Positions 1-64,000 of a stretch of 64,000 nt of DNA are shown piece by piece. The notes below the pieces were generated by a model, which ran no database searches, was not told the origin of the DNA, and was given only the letters and a program-made list of their open reading frames with translations. Both the position numbers and the translations under genes were made by a program. Location: positions 29,052,111 through 29,116,110 of the forward strand of contig NC_092576.1 of NCBI RefSeq assembly GCF_037975245.1, in the 5' to 3' direction. This DNA comes from Apostichopus japonicus (lineage: Eukaryota; Echinodermata; Holothuroidea; Aspidochirotida; Stichopodidae). Numbering within the stretch: the first letter of the stretch is position 1; each line of letters opens with the position of its first letter.

Positions 1-150
1 AGACATCACCAAAACTAAAACATATAAGTTTAGCATTCTTGTAAATCAACAAAATATTACATTTTAATATTTGTTAGATAATATTACTCGAAATTTTTAT
101 GTAATACCTAGGTACCAATGGGACCAATGCATGATCGTTCTTAGTCTTAC

Positions 151-277
151 ATTTCCGTGGCATTGTGAGGTAACGTTGGTATTACACTCAATGCTCTTAA
201 CGAACAATCAACGAGGTAAAATGTCTTCTTCGTTTGGTGACAGTCACACGTATGATGAGCACCGCATGCTGTTGGTC
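151..277 (-). CDS. Gene A exon 2: LRR N-terminal cap
   Basis: The acceptor is cag at 280-278 after a T-rich tract, and the donor gtaaga is the complement of 145-150. The exon is 127 nt, phase 1 in and phase 2 out, exactly as in gene B exon 2. Confidence 0.8.
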
Positions 278-1125
278 CTGTTGAACACAAAATATTAAAA
301 CAACAGGAAATATTTCCATGCAATGGATGTAAATTGTGCAGGAAAGCTCGATAACTACAATGATTATTGCTTTCTGGAAACAACATAGTCTTAAATATTT
401 GCAAAAACTTGTGAACTCAGTTAACAGTTAATAAAGAAGATAAAAATTACATTCGTTTTAGGCTTTCTATTATTTTTTGGGTAATTCTCGTAATTTCTAT
501 TCTATAATATGACAAACACTAGTCCACGAATTGATTTAGCTACACCATGGATTGTAATCTACATTACATCCAATGACGTGTTATGACGTAATAGGTCAAC
601 CCTTATTCATGTTTCATATTCTGCAACGTTTTATGAACCATAAGAACCGCATCTTAACAATGATTCGAAAATATCAAAAGGCAGCTGTTTTATGACTTCT
701 AAGGATTACCTATTCAGATCTGTACATATTCATGATATTATATTGAGGTTTATTAATTGTATTTAGTCATAAAGCTAAGCAGAAAATTATATGTAAGGTA
801 TCCGAGATGTACATTATTGTACCATAGTTTGCTGGTATAGCCTTTACGTTAATCCAACTACCTTGGTCGGTAGTTTCGTGCAAACAATTTGGAGAATATA
901 AGTTTTTAACCAATTGTATTAAATTACTTTAAGTTCTTGGTTACTATTCGTAAATTGACGCCATCTGCTGATATAGACAATTGATATATTGAATAACTTA
1001 CTTGTTTTATTTTGTATATCTAGTTGTCTATACTGCAGGGTGTCATCGATTGTCTTTGTCGTTCCATGAACATAGTGCAACAACAATAAAAGGAGCCAGA
1101 ACCACATGTTGCCGTATGCTATCAC
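151..1125 (-). CDS. Gene A: LRR receptor, 5' part only (runs off left edge)
   Basis: Two exons are visible on the minus strand: 1002-1125 (signal peptide) and 151-277 (LRR N-terminal cap). They join in phase 1. The first exon begins MIAYGNMWFWLLLLLLHYVHG, whose leucine-rich core is a signal peptide. The second encodes a cysteine-rich cap (motif HTCDCHQ, then LVDCSLRALSVIP and PHNATEM) typical of extracellular LRR receptors. It ends at donor gtaaga in phase 2, the phase used by all LRR exons of the paralogous gene B. Both exons are close copies of gene B exons 1 and 2. The remaining exons must lie beyond position 1, so it cannot be judged whether this copy is intact. By paralogy it should be an LRR, cysteine-rich, multi-pass membrane receptor. 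Confidence 0.75.
1002..1125 (-). CDS. Gene A exon 1: signal peptide
   Basis: The ATG is at 1123-1125. There are 41 codons plus one base, then donor gtaagt (complement of 996-1001). The hydrophobic leader contains six consecutive leucines. The intron phase is 1. Confidence 0.75.
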
Positions 1126-4100
1126 ACAGGAAAAAAGAAGAATCTTAGAAGTATGTTACTTTGCCATTGGACTCATTACAGTAGATGAAACACTCTTCTG
1201 TAAAAAAAGGTCATTTAATAAGACTCTTAATAACTTAATGAGTCGTAAGATTAAACAATGACAAGGATTTGTCTCTCTCTCACTTTCGAAAATTGTTTGT
1301 TCCGTAATTTTTTTCATTTTTGCTGGGAAATTTCATCACCAAATGAAGTTTTGGTTTCATATGATTCCGCTTAGATGAATATTATCAAGAAAGTAAAAGA
1401 AAGTTCAATGATATTGGGTACTGTCAATAATCATATGTGTGAAATATTAAACAAGAGAGTAATCCATGCAATTACATATCCCATATCCACCGTGACGGTA
1501 GTGAGTGTCTCTATATATCGTGTGGTTTAATATTTTTTCCTACATGACGACAAGCCAAAAATAGTTAAAAACACATTTTTAGGGTTTTCCAACTTTCACT
1601 TCTGACATTAAAATGGCGACATCAATCGCAGTTGACGTCAATCATGCACAAGGTAACATGATCAGGCACATATTCTATTTACTTTCGACCTCAATTATCA
1701 TTTCACCTCGACCGTAAATACCAAAATATGCACTAGAATAAAATGTCTTTTATTATTTTCTACATATGGTGTGGTTTAATGCCTTGTTCTTAGACGTTGA
1801 CATGCATTAAATAACTAAAACACAACTTTAAATTTATTTACCTTTTACCTTAAACTTATGACGTCATCAATCACGCAGGCTCATGGTTACATGACCAGGC
1901 ATCTGCTCACCAAGCAAATGTTATTGTTTACTGAATCGGCATATGAATAAGGTACTAACAGCAAGTCTGTGCGTCGTTAAGATTTCAAAGGAATACAGCA
2001 TGCAGTTGTTCCTAATTTATAATGTTTTGTACTAAAATTACCAAAAACCAGTATGCAAACAACGAATTCCTCTGTCTTTTAAACTTCGCTTTCACTTATA
2101 ATTCTTCTTCTTCAATAAGAAACTAAATGGTTGGTTTCTTTAAATAAATTACTGAACTGGCTGATGAATAAGCTCAATTGACAACATACTGCTGACTTAT
2201 TTTCTTCATCATTGAAAATAGTACGTATCTCTTATATCAGGAGATGCAAAAATATCATAATCATACATAAACCATACATATCTTTCTATTTTATTTATAT
2301 CGTGGGGTTTGCTCAACAACGGTTGAGAAGGAGTCCGCGACACATTTCAGGTCAATTTGACCTTTGAACTTAATTGACCTTCGACCCAGACTCTAGACAC
2401 CTACGTTTGTCTTATATTACATTTCATATCATTGTTCTATACATTTCGTATGGTGTAATGCATTTTCCCTACATGTTGATAAGCAGAAAATATGTTGAAA
2501 ACCTTCGATCTCTGACCACTGATATATGATGTCATCAATCTCACAGGCAAAAAGTTGACATGATCGGCCACCTACCCACTAACTTTGAACTTGATCGAAC
2601 TAACGGTCTAGAAGGCGTTCGCGACACACTTTCTTTTGCTCACCTACTCGCGTACCGACGCACCCACCCTCACGCGCATATGCACACATCCTAACATTAC
2701 TGATGTGGGTGAAGTACAATATTTCATCTCCCTGTATATTGCATGTAGGAAATAAATGATTTCACTTTCCAGTTTTCCATTCTTTTTTTATCATGCACAA
2801 TACTATAATTGTGGGTGTATCAAGCTTTATACTAGTAAATATTAGAAATATTAGTAAATGATAATTGACTTTTTTAACTTACCTAAGGAACAGTTAAAGT
2901 TGGATCGTCATCAATATGAATCAAACGTTGTTAAGGCAATGCTATCAAACAGTACATTTAAGTATCACCCACAGCAACGAACGAAGTCAACTTCTAACAT
3001 TAAGTGAGTGCGTCTTTATCGTGAAGATTTTCAAAGTAAGGATAACAGCATGCAGTTGTTCGCAATATACAATGTGTATAACTGCAATGACCAAAAACGT
3101 TTGATTACGCAAACACCAATTTCCTCTTTCTTTTAAAATTTGCTCTCAGTTGTTATTATTATTATTCAATAAGAAACCATATGGTTGGTTTCTATGAGCA
3201 AATGTTTTTACTGAACTGGCATATGAATAGAATCAATTGACAACTTACTGCTGACTTATTTTCTGCACCATTGCAAGTAGTACGTATCTCTCAAATCAGT
3301 AGATGCAGAAAGCTTTATTATCATACATAAACTAGAAATTTATGAAAACACCGAGTTCCGCTTTCTTTTAAAATTCGCTTTCAGTTCTTCTTCTCCTTCA
3401 TCTTCTTCAATACGAAACCAAATGGTTAGTTTCGATAAGTAAATGTTTGTACTGAACAGGCTGATGAATAAGGTCAATTGACAACTAACTGCTGACGTAT
3501 CTTCTGCACCATTGCAAAAAGTACGTGTCTCTCATATCAGGAGATGAAAAAAAATATATATATATAATCATACATTCACCATAAACTTATGCAAATATTG
3601 AATTCCCCTTCTTTTAAAATTCGCTTTTAGATTTTCTTCTTCTGCAACACGAGACCAAATGGTTGGTTTCTTTCAATAAATATTTTACTGAACTGGCATA
3701 TGAATAAGGTCAATTGACAAATTACTGCCGACTTATTTTCTGGATCATTTACTACATTGGTTAAACTGACGTTAAATTCGTAGAAGTTCGCTTTTATAAA
3801 TGCGTTGAAGTTATTACAGCCACGCATCGATGACCACGTTTATATTATGCTTATCATGTTCAGAAATTCACTTTCAATATAACGTAGCAGATATGAATTG
3901 TCTCGTGATGTGGACTATTTATTTGTCTCACATCACAAGTTATTTCAGTTTCGCTTTGATGTAGTGCAAATACGTTATAGAACCTCTGTTGCGTCTAAGG
4001 TGCAAGGTCCAAGAATAATACATTGCTGGGCATCAGGGTGTATGCTGAAGTATTGTTATACAGCGTAACGTGATCCCTTTGGATTTCTATATTCGAAACA

Positions 4101-4740
4101 CAATTTGTGTGTCATTTTCCATTGTGAGTAATTGTAAAAAGCTAGATGATAACTGCATAACGCCAATGCAGTATTTTTAGCGTCCAAAGGAGTAGGCTGC
4201 CGTGGGCAATTGGGTTCCAGTGCCACAGAAAAGAAGATAAATTTGAACCTTCCCTATGCAACTGGCCACCCGTATCATCCAAAAATAACTATTCATTTAA
4301 TTTTGTTTTTATTACTTTTGGAGAGCTGTACATAACACTCCCTGACTGGTACCTGGCGGACTGCCCGCCGCCGCTTAGTACGCCACTTTCTCGCTTCTCT
4401 TCTCTTTTTATTCTCTCTTCCCTTTTTAACTTCCTTCTTCCTCTACTTTTCCTTTCTCCTTTCCTGTTTTTTCTCTTTCCTGTTTTTTTTTCATATTGCC
4501 TACTGATGCAGTCTTTCACCGACTGTACAGGTGAAAGGGTCTCCCCCCCCCCTCCTCCCACACACACATATACCCATCTCGATCTACGGCACTGCTCATA
4601 CCATAGACACGAGTATGTAATAATTATACTGCATGTTGCAGTTCTGAATCTCCCGCTGTTTCCTCTTTTGTCGAAAGTGATACTACTATTAGTGATAATT
4701 TAATACAAGGATCTCTTGCTTAAAGGCTAATATATAGTAT
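1126..4740. repeat. Intergenic repeats upstream of gene A; left copy of a segmental duplication
   Basis: I see no gene here. The stretch matches 21332-27850 in the same order, with shorter spacing. It holds about three diverged copies (near 1480-1690, 1690-1930 and 2290-2640) of a roughly 200-350 bp repeat containing a tgacgtca or gatgtcatca core followed by a catgatcaggca-like segment. It also holds four copies (near 2055-2280, 3108-3330, 3340-3580 and 3590-3745) of a roughly 240 bp unit carrying tcaattgacaac, ctgctgacttattttctgcac and ggagatgcaaaaa. At 4380-4500 there is a pyrimidine-rich (ct/tt) tract that also occurs in the other copy near 27600-27710. Confidence 0.6.
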
Positions 4741-5163
4741 ATGTTACTTTACATGTTGGTTACAATATTCCTGCATTTTTGGAAGACCTACCGAAAACCC
4801 GACCCTTTATTTTGGGGAAGCAGGATGACCCAGAACAGGTGTTTGTCATAATTGAACTACAAACATTTAAAGGGTTGCATTTCTGTTTTACACTATTTTA
4901 CATATTAGAAACAAATTACGTTTGGGAATGTCAAAATTTGTGGTTTTCATCCCCAAAGCTCATTTATGGTCTCGACAAAGGTAAAGTAATTCAGACATCT
5001 CTTCCCAGTGTGTCTCTTCGTAAGAATTTCCTAACTCCTACTGAAGCTCCCTTAGTAGCAAACACATAGACCTATATTGTTTTCATTTAACAGCACTTTG
5101 TTAACCTTTTTGTAATAAAATGTTAACATTTCTAGTACTTACTTATTGTGGTTGAAACAGAAA
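4741..5163 (-). other. 3' flank / probable 3' UTR of gene B
   Basis: This lies between the end of the duplicated block and the stop codon of gene B. A minus-strand AATAAA (complement of 4806-4811) is a candidate polyadenylation signal about 350 nt past the stop. A plus-strand open frame of 96 codons crosses it, but it resembles no family I know and I do not call it a gene. Confidence 0.35.
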
Positions 5164-5384
5164 CTAATTGAGACTAATGTGTAAGCAAGTAGGGGTGTAG
5201 GGTACAACGTTATATTCAAACAGGCAACACGACTTATAAATCGAACAGACTATATGTATGTAAGAATTTCCGTTTCTGTTAAAGGCGACCGAATGTTTCC
5301 TGAAGTGATGAAAGTAGAACTTAGCAAACGATAGTAGAGGGCGCTGTAGTAAGAAACTAGCAATGAGAAGGAAGAGAATAACAG
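5164..5384 (-). CDS. Gene B exon 19: last membrane helix and tail
   Basis: 221 nt including the stop at 5164-5166. The acceptor (gatag) follows a long T-rich tract, and phase 1 agrees with exon 18. It encodes AVILFLLIASFLLQ, a last helix, then a basic region and about 50 residues of tail with no domain that I recognise. Confidence 0.65.
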
Positions 5385-8300
5385 CTATCAGACAGAAGTA
5401 ACAAAAAAAAAACGTTACGAACGAGAGACACTGAGGTGAAACGTCTATCAAACAGATGTAACAGAACGAATTAGAAAGAGTAGGATATTATTTTTTTCTG
5501 ATGTCAAACCATGATTGTGTACCTTGGTGAGCGATCGTATATAAGTCCTCTGTTCTGTATTCATATTTCGTGTTATGAGAAAGGGAATGTCTACCGTAGA
5601 ATTAAAGCCGTTACCGTTCAGTCATTCTCATTTGTCTATAAAGCAGTCGTTGAGATTAAACAGTACGGTGTATTACATTAGTAACAACGTCTTTTGCAAT
5701 CACGTGCCCCCATTAGCCGTTCGATTTCAGGCTGGTATATACTTAAACGCTAGTCGTTCTGCGTCATTACTGAATTGTAACCCGCTCATCATTGATGTTT
5801 TAAATTATATAAAACCAATCCACCGTGATGGCACCAAACAGCAGCAACATACAAGCAGACTGCACGTAGAAAATTTGCATAAGTCTCAATAAGAGTTAGA
5901 GTTTTTCGAGTAAACTTATTGTTTATATGTATGAAAAGACAAAACAGATCATAGAAAACTGAGTGTAGTGGTGATAAATTTAATAGTTTATCATTACAAA
6001 GGATAACTCCAGGAGAATCAATTATTTACAACGAGGAAATAACGATATAGGATTACAGGTTAAACATGATGAAAGTAATAATTGTCATGTGGTTAATGGA
6101 TGTTATACTTTATTGAAAGTTAGAGCATGCCTTTATTTATTTATTTGTACTTCTCCATTCTTTTGGTTAAGCCTTCAGCTAAGAACAGTAAGTAATAACA
6201 CACTATAATGTTAAATATTTAGAATTATACAATTGAACTGTTTCTTAAGTTTGTATTTCTATGTGCTTTATTATACAGCGTGTCACGCAAATATGTAATT
6301 ACAACAGAAACGTTAAAGACATGATAGCTTGGTCTATCGTCATTACCATAAGAAGTGATTTTGAGGCCTAATTTACTGAATACTTAATTTTTACAATATA
6401 AACAATATAATGACTGACAATCATATGACGTATTAGCGATCGTTGTTAATTAACAATTCTTAAAAGAGTAACTCCTACATTAGTTGTTCATTAAACATTC
6501 AGCTATTCAGATGATCGACCGACAGGATACGTTGATTTTTTGGAGAGCAAACAATCCTGAGACCATTTTCCTTCATATTAATTTATCGAGATGAAGCGTT
6601 CATATTAAGATAATAGCTATAAAAGTACAATAACTTAAAAAACAGATAAAAACAACTGCCGACAATGTAACCCCAGTGTTACTATTAACAAGTAGTACCC
6701 ACTGTTAAAAATGTATCTGCCCAATGTAATTGAGTTCAACAACCATGTTAGAAACAAGAAAAGTTGATCAACACTCTCCACTATTTTAGTAGGCTGCCGC
6801 TGGTTTATTCCTGAAAAAGTGAAATGTGTTGTTAGTTAGGTTGCGAGTTAATGCAGCGGAAATTTCCGACTTCTGGGAGCTAAACGTCCGCTCGAGTAAC
6901 GCAAGCGATTTATATTAGTTACAATATTTAGATTACTTAGTCATCTAAATCACGTATCTCGGATTTCTGTGCCTACAAGGACACTTTTGACTTATTTCAA
7001 TGTTAAGCTGGTAAGATATGTCTTTACAATGTTCGTATAGCTGATAGTCAACCCCTCTGTCAGGTCAATATTTCCAATAAAATTCATATCGCTTTTAGAG
7101 CCGACGTTATAGATGTGAAATCAATTCATAATCACATGGAAATGTGGTCGATGTATTTTGTTTTACAGCTTCTTTTGATGTAACGGTACACAGGAAGTAT
7201 TGCCTCACCTGTAATTCGAATTAGAGAGTTAACGTTATTCGCTTCCTAGAGAATATACAAATCAATTTCGATCAACTTATCAACATACATAACTGCAAGG
7301 TTTATTCAACATGATTTGTTTAACGGAAATGGATTGACGACAAGCAAAATTAATCACTTTACGATCACTAAGAAATTGTCATCGAAGACGATAATACAAC
7401 GTTTGCTCGTCTGGTAATTTTTCAATTCAAAACATTGAAACTGCGGTCAGTTTTTTATGAAAACTAATTTCAGTGACACCTATTTGAGTACGGTACTTAA
7501 GAACACTCATTATTTACCCGTCTTCAAGTTGAGCAGATTTCCCGCAGTGTTGATCAAGTAACATGCAGAAACAACATATGATATTAAAAAGATTTCCTCA
7601 AAAGAAGCACTTGATATAAACAAAATGAAGAATTATTAATGTTAGTTTGTCTAACTTTATTAGTACTTTTTTCCATCTGGCATTGTTTAGGGGATGCAAG
7701 TATAATGTTGTCTAGAAGTCGTTAAAGTTCGCTGTGTGATTCCCTGTTACACTACGATCAACATTCTCACCGTTAACATAATATCGGCTCCATAAAGTTC
7801 ACTGTTTTAACCTAAATAGAACACTAATTAAGGTTAGTTAATAATATCTAGGTCATTCATTGAGAGCTATTAAACTAGTTACATCGTTAAGTAACAGTGA
7901 TATAAAAAATATGAATTTGCGTTTTTATTCTTTAACTTCTACACAACTTGAATTACTGTTTATGATAATTTGCTTTGAATTACCGAAGAAACATACGATA
8001 CCAAGAATAAGTTTTCTAAACAAATATCTAGAATTCTATTTTCCACTTTGTACTGAGAACAGCCTTACCTGAAGCAACAATTATAATGGCCGCGTCTAAC
8101 GTTTGAAATACCAATTGATATGTAATGTCCGTAGTCACTGGACATTGGACATATGAAGTACAGTTTTTAACATAAGTAGAACACTAATTTACGTACCTTT
8201 AAGTTAGTTAATAATAACTAGTTAATTGAGAGCCACTCAACTAGTTATTGGTTTCCACCGTTAAGTAAACAGTGATATACAAATATGAATTTGCGTTTCT

Positions 8301-11300
8301 ATAATTTAACTTGTACACAAAGCTAAAAATGACTGTTAATGATAATGTGCTTTGAATTACTTTTAAAAAATATACAATGCCAAGAATGTTGATAACGTAA
8401 GTTTTCTTAACAAAGATCTAGAAAATTATTTCCCAATTTGTATTGAGAACAGCCTTACCTGAAACAATAACTATAATGGCCGCGTCTAACGTTATAATAC
8501 CAATTGATATGCCATACCCGTATTCACTGGACAGAGGAACAGCAGCGAAAAGAGCGTTCACAAAAATCAAAGCGAGGGAAATGAGCTGAAAGGAGGAAAT
8601 ATGTGGAAATATAAAATAATCAGTGACTTTATATGTGCGCACTTGCTACCGTTTGTGTTCTATGTATTTCCTTTCATAAGCAAGAGTTCTTTACGAGATC
8701 TTTAGACTTTGTAGTCTCATGCGATACCTGACAATCCGAAACAGTTGAACTCGTTACAGCAGAAGCGGTCACGTGATCACTCGAAAGTGGTCATGGCAGG
8801 TCAACTGAGGGTAGTTCTAAATTTGAATTGACAATTACTACTAACTATATCACTAACATAAATGATTCATCCTACGTTGCGATACTAAACACTGATACGA
8901 GAGTTCCCGGGGCAATGCTAAATTTCAAAATGAATCACAAGCATTTATAGTTAGTTGCAACTGCTGTTTTATCAAGTGTACACTAACAGGCCAACAGTAC
9001 AAGCCCAATGTATTAACGAGCCACGATTTTAATCCATACGTAAACACCTTAAACGGTCTGGAAATAAAATCGTTCAATCTGTCAACATCCATTCAACGAG
9101 GAAATTTTTTAACACGTTCAATGAATTACTGGCTTAAATAGCTAAAATGGCCGTTACAACATGTACATCGCTTTCAATTCTGGACAAACTCACCTGTAAT
9201 CGTTGTTCAAAAGGGCTCTTCATTGGTGAAAACTTCACGTGGAGTGTGAGAAACAACACAGATACACCGATGGTAATTAACTTGGTCAGTGGATCATCCC
9301 ATCCTAGTAATGTAATCAACATTGTCTGCGTGACCTTCCTGGAAAGTTCCAGAATTTCCCAAAACCAAAATCCGGGCTTAAAATTCTCACAGAGAAAGTT
9401 CAGCCAGACGGGAATGGCATGAGTTTCGATATGATCTTTACTGTTCAATGCGACAGCTTTGCTCATGAAGTGATCTTCACTTTTGAGTTGGTGGTTGGTG
9501 TCTGGTTCTGAAAGGTGTTTGTTATCACGCTGTCTCTTGATATATGTACTCAAACAAAGTAAGAGCAATACAGGAAAAGATATAACATACAAAACAGTGG
9601 CAATAAAAGCAAATATCTGGTAATAGAAGAGATCACTACATAAAATGTCATAATCAGCTCGAAGCAAAGTAATTGTAATATCATTTCCTTTGTAAACCGC
9701 AAATGTATCACAGGCACCAGGGTACAAACTGAATATGATGTCACAAGTTGCTGGATATGTCACAAATATAATTAACAGGACACACGTTGATAGTGCAGAT
9801 CTCGTTTCGGCAAGCCTAAATGTGAGATTATGCCCATCGTAGCGTTTTTTGTACTTGAAATATACTCTAACACTTTGTTCAAAAGCAAACGCAATCAAAA
9901 TAACGACAAGGGGAAACAAGACAGCGATTTTAAATTGGAGCTTAGGATTCAATGAAAGCTTCTCGTGTAAGCAATCAGGTTTCACAATCAACTTCAAAAT
10001 GTTAAATTCAAGTACCGATATCCATTTTCCAACATAATGTAACACTCCAGCCCAACTGACACTGTGAAATGCCTCGAATAGCTCACCAACAACCTGGTAA
10101 AAACCTAGAACAATTTTGACCCTAGACAATACAATGTCTGCGATGGTTCTTCCTTCTTCTGAACATTTCTGCTTCTTGTTTTTCACGATCACAAACCCCA
10201 GGAAGAGGATGAAAATACAAACAGTCATACTGATTTCAAAACAGACCCACACAATATGTGGACACGGAAGGCAAAATCCTAAGACAGAATAATATCCCCT
10301 CACACACTTACTACAGAGCCATCCTCTGTAACCCACCGCACATGAACCAGCTATTCCATCAACTTCATAACTGTTATTATTCATACAATTTTCAGGTCTT
10401 GAACAAGCAAATACTCTGGGAATCAATTGCTTATATTCAACGGTGGATTGTTCATAATTCACATTTTCAGTTTGTAGATTCAGTACATAATTAGAATATT
10501 CCATTAAACTTGCATTGGGAAAAGTCCAATTCCAGTAATAGCCAGGTAAAAGAGCCTTGTAATCTTGAGAACAATCCAATCCTTCTTCTAGACATACTGA
10601 GCATCTCTTGAATCGATGTAAGCGAGTGAAGTTCTCTTTACAGGGACAGGCTCGGTATCCAGCGAAAGTACTTTGTTTAGTTCCTTCGGGACACAATATG
10701 CACTGCGTTGCTGACGAGCCATTTCCATTTTTAACGAAGCTACCGATATGACAGTGAAGACACGAATTGGTTCCGATATCATCTTGATAAAAACCACCTA
10801 CATGAGCAGAAGGAAGCCACCGATAAATATAACTGATCTACTTAATTCCAATGGATGTTTAAGCTATAACATAATATAGTGCAATATTTTCATATGCTCA
10901 GAAACTCGTCACCATTTAGGTTTCTTTACGTGGAAGTTGTTGACCTAAATAGTTCTAGACCTCATTTGAAGATTAAATAAGACTTAGTTTGACCTTTAAA
11001 CTTCGATTTTGGTCTGGCGGAGGATCAAAATAACACCCACTTGCGAATTTGTTTCAGCTGCCCCAGGTTACACCTCTCCTTTATTAAATCCGTAATTTGC
11101 CTGTGCTGATTCCCATAGGTCCATGGCCCATTGCTTAATCAGTCGGAGAGTTTACCCCCCCCCCCCCTCCCTTCCACCAATCCCATATTTGAAAGCCTGT
11201 ATACGCTACTGCTATACGTTAACAGTTCTTTCAGATTTCATTTACCTGCAGGGCAAGGAGTACATTGACCACTTTCGTTGCCATAGCTACCAGGGGGACA

Positions 11301-14300
11301 TGGTTTACATATAAGTGTCCGAGATTTCCATGTACAGTTAAAGCCTTGGTGCCGTAGGACCTCATAGAAGACAAACTTAAGTCTATATGTCTTATACATG
11401 AGTGTTGGAACAAATCTGCTGGTAACGCATTCACTTTGAAAAGAAAAAAAACAATTTCAAATTATGATGTGAACGCGTTAACAGGACGGTTGTTTCTTGG
11501 CTCTTTTTAGGAGGTTGGATGTATGAATAGTTGATAAAATTTCTGCTTAAATGTAAGTAAAACCTTTCTTAACTGCTTTGTTTATTTTAGCTGATATCTT
11601 TGGTCTGATATACACGAACAAACACATTAAGCATTCACAAAGATATAGCATTTTCAGATATATCTTGCTCTCGCGCAGCGACTTTCATGAAACAAATATA
11701 TACGGAAAGAGGAGTTGCAGTTAATGCATCTCAGATTCTTGATTTCACGTTTGTCTCACTCCCCTTATCATGTGGTGATGAGCAGAAAACACAATTTATA
11801 GTTTAAACGTCATGAAGAATTTACTTGTTTTTATGTGTTTTTGTTTTACAATACCTGGTGATATTTCTGTTTGACATCGGCAGAGATGTTAGGTAGCCAC
11901 AGTTAAGCAGTCTGTTAGGAATCATAATGATGCAAAGATATTTTCTGTAAGTTATTAACTGTTCGTGTTGAATCTTGAAGTGACCAATTGATGTATGGAC
12001 AATGTTGATGTCATATATTGTCATAGGTATTTCCGTGAGATTCTATTCTGTTGCAGTAAGAAACACTATATTTTTATGTTTTATTGATTTATGTTTGATC
12101 GGTACTAGAAAATGCAGCCATCCTTTAAATAAACGACGACATTAGACATACAAAAGAGTAAGAAAGCAACATTGGATCTACCAAACATACATTCCTATTT
12201 ACATGCAAAGGTACAAGGGAGGTCAAATATTTAAATACATGACATGTTTTGGACAATATGAAGTGTCTTGTGTAAATAAACCATGACTTTGACAAGAGAA
12301 ATTCAAGTTGAAATGTTTTAATGGATGCCAAAAAAAGTTCTTAACTTACAGTTTCATGTGACCGGGCATATCTTCGAGAGCATTCTCTGAGATGTATTCT
12401 AGACGGTTTTTGTAAAGATGTCTTTTGATGGTCAAACACAGAAATAGAAAGGACGGAGATTTTAACAAAATTAAACACCGAAATAGAAAGGACGGAGATT
12501 TTAACAAAATTTAACAAATTTTCATAGTTAATGACTATTCGGATGAAAAAGAGAAAAAACAATGAAACATCAATCTACAAAATGTCCATTCTATTCATTT
12601 GCAAAATTTACTGTTGTAATCATTATCAGCAGAAGGGTAGACAGATGAGTGGATGTTACCATGGTAAATGCCTCAATTGGCGTTTTATGTTTTCAGAATA
12701 AAACAGTTGATATGGCTGTACGCTCCCCTCCTTTTTCAGCCTTACACAAAATACGGTACTTATTTAACACAGCCTGGCATTCAGAGATAATCATATATGC
12801 TTATTTCTAACCCTTACATGAAAGTCGGTTACAACCGGTGCCGTTCCATGTCTTCCTATAAAGGCACTTTCCCTCCTTAACTATGTCGCGGAATGTTTAA
12901 TTTCCTTCCCTCCCCCCCCCCCACCACCACCACCCTTCCCACTCCTTTACCACCGTATTTGAATTTCTCCGCACGTCAATGATGCAATCGACGACAATGA
13001 TAACTAGATAAACAACGATTAACATTCTGCTGGTACTCACAGAGCTGTTTTAACTATTTTTCTCTTCGATCTTCTCGTGAATAAACTGTTGTTGAGTATA
13101 GTGATTTTGTTGTTAAAGAGGTAGCTTTGAAATAGAATGAAAGTTTGTTTTAATGTCGTTCATCCATGTTCTCGGGAAGGGAAAAAAGGAACTAAAAATA
13201 TATTTTTCTATTATATTTATTTATTAAAACGACCAAGTTTGACTTACATGTTTTTAATGGGCATGTCTGCAAAAGCATTTTTCTCCACTTCACTGATTTC
13301 GTTGTTATTGAGAAATCTTAAACCGAAAATAGGATACAAGTGTTCAACGGATTGATAGGAGACAACATGTGATGTCGTTATGGTTAATATAAGGCTAAAG
13401 GGCCAAACATATACCTGGTCAGTCTATAAATAAGAAGGTATGTTACTCACATATGTCGTAGTCGACTAAATCCATCGAATAATCCATTTCGTACGCGAGT
13501 GAGGTTGTTTCTTTGCAATAGCAGGATCAGTGCGCCGTGCTTCGTATGGCTAGAATTAAACAGCCCGAACGGTATTTCCGTTAAACTGTTGTTTGAAAGG
13601 TCTCTGCAGCGCATGTTAAATAACAAGTAAAGAGGCCAATAACTTTAACGTGTGTAGCAGGAAAATAACGACTGATAAATTCATGAGAATATGATTTGAC
13701 TTGTATGATCTCATTTGGCTTTAATTGAAAACTATCATTCGACTATGAGAATCTTTGACAATCACGATAAATGTGTATAAAAGTACTTCAATTCATTTTA
13801 TTTGCATTTATATGTCTTGATATTCATTATTTAAATTGGCACACCAATATCGGTGGTAAAACATTGCACTACATAAAAGGTGGGTAGGATGTTCGTTGGT
13901 TAAGAGGAAAGGTAATACATGTTAATTCTACTATACAGCTGATAAGCAGGACTTTGTCATTTTAAACTCTCTGAAAGTAGAACATATATCTGCATGGGTT
14001 GTTCATGATTTGACTACTTGGTGCTTTTCGTCATAAAAATAAGTTGAAATAGTACTTTATAGAATTTTTGAAATTATTTACATGCCAAAATTGATTGTGA
14101 TTTTACTAAAGAGATTCGCCGGTAGTTGTCCAATGTTGTTTCCTGAAAGTGACCTGCAAGAAATGTTTTGGACACAGTTTCTTATTCTTTGCTTTTAGAA
14201 AAACATTCTCTACGATTACTATTAATTGTTGACAATATTTTTTGTGACCGGCTTACCAGGATATGACCCGGATTTCAATACCATACGTTACATGGCAGTT

Positions 14301-17300
14301 GACAATCTTCGTATAAAAGTTCATTGAAATGACAATACTTTAAAAATTATATCAATGATTTGACAGAAATAAAGCCCTTTCTGATTGAATATCACCACAC
14401 TTAGCGGGTAGTACAACATTGTATTTGTCACTAAGAAACCAAATGTCATATAAATGATAAGATGTATATATGTATACCACGTCAAAACAACGTACTCATA
14501 TTAAATCACTTCTGTTAAATACAATATAAGCTAGCTAGTCCAGCTACACTTCACGTGGACAAGATTAATAGAGCTATAGCTAAAAATACTTATACTCACA
14601 AGTAAGAAAGGTTTCCTAGTCCGTTAAAGAAGCGTTGATGAACGTGATGTAATTTATTGTTTGCAAGATAGCTATAGAGAACGAAATTTCTGTTATTGTT
14701 ATTGTTATGTAAAACAGATATTAAAAGAGAGAGTTGCTACTCTTAAACCTGAGGATGGTTCTTCAAAGTGTCACATATCACTGTATCAATGTACATTCAT
14801 ATCCCAACTCATTGGTCAGTCTTCAACTGGGAACATTGTTACATAGCTAGATAGTAGTAAACTCTACCGAAACATTTGGAAATCGGCTTACATTTCCAAT
14901 CAACATGGCTTGGAATAGTCATTTACGTATCTTTACGTCACCAAACATTATCACTTCAATTCATCGGATAATTAATTTCGATTGATGACTAAGCGGAATC
15001 TCTCGGCAGTAACAATGTGTGATTCTTTTTAAACAGAAGTAAAAAATTCAGTTACGTTATGATAGTATATTGCCCTTGAAATATTTCACTACAAAGGGAA
15101 ACGTCTACGATGGTTCTTCTAGGCCAGGAGCATCATTGTATTCTGTCGCATTTCTAAGTTTGATGCTTTGCTTCAAAAGATCGTATGGCTCGACAAATGA
15201 AAAGATCTCGCTCAGCTTAACAAGTGTACGTTATCGCGTAGGATGGGTGTTATTCCATTCGTTTTGTTTTACCTATTGTTAAAATATTAAAGTCGTCCAA
15301 TTTTGTCGGTTTAGTTATGCTTTAGTGGTATTTTTGTTAAGTATGTTAGCCCTCAATAACTCTTGATATGCATATACTCTGTTCATGAGAACAAAGTTCT
15401 GGAAATTTGAAAGAGAAACTCAGTTGACAGAGTCGTCTCTAGCCAGTTAACCGCAAATATCCAACGCCTCGCCAACACGAATCTGTTCAGTCTAACTGAA
15501 GTGAATAACTACATCACAACACTTACAGGTGGATCAGGTTCGGCGTCGACTTGAAAAATCCAGGGGGTATGTCAGTTAGTAGGTTATCTGATAAATATCT
15601 GTGTTGGAATAGAGAAAAGCAATTTAATGTGATAGCATTGAAAGGGTTTAACACGTACTGATAAATGGAATAGCTCATGTGTCAGTATAGCAAAGGTGAG
15701 ATGAACGTTTTATGACAGCACATACTATTACCAAGGCCTGACAGGTAAAAATAAAAAGAACAAATACGTTAATACAATATCATATCACAAAAGAAGGTAG
15801 TTATACAATCAATCAATCAAAATTGCTAATGCCAGAGATAGTTTATTGTTAAGTAAAACATTGCTTTAACATTATTATATCTGTGTGTTGGCAGATCGAA
15901 TAAATTTTTGCACGTTTACGAGCATGACCTTTACATTATATATTTATAAGTTGAAAGCATTTTTTTGTACAAAATATCAAACACTAACTTCTATGTGATT
16001 ATTTACCTAACGATTTCTTACAGTGGCTATATAGTCTAAGTAAAAGAAGAAAACTCTTTTTCAACTTACAGTCGTTTCATTTTGGTCTTATTTGAAAACA
16101 AGGCCTTTGGTAAAGCTTCCAGTCGGTTTCCTGACAAGTCTCTGAATGAAACAAAGCAGACTGGTGTGTATAAGCCTTAATAAAGTCCCGATGATCCAGA
16201 TTTTTAATGTCATTATTATTGATAGATGAACAACAGTTTGTCAAACATACGTCATTAAAGGCAAAGTTTTCTTTCAAAGCTCCTCTTGCTCAATCGAAGT
16301 GTTTACCAAGAAAGCTGCATTCCATATACGTAGGTTTCTTTATTTCTCATTACACTATATTTTTCACATTCATGTCTTAATAAACTGGAATAACAGCATT
16401 AAATACGAATCTTGTCATCATTTCTGCGTCCATTATTGCTACATTATTCACTCGAGACAACGCACTCGGTTGAATCCTCGCACGTAGACCCGTCTGATGG
16501 ACTTGTGATTTCGACCGCGCACCGAGGCCAAAGCTATGCACTCGCTATGTATGCTTAATAAACATATATAGATAGAGAGATAAACATACAGATAGATAGA
16601 CAGCGATATAGATAGATATTAACGAGAAATAGATAGACAGACAAACACATAGATATTAACGAGAAATAGACAGACGTATAGACCGACATATCGATAGACA
16701 GACAGGCAGACATATAGACAGACGTATACACAGACAGATTGGTTGATAGAAAGATAGATACATATACAGACAGATAGAAAGGTATACAAATTGATAGACA
16801 GATAGATAGACATATAGATAAATAGAGAGAGAGAGATAGACAGACAGATATACAGATGGATAGATACACAGACAGATGGACATATAGACAGACAGATTGA
16901 CAAACAAACATACAGATAGACAGACAGACATAACTATTTTAACCTAAAGAGTTTTGTAAGAGTAAACTTAACACTTACACATAATGAAGAATTGGGTTAT
17001 TCGCAAACAAATCCTTTGGTATTTTCTGGATAAAATTTTGGGATAGAATTCTTTCAAAAGAACAGACAGAAGTAAGAGATTTAAGTTTCAGCATTACAAT
17101 GATTTTAAACATGTTTTAAAGTAAATATCTAGTAGATAAAATCGTTTATTTACCGATGTTCAATGTGTTGAACTTAAAATAACCCTTATGGTATTTCTTT
17201 CACAATAAGGGATAATTAAATCAATTGAGTGATTATAAGATACAATGATATAGTATCGCGGCTTGTGATATTGTATTTGATGAAGGTGGGGCAGAGGCAG

Positions 17301-20300
17301 GGTCGCAATGTTTGTTCTTGTTTTTCGCTTTTTCAAGGCGGTAATAGTTCTGTAGAGTGGCCTTTTTGGTTTTAACTCTTGCAGTGTTGTTTTGCTAAGA
17401 GTAAAGATTTCTGAGTATGTTACTTTGTTCTTTTTGACCAAACGATTTAGCTTTTGCTGTAGTGTACAAACAAGAACAAAGAAGACAGTTAAAATCATAT
17501 AATATCATATTGTTACGTAAAACACTGCCTGGAAAATTATTATATATGTGTATGTTGCGCAGATGGAATCCAGATTTCACGTTTAAGAGCACAAAATTTA
17601 TATAACATATTACTAACTTGAAAAGTATGTCATTTTTATAAAATATCAAATACTATCTTCTATGTGAGTGTTAATGTGTCCGCTACATCATTTATTGTAT
17701 GCAATGTGTTTGTATAACTATTGCAATGTAATCTGCATGTGGTGTTTTCGAATAGGATCTAGTAAATGATTTACTTAACGATGTCTTATAATGGCTATAT
17801 AGTCTAAGTAATATAAAAATATTCTTTTTCAACTTACAATCGTTGCATTTTGGTCTTATTTGACAACAAGGCCTCTGGTAAAGCTTCGAGTCGGTTTCCT
17901 GACAAGATTCTGTAATGAAAATCAAATAGGAATATGAATGTTCTACAATTATACATTGTAAAGCAGATTGGTGTATGTAAACCTGAATAAGGTACCAAGT
18001 ATCCATGTCTTTAATATATTTGTTATATATTTGTTATATAATATATTTAATATATTAATCAAAGATGAATAAAACAATCCGTCGTTTAAGGAAACGAATT
18101 AATTAAGATTTTTTTCTCAATCAAAAGGTATATCAGGAAAGTGGTGTTTCCCTCGGTATGTTCATTCTTCAGATCCTTTCTGTGGGGAAGACTGCTTGCT
18201 CCTTACAATTTAATTTCCGGAATTTCATAGGAAACTGAACAAACGACTATTTATATAGGAAATACATATACTCACATATTTGAAATAATCCAATTCTTGG
18301 TAAATAATCCAGCAGGGATTTCTCTGATCAAGTTGTATGACATATCTCTACGATAATTAATAACAAAACGTAAACATGAATGTTACCACTACTATTAAGC
18401 ATTAGTATATGAACAGGCACTTTCCATCCACGACAGTGTTTACCATTAAGCTGAAATATTTTCTATTAGCAAACAGATAGCTAGGCAATTTAATGAAACA
18501 TGTTTTCTTTGATATACCTCGTTAATAGTCTACTCGGTAAAAAGGGAAAGAGTAAAACACATTGAGTATGGAAACGTATCAGTTTGGACATGCACGCCTC
18601 GAAACTTTTCAATGTTCCTTTTGGCCATCGCATAATCTACAAATCATTCGTCTGTACAAATCACATATCCCAGCGTTCAATTATTATATTTGAAGGAGGA
18701 AATAGACTAGCACATAAATAGCCATTTTGTACATGACGTTTGTCAATATATGCATAAACATTGGGAGGGAAATCGGTGTATAGATATTAGAACATTTCAT
18801 CAAAAACTTATGTTGGAAATGAACATACACATGCATTTTGGGTTATATTTAGTAGCCAGTGTTTCATTATACTTACATGCTTCTAACTTCATGATTCATG
18901 GAAAAAGTGTCTTCGTGCAAGCTCCTCAACTGGTTATGCGATAACTTCCTGGACACAAAATAGTCAACATGACATTTCAAGACTGACACTACAATTTGTT
19001 TGCTTTTCAAATCAATTGCCACTTATTCTCCCTCAAACACGACTATCGGTCACACCTTGGACAGCTGATCAATATCTTGTACGAACTGAACTGTGTAACT
19101 TCACGTAGCAAGATATGAAGGGCAGGGAGCATACGTAAAATATTTCTGTTAAAACAGTTTGGCGCAAGTCAGGGTTAACATTTCGTAACATATTTGTTTT
19201 ACTATTTATTGTAGAGCTATTTATGTTAACATTTTTAATTTTTAAACTAGTACATCTACTCTTAAACCTTAGTTATTGAAACCGTAACCGTGAGATCATG
19301 ATTCGGATATATGCTATCTGTCCATCATACTTTCTTACCCGACTTAACAATGTAGTATTCTGTTGTCAATTACTGTAATGAATCTCTAAAATTTACATCG
19401 ATTTTCACTTCTGTTGTAAAGATGTTATATCGTAAATTAACATAAAATCTGACCAAACGGAAAGATACTTCGGAATAAATGTAAACGTTTCACAAGTCTT
19501 AATTGTATTCTCATATTCTGACATCTTTTTTTATCTCCTTCATATTAAAGATTATTGTAAAGGTAAATATCTAAAATGATACTGAGCGAGGTTCACTTTG
19601 TGATTGCGTACATAGATGTCAGGTTGACTGTCCATTGGAACGTTCCAGGTGGTATGTTAGTGAGTCTGTTCCGCGATAACTTTCTGTCAGTAATGAAATA
19701 TCACAAAACAATTATTAGTCGCCAACGAATGTGAGCAATATCTGGTATTGCCATTGCTTCTTCAAAGCCACAACTGGTTTTATGTGCATGCATTAAATAA
19801 CCTCTTCAACTTCTACCAGTGAAGTGATAAGTGGGCCAGGTAAAGCACTCCACTCCAATCTTCATTCTAGAAAGAATTACTACGAAGATACACATTTTAG
19901 TATTTATTAGCACAACCTTGCTTTGGGAGCTACCTCTTTAGACCTACCTGTATTCTAAATATGCCTCAAAATGCACCACGTATACTTTTATACCTCGGTA
20001 AGACCCCCATACCCCCACCACTACTCTCCCAGCAACCTTACATGGGAGTCGGTACCAATGTCCCTGGGTAGAAAACAATACTGTATATACTGTTTATATT
20101 CCTTGATTCGCTTCTGCCCCTTCCATAAAGGATCGTATTCCTACATAAATCAGTCAGGAATTTAGAACAATAAAAATAACACTAAAGGGAAAGTACCATT
20201 TGACGGGGTACCACATTGTTATTCCTATGCACTGTCACTCCTCATAAACATCACCATAACTAATACAGATGGGTTTAACATTTATGTAGGTAAACGAAAT

Positions 20301-21331
20301 TGACATTGTGATATTTGTTAAATAATATTACTGTAAATATCTATATAATACCTAGTTACCAATTGACCCGTGCATAATCGTTCTTAATCTTACATTTCTG
20401 TGGCATTGTGAGGTAACGTTGGTATTACACTCAATGCTCTTAACGAACAATCAACGAGGTAAAATGTCTTCTTCGTTTGATGGCAGTCACACGTATGATT
20501 GGCACCGCAAGCTGTTGGTTCTGTTGAACACAAAACATTAAAACAAATATTTCCCTGCAAAGTATGTAGTGGTCCAGGAAAACAATGATGATTCTTGCTT
20601 TTAGGAAACATGATAGTCATTTATATTTTCTATAATATAATAAACATTAGTTTTACTTCCTACAATATGGATTGTCAACAACATTACATCCAAGGACTTG
20701 TTAAGGCATAATATCCTAACACTAATTCATGTTGCACATTGGTGTTCAAATCATTCGTCTCGGTACAGCTCATACATCCCACTGTTAAGCAGCTTACTAT
20801 GTGTCTTCTATGGTTACCTATTCAGACCATTCCATATTCAGTACTAAACATGATGAAAATCATACTTTGAGGGTTTTTAATTGCATTTAGTCAAAAAGCA
20901 AAGCAGAAAATTATATGTAATTTATGCGAGATGTTCATTATTGTACGATACTTCGCTGGTATTTTTATTTATCCGTGAACCTTGGTCGGTAGTGCCATTG
21001 AAACAATTTTGGAGAATATCTGGAAGTTATTTAACAACTAATTTAATTACTGTACGTTCTTGGTTATTCTTCGTAAGTTGACATCATTTGCTGATATTGA
21101 CAATTGATCATATTGGATTATTGCAACATTAATATCCAGGCACTGGTGTTTAAAAAATATATGTATTAACCTATAAGGCGTAATGGTAAAAGAGCGGATA
21201 TTGAATAACTTACTCGTTTTATTTGTTATATCTAGTTGATTATACTGCATGGTGTCATCGATTGTCGTTCCATGAATATAGTGTAACGACAATAACAGGG
21301 ACCAGAACCACATTTTGCAATGTGCTATCAC
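5164..21331 (-). CDS. Gene B: LRR, ephrin-receptor-like Cys-rich, multi-pass membrane receptor (complete, 19 exons)
   Basis: A minus-strand gene whose 19 exons add to 3417 nt, or 1138 residues, with every junction in phase. In order: signal peptide (about 1-21); LRR N-cap (about 40-82); about 13 LRRs (82-396), mostly one 72-nt phase-2 exon per repeat with pattern LxxNxLxxIPxxxF; a cap-like exon (to 426); a GCC2/GCC3 (putative ephrin-receptor-like) cysteine-rich region with repeated CPPGSY, CPEGT and CSKCVRGYY motifs (427-670); then about eight hydrophobic segments (670-1095) and a short tail. The membrane domain has the marks YPATCDIIF, LRADYDILC and FWFWEILELSRK, which I know from polytopic EGF/GCC2-type proteins of invertebrates and protists. 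Likely a plasma-membrane receptor; the ligand and signalling route are unknown. Introns hold no other gene that I can support. Gene A is its tandem paralogue. Confidence 0.85.
5385..8054 (-). other. Last intron of gene B
   Basis: About 2.7 kb with no supported gene. A plus-strand open frame at 5575-5892 (105 codons) follows a TATATAAG at 5538-5545. Its protein matches nothing I know, and the arrangement may be chance. Confidence 0.5.
8055..8170 (-). pseudogene. Decayed duplicate of gene B exon 18
   Basis: It lies in a tandem duplication of about 360 bp (7797-8160 against 8160-8530). The copy keeps the donor region (ttcag then gtaagg) and the LDAA-coding end, but a one-base gain shifts the frame and the start of the exon is lost. 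It would be skipped in a normal transcript. Confidence 0.7.
8459..8585 (-). CDS. Gene B exon 18: membrane helix
   Basis: 127 nt, acceptor ttcag and donor gtaagg, phase 0 to 1. It encodes LISLALIFVNALFAAV and then IITLDAAIIVIVS, two hydrophobic stretches. Confidence 0.8.
9194..10797 (-). CDS. Gene B exon 17: Cys-rich region and most of the membrane domain
   Basis: 1604 nt, acceptor gtag and donor gtgagt, phase 1 to 0. It encodes two more GCC2/GCC3-like units, an EGF-like segment (GYRGWLCSKCVRGYY), then about six hydrophobic spans. The conserved motifs of the membrane domain lie here: YPATCDIIF, LRADYDILCSD and FWFWEILELSRK. The open frame runs on past the donor to 9134, but the strong donor inside it and the fit with the next exon favour splicing. 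Confidence 0.85.
11246..11433 (-). CDS. Gene B exon 16: start of ephrin-receptor-like Cys-rich region
   Basis: 188 nt, acceptor aaag after an excellent pyrimidine tract, donor gtaaat, phase 2 to 1. It begins ECVTSRF and ends CKPCPPGSYGNESGQCTPCP, a GCC2/GCC3-type repeat. Confidence 0.8.
11855..11944 (-). CDS. Gene B exon 15: cap-like end of the LRR block
   Basis: 90 nt, acceptor acag and donor gtattg, phase 2 to 2. It encodes KYLCIIMIPNRLLNCGYL and then SNRNIT. It has no clear LRR consensus. It is accepted because its phase joins both neighbours and the next exon completes the split codon as serine. Confidence 0.6.
12350..12421 (-). CDS. Gene B exon 14: last LRR
   Basis: 72 nt, phase 2 to 2, acceptor aaag and donor gtaagt. 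It encodes HLYKNRLEYISENAL. Confidence 0.75.
12436..12513. repeat. Two-copy 39-bp tandem repeat beside exon 14
   Basis: The unit begins gaaatagaaaggacggagat and recurs once with a 39-bp period, just upstream (in gene sense) of exon 14. It is intronic. Confidence 0.85.
13248..13316 (-). CDS. Gene B exon 13: one LRR (69 nt)
   Basis: 69 nt, phase 2 to 2, acceptor taag and donor gtaagt. It encodes FLNNNEISEVEKNAF, a repeat one residue shorter than the others. Confidence 0.75.
13451..13603 (-). CDS. Gene B exon 12: two LRRs in one exon
   Basis: 153 nt, phase 2 to 2, acceptor gcag and donor gtgagt. It encodes DLSNNSLTEIPFGLF and then LQRNNLTRVRNGLF. This is the only exon with two repeats, which suggests a lost intron. 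Confidence 0.8.
14082..14153 (-). CDS. Gene B exon 11: one LRR
   Basis: 72 nt, phase 2 to 2, acceptor gcag and donor gtaaat. It encodes SLSGNNIGQLPANLF. A second AG lies 11 nt inside the exon, but using it would break the frame. Confidence 0.75.
14600..14671 (-). CDS. Gene B exon 10: one LRR
   Basis: 72 nt, phase 2 to 2, acceptor atag and donor gtgagt. It encodes YLANNKLHHVHQRFF. Confidence 0.75.
15527..15598 (-). CDS. Gene B exon 9: one LRR
   Basis: 72 nt, phase 2 to 2, acceptor acag and donor gtaagt. It encodes YLSDNLLTDIPPGFF. Confidence 0.8.
16070..16141 (-). CDS. Gene B exon 8: one LRR (twin of exon 6)
   Basis: 72 nt, phase 2 to 2, acceptor tcag and donor gtaagt. It encodes DLSGNRLEALPKALF. 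Intron sequence on both sides (about 15880-16280) matches that around exon 6 (about 17530-18010). Confidence 0.8.
16555..16935. repeat. (GATA/GACA)n microsatellite
   Basis: About 380 bp of interrupted gata, gaca and atag tetranucleotides inside an intron of gene B. It gives long serine/cysteine/leucine-rich open frames in three minus-strand frames, an artefact of the four-base period. Confidence 0.95.
16979..17050 (-). CDS. Gene B exon 7: one LRR
   Basis: 72 nt, phase 2 to 2, acceptor aaag after a T-rich tract, donor gtaagt. It encodes ILSQNFIQKIPKDLF. Confidence 0.75.
17838..17909 (-). CDS. Gene B exon 6: one LRR (twin of exon 8)
   Basis: 72 nt, phase 2 to 2, acceptor acag and donor gtaagt. 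It encodes ILSGNRLEALPEALL. Nearly the same repeat as exon 8, with flanking intron similarity. Confidence 0.8.
18276..18347 (-). CDS. Gene B exon 5: one LRR
   Basis: 72 nt, phase 2 to 2, acceptor gtag and donor gtgagt. It encodes DMSYNLIREIPAGLF. Confidence 0.8.
18877..18948 (-). CDS. Gene B exon 4: one LRR
   Basis: 72 nt, phase 2 to 2, acceptor ccag and donor gtaagt. It encodes KLSHNQLRSLHEDTF. Confidence 0.8.
19612..19683 (-). CDS. Gene B exon 3: one LRR
   Basis: 72 nt, phase 2 to 2, acceptor acag and donor gtacgc. It encodes KLSRNRLTNIPPGTF, a canonical LRR. Confidence 0.8.
20394..20520 (-). CDS. Gene B exon 2: LRR N-terminal cap
   Basis: 127 nt, acceptor cag at 20523-20521, donor gtaaga. 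It encodes the cap motif HTCDCHQTKKTFYLVDCS and ends ATEM. Nearly identical to gene A exon 2. Confidence 0.85.
21214..21331 (-). CDS. Gene B exon 1: signal peptide
   Basis: The ATG is at 21329-21331. The leader reads MIAHCKMWFWSLLLSLHYIH. There are 39 codons plus one base before donor gtaagt (complement of 21208-21213), so the intron is phase 1. It is two codons shorter than the gene A copy (TTIDD against TTKTIDD). Confidence 0.8.
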
Positions 21332-24300
21332 ATAGAAAAAAATATATATATTAGAAGAAATATATTACTGTGCCACTGGACTCATTACAGTGGATAATAA
21401 ACACCCTTAGTATACGAAGGAAACTAAATAATTATTTAATGAGTCGTTAGATTGAATAATATCAAATATTTATTGTCTCACTCACTTTAGCAATTGCTTT
21501 CATTTTTGCTAGGAACTTTGATAAAAAAAATTAACTTTTGGTTTCATATGATTCCGCTTAGATGTTCGTTTTCACAAAGTAAACAACTCAAATTATAGGG
21601 GGCACTGTCTATAATCATATGTGTAAAATATTAAAGTAGATAGCAATGCATTCAGTAACAGATCCCATCTCTTCCATGACGGAAGTGATTGCCTCCAAAA
21701 ATCGTGTCAAATTATGGCTTTTTCGTACATGAAGACAAGGAGACAGTAAACACACATTATTTAGTAGGTTTGTAAACGTTGACATCTAGCGTTAAACCTG
21801 TGGCGTCATGAATCGCACAGGAACAAGGTTACATGATCAGGCAATTTCATCGGACTTACGGTGAAGAAGGAGTTTGCGACACACGTTTTCGAACAATTTC
21901 ACCTCGATTGTAAATACCAAAATAGCACTATATAAAATTAATATCGACATATCGTGCTCTTTTAACTCGTTTTTCTCAAATTTTAACAAGCAGAAAATGA
22001 CTAAACCACAATTTTAAGTTTGTTTAACCTTGACCTTAAACTTATGTCACCCTCAACCACGCAGGCTCTAGGTTACATGATCAGGCATCTATCCACCAAG
22101 TCTGAACTTGATCGGACATTTGGTTTATAAGGAGTTCGCAAACACTTTGTCGCACAATTTTAGCCAATATGGCATTGTTGACAAGCCGAAAATGACTGGG
22201 TGTTAAAGCTTTTTTTTGGGGGGGGGGGGGCTGAAAAAGTATATTATTTTGTAGTACAAATGTGATGCTTTTTAAAGAAGTGTTGATTTCAGTTTTATCT
22301 CTAAAATCGCCTGTGGAATCTTTTATCAAGAATCAATGCATTAACAAATCAAGTTCTTTTGAAGCAGATAACCAGAAAGTTTACATGTGTGTTAAAGTTA
22401 AAGAGCCTGGGCGTTTCGATCATAGCAGAACTTTCTAAAGGGTCTGTCTTAAAAGATATCAACGGAATTATATGGAAAGATAGTTAAATTGGACAAATTA
22501 GCTGTGAATGGAGCAAAAAAAGACAGTGCAAGGAAGAGGTAAAGATAACGGAAAGATCGTTGAAAAGATGAAGGACTGATGGGAGGGTGTAACAATAGGC
22601 CGAAATTAGTAATGGAGGTTAAGAGATTAAACAGGAATATCTTTAAATGTGGATAGAAAAGATGAGAGCGAGTTCCAGATGAAGGAGAGCGGATAATGAA
22701 AATGAAGGTTTGAAATACTCATTCCTATCTTAGATGTTGACACCATGTAATTGAATGGCGCGGCGTTTTATCCACACCAGTTCACTCCTGAGGTAACTGT
22801 ATCGGGCGGTTACCTAGAAATCCAATGCCTTGAAGGTTCGTATCTGATATAGTCTTGCTCGGAATGAAAAATTATTTGCTAACAGTTTTTTTTTCTCAAT
22901 AATGTATTGTGTTTGTCTTATTTAAACTAGAACAACTATGTAACGGTAATACCTTAGGAGTGTATGTATTATTTATTATCTTTGATCACTTACTAGACAA
23001 CAATTGCTCCGTCTTTTCATAGCTGTGCAATTCATCATTAGCATAATATGTACAGCAGATCAACAGCAACGGGGGAAATATAAGCTTAAAACCTCTTTAG
23101 TATCTTATTCACATTTTTATATGAACATGAGAAGTATTGGTAAATGATTATTGATTTTACAGCTGCTTCGGCTAGAAAAAAAAACGGTTTTTTACTTACC
23201 TAACAACAGTTAAAGTTGAATCGTCTTCAATCAAACCTTTTAAAGAAAATGCTATCATTCAGTGCGTCATCCACATGAACGAGCGAAAAGGCATCTGATA
23301 CGAAGTCAACTACTATCAGCAGTTCAGTGCGTCTTTAAAGTGAAGATTTTCAAAGTAAGGAATACAGCATGCAGTTGTTCATTATATGTATAATGTATAA
23401 CAGTATTTACCAAAGAACGGTTCATTTGTATTGATTATGCAAACATCGCTTTCTTTTGCTTTTAACATTTTTAACTTTCAGTTATTCTTCTTCTTCAATG
23501 AGTAATATAATGGTTGGTTTACTTTAGTAAATGTTTTTACTGCACCAGCATATAAATTAAGTTAATTGAAAACTTACTGCTGACCTATTTTCTGCACCAT
23601 TGCAAGTAGTACGTATCTCTCACATCAGGAGATGCAAAAACAATGATAACCAAATATAAGCCATAAATTTATGAAAACACTGAGCTTAGCTTTGTTTTAA
23701 AATTCGCTTTCAGTTCTTCTTCTTCGATACGAAACCGAATGGTCGCTTTCTTTAAGTAAATGTTTTCACTGAAGTGGCATTTGAATAAGGTTGATTGACA
23801 TCTTACTGCTGACTTATTTTCTGCACCTTTGCATTAGTACTCTCATATCAGGAGATGCAAAAATAGTATAACCATACATAAACTAGACATATATTTATAT
23901 TTTAAATATACCTTTCAGGTTTGAAATTATACAATTATGTGCAAATGTGATATTTTTCTTGCCACGATATCCACAGATCTTTCATTGAACGCAAAATGCA
24001 AAGTTTTCATGGAGTATGGACATTTTGTTATATTTTACCTTGGTAAAAACCACCCGATACACACAGATAACACAGTAACTACTATAAATCTTTAAGTTTT
24101 AGATCGTACTATAAATCGCTAGCATTTCCTATTAGGATTGCAATAAGAACTGAGGATACGTGTAATCCCAACAAATCCAGCTTCGTGCATTTTTCTTTGG
24201 AGTACACATATCCTTAGTTATTACTGTAATCCTAATAGTACATGTAACCGATGTATCAGATTTATCAGCACGATCCAGTTTTTACTGTGGTATGAAACTT

Positions 24301-27300
24301 GAAAATTGACAGTACTTACTGTAATATCTGTGTGAATCAGTTCTAATGGTTGGGGCTGTCACAGCAGGTGAATAAATTCAATAAAAAATTGAATAAACTA
24401 CACTGGATGTTTGATCACGTTAAGGACAGTCTGATTTTTGATACTTTCATACTACAAGTTTATTACTCTTTCAACTTTCAAGATATTTCTTATACTTTTC
24501 AAGTTTACTGTAACAGTCCTAACATATTGATTTCCTTAGGGACCCAAATATAGTTTTTCGTTCTTAAAAAAAAAACCAACACATCATCTCACCGATTACT
24601 TTAATTTGAAGAAATAAGCTTCTACAGATTTACACTTTCACGTATATTGTAAATTTAAAAAAAAATATGTTATTAGATCGTGTAATATAAAAGTCAACTT
24701 GTTTTTGTTTTTTCAATCACACAATAAGTGACATAAGTACTTCATGTCATAAAGTTTCGTAAAAAGTGAGGCACCAATACATAAGTCACAATTTTTAGTT
24801 ATTACGTAAGAATACTTTGTATATAAATCTCGTGTTTTTCCCCGGTTCTTTTAAAAGCATCAAAACGGAAACTTAGTCAGCAATAGCAACCAAAATCACC
24901 AAGACTTACAATATGATCGTGTTATATTTCTTTCTCCTTTTCTCTTGCTTGTTGTAAATCTCTCTCTCATATGAGTACATTGTCAATATTTCGAGCTGTT
25001 AGTTTTTCTTTGATGCCATTAACTTCTATCAATGCTGATTGAAAATGTAATCAAACGAAATGAGAAAGAACGAAAGTAAATGTCGAAAAGCATATGATCT
25101 TTCGACTGCGTGAATGAACCTTTGATCTGTGGTCGACGATTTTTTACGACTATGGTATAATCCAAAGATCCTGCATTAATGAGAACCTCGCTCGCAAATA
25201 TGTATATAAAATATTTGTATTTTTGTTTAAAGTATTGCTAAAATACAGGTATAAAAGCCGTAACTACCCTGTACACCAGGATTGGTCTGAAAGGCTGGAC
25301 GTTGCAGGACAGTACTGGTTAACGTATAACTCTCATCAACTAACAGATTATTATGATAACATGAAAATGTAGCCTCGATTCTGACTTCACATAATTACAA
25401 ATTGCACATATAGCAAGTGGTGTGAAAATCAAAGCAAAATAGTTAATAATAACGGATGAACGTATGTCATCAATGTATTTATCAATATGTTTGCACAATC
25501 CCGACTGTGAATAGTTTGGTCATAAAAGTACTTAAAGGTCTAAGAGTGACCATTTTTCTGTTAACTCACAGAAACGAAAATATGGGTTAGGTAATGATAT
25601 ACAACGATCATCAATGAATGTGTAAAACTCTTTGGTAGACCTTCATGTATGTTTTGCGTGTTGTCGTAACTGATGGAATTTCGCCTTGATTTAGAGTAAC
25701 TTATATACAAAACAAGCAACATCTTCCAATCCAAATATCCCATGGGTCTTAATCTCCAAAAGCAGTTCCAGAAATACCAGCGGTAATCTGGTAATATGCC
25801 GCTACCTTGGCTCTATCGTTCATGTTCATGGTTAATTCATAGTTGCAAATAAAAAAGGGGAAAACTTCTATAATTTCACAGCTTCGTTATAAAGTGAGTT
25901 TCAGTGATGTGAATTAGGGAACAAGTAGTTTAAAGTGTTACCTTGAGGACGAAATTCACACCGACGACGACGTCATCGATTCCTACAGTTTTTCAAGGCA
26001 TTTGTTACACAAGACGTTTGTGTTACTCACATACGCGAAATTTGCAGTTATAACGAGGTTTGGCTCTTTAAGTAGACTAGCAAGAGAACCAGGCATTTAA
26101 AACTAGTGTGTACGGGCTTAGTCATATCGTGAGTGCTTATATCCATTATCATTATTACCTTACAACCCTGACAAGTGGTGGGTTTTAAGTTGCTCCAATC
26201 TGGATAATATTTTCTGTCCATGTTTGCGATTGCTTTGTTTGATATTTAGGTACAAGACTCAGTAGCCAGTATACCTAATTTTATTCTCAAGACATTCGCA
26301 ATCTCTTATTTATCAGTGGCTTTCGAGCTCAGATGGTCTTGCATTTGCTATATATGCTTCACATATGTGCATATGGCTAGGTGTTTCTATAACAATAAAC
26401 GATACTTCAATATACTAATTAAGTTCGCGTTAACTCACGATGTTTTGTTCAAAGTTCAAAGCGTAATATTTTGTTGGATTGATTATACTGACGCTAATTC
26501 TTCTCACATTACCTTCAGCAAACATTACACGACTGGCAGTTATAATAGGCTTATCATGTTCAGAAATTTTCTTAGATTTTAGCGTAGCATAAATGAACTG
26601 TATGGTGATATAGAATAGTTATTAGTCTCACAACACTACTGGTTTCAGTTTCGCTTTGATGATGTACAAATACGTTGAGTCTAGGGGGCAAGGTCCAACA
26701 ACTAATACAGCATTGGCGCGCATCAGGGTAAATGCTGAAGTATTAATATGCAGAGTAACGTGATTCCTATCACTTTATATATCGCAGCTTAATTTGATGC
26801 CGGTGATTTGTGTGTCATTTTCTATTGTGAGTATTTATAAAAGCTACAAAATAATAAGGGCATAACGGCAATGCAGTGTTTCTAGCTGCCTAAGGTGTAA
26901 AGGAAATGGTGTAAAGCAATATTTGAATCAGTCAATTGTTGTAGAAAAAAGTGAACTACGCAGCCCGGAGAAAGCAGCGCTTCACCACAGGAGAATACAG
27001 GTCCAATATGGAATCCAAAACCTTATTGGCTATGTATAGGATATTTGTAGATCTTTGATTGTTGCATTTTGTTCTGAGTTGTGAACAGTGTTTCCATATT
27101 GATAGAGTTGAGACACGTCGATTAGTCGAATTCAAATATTTATGAAAGGATTTTTTTTCACGGATTCCGGTCCTTTTGCAAGTTGCTTGAGATTCCAATT
27201 TTAATTAGTGCAAAGATAATTAAAAATAGTTATATCATTCTTCTTATTCGTAATTGTATTTGAGCTCCTAAAGTTTCATATCCAGGGGGAGCGCCAGAGC

Positions 27301-27850
27301 ATTACCCATGGGTGAGGTGTGGTGCAATATTTTGCTGACTGAAAAGAAGAAAATGCTGACGGGAAGTGTTCATAAACGAAGTGCTTCCAACGGAGTAGGT
27401 GCAGTGAGCAGTTGGGTCCAGGCAAGTGGGTTCCAGGTCCAAAGAAAATAGGAGAAAGTTTCACCTTTCCTTTATAGGTGGTCACCACTGGCATCCCCGT
27501 AAATAATTATGTACTTTATATACGTATTTCTTCATGTGTGGGCTGTGACATGGTAGCCCTGACTGGTACCAAGGTGGACTGTCTCGCTCCCGCTTATTAA
27601 GCCACTTATTCTCCTATTTGTATTCTCATTCTTTTTTCAACTTCTTTCTTTCTCTCATTTTCCTCTCTCGTTCCCTCTATGTTTCTTTTACCTCTTTCTT
27701 TCATTTTGCCTACGAGTACAGAATTGTGCCTATTGCATGGGTGCATGGGGGTTTAACAACCTCATACCCACCTCTAGCTCTTGTCTTGTGTCAAAAGTGT
27801 GACTAATATTAGTGCTAATTGAATACAAGGATCCCTTGCTTAAATGCTAA
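21332..27850. repeat. Intergenic region upstream of gene B; right copy of the segmental duplication
   Basis: No gene is supported. It matches 1126-4740 in order, with extra sequence inserted. It includes the tgacgtca-type repeat (near 21650-21860 and 21870-22150), a poly-G run (22211-22229), and two of the roughly 240 bp units (about 23430-23665 and 23670-23885). The block near 26540-27850 matches 3850-4740, including the pyrimidine-rich tract. Confidence 0.6.
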
Positions 27851-27890
27851 TAAAATTTTCTGTATTTTTCCAGATAAGAAATAGTTCCTT

Positions 27891-27948
27891 ATGATGGACG
27901 GATTGTTCTTTCTTTCACTATTCCTTCTCGTACCTGTTTTGACATGGT
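27891..27948 (+). CDS. Gene C exon 1: signal peptide
   Basis: MMDGLFFLSLFLLVPVLTW, then one base before donor gtaagt. An acceptor-like tttttccag ending at 27873 could start a 5' UTR exon 17 nt before the ATG. Confidence 0.75.
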
Positions 27949-30900
27949 GTAAGTAGCATAAATTTCTATATTATTTGATCTAATATCTATTACTTTATAT
28001 GATATATACTTTCTCATGAGGACATGAGAGTTTTTCTCGAGGTTTTTATGATACCTCCTTAGAAGCTTTGTTACTTAAATAAAAATTTATTATTTTATTT
28101 TAATAGGTTAAAAAATTCGAAAGGAGATTTCTTAACAAGTATTTCTATATATTTTTTAAAAGGTGAAGAAGTTGATGTATTGTGTCCCCAAGAGCAATCC
28201 CTGGAGTTAGGACAAGGAGGGATTGTCAACTGTTCGTTTGCGACAGGCTTTTATGGCGTATATTGGTATGATACCGATGATCTGACGTTAAGTGCATTCA
28301 TGTTTTATGCAAATGAAAACAAAGGCGGCAAAGGATACGATTCTGGGGAATTTGACATACTGCCAGATGGCTCGTTGGTCATCAATATCGTTGGTGTGAA
28401 ACATGAAATTCCTTTCACAGTTGTCTACATGAAAACCGTCCACACCATTAGTCCAGTTCAAAAGAAAGTACAGCTCACGGTAATTGGTAAGGAAACGAAA
28501 ACATACTTCTTTGCTTACAACCTTCATCTCATATTAATCTGCAGTAACCTTCGATTTTTTTTTAAAGAGCGAATGCAAACAAAGTACCTTTTGCAAATAT
28601 GCATAGGCAATATATTATTATAGGTATTATGAATATCGCAATATAAAAGAGACACAATCTGCGTCAAAAATGGCATTATTATTGTTACTTATTGAACTAT
28701 TTGGATACAACGGTTATTCCAATTGTGTTTATTAGGATACAGCAGTTAGTATCATAGCTTTTCGTCTACAGCTGTTGTTGTTTAAGATTGTATATAACTT
28801 AATTTTTTTCAGCTCATCCGTCCCTTCCTCATCCGCAAATTGATAGATGTGATACTACTCAGTACTGCTTCACGGAACTTACAGCAGATCCTCTTCTGAT
28901 TTGTACTGTCAGCGGTTCCAGACCAGCTATTCCCTTAAGTTGGGCGGTAAGAACCTCTGAAGGCGATCGTAACCTCACCACAGAGGTGAAAAGAGAACAT
29001 AGTAATGGTGTGTTCAGAACGATCGCGAAGTTGAAGTACCAGCAGTTATCACTTCATTACCATCTCTTTGTGTGTAAAGCAAATGACAGTAATGCACTCT
29101 TAACAGCCTCTGATTCATTTGTGTTGATAGAAGTGGCTGAGACGGAAGTCGATTTCCTCAACTTTGTACTTCCTATACGGGCAAATGCAGGCGATGTAAT
29201 AACATTGCCCTGTCCTGGTGAGAACAAGGTTATTTTCGTTTGGAAGAAGATGCAATCTGTAAACGACTTTGTGGTTATTGCCCACGGATACTCGGAGGAG
29301 CATTCTAGTCTAAACCAGCAATATAGTGTAAATAACGAAGGTGCATTGAACATAACGTTCGAAGATAAACATACATGCATTTATATCTGTCACAGCAGTA
29401 ATGGTATTCAGGAACTCGTAACAGCGTACAACGTGACACAGTTGGGTGAGTTTCATTCTTTTTATGTACTAATATCTTTTTTGTATCCAATTGCATGTTC
29501 TATAATAACACCATTGCTTTATCAATTCCTTATTAAATTGTTCAATATAAATATGCATACCACACGAAGCATGTCTAACGACCAATAAAAGGAAGGATTC
29601 TACCCAACATGATATAGTCTTCGATACCATTTACGAGACGAAATTGATATATTTTTTGATACCACAGGTCACAAAAAATTACCATTATAACAGTAAGGTA
29701 TTCTGAACGATAGTTCTACCTGTTTTAAATCAAAATCCTAACATTGTAGATATTCCTTTATCTTTCTGTTATAATCCTCTGCTAGTTCAAACAAGACAGT
29801 GATAAGTTTTGGAAATATAACTTGGTCTTTTTATCTAAAGATACACGAGGTTCCAAATAGGAGTACGAAGTTCTCGATTTCACTAATTTGGTGGATAACA
29901 ATGGCTTTATAATAACTAAGAGTGTGTCTTCATTGGGTTATGATTATTATCAAAAATAATCTGGACACCCGACTACCTTCTGATGCACGTACAATTGGTC
30001 TCAATAAGATATAATATTCGAATTTCACGATTAGTGTCAATGTAACTTGTGTCACAGAATATTTCAGCTCAACATGTCCACATCTGGCATCTTCGCTGTT
30101 ATTTAAGGTTTATTTTTGGTTTCATGAAAACATATTGTTTTCCGTGACACAAAATTTCGTTTCTATATTTCAACTACTTTATCTGCGCGCATGACACAAC
30201 GATGGTTACAAATTACAATTACAAAGTACAAATTACGAATGGGAATTTTAAACGCAGACATATTTTGATGATTTGCTGTTACTGTGATTATGGTGACGGG
30301 TTTTTATTTTGTAACAGATGCAGAGAAAACTAACGTTAATGTTCTGGTAATTATTTTACCGATAGTAATATTGGTTATCCTTGTGCTGTCAGCGGTTGCA
30401 GGTAATGTATGCGAACACAAAGGTATTAGTATATACTAACTCATTTAATATTCATCATCATCATCATAGAAGATGCTGGCGGTCTTCGAACGGCAAGCCA
30501 TATAACTTGAACGGAAAGAAACACCCTAATCCCGAATCGGGTACGTCCTTATCTGTAATCTCATCGCTACTTAATTCCATTTTATACGACAATATTTATA
30601 CTAACGTTATCAGTGACATCCTTTGTAATGAGGCTGACAGTCCTAATTTTTCGAACCCTTGTTCTCGTTGAAAATTATGAAAATTTTCAATTTCAATTAC
30701 GGGGAGTTACCATTAATTATTCTGAACAGAAAGTTAGAGACATGCATTTTAATGAAGAATCTCCAATTCTAATGATCTCCAGTTTAGAACAGCATACTTT
30801 TTTGTGTGTATCGGTCGAGGTCCGTTCTCCTTTAAAAAACTGCTCAGAATCAACTACTTGTATATCACTACTACAAACTTCATAAGGTTTTGGGCAAAGT

Positions 30901-33900
30901 AGGCCGAAGAATGCAACAAATATATAAAACTTGTGAAACGTAAAAAGGCTCACAACACTTTTTTCAGCTTTCAAATTGTAATGGTTCAGTTATTCATGAA
31001 AGTATCGATATCTTAAACTCAATACAACATGATAAAGCAACTGGTAGTAATGGTTTCTCTGCTAATATTTTGAAGCATTTTTGGTCTTTGATCAGGCCTT
31101 TTGTTGTATACTCTTTAAATTGTGCCTATTAGAGGGCTGTCCTTTCTCCGGAGCAACCCCTTGGGTGATGACTCTTATTCCAAATCCTAGAATATATTCG
31201 ACTGTTTAAATAAAAGTATCGTCCTATTCCTGTGTTTGAGGATTGACTACATATTGGGGCAAAGTCAATTGCCAATAGTTTAAAATGGTTTATTTAGAGA
31301 ATTATCGGCCCTTACCAGACTAGTTTCTTAAAAATGACAATTTACTGATGAAGAAATAAGATATGTCCTAGATAAAATAAAACGATCGACTATTATTAAT
31401 CCAATAAGCAACGATGACTTAAAGAGTACTCATATTATCATTTCCACTAATAGTTTAAGGTAGTACCAGGATCTAACGGCATTGCAATGCTCCTAACGGG
31501 CCTTTGAAATGATTTCTATGGTTTCAGTTTAAAAGTAATTGGACGAAAATATATTTTCAATTGGAATTGTAACTCAAAAGATATAATGAATATCAAAATG
31601 ATTTTCTTAGACATGTTCTGTATGCATGGTGTCCGTGTTCTCCTTACACAGTCCTTCGGGATAATTATGACATGCAAATTATTTGGAATATTCGTGTAAA
31701 CGACGAAATTATCTTTAATCTTTCTAATTACTCATCTTTCTAGTTAACGCATCAGTATGTTAAAGTTTTTTCGACAACAAGGGCAATCCATTAACGTTTG
31801 TACCAGCTTCATCATTTATCCGTCACTTTACACAGGAGCTCAATATAGTATAGTCTTATCAAGTGGTGGGAATCGACTTCCGACCATATGAGATAAGAAA
31901 GTGTAATGAAGATGATGCTGCAAAAGTGTTCAATTCTAATAGTATCTCTCATTTATATACTTATCGAAAACTATTGAAATGTATTACAGCCACGCCTGCA
32001 GCGTCTCGAAAATGACAAACCTGGTTTATTACCATCATAACGAAAGATTGGTCACGTATTAACTATGCTCTTTGGCAATTACTTTCCGATTCCAAAATGC
32101 AGTATTTCAAAACAGATTACTCCAAAGAATTCTCCTTACCAAAGAATTATGGGTTAACTTGACATCCATGACTAATGTTTGTGAGATTGGTGAAAGAACC
32201 ATAGATGACTTATTTTGGGGATTGTTCGTTTCTTCTAGTTTTATATTAGACGCTAGTTATGTTTTTTTTTTTAATAAGCAGTTCGTTTTTTGAGACGTGA
32301 TTATTTCTTCTGTTACACTCATTCGTGTCATCCGTTGCCTTCTTAACTTTACACATGTATTGGATTGTAAATTTCAAATAAAATATCAAAGGAAGCCCTC
32401 CATTAACCTTTTCTTTTAATATGAAGCATGCATTTTGAAAACTTTCCAGATTTCAAACAAGCTTTTGCGCCATGTCCAAATCTTTTAAATTAAGTGCATA
32501 ATTTTTGTTTTAGCATCGTATGAATGTTACATTATTATTTGCTAAACATTTGTCATTTTGTTATTTGTATGTCATGGTCATTAACATCGAACATTTCTTG
32601 CAAATAATGTATTTTTCCGCGGCTACATAGTCAGAAAGCAGCTTTCTTTATTCCAACCATAAGGCTGTTTGGGAATTATTAAGAGTACATACCAATGCAA
32701 GATATATACATTTTAGATTTCCTGTTGTTCTTTTTAAAGTGGCTGTATTTAAGAAAAGAGATCGGACAAAGCAAAATAGCCTCGAGTGCACAGAAGAATA
32801 TGGTATGCGAGAAATTAAGTTCTTACTGTTTTCTATTTCAATTCTTAAGACGTGTACTTACTCTCCAAAAGAAACATTTAAAAGCCTAATGTGAGGTTAT
32901 ATAGCAGTGAAACTTATCAGGAAGCACTTTCAGGCGGCCATATGGCAAGGGAGAAGAAGTAAAGTTATCTATAAACCTGGTTTAAGTTTTCTCTTATATT
33001 CCTTCATGAATAGAAATAATTAACTTTCAGTAAATTATATGTTTACATGATTCATATATGTTATTACTGTGAAGGAGTATTAGCTCCGTCATCTCTTTCT
33101 TTATAGTGTTCGCCACTGGTTGTAGTTGTTTTATCCTTAAGTACCGTAAAAAAGTCAAGAGAGAACTAATCTACTCATGTTATCAAATTTTACCAATTAA
33201 ATTGCAAAATTAAGCAGTCGTTTCTTATTAATATGTGCGGAAATGGCGTTTTTACAATAAAAATTCGCATGTCCAATTTGCCGAGTGGTTTTTTTGTCAA
33301 AAACGTTCAAAAAGGAATGTTTTTCTTCCAACAGAAACTATGAGGAGTCCTGAAAGAAAAGACGGTTTCACAGAAGAAGAAACACCACTGACTTCAAGTA
33401 AGTACAAATTATACTTAATCTCTCACACCTAATAGATAGTAATAGAAATTAAGTTGTTTGATAAATTTTAAAGTACAGCATACACTGACACGAGCGTTCA
33501 GCATTTCGGAATATTGGAAGTACTCTTTTTCACAGTATTGCAATTTGGTATCAATATCACGCAATATGATATTACTGCATCAAAAATTGTCATCGTACAT
33601 GAAAACAAATCAAGGAACTGTCTTAAACGCATATTTATATTTCTCTTAACCGAGTGGTTTTTCGTCAAATTCGTTCTAATAGGAGTGTTTTCCTTCCAAC
33701 AGAAACTGAAAGAAAAGACAGTTTGACGAAAGAAGAAACACAACTGATCTCAGGTAAGCACAAATTATACTGTATCTCTTTCACCTACTTGATAGTAATA
33801 GAGGAAGATAACAAAATTTATAAATTATAAGTTGTTTGATGAATTCTAACTTACCGCACACACTGGACACGAGCATTTCACATTTCGGAATATTGAAAGT

Positions 33901-36780
33901 ACTCTCACAATATTAGAATAGTATTGTATTTGTGAACATATATATATTAAGAACAAGAACAAGAAGTTATGCAATTCCGTATCAATATATCACAATATGA
34001 TATAACTGCATCAAAAATTGTGATCGTACATGAAAACAGATCCAGAAACTGTATTAAACGCATTTTTAAACTTGTGCTAATAGCGAACATTTGAGCGAAC
34101 ATGAAGGATATTGAATTTTTTCTGTATTGATGCTTCGTTTCATTATAAAACTAATTAACTTGGTCTTCCTTAAAATTGCATGTTGCCTAGCGAACATGAG
34201 AAAATCGTATTAGGACTGAAATTGAAGCTTTTGTTTTAGCTCCAGATTGAAAGATTTTTTAAGTCGAATTTCAGTAAATCTCATGAGTTTATCAAATTGT
34301 TGAATCATAGTGGGCCATTAGCACTTGAAACAAAACATGTTGCCAGACTTTCATCAAGGAAATATTTATTTGGGCCTCAAGGGGTTGAATGGAGGTACCT
34401 AACCCCCTTAAACCATCCACATCTAACGGGTAATAACGGGTACCATATCTACAAAAGAAATTAAATCCTCTTTTATGGATGTTTTCTGTGCTTTAATGTT
34501 GCTATTAGAGCACACGAAGTATCTTTAAACCTGAAAAGACTTCTCGAGCTTCTCCTTTGCCATCCAACAAGGGTTTTAAATTAATTTGCAAACAAAATTT
34601 TACTTTCTCTCTATCATGTATGTTTGTACTTAACACTCGCTACAAGAAGAAATATGTGAGATATCAACAAGAAACAAACAATCTACTGCGGCTATAAGAG
34701 ACATACCAGCGGTATTTAAGTTTAACTCCTTTTTATTACGAAGGTGAACGAGAACGAAATAAATGAAGTGTTATTTCTGGGGCCCCCTGCAATCTCGGCC
34801 AATACCAGTGCACAGTTATGCTTGATGATTGTTTCGAGAAGTTGCTCATGCATAGTCACTGCAGTAGAAAGAGAGCATCAACATTCCTCTTGATAAAATA
34901 TATCTTTCTAGTGATAACCTTTTGTTAGAAATTAAACCTTTTGTTAGAAATTAAATCAAAAAAGTTTGATTTACCGAAAGAGCGCGAGGAGGACGTAAAC
35001 TTTAGATGTTACCGTGATGTATATTCAATAGATGTGCGTTTATATGGGTAGAACATATGTCTTATTCTTCCCTGACAGTATGGCCAGTCTGGATGTTCCC
35101 TAAACATAACATAAATCTATAAGATCCTGTTTCTCGAGAGAGTAATATTTATACATAACATAAACATATTGCATGTACCTCTCTTGATCACTATAAAGCT
35201 AAATGAAATCGCACCACGATGGAATTTCCCTTCTCCGATTACAACTGATGATTAATTAGGCAAGAATGGAAACATTGCTTAGATTACGTGAACAACTTAT
35301 TTCTTTTAAATGATATTATCCACTACTGTGGTTATGGATAATGGCAATGTTGTAAGTGGGCTCTAGTCAATTAACTTATCATGCAAATTCAAATGCTTTC
35401 TTCAGAGGAACATTAGGAATCAAGGACGACGAAGCCCAACTATGCTCATGTTATTTCACGTTACTTATAGTACACATAAATGTGAAATGCTAAATCCTTA
35501 AAAAAAAAAAAAGAGATGTAACGATGACAAGTTACCCCCTGTATGTTATGGAATTGCGATACGTCTTTTCAATGAAGTTGACTTTTATCGAGACCCTCCG
35601 CTTCGGAAAAGATATAATTAATTTAATGATCACACCTATATCATTACCAATCAGAAAATCTTTAATACAATGAATTATCGTACCTTACTTTTGATCTTTT
35701 GTCCTGTTTTTTATTACATTGCAGTTTTTTATAATCAACAAATTAATTTCATTGTTTGCAGCAAAAGAAGACACACCTGGTGTATCTGGTAATCAAGAGA
35801 TTTCTTTTAAAGAAATATGTAAGAAATATAATCTGGATGAATGGAAAACTGGTTTAACAAAGCAGATTAACGTTTCTGAACTACTACATTCCATCCAAGA
35901 TCCAAGAGACCCAATCAAGGTTGACTTTGCTAAGTATATTCTTCGTTTCTTTCATCGCGATGATGAGATAAAAAAAGAGATATCAACAACTCAAGTGAGC
36001 TACAAAGATATACTGTATCTTTTATTCTGTTGTTGTGACGGAAATCTCAGAGTGAAAATAATGAGCGTGTTAGCCTCAAAGTTCTACGCAGTTCCGATTA
36101 TTTTTGCAAAGCCCGATGACAACGGTCGCCTAACATATTTAACATATGAGTTGGAAAACCTAACAGTTAAGTATGGCGCGGATATGGAAAAAGAAGCTAC
36201 GATATCTTCGCCAATGTTCACAATCGCTGCCTTGCAGTACGGGGAAACGTCTGTTTCTAAATCGAAAACACTTGATATAATATTCAAACGAGTTCAAGGA
36301 TCGCGAAATGAGCCGTTTGCAACAGATGTGGAATCGAAAGTTTCAAAAGGAACTATACAGACTGCCTGGTGTGTTCCAACTGAATCGTCCACAATTAAGC
36401 AAACAATGTGTTTCGTAAACCTCCAAGGATCAGTCAAGTTAGACCAAGAAACACTAGAAGAAAAGGCACTTTATAAACTGGCTTCTTGTGTTGTTGTATT
36501 TGCAAGCCCTGCAGAGAAACATTTGATTCAACCCAAAATTAATGAACACTTTAACAACAAGTATGTTTTTTGGGTCACATGTCCCTTGGATCAAACAGAT
36601 TCTAATAATGTAAAGATTCAAGAAGAAAAAAATAAATCTATGACAATAACTGGTAGCAAGGAGTATACCATAATAGGGTATCACATTTTCGATAAGGTCC
36701 AACAATTAGTTTCAATAGATATGGAAGTATTATGCAAACCTAATAAATTGGTATCACTTATTGATAACTCAAGTGAGTAA
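27891..36780 (+). CDS. Gene C: Ig receptor with a cytoplasmic URGCP/GVIN-type domain (8 exons)
   Basis: Eight plus-strand exons (27891-27948, 28163-28486, 28813-29445, 30318-30401, 33107-33145, 33335-33397, 33703-33753, 35762-36780) add to 2271 nt, or 756 residues. Every intron is phase 1, as in vertebrate Ig receptors. Order: signal peptide (1-19); Ig-like domain 1 (20-127); Ig-like domains 2 and 3 on one exon (128-338); transmembrane helix (about 345-370); juxtamembrane linker rich in E, K and T (380-417); and a domain of about 340 residues matching the N-terminal part of the URGCP / very large interferon-inducible GTPase family (leucine/cysteine-rich LFCCCDGNLRVKIM, FYAVPIIFAKPD, SVSKSKTLDIIF). 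No GxxxxGKS GTPase motif follows. It could be a surface receptor with an internal adaptor-like domain. The joining of the last exon is inferred from phase and needs transcript proof. AATAAA follows at 36810-36815. Confidence 0.65.
28163..28486 (+). CDS. Gene C exon 2: Ig-like domain 1
   Basis: 324 nt, phase 1 to 1, acceptor aaag and donor gtaagg. It encodes a V-like fold: VNCSF, VYWYD, DGSLVINIVG, then FTVVYMKTV. The usual second cysteine (YxC) is absent; an extra cysteine sits near the N terminus (VLCPQE). Confidence 0.75.
28813..29445 (+). CDS. Gene C exon 3: Ig-like domains 2 and 3
   Basis: 633 nt, phase 1 to 1, acceptor tttttttcag and donor gtgagt. Domain 2 has LLICTVSG, LSWAV and HLFVCKAN. 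Domain 3 has ITLPCPG, FVWKK and CIYICHSS. Both keep the cysteine pair and the core tryptophan. Confidence 0.8.
30318..30401 (+). CDS. Gene C exon 4: transmembrane helix
   Basis: 84 nt, phase 1 to 1, acceptor acag and donor gtaatg. It encodes DAEKTNV, then the helix VLVIILPIVILVILVLSAVA. Confidence 0.75.
30402..33106 (+). mobile_element. Dead L1/Tx1-type LINE in gene C intron 4
   Basis: From about 30960 to 32450 the plus strand carries broken reverse-transcriptase pieces in order: a DKATGSNGFSANILKHFW motif (near 31030-31090), LSPEQ (31144), a NRPL-like segment, IIGPYQTSFLK (31300), a CPCSPY motif (31635), and a C-terminal LLQRILLTKELW with a DLFWG motif (32110-32225). Many stops and frameshifts interrupt it. 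The first 550 bp and last 650 bp of the intron hold nothing that I recognise. Confidence 0.7.
33107..33145 (+). CDS. Gene C exon 5: helix end and stop-transfer
   Basis: 39 nt, phase 1 to 1, acceptor ttatag. It encodes VFATGCSCFILKY. The donor is ccgtaaaa. A later possible donor (33179) would create a TAA stop with the next exon, so this one is chosen. Confidence 0.5.
33335..33397 (+). CDS. Gene C exon 6: juxtamembrane mini-exon (first twin)
   Basis: 63 nt, phase 1 to 1, acceptor ccaacag and donor gtaagt. It encodes TMRSPERKDGFTEEETPLTS. Confidence 0.65.
33703..33753 (+). CDS. Gene C exon 7: juxtamembrane mini-exon (second twin)
   Basis: 51 nt, phase 1 to 1, acceptor ccaacag and donor gtaagc. 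It encodes TERKDSLTKEETQLIS, a copy of exon 6; the flanking introns are also alike. Confidence 0.65.
33754..35761 (+). other. Gene C intron 7
   Basis: About 2 kb. The first 350 bp resemble the intron after exon 6 (part of the mini-exon duplication). The rest holds nothing that I recognise except a short direct repeat (ccttttgttagaaattaa) near 34918-34955. Confidence 0.6.
35762..36780 (+). CDS. Gene C exon 8: URGCP/GVIN-type domain
   Basis: 1019 nt, phase 1 in, acceptor tttgcag, stop at 36778-36780. It encodes KEICKKYNLDEWKTGL near the start, then DILYLLFCCCDGNLRVKI, FYAVPIIFAKPD, PMFTIAALQYG, SVSKSKTLDIIF and KGTIQTAWCVPT. This order and spacing match the segment before the GTPase domain in vertebrate URGCP and GVIN proteins. 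A strong donor (aagtgagt at 36771-36778) overlaps the stop, so an alternative longer form is possible. Confidence 0.75.
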
Positions 36781-36809
36781 ACATCATTTTCAACATGATA
36801 TGAGCTATA

Positions 36810-36815
36810 AATAAA
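36810..36815 (+). terminator. AATAAA polyadenylation signal of gene C
   Basis: AATAAA 30 nt after the stop codon of the last exon, in a plausible position. Confidence 0.5.
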
Positions 36816-39261
36816 ACCATTCCTAATTGGTTTTCTTACTCCCTGTATTCAAAGATAGTGTGTTAATTGAAAAAAAAATGAGGACTTACATTTACATTAC
36901 AATGTCTCTCATGGAAATAATCGGTATAGCTTAGGTGTGGTTTTTTAGTTTTCTTCCGACATTAGCTTAAAATGTTGTTTCATTTTTTCTGCGCTGGTTT
37001 GTGTATATCTGTAAAAGAACGTTGCTTTGTATCGTTAGTTTTTACGTTACTTTTCGCATTAAAACATCAAAATATGGTTATCTGGCGTTAATAATAAATA
37101 CGTTTTTGTAACTGTGATTATCGAGGAGAGAGTTTACGGATGATAAAATAAGGTATTAGTTATCATTGTAGGGAAAAGGTAACCTTTGTGCGATTGGTAA
37201 TTAATTGATGAAATACACCAAGATACTTGTACTATACATGTTGTTGATATCGCATAAAGTGTGATTAGGGTTTTACCGTATATTGTTGTAGAATCCAAAT
37301 CGTGGACAGAGACAAAATCTAGAGGGATAAAGCCATTAATTTTAAGTAAAAATACATGTGTTTTCGTTACCATGACAATGATATTGTAAACTTCAATAAA
37401 AGCAATATGTTCACTTCAACCCAAGTAGTGTTTGTGTCTCAATTTATAATCTTTTGCTTAACCGACATAAGTTTTCTACGGAAACAATTCTCTCGATTTT
37501 AATTCGATCTGTAAGCTCTTTTCTTATACGTGACCCAAATAGGCTCCGTTTTGACAAAACAAATGTCAGACAAGAGCCTAACAAATTTCGATAATACTAT
37601 ATAAGGAAATTGGGTCATAATCAGTAACTAGGAAGAGGTGATCTATGATTCGAGAATCATTTACTATTACACAGTTGCATTATTCTGCAGTTCATCAAGG
37701 ACATTTAAGTTGAACAAGTATACAAGTCTCACCATTATCATGAAATATTTTATGAAGAAATTTTTAATTTTTAATTCTAATTTGATTAATAAAATCATTG
37801 AATATATCTGTCATACCATTTGCTTCACATTCATTTCATAATTACTTGGTTTGCCTATAAAACAAGTGGTATTTATGTGTTCATTGTGTGATTCAAAAAC
37901 ACCTGAAGTGCACGTTGTACAATAATAACACTTAAATATTACGCTCTAATTGACAGTTATACAATGGCGATAATTAAAATAGCGATTAACATATCCATAA
38001 TATATACATATATCGGCGATCAAAACAAAAACAGATCAATCAACCTGCCGTAAGTCACTGCAATCTCGCAAATCAGCCGATTGAGAACTTATGAGTTATT
38101 GCCATTGACCAAACGATTCTTGGACGGAAAAATCTAGAAAATTCAAGAAAATATCTGAAAAATAATCCAATTCTCAAAAGCTGCTAATCTAACAGAACGC
38201 AGTAAGTCGCTTTGACTTCACTGCCATAACAGTTAAGGGTTGAACATCATCAGCAAACAATCTTCAAGTCATTGGTTGGCTAGGTTTCTGTAGGCCTATA
38301 GAGACACTTCTCAATCGTTTACAAGCAAATCACTGCTGAACTGTTTCTGAAAAGACAATACAGAACACGACTTCCTCAGAAAAAAATATCGTTTTGAAGC
38401 GATACAAAAATTGGAATTTGAGAAGTTCCATTTTAAACGATTAAATAATGTACAGCACGTAGCTAATCTTCAAATTACAATATGAGGCACTCTAAAAGAC
38501 ACTAAAAAATATTATTTAACACGTTCAAATGTAAAAAGTACGATTGAAAACATAGTAAGAATATATCTCAAACAAAGGAATGCTTTTCTGTCTTTGCACC
38601 ATTTTGTAATCTAGATGTAAGAGCGAGTCTGACGGGATCGGTTGAAGGGGGAGGGTGATATCGTGATATATCCCGTATATTTAGAAGCTATTAAGTTGTC
38701 TGTTTCCTTAATTAAGTTCAGTGAATTTGAACGAGCTTAGCAGAAACGTACCAAGTACCAAGATCATCGGGAAATCTTCTTTCCTGAGATAACTTCAAGC
38801 CTACGGTCTAAAAGCTCGAACTTATTACCTTCCTTGCGAATATGGACTTGTTGATACCAAGGCCTACTGTCACAGCGTCTGACCACATTTTATTTCACGG
38901 CTTCCACCAGAGCGCCCGCTCTCTAGTACTTCAGTTGACGATTTTATAAACGTTACAAACAATGACAATTTTGGCTTCACAGCAACCCCTTATTGCAAAG
39001 AAATTATTTAGGTAAATTAAAATGCAAAGGTTTCATAAGGTCATTTTAAATTACCAGTAAGCCTTTTCTCTACATCCCTTCACTCTTTTCATATATTGAC
39101 CAGCGTTTTAGTGTAGCTAACTAAGCTAATCAGTCACATAAATATGTCAAAGTTGAAATTTGCTGTTCATTAGTCGGGTGACGATGCAGACTGAACTTTC
39201 ATTTTGATTTGACTGTTCAGGAATCAAGTTCTCTTTTGTTATCTGTCCAATGCTGATTACC
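36816..39261. other. Intergenic region between genes C and D
   Basis: No coding or repeat feature recognised. The last 160 bp before gene D resemble the sequence before gene E (about 53020-53110), so they may include its promoter. Confidence 0.5.
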
Positions 39262-39592
39262 ATGGAAAAATACCTAGCCATCATCGTGTTTCTCGTGAAT
39301 TTAAAATCATCACATGGAGTCACAATTACCCCGTCTGATTTGATTGTATTAAAATCTTCTTCGCTGAAGATGGCATGTCCACTGGACGATCATCATCGTA
39401 CATCACTAAAATGGGAATTTAATGGTAGACCGTTATTTGTGAACATGGTGAACATTGGTCAAACGGCAAAACACCAAATTAATGCTGAAAGTTATTCTCT
39501 GACTATTGAAAATGCTACTTCTAGTGAAGAAGGTCTATACAGTTGCAGCCAGAATGGTTCTGTAATTGTGTCGTATAATGTGGATGTTGCAG
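39262..39592 (+). CDS. Gene D exon 1: signal peptide and Ig domain
   Basis: 331 nt, donor gtgagt, phase 1 out. Leader [19 protein letters not shown]. The Ig domain has LKMACPL, LKWEF and GLYSCSQ, so the cysteine pair and tryptophan are present. Confidence 0.85.
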
Positions 39593-42500
39593 GTGAGTTT
39601 CAGTAACACTTTATGATGTATTTTCTCTGATGATATTTATTAAATGTATTTCTATTTTAAAAGACATACGTCTTTACAAGTCACATTAAAACGCTACTGA
39701 CTTACTACCGTAAATTACACTAAACTATTCACGTGACTATTTTACTCCAAGCGTGACACTAATCGTTCGCAAACCAGTTGCAGTGTCTGAAAAGGTCATT
39801 ATTACGTATTAGACTACATGGATATATTCCTGGTATTGGGTATGGAAAGAAAATGGAACTGCACCAGACATTCGAACCAAACGATATCAAAACTGCAGAC
39901 CGTGTTTTCTTTTGCTTACCATAGGCATCTGTTTCACAGATATAATCTTTTCAAGAGGCGTGACATTTCAGGTCGCAGTAAAATACATTCATTTCTAAAT
40001 ATTTCACCGTTTCTGCAAATGCGCCGTGCGTTCGCTTCTCAAAACAATAAATACAAAAACACATTTTCTTCATGGATGAATTATCACCGTGTGATAATGA
40101 CAGTGCAAAAAAAAAATAATCCCACCCCTTAGACACCCGCACACACCAAACCTACAATTACATTTTTTGACAATATGTATCACCGAAAAGCACTTTTAAT
40201 TAAAAGTGTAGGTTAAGAGGTAAACTACATACAAGACAACTTTTTTTCGGATTACACATATTGCCTACTTATATGTTTCTTATATGTGCTTCCAACCTAT
40301 CAAATTCTGCATATTTGAAAGTGCCAGTACTGGATCCGTGATCTTGAAATTGTGATACACTTCATTTATGCGGTTGCGATGTGGCGATATCTTTGAGGGA
40401 TGACGTGTACATCTAAGGAAACTATTTTTCTGTTTTCTTTCAAATGGAACTTCAATAGTCGATTCAAACGTGATAAGCGGAACGACTCTGTCTGCAGTGA
40501 TGACTGAGGCGACAAAAACGTGTGAGTTAACGTTTGATAGTAGTAATATAGTAATATCATTTATCTTGCCACTATTGTAAAGTAGAGATAGCTGTTAAAT
40601 CAATTCAAATCAGATTTACATTATATTCCTGAAGTTTAATTATTGTTATTCAAAAAAACAAACATTGAGAACAAACAATTTCATCAAAGAGAACCGCAAA
40701 GTATTGCATTGGAAAAACTCCTATTCTCGCCTGAATTATTGGTCAACCTGTTTTATTTACCTCATTGTATTATATATTCCATTATTCTTTTATCCACTAT
40801 GTAATACAATGTTTGCCTGTATTGAACTTCTTCGGCTGTACAATAAACGTCACAGTTCAGATAAATGTAAGACTTTTTTTGCCATAAGTCGGCTAAGACA
40901 GACAGTTGTCATTCGTTCCGTTCGCAGTTTTGTTCCATAAAAAGAGAAAGGGAGTATGTTTTCATGCTTTTTACTAAACAGCATTTTCTCCAAGGATAAA
41001 TGTATTACGTATTGATCATGTAAAACACGACGAGAGAATACCCCCACCCCCCCCCCCCAAAAATGCAAACATTTAATATTTATCTTCAACCATGTAATTT
41101 CAATATATATATATATATATATCTATTTATAAATTAAAAAGTTGTCCTTCGTAGTCTTTGAAGAACCATAAGAAAACAATGAGTATCACATAACAGAAAT
41201 GTTTGTTATTAATAATAATATGGATCTGCTTAAATGAAGTTAAATTTACATCTACAAAGAAATACGGTTATTATGTGTTTCTTGTACTTACGAAACGTGC
41301 GACCGATATTACAATTATAAACATTGTAATTTCATTCCCTTAATGTGGTTGCTCTATGGCGACATCTTTGCGCAACGGCTTTATTAAATACATTTCAAAT
41401 TGAATTCCAACAGTTGATTCAATTTCTGCGGTAATGGTTAACACGACAATCACGGGTGAGTGAAAGATATCATGTACGTATACTGCATTGATACATAGAA
41501 ATTTGAATATATGAGTATATAGATATATTTATATATAGTACAGCAATACAGTTGAAGTATATATGCGTGAAAACAATGATGGGTAGAAACATTGTGACCA
41601 TTTATGAACGAAAGTCTAAATTGCGTTCGTTTGACAAACTGTACCTTCCTGTGTAGGCCACAAAATTTATAAGAGATATGTACCTTAGCTCTTAGCTCAA
41701 CACGTCATGTCCTATCGTCTCTGTTACTTACTGCAGTTTATTTTATGTGCATTTGAAATTTATATTATGATGCATCTCAGTTTTGGTGGTGATATGAAAT
41801 CTAGTAGTATGAAATTTGACATTTACAGCGTGCGTGTGACTTACTTATTTTACTGACGGTAGTCGCTGTTTCGACGTTTATTATGCCGTTAATTGTTATG
41901 TTGCTTCTTTATCTTTTTACGTCAGCATGAATGTTTCACAATACTCCTTAAAATAACGTTTTTTTCAGATTCTCCACTACAGCATAACCACTCGCTATCT
42001 GCCTTTGTATGGTCAGGTGTCATACTTATTATTATTTGTTGCTGTATTGCTGCTATAGCTTTTGCTAAGAAAGGTAAATATTCTAGATACTGTATACATT
42101 TCTATTACCTTTCATTTTCTTAAGACTGGAGTAACCTCAAAAACGTGTTCTGTCTCAATGACATACAGTACCATCACTTGAGTTAATATTTGCAGCATTT
42201 GGGATATATCATAGAAGAGTACCATTTTTGCAAAACAATGAAGACATAAACATGTAAAAATCATAAAGAAATATAACCAGTTTTGTTGGTTTACTTATTT
42301 TCAAGGATATTTATACCTGTGTAAATTTCATTTGCGTAAAGCAAATTTTTTTGGCGGGGTACTGGTTAAACTAAACGTGGAAACGCAGTCTATAAATTTA
42401 AACCATCTCAAAACGGAAGAATGTATATAGAATTCTCATAAATTATTTCTGCTGGTATTCAGCTCACATATCAGGAAGGCACATGGGTGGTCTTTTGAGG

Positions 42501-45500
42501 CCAGTAGCAGGCTCTTAACGGTTCGGCAAGAAGAATTCTTCTCTCTCTCTCGATTGTTGATCACAACAACTTGATCTGTATGATATATAGTGAATGTTTT
42601 GCTGCCGTGTGAACATTGTCCCCGTTTTTAACTATTTATGCTAGAAAGGGTCGTCTAGCCAGTATATTTCTATTCATTCATGTTTGTCGAAAGCAGTCAA
42701 ACCTCTGGTGGAATTATCACCTCTTTCTTGCATTCATCCTTCCCTTTAAGTAATGTCAATGCCAGTGTTTAAGTGCTGTATTCTAGTCCCAACTGCAAAT
42801 TCCATAGACATGTCCGATACTTATAGTCAATAAACTTAATCAATTACCAAAAGCTCCTGGTAACGTCCAAGTGAGGCAAAGCAAAGTTTATTTGGTACAT
42901 ATTAACTAGTCAAGCGTTTCAACAGTCTAATTACAACATTTAATTGTAGGTGCTTCGGGCAGTTTTTTGGAGAGATGTCATTATTTTATTTCTACTAGAA
43001 GACATTTCCTGACGACGTAAGTGTGTTAATATTGTTTATCCGTTTCATGTAATTATTTCTTTTATGTATTTTTTTTCAAAGCTTGTACATATTTTCATAT
43101 GAATCTGCATTAAATATTTTGACTACGATCAAAGGATGGTAGTTATTGAGTTGTGTTCCTTTTAACATTGTCTTCCTGTTACTAATGAATCGGGTGAATA
43201 AGCTCACTGTCATGCACACAACACATAATGTTTCAATTAGTATGCAACTGCATTCATTAATTATCAGCCGGCACGAAACTCCAATGACACCGGTGCAACC
43301 AGTTCAGGAAAACCAAACTCCAGCGCAACCGGTTGAATATCAAGAAGGTGTGTTTCTTTCTCTCAAATTATAAATGTTAAGCTGAGATTTGAAAATAAAG
43401 CAACAATTCAATTTAAATTATAGAGTGTGTCTAATATTATGCATTCAAATTATAAATAAAATACGAAGATGTTCACAGAGATACCATGCTGCATTCGGGA
43501 ATATTCGATTATATTTTATTCACTAACAATGTGCTTTACACATTTCAGTTTCAGATCAACATATAGGAACCGGTTGTAAACATCCACAAACGTCTGAAGA
43601 GGCAAAATCATCTGCATACTTTATTTCGCTTTTGCAAGAAGGGGAGATTCAAATATACTGGCTATGCTATGACAATGTTCGTGGTATTAATACAGTGGCT
43701 CGAACACTATCAGGTACCTTATCTGTTTTCGATCCTTTAGCAGATTATTGTCATAAAGTCACTTCAATCTCACTTTACCAACATTTCACTATTGAATTGT
43801 GTGTTGCATTATTTTTTTCGGTTCACAAACGTGTTATTCTGAGCTATTGTTATACAAAATATAACACTAAACTTAACACACTTGTATAATGTTAAAAGTT
43901 ATTAATAATATTCAGTTTAACGCAACTGTACCTCAAGCCAGCTTTGCCTTTGTTTCATGCACGGTTTTCTTATCCTGATCTTACTTTGCAGAGAAAAGCA
44001 ACATAAAAGATATCGTTTCGTTCCGACTCTTGGCAAAAGAACTGAGATGTATCAAGTATCATGACAATGTAGTCAAAATGCTTCAAGCAGATGTTGATGT
44101 TGGTGAGTGCATATTTTGTTTTAGGGCATTGAACATTGTGTCCATTGTGATGCATATATTGTTGTTTCAGAAAAGGATGCATATTAGTAAATCCTCTCAC
44201 CACTGAAGAAGGTTAGTTGCGGGAATTGTAAAGGTATCCATTGTTAATGGCTTGCAAGTGTACATCCATTTTATATAAAGCATAAATGTTATCATACCTA
44301 ATACATATGTATTAATTTTCTACGTATATTAACCGTTCGTTTTCAAGTAACCTTAACACATTCAAATGTATACTAACTTTATTACTACTAGTTCCTCCTT
44401 ACATGTACTTCGAGTTTGTTGACTGCGGAAATGTAAGGGATTATCTACTGAGAACCTGTAGATACTCAAAATCTAAGGCAAACGAGAACAGGAAATTGAT
44501 TAATATATCGCTGGAAACTGCCGAGGCAATGGATTTTCTGAACGCTAACAATGTAAGTACATCTTCTCGCTAACATTCATATAGATAAGTTTTCTGTAAA
44601 AAAAATAAGCAACAAGCAAATAGCATCGCACCTTCAAGTCTCATTCTTTGATTTGGAATATACTATATTTTATTTTTATTTTTCTTGTGTGAAGGGGAGG
44701 GGAATTTAAAGGATAGTTTTGGACGTTTGGTGTTCGTTTAAAGAATAGGTCATAACTGATATAATTGAATCTTTTCGAAAGTTCATACGTGGAGGGAACC
44801 ACTTAAAATACATGATACATTTTACCTGGATTATAAATATGTTTGCCAATGTTACTTCACGATCAAGTTGAAAACTATATATAAATAGCTTTTAACTTAT
44901 TCTTTGGTTTTTCTCCTACTTGAAGTTTGCTCATCCGGCATTATCTGCTAGGAAGATTTTATTGAAATCCAATGGACAATGCAAGTTGTACGATTTCTGG
45001 TCTTTTGATCTTTCTCACCAGAAGGTAGCCAAACTGTTGGAAAAGGTAATAAGTCTTGGTAATATTGCACCGTTGAATATCATTTTGTAGGATTCATAAA
45101 CTAGAGAGAAGCATGCTTCGTTGTTTATTCCATTAGAAAATACGTAAATATTACTGAAAACGGAAAAATACATGAAACTAGATTGGAAGGTGCATGGTTT
45201 GCAAGTCCTATTTGATTTAAGGCTTCAGCAAAACATTACTTAACCAATGGATTTGTAATTTACTACGTAGGCCTAACACCTCAAGAAATCTCATCAATAA
45301 GTATATTTCTAAATCAGGATATTACATAGTTTCACTGTTTTATAACTGCTTCAAGTCATTCATGTGGCAAATTTATTAAATATGCAACGTGCTCAACCAA
45401 CATGCAAAGTTTGAGTGAGTTCCGTAAAATAGTACCACTTTTTCCAGAAAAGGCAGGAAGAGTCGATATTATTTATCATTATATATTATCTAATAAATAT

Positions 45501-47289
45501 TATATTATTTTATATTTATTACTTATTATCATAAAGCAACATATCAGCATGGGCTATGCGATTATTGAAAAAGTCCCATTGAAACGAAGTGCCGATGAAT
45601 GAATACAATTGAGCAGTTTCCAAGCATGGGCAACTTCAATAAAGTATTCCACTTAAGAATTTCAGTTCCAAAAGATATATAGTTATTTATAAATTTCTAT
45701 CAACGATAATGGTGTAGAAAGCCTGTCAAGTATACTCATCGGATTCAACAGGAACATAAGCGTTATTAAATGAAACTAAACATTCGCTTACATAATTAAC
45801 ATTTGCAGTTATGGGATTTCATTTCCTCCTTTATGCTGTAGCTATTTGCAGTAGCCAAATAAGTAAAGCATAAATTTATGAGATCGAAATGCATTTTTTC
45901 AACTTCCTGCAAACAAATAACTCCTATGTAAGTAACAATCTAGTGTGTATCACATATATATTAAATTTTTCTTTGACTCGCTTTAGGGTGATATAGGTTG
46001 CATCTTTGTTTGTAGGATGCTTAACCTGTAAAGTAAATGTGATGTTTCCGTTACCATTCCGAATAGCCGTTAACTCGAAATTACTAACATGTTTGGAGAT
46101 ATTCTCAATCACTGCACATTATCACATAATCACGTTTTGTTAAAATATTCTTAGGTTGACCCTCCAGTTCCTTGGCTTGCACCAGAGACTATCTTTCTGG
46201 GTGAATATCATATTAGTTCAGATGTATGGTCGTACGGTACAGTTCTTTGGGAGCTTTTTGCTCGCGGTAAGATTCACTGATTTTAAGATATTCTTCTGCG
46301 TTTTATGCGTTGTGGCAATGTCTTCACCTATTCAAAACCCATGGCTTTGTAGCAAATATTGTACCAATGCCAGATTAGAGACTAAACGGAAAATTAATTG
46401 TTGTATAAGAAAAGGAAACAATTATAAGGATGGGTCGAAGAAGAACAAGTCTTAAAACTTGTAGAAGAAGCAACTGTTAAAGAATTAAGGTAAGAGAGTA
46501 CTAATTTTGTTTTCTGTTGTTATACAGGGGAGTATCCTTACGCCCAGCTTAGCCCAAATGAGATTGAAATAGAAGTACGGAAAGGAGTATGCCTACGGCA
46601 GCCACCACTTTGCCCAGGGAAGATGTAAGTCTAACATTGATGTAGCGTCTTTGGGAAGGCCAGAGTTGAAAACAACTAAACTCAAGTTGAAACCAACATG
46701 TAACTGACGATAGCATTAAACCATTTTGCAACTTTCAGAACAACGGATATTTCAGTATCTTTCGACGAATGTAATGTCCTTATGGAAGTTGTTATGTAAG
46801 TGTTAAATACCCAGACCCTGTTTGACATAGCTTGTGTGCCTATGAAAGATTTATTTTTTCTCACAGATACTGAATTTGTTCATAATATGCACAAATAAAA
46901 CTTTGTTTTCATCTCAGAACGTTACAAAGTAATAAGAATTTTAACAGAAAAGTAGCCAACACCTGTCTGGAAAGTTCATCCAGGAACCCACATTCAATTT
47001 CAGGTACAGCGTCATGCTTAGGTCATGGACGACAATGGTGAAGAAGAGACCAACATTCGGAAACATAATTGAGGCTCTGACGCTGTTACTTCGTGATGAG
47101 GTAATATATTTGATCACCTCATTGATAAATTTTTCTAAAATATCTCGTACTACCTTTCACTCAAATTATAACCTAATCTATTTACAAACATAGCTGTAAT
47201 TCTTTTCCCCTTAGAAAGATGAAGTCTGGACCCCATCTCCCAGCTCAGTAGAGTATTATTCACTGGAAGAATCCTATGTTGCAAGTTAG
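39262..47289 (+). CDS. Gene D: single-Ig receptor with a tyrosine-kinase-like pseudokinase domain (14 exons)
   Basis: Fourteen exons add to 1626 nt, or 541 residues, all in phase. The start codon is in a perfect ACCATGG context; an ATG 12 nt upstream is also in frame. Order: signal peptide (1-19), one V-like Ig domain (to 110), two short stalk exons (111-145), transmembrane helix (about 156-178), linker (to 229), then a kinase fold (230-541). Receptor-tyrosine-kinase ancestry shows in [22 protein letters not shown] and KKRPTF. The catalytic residues are gone: VART replaces VAIK (279-282), HPALSARK replaces HRDLAARN (378-385), and DFW replaces DFG (398-400). The tail VEYYSL (529-534) fits the ITIM consensus. 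It is probably a signalling scaffold, not an enzyme. Gene E is its decayed copy. AATAAA occurs at 47361. Confidence 0.85.
40459..40521 (+). CDS. Gene D exon 2: stalk
   Basis: 63 nt, phase 1 to 1, acceptor aatag and donor gtgagt. It encodes [20 protein letters not shown], rich in Ser and Thr. Confidence 0.6.
41414..41455 (+). CDS. Gene D exon 3: stalk (related to exon 2)
   Basis: 42 nt, phase 1 to 1, acceptor acag and donor gtgagt. It encodes [14 protein letters not shown]. The sequence before it (gttgctctatggcgacatc) resembles that before exon 2, so the two are duplicates. Confidence 0.6.
41969..42073 (+). CDS. Gene D exon 4: transmembrane helix
   Basis: 105 nt, phase 1 to 1, acceptor tttttttcag and donor gtaaat. 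It encodes [20 protein letters not shown], then FAKK as stop-transfer. Confidence 0.8.
42950..43016 (+). CDS. Gene D exon 5: juxtamembrane
   Basis: 67 nt, phase 1 to 2, acceptor tgtag and donor gtaagt. It encodes [20 protein letters not shown]. Its phase change fits the next exon exactly. Confidence 0.6.
43268..43347 (+). CDS. Gene D exon 6: proline/glutamine linker
   Basis: 80 nt, phase 2 to 1, acceptor tcag and donor gtgtgt. It encodes [20 protein letters not shown], then PVEYQE. Confidence 0.7.
43549..43713 (+). CDS. Gene D exon 7: start of kinase fold
   Basis: 165 nt, phase 1 to 1, acceptor ttcag and donor gtacct. It encodes [20 protein letters not shown] and ends VARTLS. There is no glycine-rich loop and no VAIK lysine. 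Confidence 0.8.
43992..44102 (+). CDS. Gene D exon 8: alpha-C region
   Basis: 111 nt, phase 1 to 1, acceptor gcag and donor gtgagt. It encodes [20 protein letters not shown]; the alpha-C glutamate appears kept. Confidence 0.8.
44392..44552 (+). CDS. Gene D exon 9: hinge and alpha-D/E
   Basis: 161 nt, phase 1 to 0, acceptor ctag and donor gtaagt. It encodes [17 protein letters not shown] and later [16 protein letters not shown]. Confidence 0.85.
44926..45045 (+). CDS. Gene D exon 10: degenerate catalytic loop
   Basis: 120 nt, phase 0 to 0, acceptor gaag and donor gtaata. It encodes [13 protein letters not shown] and [12 protein letters not shown]: catalytic Asp replaced by Ala, Asn by Lys, and the DFG Gly by Trp. 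Confidence 0.85.
46155..46266 (+). CDS. Gene D exon 11: APE and alpha-F
   Basis: 112 nt, phase 0 to 1, acceptor ttag and donor gtaaga. It encodes [10 protein letters not shown] and [17 protein letters not shown]. The 1.1 kb intron before it is AT-rich and empty. Confidence 0.85.
46528..46624 (+). CDS. Gene D exon 12: C-lobe
   Basis: 97 nt, phase 1 to 2, acceptor acag and donor gtaagt. It encodes [20 protein letters not shown]. Confidence 0.85.
47004..47100 (+). CDS. Gene D exon 13: C-lobe end
   Basis: 97 nt, phase 2 to 0, acceptor ttcag and donor gtaata. It encodes [20 protein letters not shown] and IIEALTLLL, the standard last helices of a tyrosine kinase fold. Confidence 0.85.
47215..47289 (+). 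CDS. Gene D exon 14: tail with ITIM-like motif
   Basis: 75 nt including TAG at 47287-47289, acceptor ccttag. It encodes [21 protein letters not shown] fits the [ILVS]xYxx[ILV] pattern. Confidence 0.85.
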   Translation, partial: KDEVWTPSPSSVEYYSLEESYVAS

Positions 47290-47360
47290 ACGTACGTTGG
47301 AGTAATCAAGATCGTTGACAATATAAAATATTAAGTCTATCCTTCTGAAAAAAAACACTA

Positions 47361-47366
47361 AATAAA
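47361..47366 (+). terminator. AATAAA polyadenylation signal of gene D
   Basis: AATAAA 72 nt after the stop; a second one lies near 47677. Confidence 0.5.
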
Positions 47367-47898
47367 CGTTAGATACTGTAAAGAAAGAGCACGAAATACA
47401 TCATTATTCTTCAATTTTATATTACAAATTATCATATCTTCTTTAGAGAAAGCTTTATCACGTCTATCTTTAGTTTTGCACTTTTACCTTTTTCCTCTTA
47501 ATAGCTTATGTCTTTAAAACCATCTACTTCTACGCTTTTAACAAACTTCAATTCGAAATTCACCTTCGTTTACTTACCTCAATTCAGTTTTCCTTGCATT
47601 TATACGTAAATGAATTTAAATGCATGACGTATATTTGTATTTGTTATTGTTTTATGCTTGCAAATTGCTGGAAACAAATAAAATTCATATCGGTGTCTTA
47701 AACAATATACACATTTACACCGTGTAATAATGGCTAAGATCTCCAACATGACATACCATACTAACGTGTTGGAAACTGATTACAGAGTGTTCACATAATG
47801 TTTTAAGAAATTCATAACAACTAAGATAGGGTTTACGCAAGATGGACTATTCATTTTCCGACGGACACTTTAATGGTATTGCTCATATGTTATCATTT

Positions 47899-48300
47899 TA
47901 CTAGATTTTACTGAACAGCATATTCACCTAAAGATTTAATGAATTCGTTAAAAACCAAGTCGGAACCAGGTGCCTTGTTGTTTTTCAAGCATTTAATCGC
48001 AGCCGTGATCTCATCTGTCGTGGGTAGGCGAGGGATACCTGGATAAGGGACAACGAGAGGCCTTTGGTGGTGAGAATGAAACAGCTCATGAGCATTTTCC
48101 TCCCAGCGTTGAATTGCATCATCAACTAACAATAGATCATAACCATTATTATATTTAATGTTGGTGAACGATACTTTGGGGTTCATTGTGAGAAGGCTTG
48201 TTTTCTTAAAAAGCGTGCCTGTGTCATTATTGGAGAATGCATGGTTGATTGTCTCTACTTGATAAAGTAACCATTTCCATGTCTCCTTTGCATGCATGGT
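47899..48300 (-). mobile_element. Non-LTR retrotransposon fragment (reverse-transcriptase N-terminal part)
   Basis: An open minus-strand stretch of 129 codons ending in LPTTDEITAAIKCLKNNKAP and GSDLVFNEF, the hallmark segment just before the fingers of LINE reverse transcriptases. The rest of the element is missing; the frame stops at 47908. Confidence 0.75.
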
Positions 48301-49110
48301 TCACAGCGTTACGAAGTCGAGGGAAGTCAGCGGTGTTTCTGGCTTTCTCTTATCTTGAATCAACTGGATAATTGTGGGTAGCAGATAATGCTGGTTTATA
48401 CGGAAAGGAACAGTGTTACATATTTTAATGGCATTGGTGTGTATGATTTAGAGTACATTGTGTTCAAAAGCGACAACTGCCAGTGGGACCGAGTATAACT
48501 AAGATCGTGTTAAATCGACCACGCTAAATATTAGGTGGTGAGAAGTTTCTTATATTCAAACTATGGGTGACCCCGACCAGTTCTTATGACCTTTATTTTA
48601 CAGTACGCTTGCAACTTGATACATCAAACATGGTCAGAACATAATTATGCTATTTAACGAAAGTTAATATAGAAAACTATTGACTCGTAATAAGGTTTAC
48701 TTTATATCAGTTACATCAGCCTAACATTTTAAACGTTATATTCCTTCGACAAACGACGACACAAACGACTGGATGGGTTATCGTATCAACGAGACTTAAT
48801 CTTCATCCGACACGATTACTGGGATGCCGGATAGTCTCTATCTAACATCTGTCTCTAAACCAAGACACAAAATAGTACCTAAAAGTTTCTTGTAGTACCA
48901 ATTGTGCATTTCTTTTGAAGACATTTTCGGAACAAGGGTACGGAAAAGTTTCACAGAATACGCCAATTACACGTTACACATCAGAAAATAACACTTGTGT
49001 AGGTGAGCTTCCGTGGTCACATTGAATGAGATTGTATCACCCAACTATTCACAAAATCAGTGAGTGTTCAGCAGACATAAGCCTACGTACGAACTCAAAG
49101 TAGTGAGATA
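48301..49110. other. Non-coding stretch
   Basis: No gene seen. The left part may be more of the LINE fragment, too decayed to read. Confidence 0.4.
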
Positions 49111-49111
49111 C

Positions 49112-49345
49112 CGGTGCAGTGGCCGAGCAGATTAAAACGGTGGCATTTGAAGCAATAATGATTAGCAATCGGGAGTTCAGGGTTCAATCCCAGGTCGGGC
49201 CAAAGTAAGGTGGCATTTTCATTTATGGCCAATCTACGATTTTTCAGCCTTAAATGATTTTCTAAATTTATAGATTCCAAATTTGATATGAAATGTGAAA
49301 GTTGGACTCTGTAAGCTCTCAGGTTGCCGGCTTCTCCCACATTTG
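49112..49345 (+). mobile_element. tRNA-derived SINE
   Basis: A polymerase III A box (tggccgagcag, 49120-49130) and B box (ggttcaatccc, 49181-49191) sit in a head resembling a long-arm (Leu/Ser) tRNA, followed by a non-tRNA body of about 140 bp. The stems are not good enough for a working tRNA. Confidence 0.75.
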
Positions 49346-52300
49346 TCATAAAAATAACTCGGTAATGATTATGATATTAGTATAGTCAACAGTTTACAAT
49401 GCACGGCTGGCTGTTGACAAAGGAACGTACACAGATTCGTTGAACATGGATGAATATATTGCGGTTGTGTTTAAAACAGATAAATATCAAACACATTTGG
49501 CTTAAAGTAGTATCTCACCTCGTTTTTATACGATGATGCGCTGGAAATTATTTACTAATATGGTAATGTATAATTCTGATTATTTAAATAGCATTATATA
49601 TTAAGGTTAACTTTCAAAAGTTCAAAAGACAATAGCATTCATTTATCCAATCACGATTAATTTCCCGCAGAGGAGGGTATAATATTTGGTGATATATCAT
49701 CAAATATGATGTGAAGGACCGGGTTGAGTTAATTCATGGTGGTGGTTCTGAAATGTACTTGATGTATCCAAACCAAACAACCCGATGCACCCAAACTCAG
49801 TCAGTCTCCTTATATTGAGACTGTAACCGAACGATCATGATCACTCTACGTCAAGTGAGACGCCCGAGTCCCCTGATATGGGAACATAAAAACCTAAAAG
49901 TTACATATACTCTTGCAATGATTGACGCGTACATAAGCCTGAATTGACCGTAATCGTTTCACACTGGTTGATCAACAAAAATCAAGCAACCTAGTGCTTA
50001 ATACCGTGAAAACATACAGGTTGCATTCTCAAAATTAAAGGCTCAAATGTGATTGAATTTAACAACTATGTCTAGAAAATGGTGAGAAAGTAATTTTGGT
50101 ATAAGGTAAACTAATATTTACAGCATTTTCTTGTGTTAAAAGCGATATTCAATTAATAACTGAAGTCTTCATACACCATATTACGCACTCAGTCACAACC
50201 TCTGTTGTAAACATGTATTAAACGCACTTTATGTCAAATATATCATATAAAACCTCGCCGCTATTCTGCCCCTTCCAGTTCTCTAAAGGAAATAGCTAAT
50301 GAGTTCCAATTATTAAATATCACTTATCACTGTGAATATGCCATGAGTATATCTGTTTAAAACTCTTTACTGAGTTGTTGACCTTATTTGAATTGATCGA
50401 AAGTAGGTTCTTGTAAGATAAGTGTTAAATGAAATTTCTAATAGCAGTCAATATAATGTTTCTTGTTACGCTCAAGATTTTCCATGGTACTTCTGTATTA
50501 TGAGTTTTCGATAGCAACTGCTAGAGTTCTAACAAAGTGTTCTATTTTCGTTCTGAATAAAATGAGAACGTGCTTATCTAATTGTATGTTAATCATTGCG
50601 TGGATTAATTTGAATAGGCTAACTGTTACCGTCCCCTGTAGGGAGAGAGTAGACAGACAAATATTTATATATTTCGCAAAATGGCGTTGCTGTATTCTCC
50701 GTATCATATGGCTTTCAACAAAGAACTGAAGTATTAACATTAACCCTGAAACAACATACTCTAAAAGTCTGTAATAAAGACGGAAGTCACCATACTGCTT
50801 TAAGCTGTAGCACTTCAATTGACCTACAGTAGAGACTCGATGCCTCTCTTGTGTAATTCATTTAAGTAGATACTGACCTCAGTCTGTTGCTTAACAGCTG
50901 GACAAATAAGTAGATGAAAGTTCTTACTTACTTTGTTACATAATGATATTAAGTTTAATACTGACATTTAACTCCTTAAAGTTTAACAGCACCGCGACCA
51001 CCTACGTGAGCACTCCTAGAGGTGAGGCTCCGTATACCATTTGTCAAACTCAACTCTAGAAGTTTGCTCGCAATGCTACCCTATGCACTACGTAAAGTCA
51101 CCCTAATACATCGTGCCGTACAACGTAGCACAATTGCTACCTAAACACATTACAATACAGACCATGCCTGCAGCTGTCAAACCGACGCTAATCGACTCTG
51201 TATAAACAGTACAGCCTCTGCAACATAATTATTCTTTCACGTAGATCCCCATGATCAACGTAAGCCGACGGCCTGGCCGTAACTATGAAGAAAACTAACT
51301 TTATAATCATTGTAAATATGGCAACTAGCCTGCTTTAAGTAATCACAGAATGACCGCTGAGGAGTCAGGTATCGTTTGTAATCATTAAGGTGAAATTAAT
51401 ACATTATGTACATACCTGGAGGGGAGAGAGTATACACACAAATATTTATATATTTTGCAAAATGGAGTTGCTGTGTTGTCAACCAGAAGCGTGCCCAGCC
51501 CCCGCAGTAACACGCTGACAGATTGGAATCTGCTAACTTCTGACATCCTGGATCGATGCGAACGCAGTCGTATAAATAGCGATAATACCGCAAATTGGAA
51601 AATGACATGTTTTTTTTGTAGGGGGCATAATTGATACCTGTCACATAACAACATCCTAAGAAATGCTTTCACATTTGTAGCCTACACTGCATTATATAGC
51701 CTACAATAATTAATAGAGTACCTTCAGTCAATTTCAATTACCCCCAATATGAATATCTCCTACCCCTCTCATTGAGCAATGAGGGGTTAATCAACGGACT
51801 ACTGTGCGTTTATCGAAGGAGGATGCACCAACGGGCATATATTCCAAGCGATACACGAGGTCGTAAGCCGAGTGCATCCAGCGACATGGTTATAACCCCG
51901 TTCGTACATCATCTGGCTGTGATAAACGCACGGTATGCCGTTGATTGACACTGTTCATGATTTATTTTCGAAGTGTTACACCGTTTTTCTTTACTTTCAT
52001 TATAGTTAAGTATGAATACAATAAAACAGGCAAATACAATAAAAAGAATGACGATGATTAGGTGATACTTTTAACAACATTACGATCTAACGCAAGGTCA
52101 TACTTCTCTCGAGTCCAGCACAGCAACATGAACCGATGTATTCATGTCAAGACGTACAACAATAGAGTGACTGAAATAACGATCATTTATTTTACTATAT
52201 ACACTTATTAGCAGGGTACACTTTTAACTTTATCAAGATATATAGCTATTGATGAGTCGTAAACATGTGAACAATTCTGCCAAGAAAATTGTTAAACAAA

Positions 52301-53019
52301 CAGTTAACTAGTAGTGCAATGGTTTGGACATTTGGTCAGATGGATATCAATGTGAACCAGGACTTGGAGCATTACTTCTTTGGAGAATGACGTTTACTTG
52401 TTTTTTTGTTTTGTTTTTTGCTGCATCGCTACTTCCAGGACATTTGAACATTACCTCTTTTGTCGATTGTTTGTTTCGATGGCCGCTTAACGCCATAAGG
52501 TAAGCAACATTACTTGCCAGTATTGCTAAATGAGGTTATCGTTGTTGCTCGCACCCTATGGTTAGTATACTTCAGGCTGAAAGCTATCTTTCCTGGAAAC
52601 TGTGGTGATCATTTTGCCAAGAAGTGTTTACACCTAGGGAATTGTTACTATACCATATCATGCTTCATCATTATTTTTTTAATAAGTTTAGGCAGCTAGC
52701 TTGAATCTGAATACTGTACTTATAACTTATAGTAATCCGTCGGTGAGTTTACCTTACATTAGGTTAATGCAAGGTTACTCTTCGGGAGATTATGGAGGTT
52801 TTAACAAGTACGTATGAACAGTCAGTATTTCTCTGTCTGAAGATCGCCTTGTAATTAACTTAACGACTATCTTGCTGAACTCATCATGGAATGTCAGTTA
52901 TGTTAACTTAGGTAGGGAGACATTCAAAATAAACTCATTCATGCTGATTGAACTGTTCATACCCTATTTATTCATGCTATCTTACAGTTAGCGTTAATAA
53001 TGTAGTTACTTTCCTTTCA
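49346..53019. other. Gene-free, repeat-bearing region
   Basis: No supported gene. Two direct copies of a roughly 70 bp segment (50630-50700 and 51410-51480; shared caaatatttatatattt and caaaatgg) suggest an old repeat. A 26-bp inverted repeat with three mismatches (51789-51814 and 51921-51946) encloses about 105 bp. Confidence 0.5.
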
Positions 53020-53875
53020 AAAACCAGGTGACGAATCAGACTGAGCTCTTATTTTGGTTTGGGCGTTCACTAATAAAGTTTTTGATCGCTTGTGACCAAT
53101 TTAATATACCATGGAGACACACTTAGCTATCATCATGTTTCGCGTGATTTTAAAATCACATGATCGTATTAAAAATGTTATTCTCTAAAGATGGAATTTC
53201 CGGTGGACAATCACCAATGCACCTCAATAAAGTGGGAATTGAATGGTAGGACGGTATTTGTAGACATGGTGAAGATAGGTCAAGAAATGTATTCTCTGTG
53301 TATTGAAAGTACTTCTTCTGAAGAAGAAATCTATACAGTTGCAGATGAAAATGGTTTTGTAATCACAGGTGCGTATCCAGGGGGGTCGAAAAAAGAAAAA
53401 GAGAGTAAGAAAAAGAGTAAGAAAAAGAGAAGAAAAAAGGAAAAAAGGAAAAAAGAGGGGGAAAAGAAGAGGAGGAGAGGAAGGAAGAGAAAAGGAGGGA
53501 GTAAAAGAAAAACGCGAAGACACCGGGAAGAGAAAGAGGAACAGTGACATCATTACAGCGCTGAAGGGTAGCCAGTGACGGATCAATGATTTCGTTAAAG
53601 TTTGACTCACCCTACCCCTTACACCGACAACTCCATTTTTGACGTTTCCATTTTCCTCTCTCACGAATGATCTATATATATACTATATATGGTCTATCAT
53701 AACGCGTGTGTAGAATTGTGCTATGAAACCAACTGTGGCTGGTCTCGAACTCGACCGTGTCGTCGGGGAATATGACGATTTTTGGGATGGGGGCGACCGC
53801 CCGCCCCCTCCCATTCAGCATTGTTTTAAATGATATCGCTAAGTAATTTCAAAATAGAAAGTGCTTAGATGCAAC

Positions 53876-55495
53876 TTACAAGGCCTGGGAAGTGTCATTT
53901 CCAGCGATTTGGGAGACATTTTCGGCCAAAATTTGCTTGTACGCTTCGCGCTAACAAATGGTCCTGGGTAGTGCCATTTCCAGCGATCTGGGAGGCATTT
54001 TCGGCCAAAATTTTCTTGTACGCTTCGCGCCAACCTATGGTGGCGCTACGCTGAGATAATTCGCCTACAGGCTTCGGCCCTCCCTTGGCAAATTCCTCGC
54101 TACGCGCCTGTTCGAATTTGTAACGCAAATAGCAGATATCACATCATATCAGTGAGCATGAAAATGGCGTTCCAGGATGAAAAGCCTCAAAACTGTCCGA
54201 CTTGCCTGAAAAAACAACCAAACGTTTTCGCGCGCGTTCAACGTGTTAATGTCGATATCATATAAGCAAGCATCGGTTATTACATCGCATGCCATCATGT
54301 ACCGTACGGTCCGTTAAAATTGCGCAGTATAACGCGGGATGCTAATGTAAACAACGACATGTCTCATGTAGATGTATAAAAAGCATGGAGGTCCAATTAT
54401 GTCAAAACTCTCTTTTACATTAGTAATGGCGAAATAGGGGCTGCACCCCCGCCGCGCAGTGGCGGAGCGTCCATACGGTCGGGGCGCATGCCCCCCCCCC
54501 CCCCCCTCACGGACTCAAATGGACTGCTGGCGCGTTTTTCAGCTCTTTACCACTTTTTACTTATTCTAGATTATTGGCTTTTTTATTGCGCTCTCATCTA
54601 CTTATTGACATTTGTCACATTTTGTTGGTGTAATTTGGAGATGACACCTATTTATTCTTCGTTTATCTGCAAATTAGCCAGGCCCGGAAAGGGTCATTTC
54701 CGGCGATCTAGGGAGTATCTTTACTCAAAAACTTATGTACGCTACGCGCCAACCAGTGGTGGCGCTCCGCTTAGATAGTGTTGAATGCGCTCCTACAGAC
54801 CATTCTCGCCCCTCCTGACCAATACCCCTAGCTCCGCCACTTCCGCCGCGCCTCCTACGCCTATGTGTATAGTGTTCGGTTTCGGAAATATCTGCTATTT
54901 TTTCATTTCCTTCAACCAAGTTTTATAATAGCCGTTATAAGAGGTTTTAATATTTTTACACCAATAAATTAACTGTGTCTGAATTTTCGAAAATTTCTGA
55001 CCAACATTCTGCATCACACTTACCTCTACTCGTGCAATTTTGACCGGTCTGTTAGGGGTTGAAGGAAGTTTTTCTATATTGGTTGTCCATAGATGAAATT
55101 TTGTACAACATTATGTATATGTTTTGAAGTGAGTTTATTCACGAAAAATGTGAATTTTCAAATTCTGAACAAATATGGGGCTTAAAACCTTGAAAAGTGG
55201 GGCTGACGGGTATTTTGGGCCGCGACGTAGAATCACCTACAAAAGGAAAGACCCACAGGAGATGCGATCAGGTCGAACATGATGTGTGCCGGGTTGACAA
55301 TCTTCAAAAAGGTTATGGATGGAAAAAAAACTATTAGGAAATACTTGGTTCTCAGGCAAAAAATGTACATCTGGTTGGTCATTTCAAGCCCGAGAAGTGC
55401 CGTTTCCGGTGATCTGGGGGGTATCAAAATAAGAAATTTTCTTGTACGCTGCGCGCCAACCGATGGTGGCGCTCCGCTTAGATAGTAATTCGCGC
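53876..55495. repeat. Four copies of an 80-105 bp block
   Basis: Copies start near 53880, 53961, 54677 and 55387. Each contains atttcc[ag]g[ct]gat, then cttgtacgct (or tatgtacgct) and gcgcgccaac or similar, and most end in ggtggcgctccgcttagata. They lie in both the outer and the nested transposon. Confidence 0.75.
54458..54842. mobile_element. Nested small DNA transposon (about 385 bp)
   Basis: The ends AGTGGCGGAGC and GCTCCGCCACT form an 11-bp inverted repeat. CCGCCGCGC flanks both sides (54449-54457 and 54843-54851), a 9-bp duplication (8 if the last C belongs to the element). A run of 16-18 C lies near 54489. Size and lack of coding fit a hAT- or Mutator-like MITE. Confidence 0.7.
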
Positions 55496-58400
55496 CCCCC
55501 CGGGTTTGAAAATCCTGGATACGCGCCTGAATCATGTCTTATAATGTCGTTATTGCAGGTGATTTCCTGAAAATTTGTATTCCTTCTTCGTTAACACATG
55601 TTTATGTTTTTTGTTTATGTTTTGACGAAAACCAAAATTTACTTTATCTTTCGTGTTTTTATATTTTTAAATGCTTTTGTGTTTCTAGTCACAATAAAGT
55701 GAACCACAAAGAACACAAATTATATAATTTAAGACACTGGTTAGTTATATGTACGTTCTATTTGCTACTAATTCTTCCTATTTATGGTTGAAAGTAAGTT
55801 TTTCTCTGTCTTTCGCGAATTCCGTTCTACAAATAATTCACAATAAGGGCCCATGCGTTTTACTCCCAATCAAAATATATTCCAAGCGTCAAAATAGAAA
55901 AAGAACCTGTCCTACCTATAGATGTCACAAACCAGTCGAAATAATCCATTGATACGTGTGAGACTATATGGACATACTATCCCTGGCATTGGGCATTGTT
56001 AAGGAATCAACATGTAAATAATTCGTATTCCGGCAGGAAGAGTTTCCAAGGATGTTAACGTATATAAGAAAATATAGACGAGGTTTTGTACGGTATTTTG
56101 AGTAATAAGTTTTCTATATGTCTACAAATAACATGATTATAAAGGTGAATAGTACAACTAGATGAATAAGGGAGAATAAGAGTACAGTTAGCTTAAAAAT
56201 ATGTTCTTTTTAGTCTTTAAAGAACCATAACAAGAATATGAGTATCATTAGCAACTTGTATAATAATATGTATCCTCTGCAATGGGAGTTTAACTATCAT
56301 TTATAAAGAAAAACGATCAATATGCTTATATGTGTTCTCTCAACTGATGAAATGTGCGACACCTGCTGCAAGTAGAAGTAAAATTTCCTTCCCTGCATGT
56401 GGTTGCTCTCTGGCGACAGCATTACGGAACGGCTTTATTACTATTATAGAACTAGCCTTATATTTCTTTAAATCCAATTCTAACAGTTGATTCCATTGTG
56501 ACTTGCAAAAACAATGTTTGTTGCAATTGTTAACACGTGAGTGAGACATACATTGTATAACATATATATATATTTATATAGAAATATGATCTGCTTAATA
56601 AAAATTAACTAAAGAAATACAAATAATAAAAAGAAGTTTTAATGCGTTCAACATTTGAAACATAGCATCGAGAAATTATGTTTGTGAAAAAGCCGTAACT
56701 TATCAAAACGAAGAAAAAAATCAAGTTGGATCAAATTTTTACCAACATTTATTCCCTCTTCTGCAATTGTCTTCAACTACTATGCTTCTTCACATTTCTT
56801 GTATATACACAACTGTTGACCCATGCTTCCCTTTTTGGCATAGTGATAATTGATATGCGAGCGATGAAACTATTTCCGGGCTTTTTGGAACTTCGTTTGA
56901 AAGAGATCGTTTTGGTTCATGATTGATCTTCCTCACTCATTGTCACACACTTCAATAAGAAAATAACCATTTTTACCCAAGTGGAACTCTTCCTCTATTC
57001 CATCAAACCGTTCATTTTTTGTTATTACATATAATTGAGTACTTTATTTTGTTTGATTTATGACATTTTCAGAGGTTTTTGCAAGTTCAGAATGCCATAG
57101 AACGCGTCTTGCGTTAAAAGGCTTCTCTCTGTCCGAACATCCAAATTAGTGCCAAACAGAACCTTCTCAGCTTGCAATTGATAGAACACTTCATACTTAG
57201 GAATGGAATTAGTCCGGCTGATGATATAAAAGGACTGCCAAGTCATATTTATCTGATATTCAGAATTTTCTGGATATTGAACACAAATTTCATGAAGTAT
57301 ACATTACCAAATAATAAACAGGACAACTTTCCTCACTGTCAAAGCAGTCAGTTCCGTATGTTTATATGTACTGATTTCTGCAGCAGGGGAATTTTTAATT
57401 CCTAAATATGAAGTGATCTTATGCCGGACCAACGTTTTACATCCTTAAGGTATTTCACGTTTCGTCTTTTTTATCGGGTTCTGTACATTCAGCACAGTCA
57501 ACCGTTTTGGACTTTTAAATTACACATGTCATTATTTTTTACACAGGTGGGATCTGTGTAGGGATTCACACGCCTTAAGACTGGTCACCGTATTCGTTTT
57601 CAGGTTTATTTTTTCTTCTTATTTATTTTTTCTAATAATTTTGTCTTAGACTTTGAAATCTCAATATGTGACGCTGCATCCTTTTCATAACTTTGCTCTA
57701 CAGAAAGCGAGGTAAATAATATAAAAATTCTTGCTTTCCTGTTTCGTGCTCAGGTTGAAAGTGAAGCCCGGATTCTTCTTCAGTGTTTTAATTTTAATAT
57801 TTCTAGTTTAAAATAGACAATAGCCAGTACGTTGTAAGATAATAAGAAAAACATGGATTCATAAAATTATAATTTTTTTTTTTTTAAATGATATAACGCT
57901 TTCTACTTGTTAATCAATATCATGTTTAATAAATTAGTACATAATAAGCCGGTACGAAACTGCATTGGATCTGGTACAACCATCTTAGGGAAACAAAACT
58001 CAACCAAAGCCGGCGGAATCTCAATTTGGTATGTTACATGTCTATGCATTAATGGTTAGCTTAAAATTAAGAAGAAATCAACATAAGTAATCGATTCTAT
58101 TAAAATGTATGATTCCACGGCCCATACTCCACTCGGTTGATTTTTTTTGCCGATGGGAGATATCATTTATTTTGCTTACATTTAATTCTATGTCTATAGA
58201 CATATTGATGGAAACTAAGTTTTCAATTTAAAGTTAATTTATATTACAGATCAACAATTTATAACAGTGTATACGTACCCTGAAACAAGTATTGTTCCAA
58301 AATACCTCGACGTTCTTCATTTTTCAATTACCAGGAGAAGATAAGGCATATTATTAATTAATTATACCACTTCACTTTACAGCATCACTTAACAATTCAT

Positions 58401-59576
58401 GTGGTCAACTTACTTTTCCATCCTGTTCCTAGTGAGTTTATTTCTATCGACTTTCTCTATTACACGTACTAACTTCTTATTTGGCTACAATAACTGACGA
58501 TTCTTTCAAAATTATAAGGTAGCATTATGAACAAATATATATCTTTATGCATCTCTATATGTTCTTTCTAAACGTAAATATGTGGATAAAAAAGATAACC
58601 ATCTTCGAATGACTGCATGGTGGTAATCTGCACTTCATCGAGAATTAAGCTTTACCGTCAGTCAGTTTTGCAAACTATTTAACAAAAGGAATTCTTAATT
58701 CCAACCTTCCTTCGCAGAGAGAGAACAATAAAGAACTTTATTCATTCCGATATTTGGCAAAGGAACTGATGGATATTCAGAATCATGATAATGTGGTCGA
58801 AATGCTTAAAGCAGATGTTGAAGGACGTTTGTATTGATTTTGAATCGTACGTCCGATGAAACGATTTGATTGTTGTTTTCCAAGCGAGTATTATCTATAT
58901 TTCAATCGTCCTCTTTAACGTGCAAGTTTACCTATTGAATTGTTCAGTTCCTCTGTACATTTACTTCGAGTTTGTTGAATGCGACCATTTGAGGGATTAC
59001 CTACTCACAAACGTGCAAACACTCAACATCTCAGGCGTCCAGAAATATTAAATGTATTAATATGTGACTGGAAATTGCCGAGGCAATATATTTCTTGAAG
59101 ACAAACAAAGTTAGTGCAATTTGATCTCATCAGTAACTCTATAAGTAATGAAAAGGACACGTTTTCGTTTTGTTGGCTTTGTGTTGCAAAGAGTAATTAC
59201 AAACGATTTTTAATATGGTATATAAACTTGAACCTGTTTTTCATTTTCTGAATTTTGCAAAATAGGTTTGTACATATCATATGAGTTTTTAAAAAGGGAT
59301 ATAACCGATTCCATGCAATCAAATCGACTTTCAGAACTATTGGACTTTGTTAATTTTCGATACCTGTGAAGTTATTTGAATGATCATTTTGTTTTCATGT
59401 TGTATAATCAACATTAAGTATTATTACTAATGCTTTTTTATACATGCCTGAAATTTCCTTATCTAGCGTAGTCTTCCAGGAAAATTGTATTGAACACCAA
59501 TGATCAATGCAAGTTGAATGATTTCTGGCCTTTGAGTCTTTAGTGGAGATACGCAAACTGTTGAAAAGGGTATCTT

Positions 59577-60342
59577 TCTGGTAAATATTATACCGGTGGC
59601 GGTCATGATGTAGGCGACGAAGATATTAAGACAAAGACTACAAGGAATCTGTAATATAATATAGTTAATAGTACTTAATAACTTTTCATTGTTGGAAGAT
59701 GTTCTAAATCATGACATCGCAATGGACTATATTGTACAACTTCGTTGTCATGATTAGAAGTAGTTAGAGTTGTCCATGAGGAATTGTACATATAAGTCGT
59801 GCCTCTTAGACACACTAGATATCTTGGTGGTTCGTCTTCTGAATTTCTAATTTTTCACGACACCTATGGTTCAACATGTTTTGCTTGATAACTGGAATGA
59901 GATGAGATGCACCACTATTGCGCTGGAAATTTATCTTTATGGCAAACAGAGCTATGTTAGCAGTAGTGCCAATACCTGTCAGGTAACATTTACAATAATC
60001 AAATACACATAACAGAAGTGCATAGAGCCGTTCATATTTACTTTTACATTTACCACGGCGATCACGTCTCTTCTACTAGTAGAATAACATTAGCAAATAA
60101 TTTCCAAGTAAAAATGCTTATAAAGTTTAATGAATGGCTTCTATAGGTTTGCAATTTCGTCTAATTAAAGCTTTGGCACATGGTTGTCACTATAAGGATC
60201 TTTTCATGCAAGTGACTTAACGAACAACCTTCAAATACACAAACAAGTACGGAGATTGCAATTAAACAAATGAAAGTTATGTTATTGTTTCAAAACGATC
60301 AAATCATGATGCTGCAAATCATCCAGCGATGCTCAAATTACT
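59577..60342. other. Intergenic stretch
   Basis: Nothing recognised. It should contain the 3' end of the gene F transcript (minus strand). Confidence 0.5.
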
Positions 60343-60660
60343 TCAACAGAATATAAAATAGAGAAAGTATGCAATGCAAAATATAAAAATGGGATGGAAA
60401 AGGAGTCCAAAGAACTGAATTTCTTGATTTCTTCGCTGGATACCTGGTATCGAATTGATGTGCTCCATATGGAGTCGCCAGTTCCTAAAGCGAACACTCA
60501 ATGGGTCTTTAGAACCGTTTGATAGGTCAATCAGAGACTTCGTCAGAACTCCTACATCTATGAAGATTCCGATAGCAGCAATCTCGATGCCGATCTTACT
60601 GATCACTTTCAGGGACTCCGCTGCTGTTAGGAAAACATCATCAGCTAAATCCATTGCAAT
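60343..60660 (-). CDS. Gene F last exon
   Basis: 318 nt including the stop, acceptor ttctag, phase 0 in. ApoL-like helices are followed by a hydrophobic C-terminal end (IFIFCIAYFLYFIFC). Confidence 0.7.
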   Translation of the reverse strand: MAMDLADDVFLTAAESLKVISKIGIEIAAIGIFIDVGVLTKSLIDLSNGSKDPLSVRFRNWRLHMEHINSIPGIQRRNQEIQFFGLLFHPIFIFCIAYFLYFIFC

Positions 60661-62246
60661 CTAGAAACAAACAACATGGAAGCAATAATGCACTACTTAA
60701 AGCATGTGTAACAAACTAGCGATATGTTACAGTTAAATATATTCATTTCAAAACACCCTGCAGCGTAGGAAAAGTAAAACTTAGAGATGTACAACAAGTA
60801 TTTAAGTCTGATTTCCGGACGCATTTGAACACACTCATACTCTAGGTTTTAACTTATTATTATTTATCAGCCATAAAACTCGTTATTGGTATATAAATAG
60901 TAATACTATTGTTGCCTGTGATGATACTTCATGGTATTTCATAAGTTGTTTCTTTTCACTACGGCATACAAGTAAATGTTATCACTTTACAGAACATCAC
61001 CTTAACATTATACATGTCATGGATTATGCACGTAAACAATACTGAGGTATTTACTTAATGTTCCCTTCATGTAAGTCACATTTTAATGTTCAATTCGTAC
61101 AAATAAAGGTGTCTGACATATAGGTGACAAATATTCCGGCAACTGCTGACACGGTTAAGGTTCCGACATATCTCAAAGGCAGTTTCCGACACTCATAGCT
61201 AGAATGGTTGTTGGCAAATTTATTTTTTCTTTGTGGCCAATTATGTTGTTGAATGTTTAATAAAATTTGCTTCATGAAATTGTGGAATCATTGTACAGCG
61301 TACTTTCAGAAAATTGAATAATCATCTGCAACTGCATGTGAATATGAAGGGAATTAAGGACAACATCCATTGTAAAAACACTTACTTCCATTGTATCCAT
61401 GATGATTACATGCATTGCCCTGGGAATCAGCAAACCTGAACCGGAATCCATTGTAAATTCCATTTCTGTGGGATGAGCTGTCGTGCCGTCGTTCGCATCC
61501 GTGTTCCAAAAGAAACGTAGTATAAAATCTGATAACAGAGTTGATTGCTGCTCATGATAGCGTGCGATGCGATCGACGGCTTCTTTAACAGTGACGGGAG
61601 CAAATGTTTGAATAACTTCATCTCGGTTGTCGGGGTTGTTGTGCATTTGCTCTAACACGTCCTCTGCTACTTTGGACAAGTTTTCCATGATTGCGAGCAA
61701 ATTCTCTACCTTATCTGGTAAGGGCTCAAAAGCAACCTGGAGGACACTAACATCGTGTTTGATCTTATTCAGACTTCCTATTTTGTCACCCATGGCTTCA
61801 GTTAGTTCCGTATTATGAGTTAGTTCCGTATTATGAAATCTTGTTAATTGTGCAAGAATATCACTCAGTTGCACATATAGCTGAACTAATTTACCCATCG
61901 ATTTCCCAAGCCTCAAATATTTAAGAAATATTATGTCCAAGTTTCTCCGTATGGCCTTTTTGCCTTTGATATTGACAACAGTGGCCCCTATAGAGACGGT
62001 AGCGCCAGACAAGCTCAGCGTTACGCCGATCGCCGTTAGTGCAATGCTTGTGCCGAAAGTGAAAGGTGCAAGTACAACTCCGACTATAGTTGCAACGCCT
62101 CCAGCGACACCAGCTGTGGAACCAACTACTTGAGATATATTCAAATTCTTTGCAAGCTTCTGAACATTTTCCTCCGATCTTAACATGGTTTCGAGATCAT
62201 CATTGTTGAACAGAATCAATGGAGAATGCCTCCAAATACACATAGC
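60343..62246 (-). CDS. Gene F: apolipoprotein-L-like protein (5' end not found)
   Basis: Two minus-strand exons, 61386-62246 and 60343-60660, join in phase 0 and give at least 392 residues. The first has an amphipathic start (LETMLRSEENVQKLAKNL), then the glycine/alanine-rich hydrophobic hairpin characteristic of the ApoL family (VVGSTAGVAGGVATIVGVVL, then APFTFGTSIALTAIGVTLSL), then long helices. The second begins IAMDLADDVFLTAAESLKV and contains IFIDVGVLTKSLIDLSNGSK, which matches the C-terminal part of ApoL proteins. ApoL proteins are membrane-inserting and are linked in mammals to innate defence and lipid handling; the role here is unknown. An acceptor just before 62246 means that at least one earlier exon exists. 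Confidence 0.75.
61386..62246 (-). CDS. Gene F exon with ApoL hairpin
   Basis: 861 nt, acceptor acag, donor gtaagt (complement of 61380-61385), phase 0 out. It contains an in-frame 18-bp tandem duplication (61801-61836) giving HNTELTHNTELT. Confidence 0.75.
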
Positions 62247-64000
62247 CTGTATGAATAAACGAACATTGTGTTAACAGTTACATCACATATATCAATACCA
62301 TTCATGACATACCTATAACAAATAAGACGAATAGACGAATAGAAATACATTAAAATGTACTCAAATACCCATCAATTTATAACTGAGCTATTTCATCGCG
62401 CATGCATTGCAAGCTTAAAACCTTAACATAGCAGCCGTCTTTGAAATATAATGTATGTATATTGATGTTTTCTTTAACAGTCTTTTCATATCTTACAGCC
62501 TTTTCTTTTCATTGTGCTTTGTTTATTTGGTCTGATCTTCTTATCGGTCAAATGTTTCATTATCGTCTCTCACATTTGTCAATTTACTTTGTTTTCTGCG
62601 TTTTCGGTTTGGCCTATTGCTTTTAGAAATATAACAAAACAGGGTTTTTACAGTAGATGAATAGTATTTTCTTCTATTTATTTCATTTGAAAGTTATAGC
62701 AATTTGAAAGCTGTTCCTATTCTAATTCATAAGACTGTGCTATCATGTTGTGCATGTTATAGGAGCCAGATTTGATAAGTATGTTTACCACTTGGAACAA
62801 TTGATTTCGTTTCTCACCATATTTGTGATACATTGTGGTGGTCCATAAATATTGTCGACAACATGACCCTATAAAGTTTGTCAATGCTATCACAGATGCC
62901 TGAGTGTTGCTTATGTAGCGGCAAATATGATAATTATAATGGAGGCAATAATGCTATCATGGTTTTTGAACAATAACCACAAAATGATGAGTTTCATTGC
63001 GAGTTCTGTACAGCAGCGGCGACAGTTAATATGATGATTGCAGTAACAGCATTGTCTATAATTGTACATTACATAGATGGTGTCGACCTGTCGTTAATTA
63101 CATTTGAAAGTGAGATAAAACATTCCAAAATACTTGCTTTTATTTGCTGGAAGCAATCGTTACATCGTTGGACCACTTCTGCTTCTAAAAGAACAGATAA
63201 AGCATCGAAAATAAACTATTTATTTGAAGTCCGATCGTGTTGTAATTATTAGATCTGTATCACCAGTTCGTTTCTCCTGTATTAAACATATTCAATAGCG
63301 ATTTGACAATCCAAAGAGACAAAATAGATCGTACTATATCCCATTTACAGTATAGGAGTGCACTGTGACGCTGTATATTGACGGCTGGAATTGTGCTATC
63401 AGAATGCGGAGAGTGTCTATCATACACGATTTTACAGCTAATCAACTTTCCGCTTCGCTGTCTCAAACGCGTATGGATTAATTGATTATTGAAGGAGGGT
63501 GGTTATTGTATACTGGAAATATTACCAAAATTGCAAAACCTCTCTCAGAATGTGCACTCCTGGATAATCCGAGCAAAGTTGTGGTCTTAAAGCGATTTCA
63601 CCTTTAGGTCCATTTTTATTTATTTTTTCGCGGGGAAGGGGTTAATGATTCAAATAGATTAAATATTGCTAAGAAAGGTAACTGCGATTTCTCAGGTGCT
63701 TCACCACAATAATCGATTCATGATGTAAATAGCATAATAGAGAGTTCGGGGAACTCAACACAATCGATCCTCTAGAATTTTAAGTTTCACCTAAGCGGAT
63801 TCTTCCTTCATAAGATCGTTAACTGTCACAACTGTACAGGCGAATCTATACTACCATACCGGTACTATACCGCAACTTCATTGCTCCAACTGCCTACGGA
63901 TATAATACAGAATATCAGTACCTAATAGACGGGCCTCTTAAATAAATAATGTATGTATCATTTAAGTACCTGTAGCCAGTGGCAACCTGTGTTGAAATAT
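62247..64000. other. Upstream side of gene F
   Basis: No supported exon. A missing 5' exon of gene F should lie here or beyond the window. Confidence 0.5.

Follow-up and report, generated by a model that had tools for sequence, protein, structure and literature searches.

We present a gene of the sea cucumber Apostichopus japonicus, lying on chromosome C16 within the 64-kb stretch of DNA analysed here (the window), which is predicted to code for a receptor with three immunoglobulin (Ig) domains, a transmembrane (TM) helix and a cytoplasmic tail formed by a URGCP domain. Its domain order and open frame, the existence of a second copy, the membership of its ectodomain in a family, the lack of a GTPase match and the variety of tails among its relatives are established at the level of sequence. 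We posit, with a probability of roughly one half, that the product is a type I Ig receptor with a shuffled URGCP tail, that it has a role in the uptake of microbes, and that the tail docks GTPases of the URGCP/GVIN type or cytoskeletal partners.

The gene comprises eight exons, followed by a candidate polyadenylation signal (positions are those of the window):

27891..27948, + strand: exon 1, start codon and signal peptide (splice borders, hydropathy, and an in-frame TAG whose first base lies 9 bases upstream of the first ATG)
28163..28486, + strand: exon 2, Ig domain 1, V-like (paralogous exons of up to 50% identity; V-set at 14.1 bits, cut-off 26)
28813..29445, + strand: exon 3, Ig domains 2 and 3 (splice borders, family alignment and profile)
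30318..30401, + strand: exon 4, transmembrane helix (mean hydropathy 3.48 across 19 residues)
32740..32802, + strand: exon 5, juxtamembrane linker (splice borders)
33335..33397, + strand: exon 6, linker mini-exon (splice borders, alignment with exon 7)
33703..33753, + strand: exon 7, linker mini-exon (tandem duplicate of exon 6, the two aligning together with their intron flanks)
35762..36780, + strand: exon 8, cytoplasmic URGCP domain (PF25496) and stop codon (core at 36004-36657; no URGCP_GTPase match downstream)
36810..36815, + strand: AATAAA, candidate polyadenylation signal by sequence match, 30 bases 3' of the stop

An earlier note on this DNA had read seven phase-1 exons for the signal peptide, three Ig domains, TM helix and linkers, and a large tail exon continuing in the same phase. 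This model is borne out, with AG/GT borders and phase 1 at all eight exons at the positions first given, and with the joined exons yielding 764 residues and then a stop, with no internal stops. Hydropathy, as the mean of 19-residue windows, exceeds 1.6 in those starting at residues 1-5 and 340-356, from which the signal peptide and TM helix are predicted; one further such window, at residue 523, falls within the URGCP tail domain. Exon 8 has a single open frame, the remaining five holding 11-34 stops each, and at the local stop rate 340 codons would be open by chance with a probability of about 8e-10. Its first Met, at residue 101 of the exon, lies within the URGCP domain, in agreement with the earlier remark that the tail exon has no early ATG.

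The 339-residue tail had been likened, by the order of its motifs, to the region ahead of the GTPase in URGCP and GVIN proteins. Pfam confirms this homology, as exon 8 matches PF25496 (URGCP) with significance (E 1.4e-20, 74.3 bits, cut-off 27) and no other domain. The match spans profile positions 4-232 of 299, leaving the terminal 67 positions unmatched, and among the 14 URGCP domains compared none diverges as far as the receptor's, whose end branch in their tree is 3.1. Being so divergent and incompletely matched, it may therefore be decaying or doing something new. The supposed absence of a GTPase domain after the tail also held up, since none of the 80 genomic matches to PF25683 (URGCP GTPase) lies on C16. 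Across the genome, 63 of the 67 URGCP matches are followed on their own strand, at no more than 6 kb, by a GTPase match (a count that used 68 of the 80 PF25683 matches); the four without one are the receptor, two further loci of C16, paralogs A and B, and one fragment. No NACHT domain was found in the window among the 106 scored of 488 candidates.

A P-loop-like motif resembling GDxxxSK[ST]xxLN is common to URGCP domains, with SK[ST] replacing the GK[ST] of the P-loop in all 14 domains aligned (12 SKS, 2 SKT), and the tail does not conform to the G1 motif GxxxxGK[ST] of P-loop GTPases. Comparison of URGCP with the true P-loop by hhalign aligned 24 columns, just the motif stretch, at E 0.007 and a probability of 5%. 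From this weak match and the probable identity of PF25496 with the first LG domain of human GVIN1, we infer that URGCP may itself possess a GTPase-like fold. Exon 8 had no match in a sequence search of the PDB, where the URGCP profile recovered only weak, chance-like matches (best E 0.077, a designed protein), and an AlphaFold2 single-sequence model of exon 8 alone gave a mean pLDDT of 33.4.

The Ig nature of the ectodomain is weak from the receptor's Ig exon alone (C2-set_2 at 20.0 bits, cut-off 21) and clear from its family. Of the 12 double-Ig exons aligned, the 11 that are not the receptor's own each hit Ig_3 at E<=0.01; the C and W columns are invariant across all 12, and the profile of these exons, when compared with Ig proteins of known structure, best matches Contactin-1 (whole-sequence E 2.5e-11). 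By such profile and alignment matches, the ectodomain is of the Ig superfamily and belongs to a large Ig family of the A. japonicus genome. Of the 150 Ig matches, 40 have a scored NACHT match on their own strand no more than 20 kb downstream, as against 1, 0 and 0 in three control arrangements, and the Ig ectodomain and TM helix of the receptor are homologous to those of NACHT-tailed relatives in the same genome. In three of eight further family members a large tail exon is absent within 10 kb.

The fusion of the Ig receptor to the URGCP exon, previously deduced from phase, gains independent support from a second locus. Paralog A (C16:29322893-29316485, minus strand), about 230 kb from the receptor gene, displays the order signal peptide, Ig, TM and URGCP with phase-1 borders. 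Six of its seven exons join into one open frame, and the borders of the seventh are compatible by eye; the model runs from the TM exon straight to the URGCP exon, with one other candidate exon between them left out. The URGCP exons of both genes have EDTP within six residues of the acceptor, a short match. As paralog A repeats the domain order, the predicted Ig-TM-URGCP fusion is not unique in the genome. Paralog B, a neighbouring URGCP gene with no GTPase match, carries DED-like exons: one of the three frames tested reaches PF01335 (DED) at E 2.6e-4 (21.6 bits, below the cut-off of 35.9), and this exon, L001:4033-4467 and L002:8-325 match one another. A further candidate DED, L002:498-893, was rejected, as it matches none of the three DED-like exons.

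In a tree of 14 hand-chosen URGCP sequences, the receptor and paralogs A and B stand apart from the 11 domains of GTPase genes (support 96/95), with weakly supported branching among the three (65/38). The receptor has a long branch in this tree, as does paralog A in the Ig tree of 15 sequences, likewise hand-chosen. A clade of the receptor and paralog A ectodomains was rejected (AU p 0.0034), and with it a single origin of the Ig-URGCP receptors by simple duplication; a placement of paralog A within the receptor's larger ectodomain group is compatible with the data (p 0.061). Since the two ectodomains are not sisters, the URGCP tail was probably acquired twice or swapped.

We examined six close relatives of the ectodomain, namely 29278609 and the five with the highest scores, and each has a GTPase-like exon. 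The tail of L028 matches AIG1 at 35.7 bits (cut-off 27), and that of L027 reaches 23.6 bits with AIG1, below the cut-off, with Septin and MMR_HSR1 above theirs. The nucleotide motifs are intact in these two and damaged or lost in L004-L007, whose tails match nothing in Pfam above cut-off. That the latter are unknown domains was rejected by their matches to the GTPase-like tails of relatives: L004 hits the loci of L027 (6.7e-21) and L028 (7.9e-21), and L005-L007 match the set of L027, L028, L030 and L031 with a probability of 98.7% (E 4e-16). A PDB sequence search with the L004 tail returned one row, at E 0.65. The dN/dS of the GTPase-like tails is 0.62-0.78, with the upper 95% bound above 1 in three of four pairs, and the tails of L005-L007, of 494-512 residues, remain open at pairwise dS of 0.10-0.19. 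The damage to the motifs in L004-L007 implies that GTPase-like tails can persist without nucleotide binding. Relatives with such other borrowed immune NTPase tails suggest that signalling ends are interchangeable within one receptor family.

We propose that the product, a type I receptor whose features predict a location at the cell surface, has a URGCP exon in place of the NACHT tail found in many family members. The tail would most likely have come, by exon shuffling through phase-1 introns, from a URGCP gene in this part of the chromosome that lacks a GTPase. On coelomocytes, the Ig domains might recognise a ligand that is microbial or altered self, and the ligand would cluster the receptor and drive uptake, a phagocytic role suggested purely by analogy with AjNLRC4. 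The URGCP tail would then be a docking surface, not an enzyme, gathering intracellular giant GTPases of the URGCP/GVIN type, or partners from the cytoskeleton, where uptake occurs; the recruited GTPases could form a coat, again strictly by analogy, with human GVIN1. A broader proposal, which we hold as tentative and rather doubtful, is that an Ig-TM module was joined by phase-1 shuffling to NACHT, AIG1-like and URGCP tails (URGCP in two lineages), all taken from intracellular immune NTPases, and that the tails would recruit their cytosolic originals, namely NLRs and GIMAP-like and GVIN-like GTPases, to engulfed microbes. The AIG1-like tails would, among these interchangeable ends, often have decayed to pseudo-GTPases.

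Other explanations can be offered for the tail. It is unlikely that the URGCP exon is just carried along, decaying or without function, with the receptor acting via its ectodomain alone as a decoy or adhesion molecule: the extreme divergence of the domain, the 67 of 299 profile positions unmatched at its terminus, the loss of nucleotide motifs from the GTPase-like tails of relatives and the dN/dS bounds above 1 speak for such decay, but exon 8 is open over a length that chance would hardly permit, the tails of L005-L007 have also stayed open, and the PF25496 match is still well above its cut-off. We consider it improbable that two genes are involved, a short-tailed Ig receptor that stops at exon 7 and, apart from it, an intracellular URGCP gene of which the first exon and the start were overlooked. 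The 2 kb intron before exon 8 does contain AATAAA/ATTAAA words, which might give rise to a short isoform of the receptor, and paralog B offers an example of a URGCP gene with DED-like exons, no GTPase match and no Ig exon seen between it and paralog A. Yet the first Met of exon 8 falls too late to start an intact domain, two of paralog B's three DED-like exons hit nothing in the window at better than E 1.2, and the model of paralog A, its one omitted candidate exon aside, repeats the direct passage from TM to URGCP.

The P-loop-like motif, the one stretch that hhalign places on the true P-loop, could mean that the tail works as a signalling module, actively binding and hydrolysing GTP, a capacity that L027 and L028 might have in their AIG1-type tails; this prospect is slim given SK[ST] in every copy aligned, the 5% probability of the P-loop profile match and the lack of a solved relative by sequence search of the PDB. 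Alternatively, the tail might serve as bait, mimicking URGCP/GVIN or NACHT proteins so as to sense pathogen attack, like the integrated decoys of plant NLRs. The presence of several immune NTPase families as tails in one receptor family, and of lost or damaged nucleotide motifs in four of the six GTPase-like tails examined, is consistent with this idea, but no pathogen factor is known and the analogy is from plants only (PMC4246468), and we give it little credence.

If the favoured reading of a URGCP-tailed uptake receptor is true, it would link surface recognition to giant-GTPase immunity, and a surface receptor with a GTPase-less URGCP would separate the role of the domain from GTP hydrolysis. 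Interchangeable tails, if real, would wire cell-autonomous coat-forming immunity directly to surface recognition. The NACHT, AIG1-like and decayed GTPase tails constitute a natural series in which the kind of ectodomain is constant and the tail varies; hence, the action of each tail can be tested by exchange.

AjNLRC4 of A. japonicus is reported to consist of two Ig-type domains, a TM helix and then NACHT, with the Ig part binding Vibrio and the tail binding beta-actin (PMC8699970). Its layout is that of the NACHT-tailed relatives in this genome, a kinship by layout and not by alignment, and its tail is NACHT where that of our receptor is URGCP. AjNLR-new, another membrane protein of A. japonicus, is likewise reported to combine Ig, TM and NACHT and to be raised in coelomocytes after Vibrio infection (PMC13133943); it too differs in carrying NACHT, and the authors of that 2026 paper put the NACHT outside the cell and the Ig inside, a topology the reverse of that proposed here. 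Titles and abstract openings of the open-licence PMC literature yielded no URGCP joined to Ig or TM and, besides the sea cucumber papers, no Ig receptor with a GIMAP or NACHT tail. The earlier claim of a new architecture thus stands for Ig-TM-URGCP, which is unreported in the literature so searched, but not for the union of Ig-TM with an immune NTPase, already published for AjNLRC4. Among GTPases of the GIMAP/AIG1 type, the likeness is to L027 and L028, which end in a domain of that kind, rather than to the receptor itself. Human GVIN1 coats cytosolic bacteria, according to a 2025 preprint in which an AlphaFold3 model gives it two large-GTPase domains and predicts dimerisation through them; by the same account, no function had previously been reported for GVIN proteins (PMC11974893). 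With the URGCP/VLIG/GVIN giant GTPases, which combine PF25496 and PF25683, the receptor has PF25496 in common and PF25683 unmatched; whereas those proteins are described as intracellular, the receptor has a signal peptide and TM helix predicted from hydropathy, and Ig domains.

The eight exons that the earlier note had claimed for the window gene (27891-36780, forward strand) are all present, with AG/GT borders and every intron in phase 1, and when joined they constitute a single open frame of 764 residues ending in a stop. Hydropathy predicts a signal peptide and a single strong TM helix, with one further hydropathy peak slightly above 1.6 at residue 523 in the tail; the ectodomain carries five NxS/T sites, and the linker exons 6 and 7 (33335-33753) are a tandem duplicate, intron flanks included. 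The URGCP/GVIN-type homology proposed for exon 8 was recovered in a profile search as a match to the Pfam URGCP domain PF25496 (E 1.4e-20), spanning profile positions 4-232 of 299. No solved structural relative of this tail was found by sequence search, and a structure model of exon 8 alone has a mean pLDDT of 33.4.

In URGCP/GVIN proteins PF25496 is followed by a GTPase domain, PF25683. Searches covering 671,581,487 bases in 35 contigs agree with the claim that the receptor tail lacks it: there are no PF25683 matches on C16, the contig of the window (C16:29052111-29116110), against 80 genome-wide. These 80 URGCP_GTPase matches, on C1, C3, C4, C7, C9, C17, C20 and C21, indicate a large expansion of giant GTPases of the URGCP/GVIN type. 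Among the 67 PF25496 matches in the genome (some being pieces of one gene), 63 are followed on the same strand by PF25683 within 6 kb, a pairing that used 68 of the 80 PF25683 matches.

PF25496 matches without a downstream PF25683
Window 35762-36780, forward: exon 8 of the window gene
C16:29316566-29317354: in paralog A (C16:29322893-29316485, minus), with signal peptide, Ig, TM and URGCP exons and phase-1 borders
C16:29303563-29304324: in paralog B (URGCP frame C16:29304714-29303476, minus)
C17:36161221-36161643: partial match

A tree of the three C16 copies and 11 chosen GTPase genes (14 URGCP domains) separates the C16 copies from the others (96/95), a split to be read with caution given the very long window row; no other domain of the tree is as divergent as the window tail (end branch 3.1).

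Three sequence facts argue for the Ig exons and the URGCP exon belonging to one gene. As had been noted, exon 8 has no early ATG, its first methionine being residue 101, within the domain; two of the three DED-like exons that precede the URGCP exon in paralog B, when searched against the window, gave no match (best E 1.2); and paralog A supports the proposed Ig-TM-URGCP fusion by displaying the same order of exons with phase-1 borders. Both receptors also have EDTP within six residues of the acceptor of the URGCP exon. Joined together, six of the seven exons of paralog A read as one frame whose only stop is terminal; this join does not include the first-Ig exon, whose border after CCCACAG is, judged by eye, compatible with phase 1. 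A scan of paralog A for hydrophobic starts gave three candidate signal peptide exons, of which the nearest was taken, and the TM exon is followed immediately by the URGCP exon, linker exons being absent. By-eye comparison of the URGCP matches with the 150 scored Ig matches found no Ig match within 1 Mb of a URGCP match outside C16. At L003:3962-6864 and L029:2007-3840, minus (C16:29325962-29335840), upstream of paralog A and on its strand, there are Ig frames (C2-set_2 at 27.8 and 20.1 bits, cut-off 21) and fragments of protein kinase sequence (PK_Tyr_Ser-Thr at 29.8 bits, cut-off 23.1), which may represent an Ig receptor carrying a kinase tail.

Paralog B is the next URGCP gene beyond paralog A, about 12 kb on and on the same strand, and its region (L001:1476-4467 and L002:8-325, minus; C16:29303476-29312325) has no GTPase match. 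Its three DED-like exons resemble one another, and one of them matches PF01335 with E 2.6e-4, below cut-off. The DED-like exons end and the URGCP exon begins in phase 1, and therefore the latter could shuffle into the phase-1 introns of Ig genes. The tails of paralogs A and B align over about 362 residues at 30% identity (E 1.4e-44), and we infer that the receptor tail was derived from a B-like gene. Between the DED-like exons lies a non-LTR retrotransposon (L001:4714-9359, minus), with a long open endonuclease/reverse transcriptase frame of 1149 aa by Pfam and a second frame of 410 aa with zinc knuckles, seen by eye.

Counting the exon itself, the double-Ig exon of the window gene has at least 150 scored matches across the genome, from 282 candidates; C16 carries 109 of the 150, a few of which are pieces of one gene. 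In 40 of the 150 a NACHT match follows on the same strand within 20 kb (39 different NACHT matches), the controls giving 1 upstream and 0 and 0 on the opposite strand; 40 is an undercount, because the NACHT list holds 106 scored of 488 candidates. For five of eight further family members (L008-L012) a large NACHT-like exon lies no more than 10 kb away, scoring 52.8, 54.8 and 67.9 bits in L008, L009 and L012 (cut-off 26.7); that of L011 is also in the genome NACHT list, from which L008-L010 are absent, and that of L010 was judged by eye. L013-L015 have no such exon within 10 kb, and L015 has a NACHT match 12.8 kb away.

Another unusual tail type within this family is an AIG1/septin-like GTPase. 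In all six ectodomain relatives of the window gene that were examined, a large GTPase-like exon follows on the same strand; the six are the five best-scoring (C16:29204038, 29267492, 29154308, 28612705 and 28541587) and 29278609, ranked lower because it is split.

AIG1/septin-like tail exons
L004:8827-9999: P-loop damaged, homology remaining
L005:5349-6845, L006:6160-7695, L007:6602-8083: P-loop and DTPG lost, homology remaining
L027:5585-7144: P-loop and DTPG kept; AIG1 only 23.6 bits (cut-off 27), Septin and MMR_HSR1 above cut-off
L028:3487-5058: P-loop and DTPG kept; AIG1 35.7 bits (cut-off 27)

The four tail pairs compared have dN/dS values of 0.62-0.78 (upper 95% bounds 0.93-1.24), and therefore the tails are either weakly constrained or fast evolving. 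Given its split double-Ig exon and a stop in the first Ig exon, the copy at 29278609 may be broken, though its tail frame is open. By eye, the relatives at L005-L007 have several short linker frames resembling exons 6 and 7.

A tree built from 15 double-Ig exons places the window gene among the GTPase-tailed receptors (93/93) and paralog A in the NACHT-tailed group (86/87 for the latter); by eye, paralog A also shares with the NACHT receptors an extra Ig exon before the TM. A single ectodomain clade of the two URGCP-tailed receptors is rejected (p-AU 0.0034); placement of paralog A within the wider group of the window gene is not rejected (p 0.061). The tree grouping, the rejected clade and the extra Ig exon together suggest that two receptor lineages probably gained the URGCP tail, via two acquisitions or a swap.

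Other features of the window
39208-39606, forward: further Ig exon after the URGCP receptor (Ig_3 31.6 bits, cut-off 30), with a possible signal peptide by eye
53173-53547, forward: apparent degraded copy of that exon
61272-62270, minus: Apolipoprotein L-like frame, 332 aa (PF05461 43 bits, cut-off 25.9)
9134-10837, minus: 567-aa open frame that by eye is rich in cysteine and has several hydrophobic stretches; its match to Ephrin_rec_like is weak and under cut-off

The domain order, the family and the variety of its tails are evident from the sequence. Ig-TM-NACHT is already known; for Ig-TM-URGCP and Ig-TM-AIG1-like no published report was found among the papers listed, judged by title and abstract start. 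SK[ST] replaces the P-loop GK[ST] in all 14 aligned URGCP domains, and in hhalign against 10 of 11 GTPase domains (L025, without a standard P-loop motif, left out) only the SK[ST] stretch aligns (E 0.007, probability 5%). We propose that the URGCP tail would dock rather than catalyse. GVIN1 is described in a preprint as forming coats on bacteria, and its AlphaFold3 model has two large-GTPase domains through which it is predicted to dimerise (PMC11974893). If the first of these corresponds to PF25496, as we infer, cytosolic URGCP/GVIN proteins, dozens of which are encoded in the genome, could pair with the tail and be carried by it to engulfed microbes. Surface binding and uptake by the window receptor may proceed as in AjNLRC4, a membrane receptor of coelomocytes that is reported to bind Vibrio via its Ig part and beta-actin via its tail (PMC8699970); a later paper reports caspase-1 binding by the Ig part after internalisation (PMC11932488), and one paper reports a reversed topology for a related protein (PMC13133943). 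The published AjNLRC4 layout of Ig-like, Ig, TM and NACHT (PMC8699970) is that of the NACHT-tailed members of the present family.
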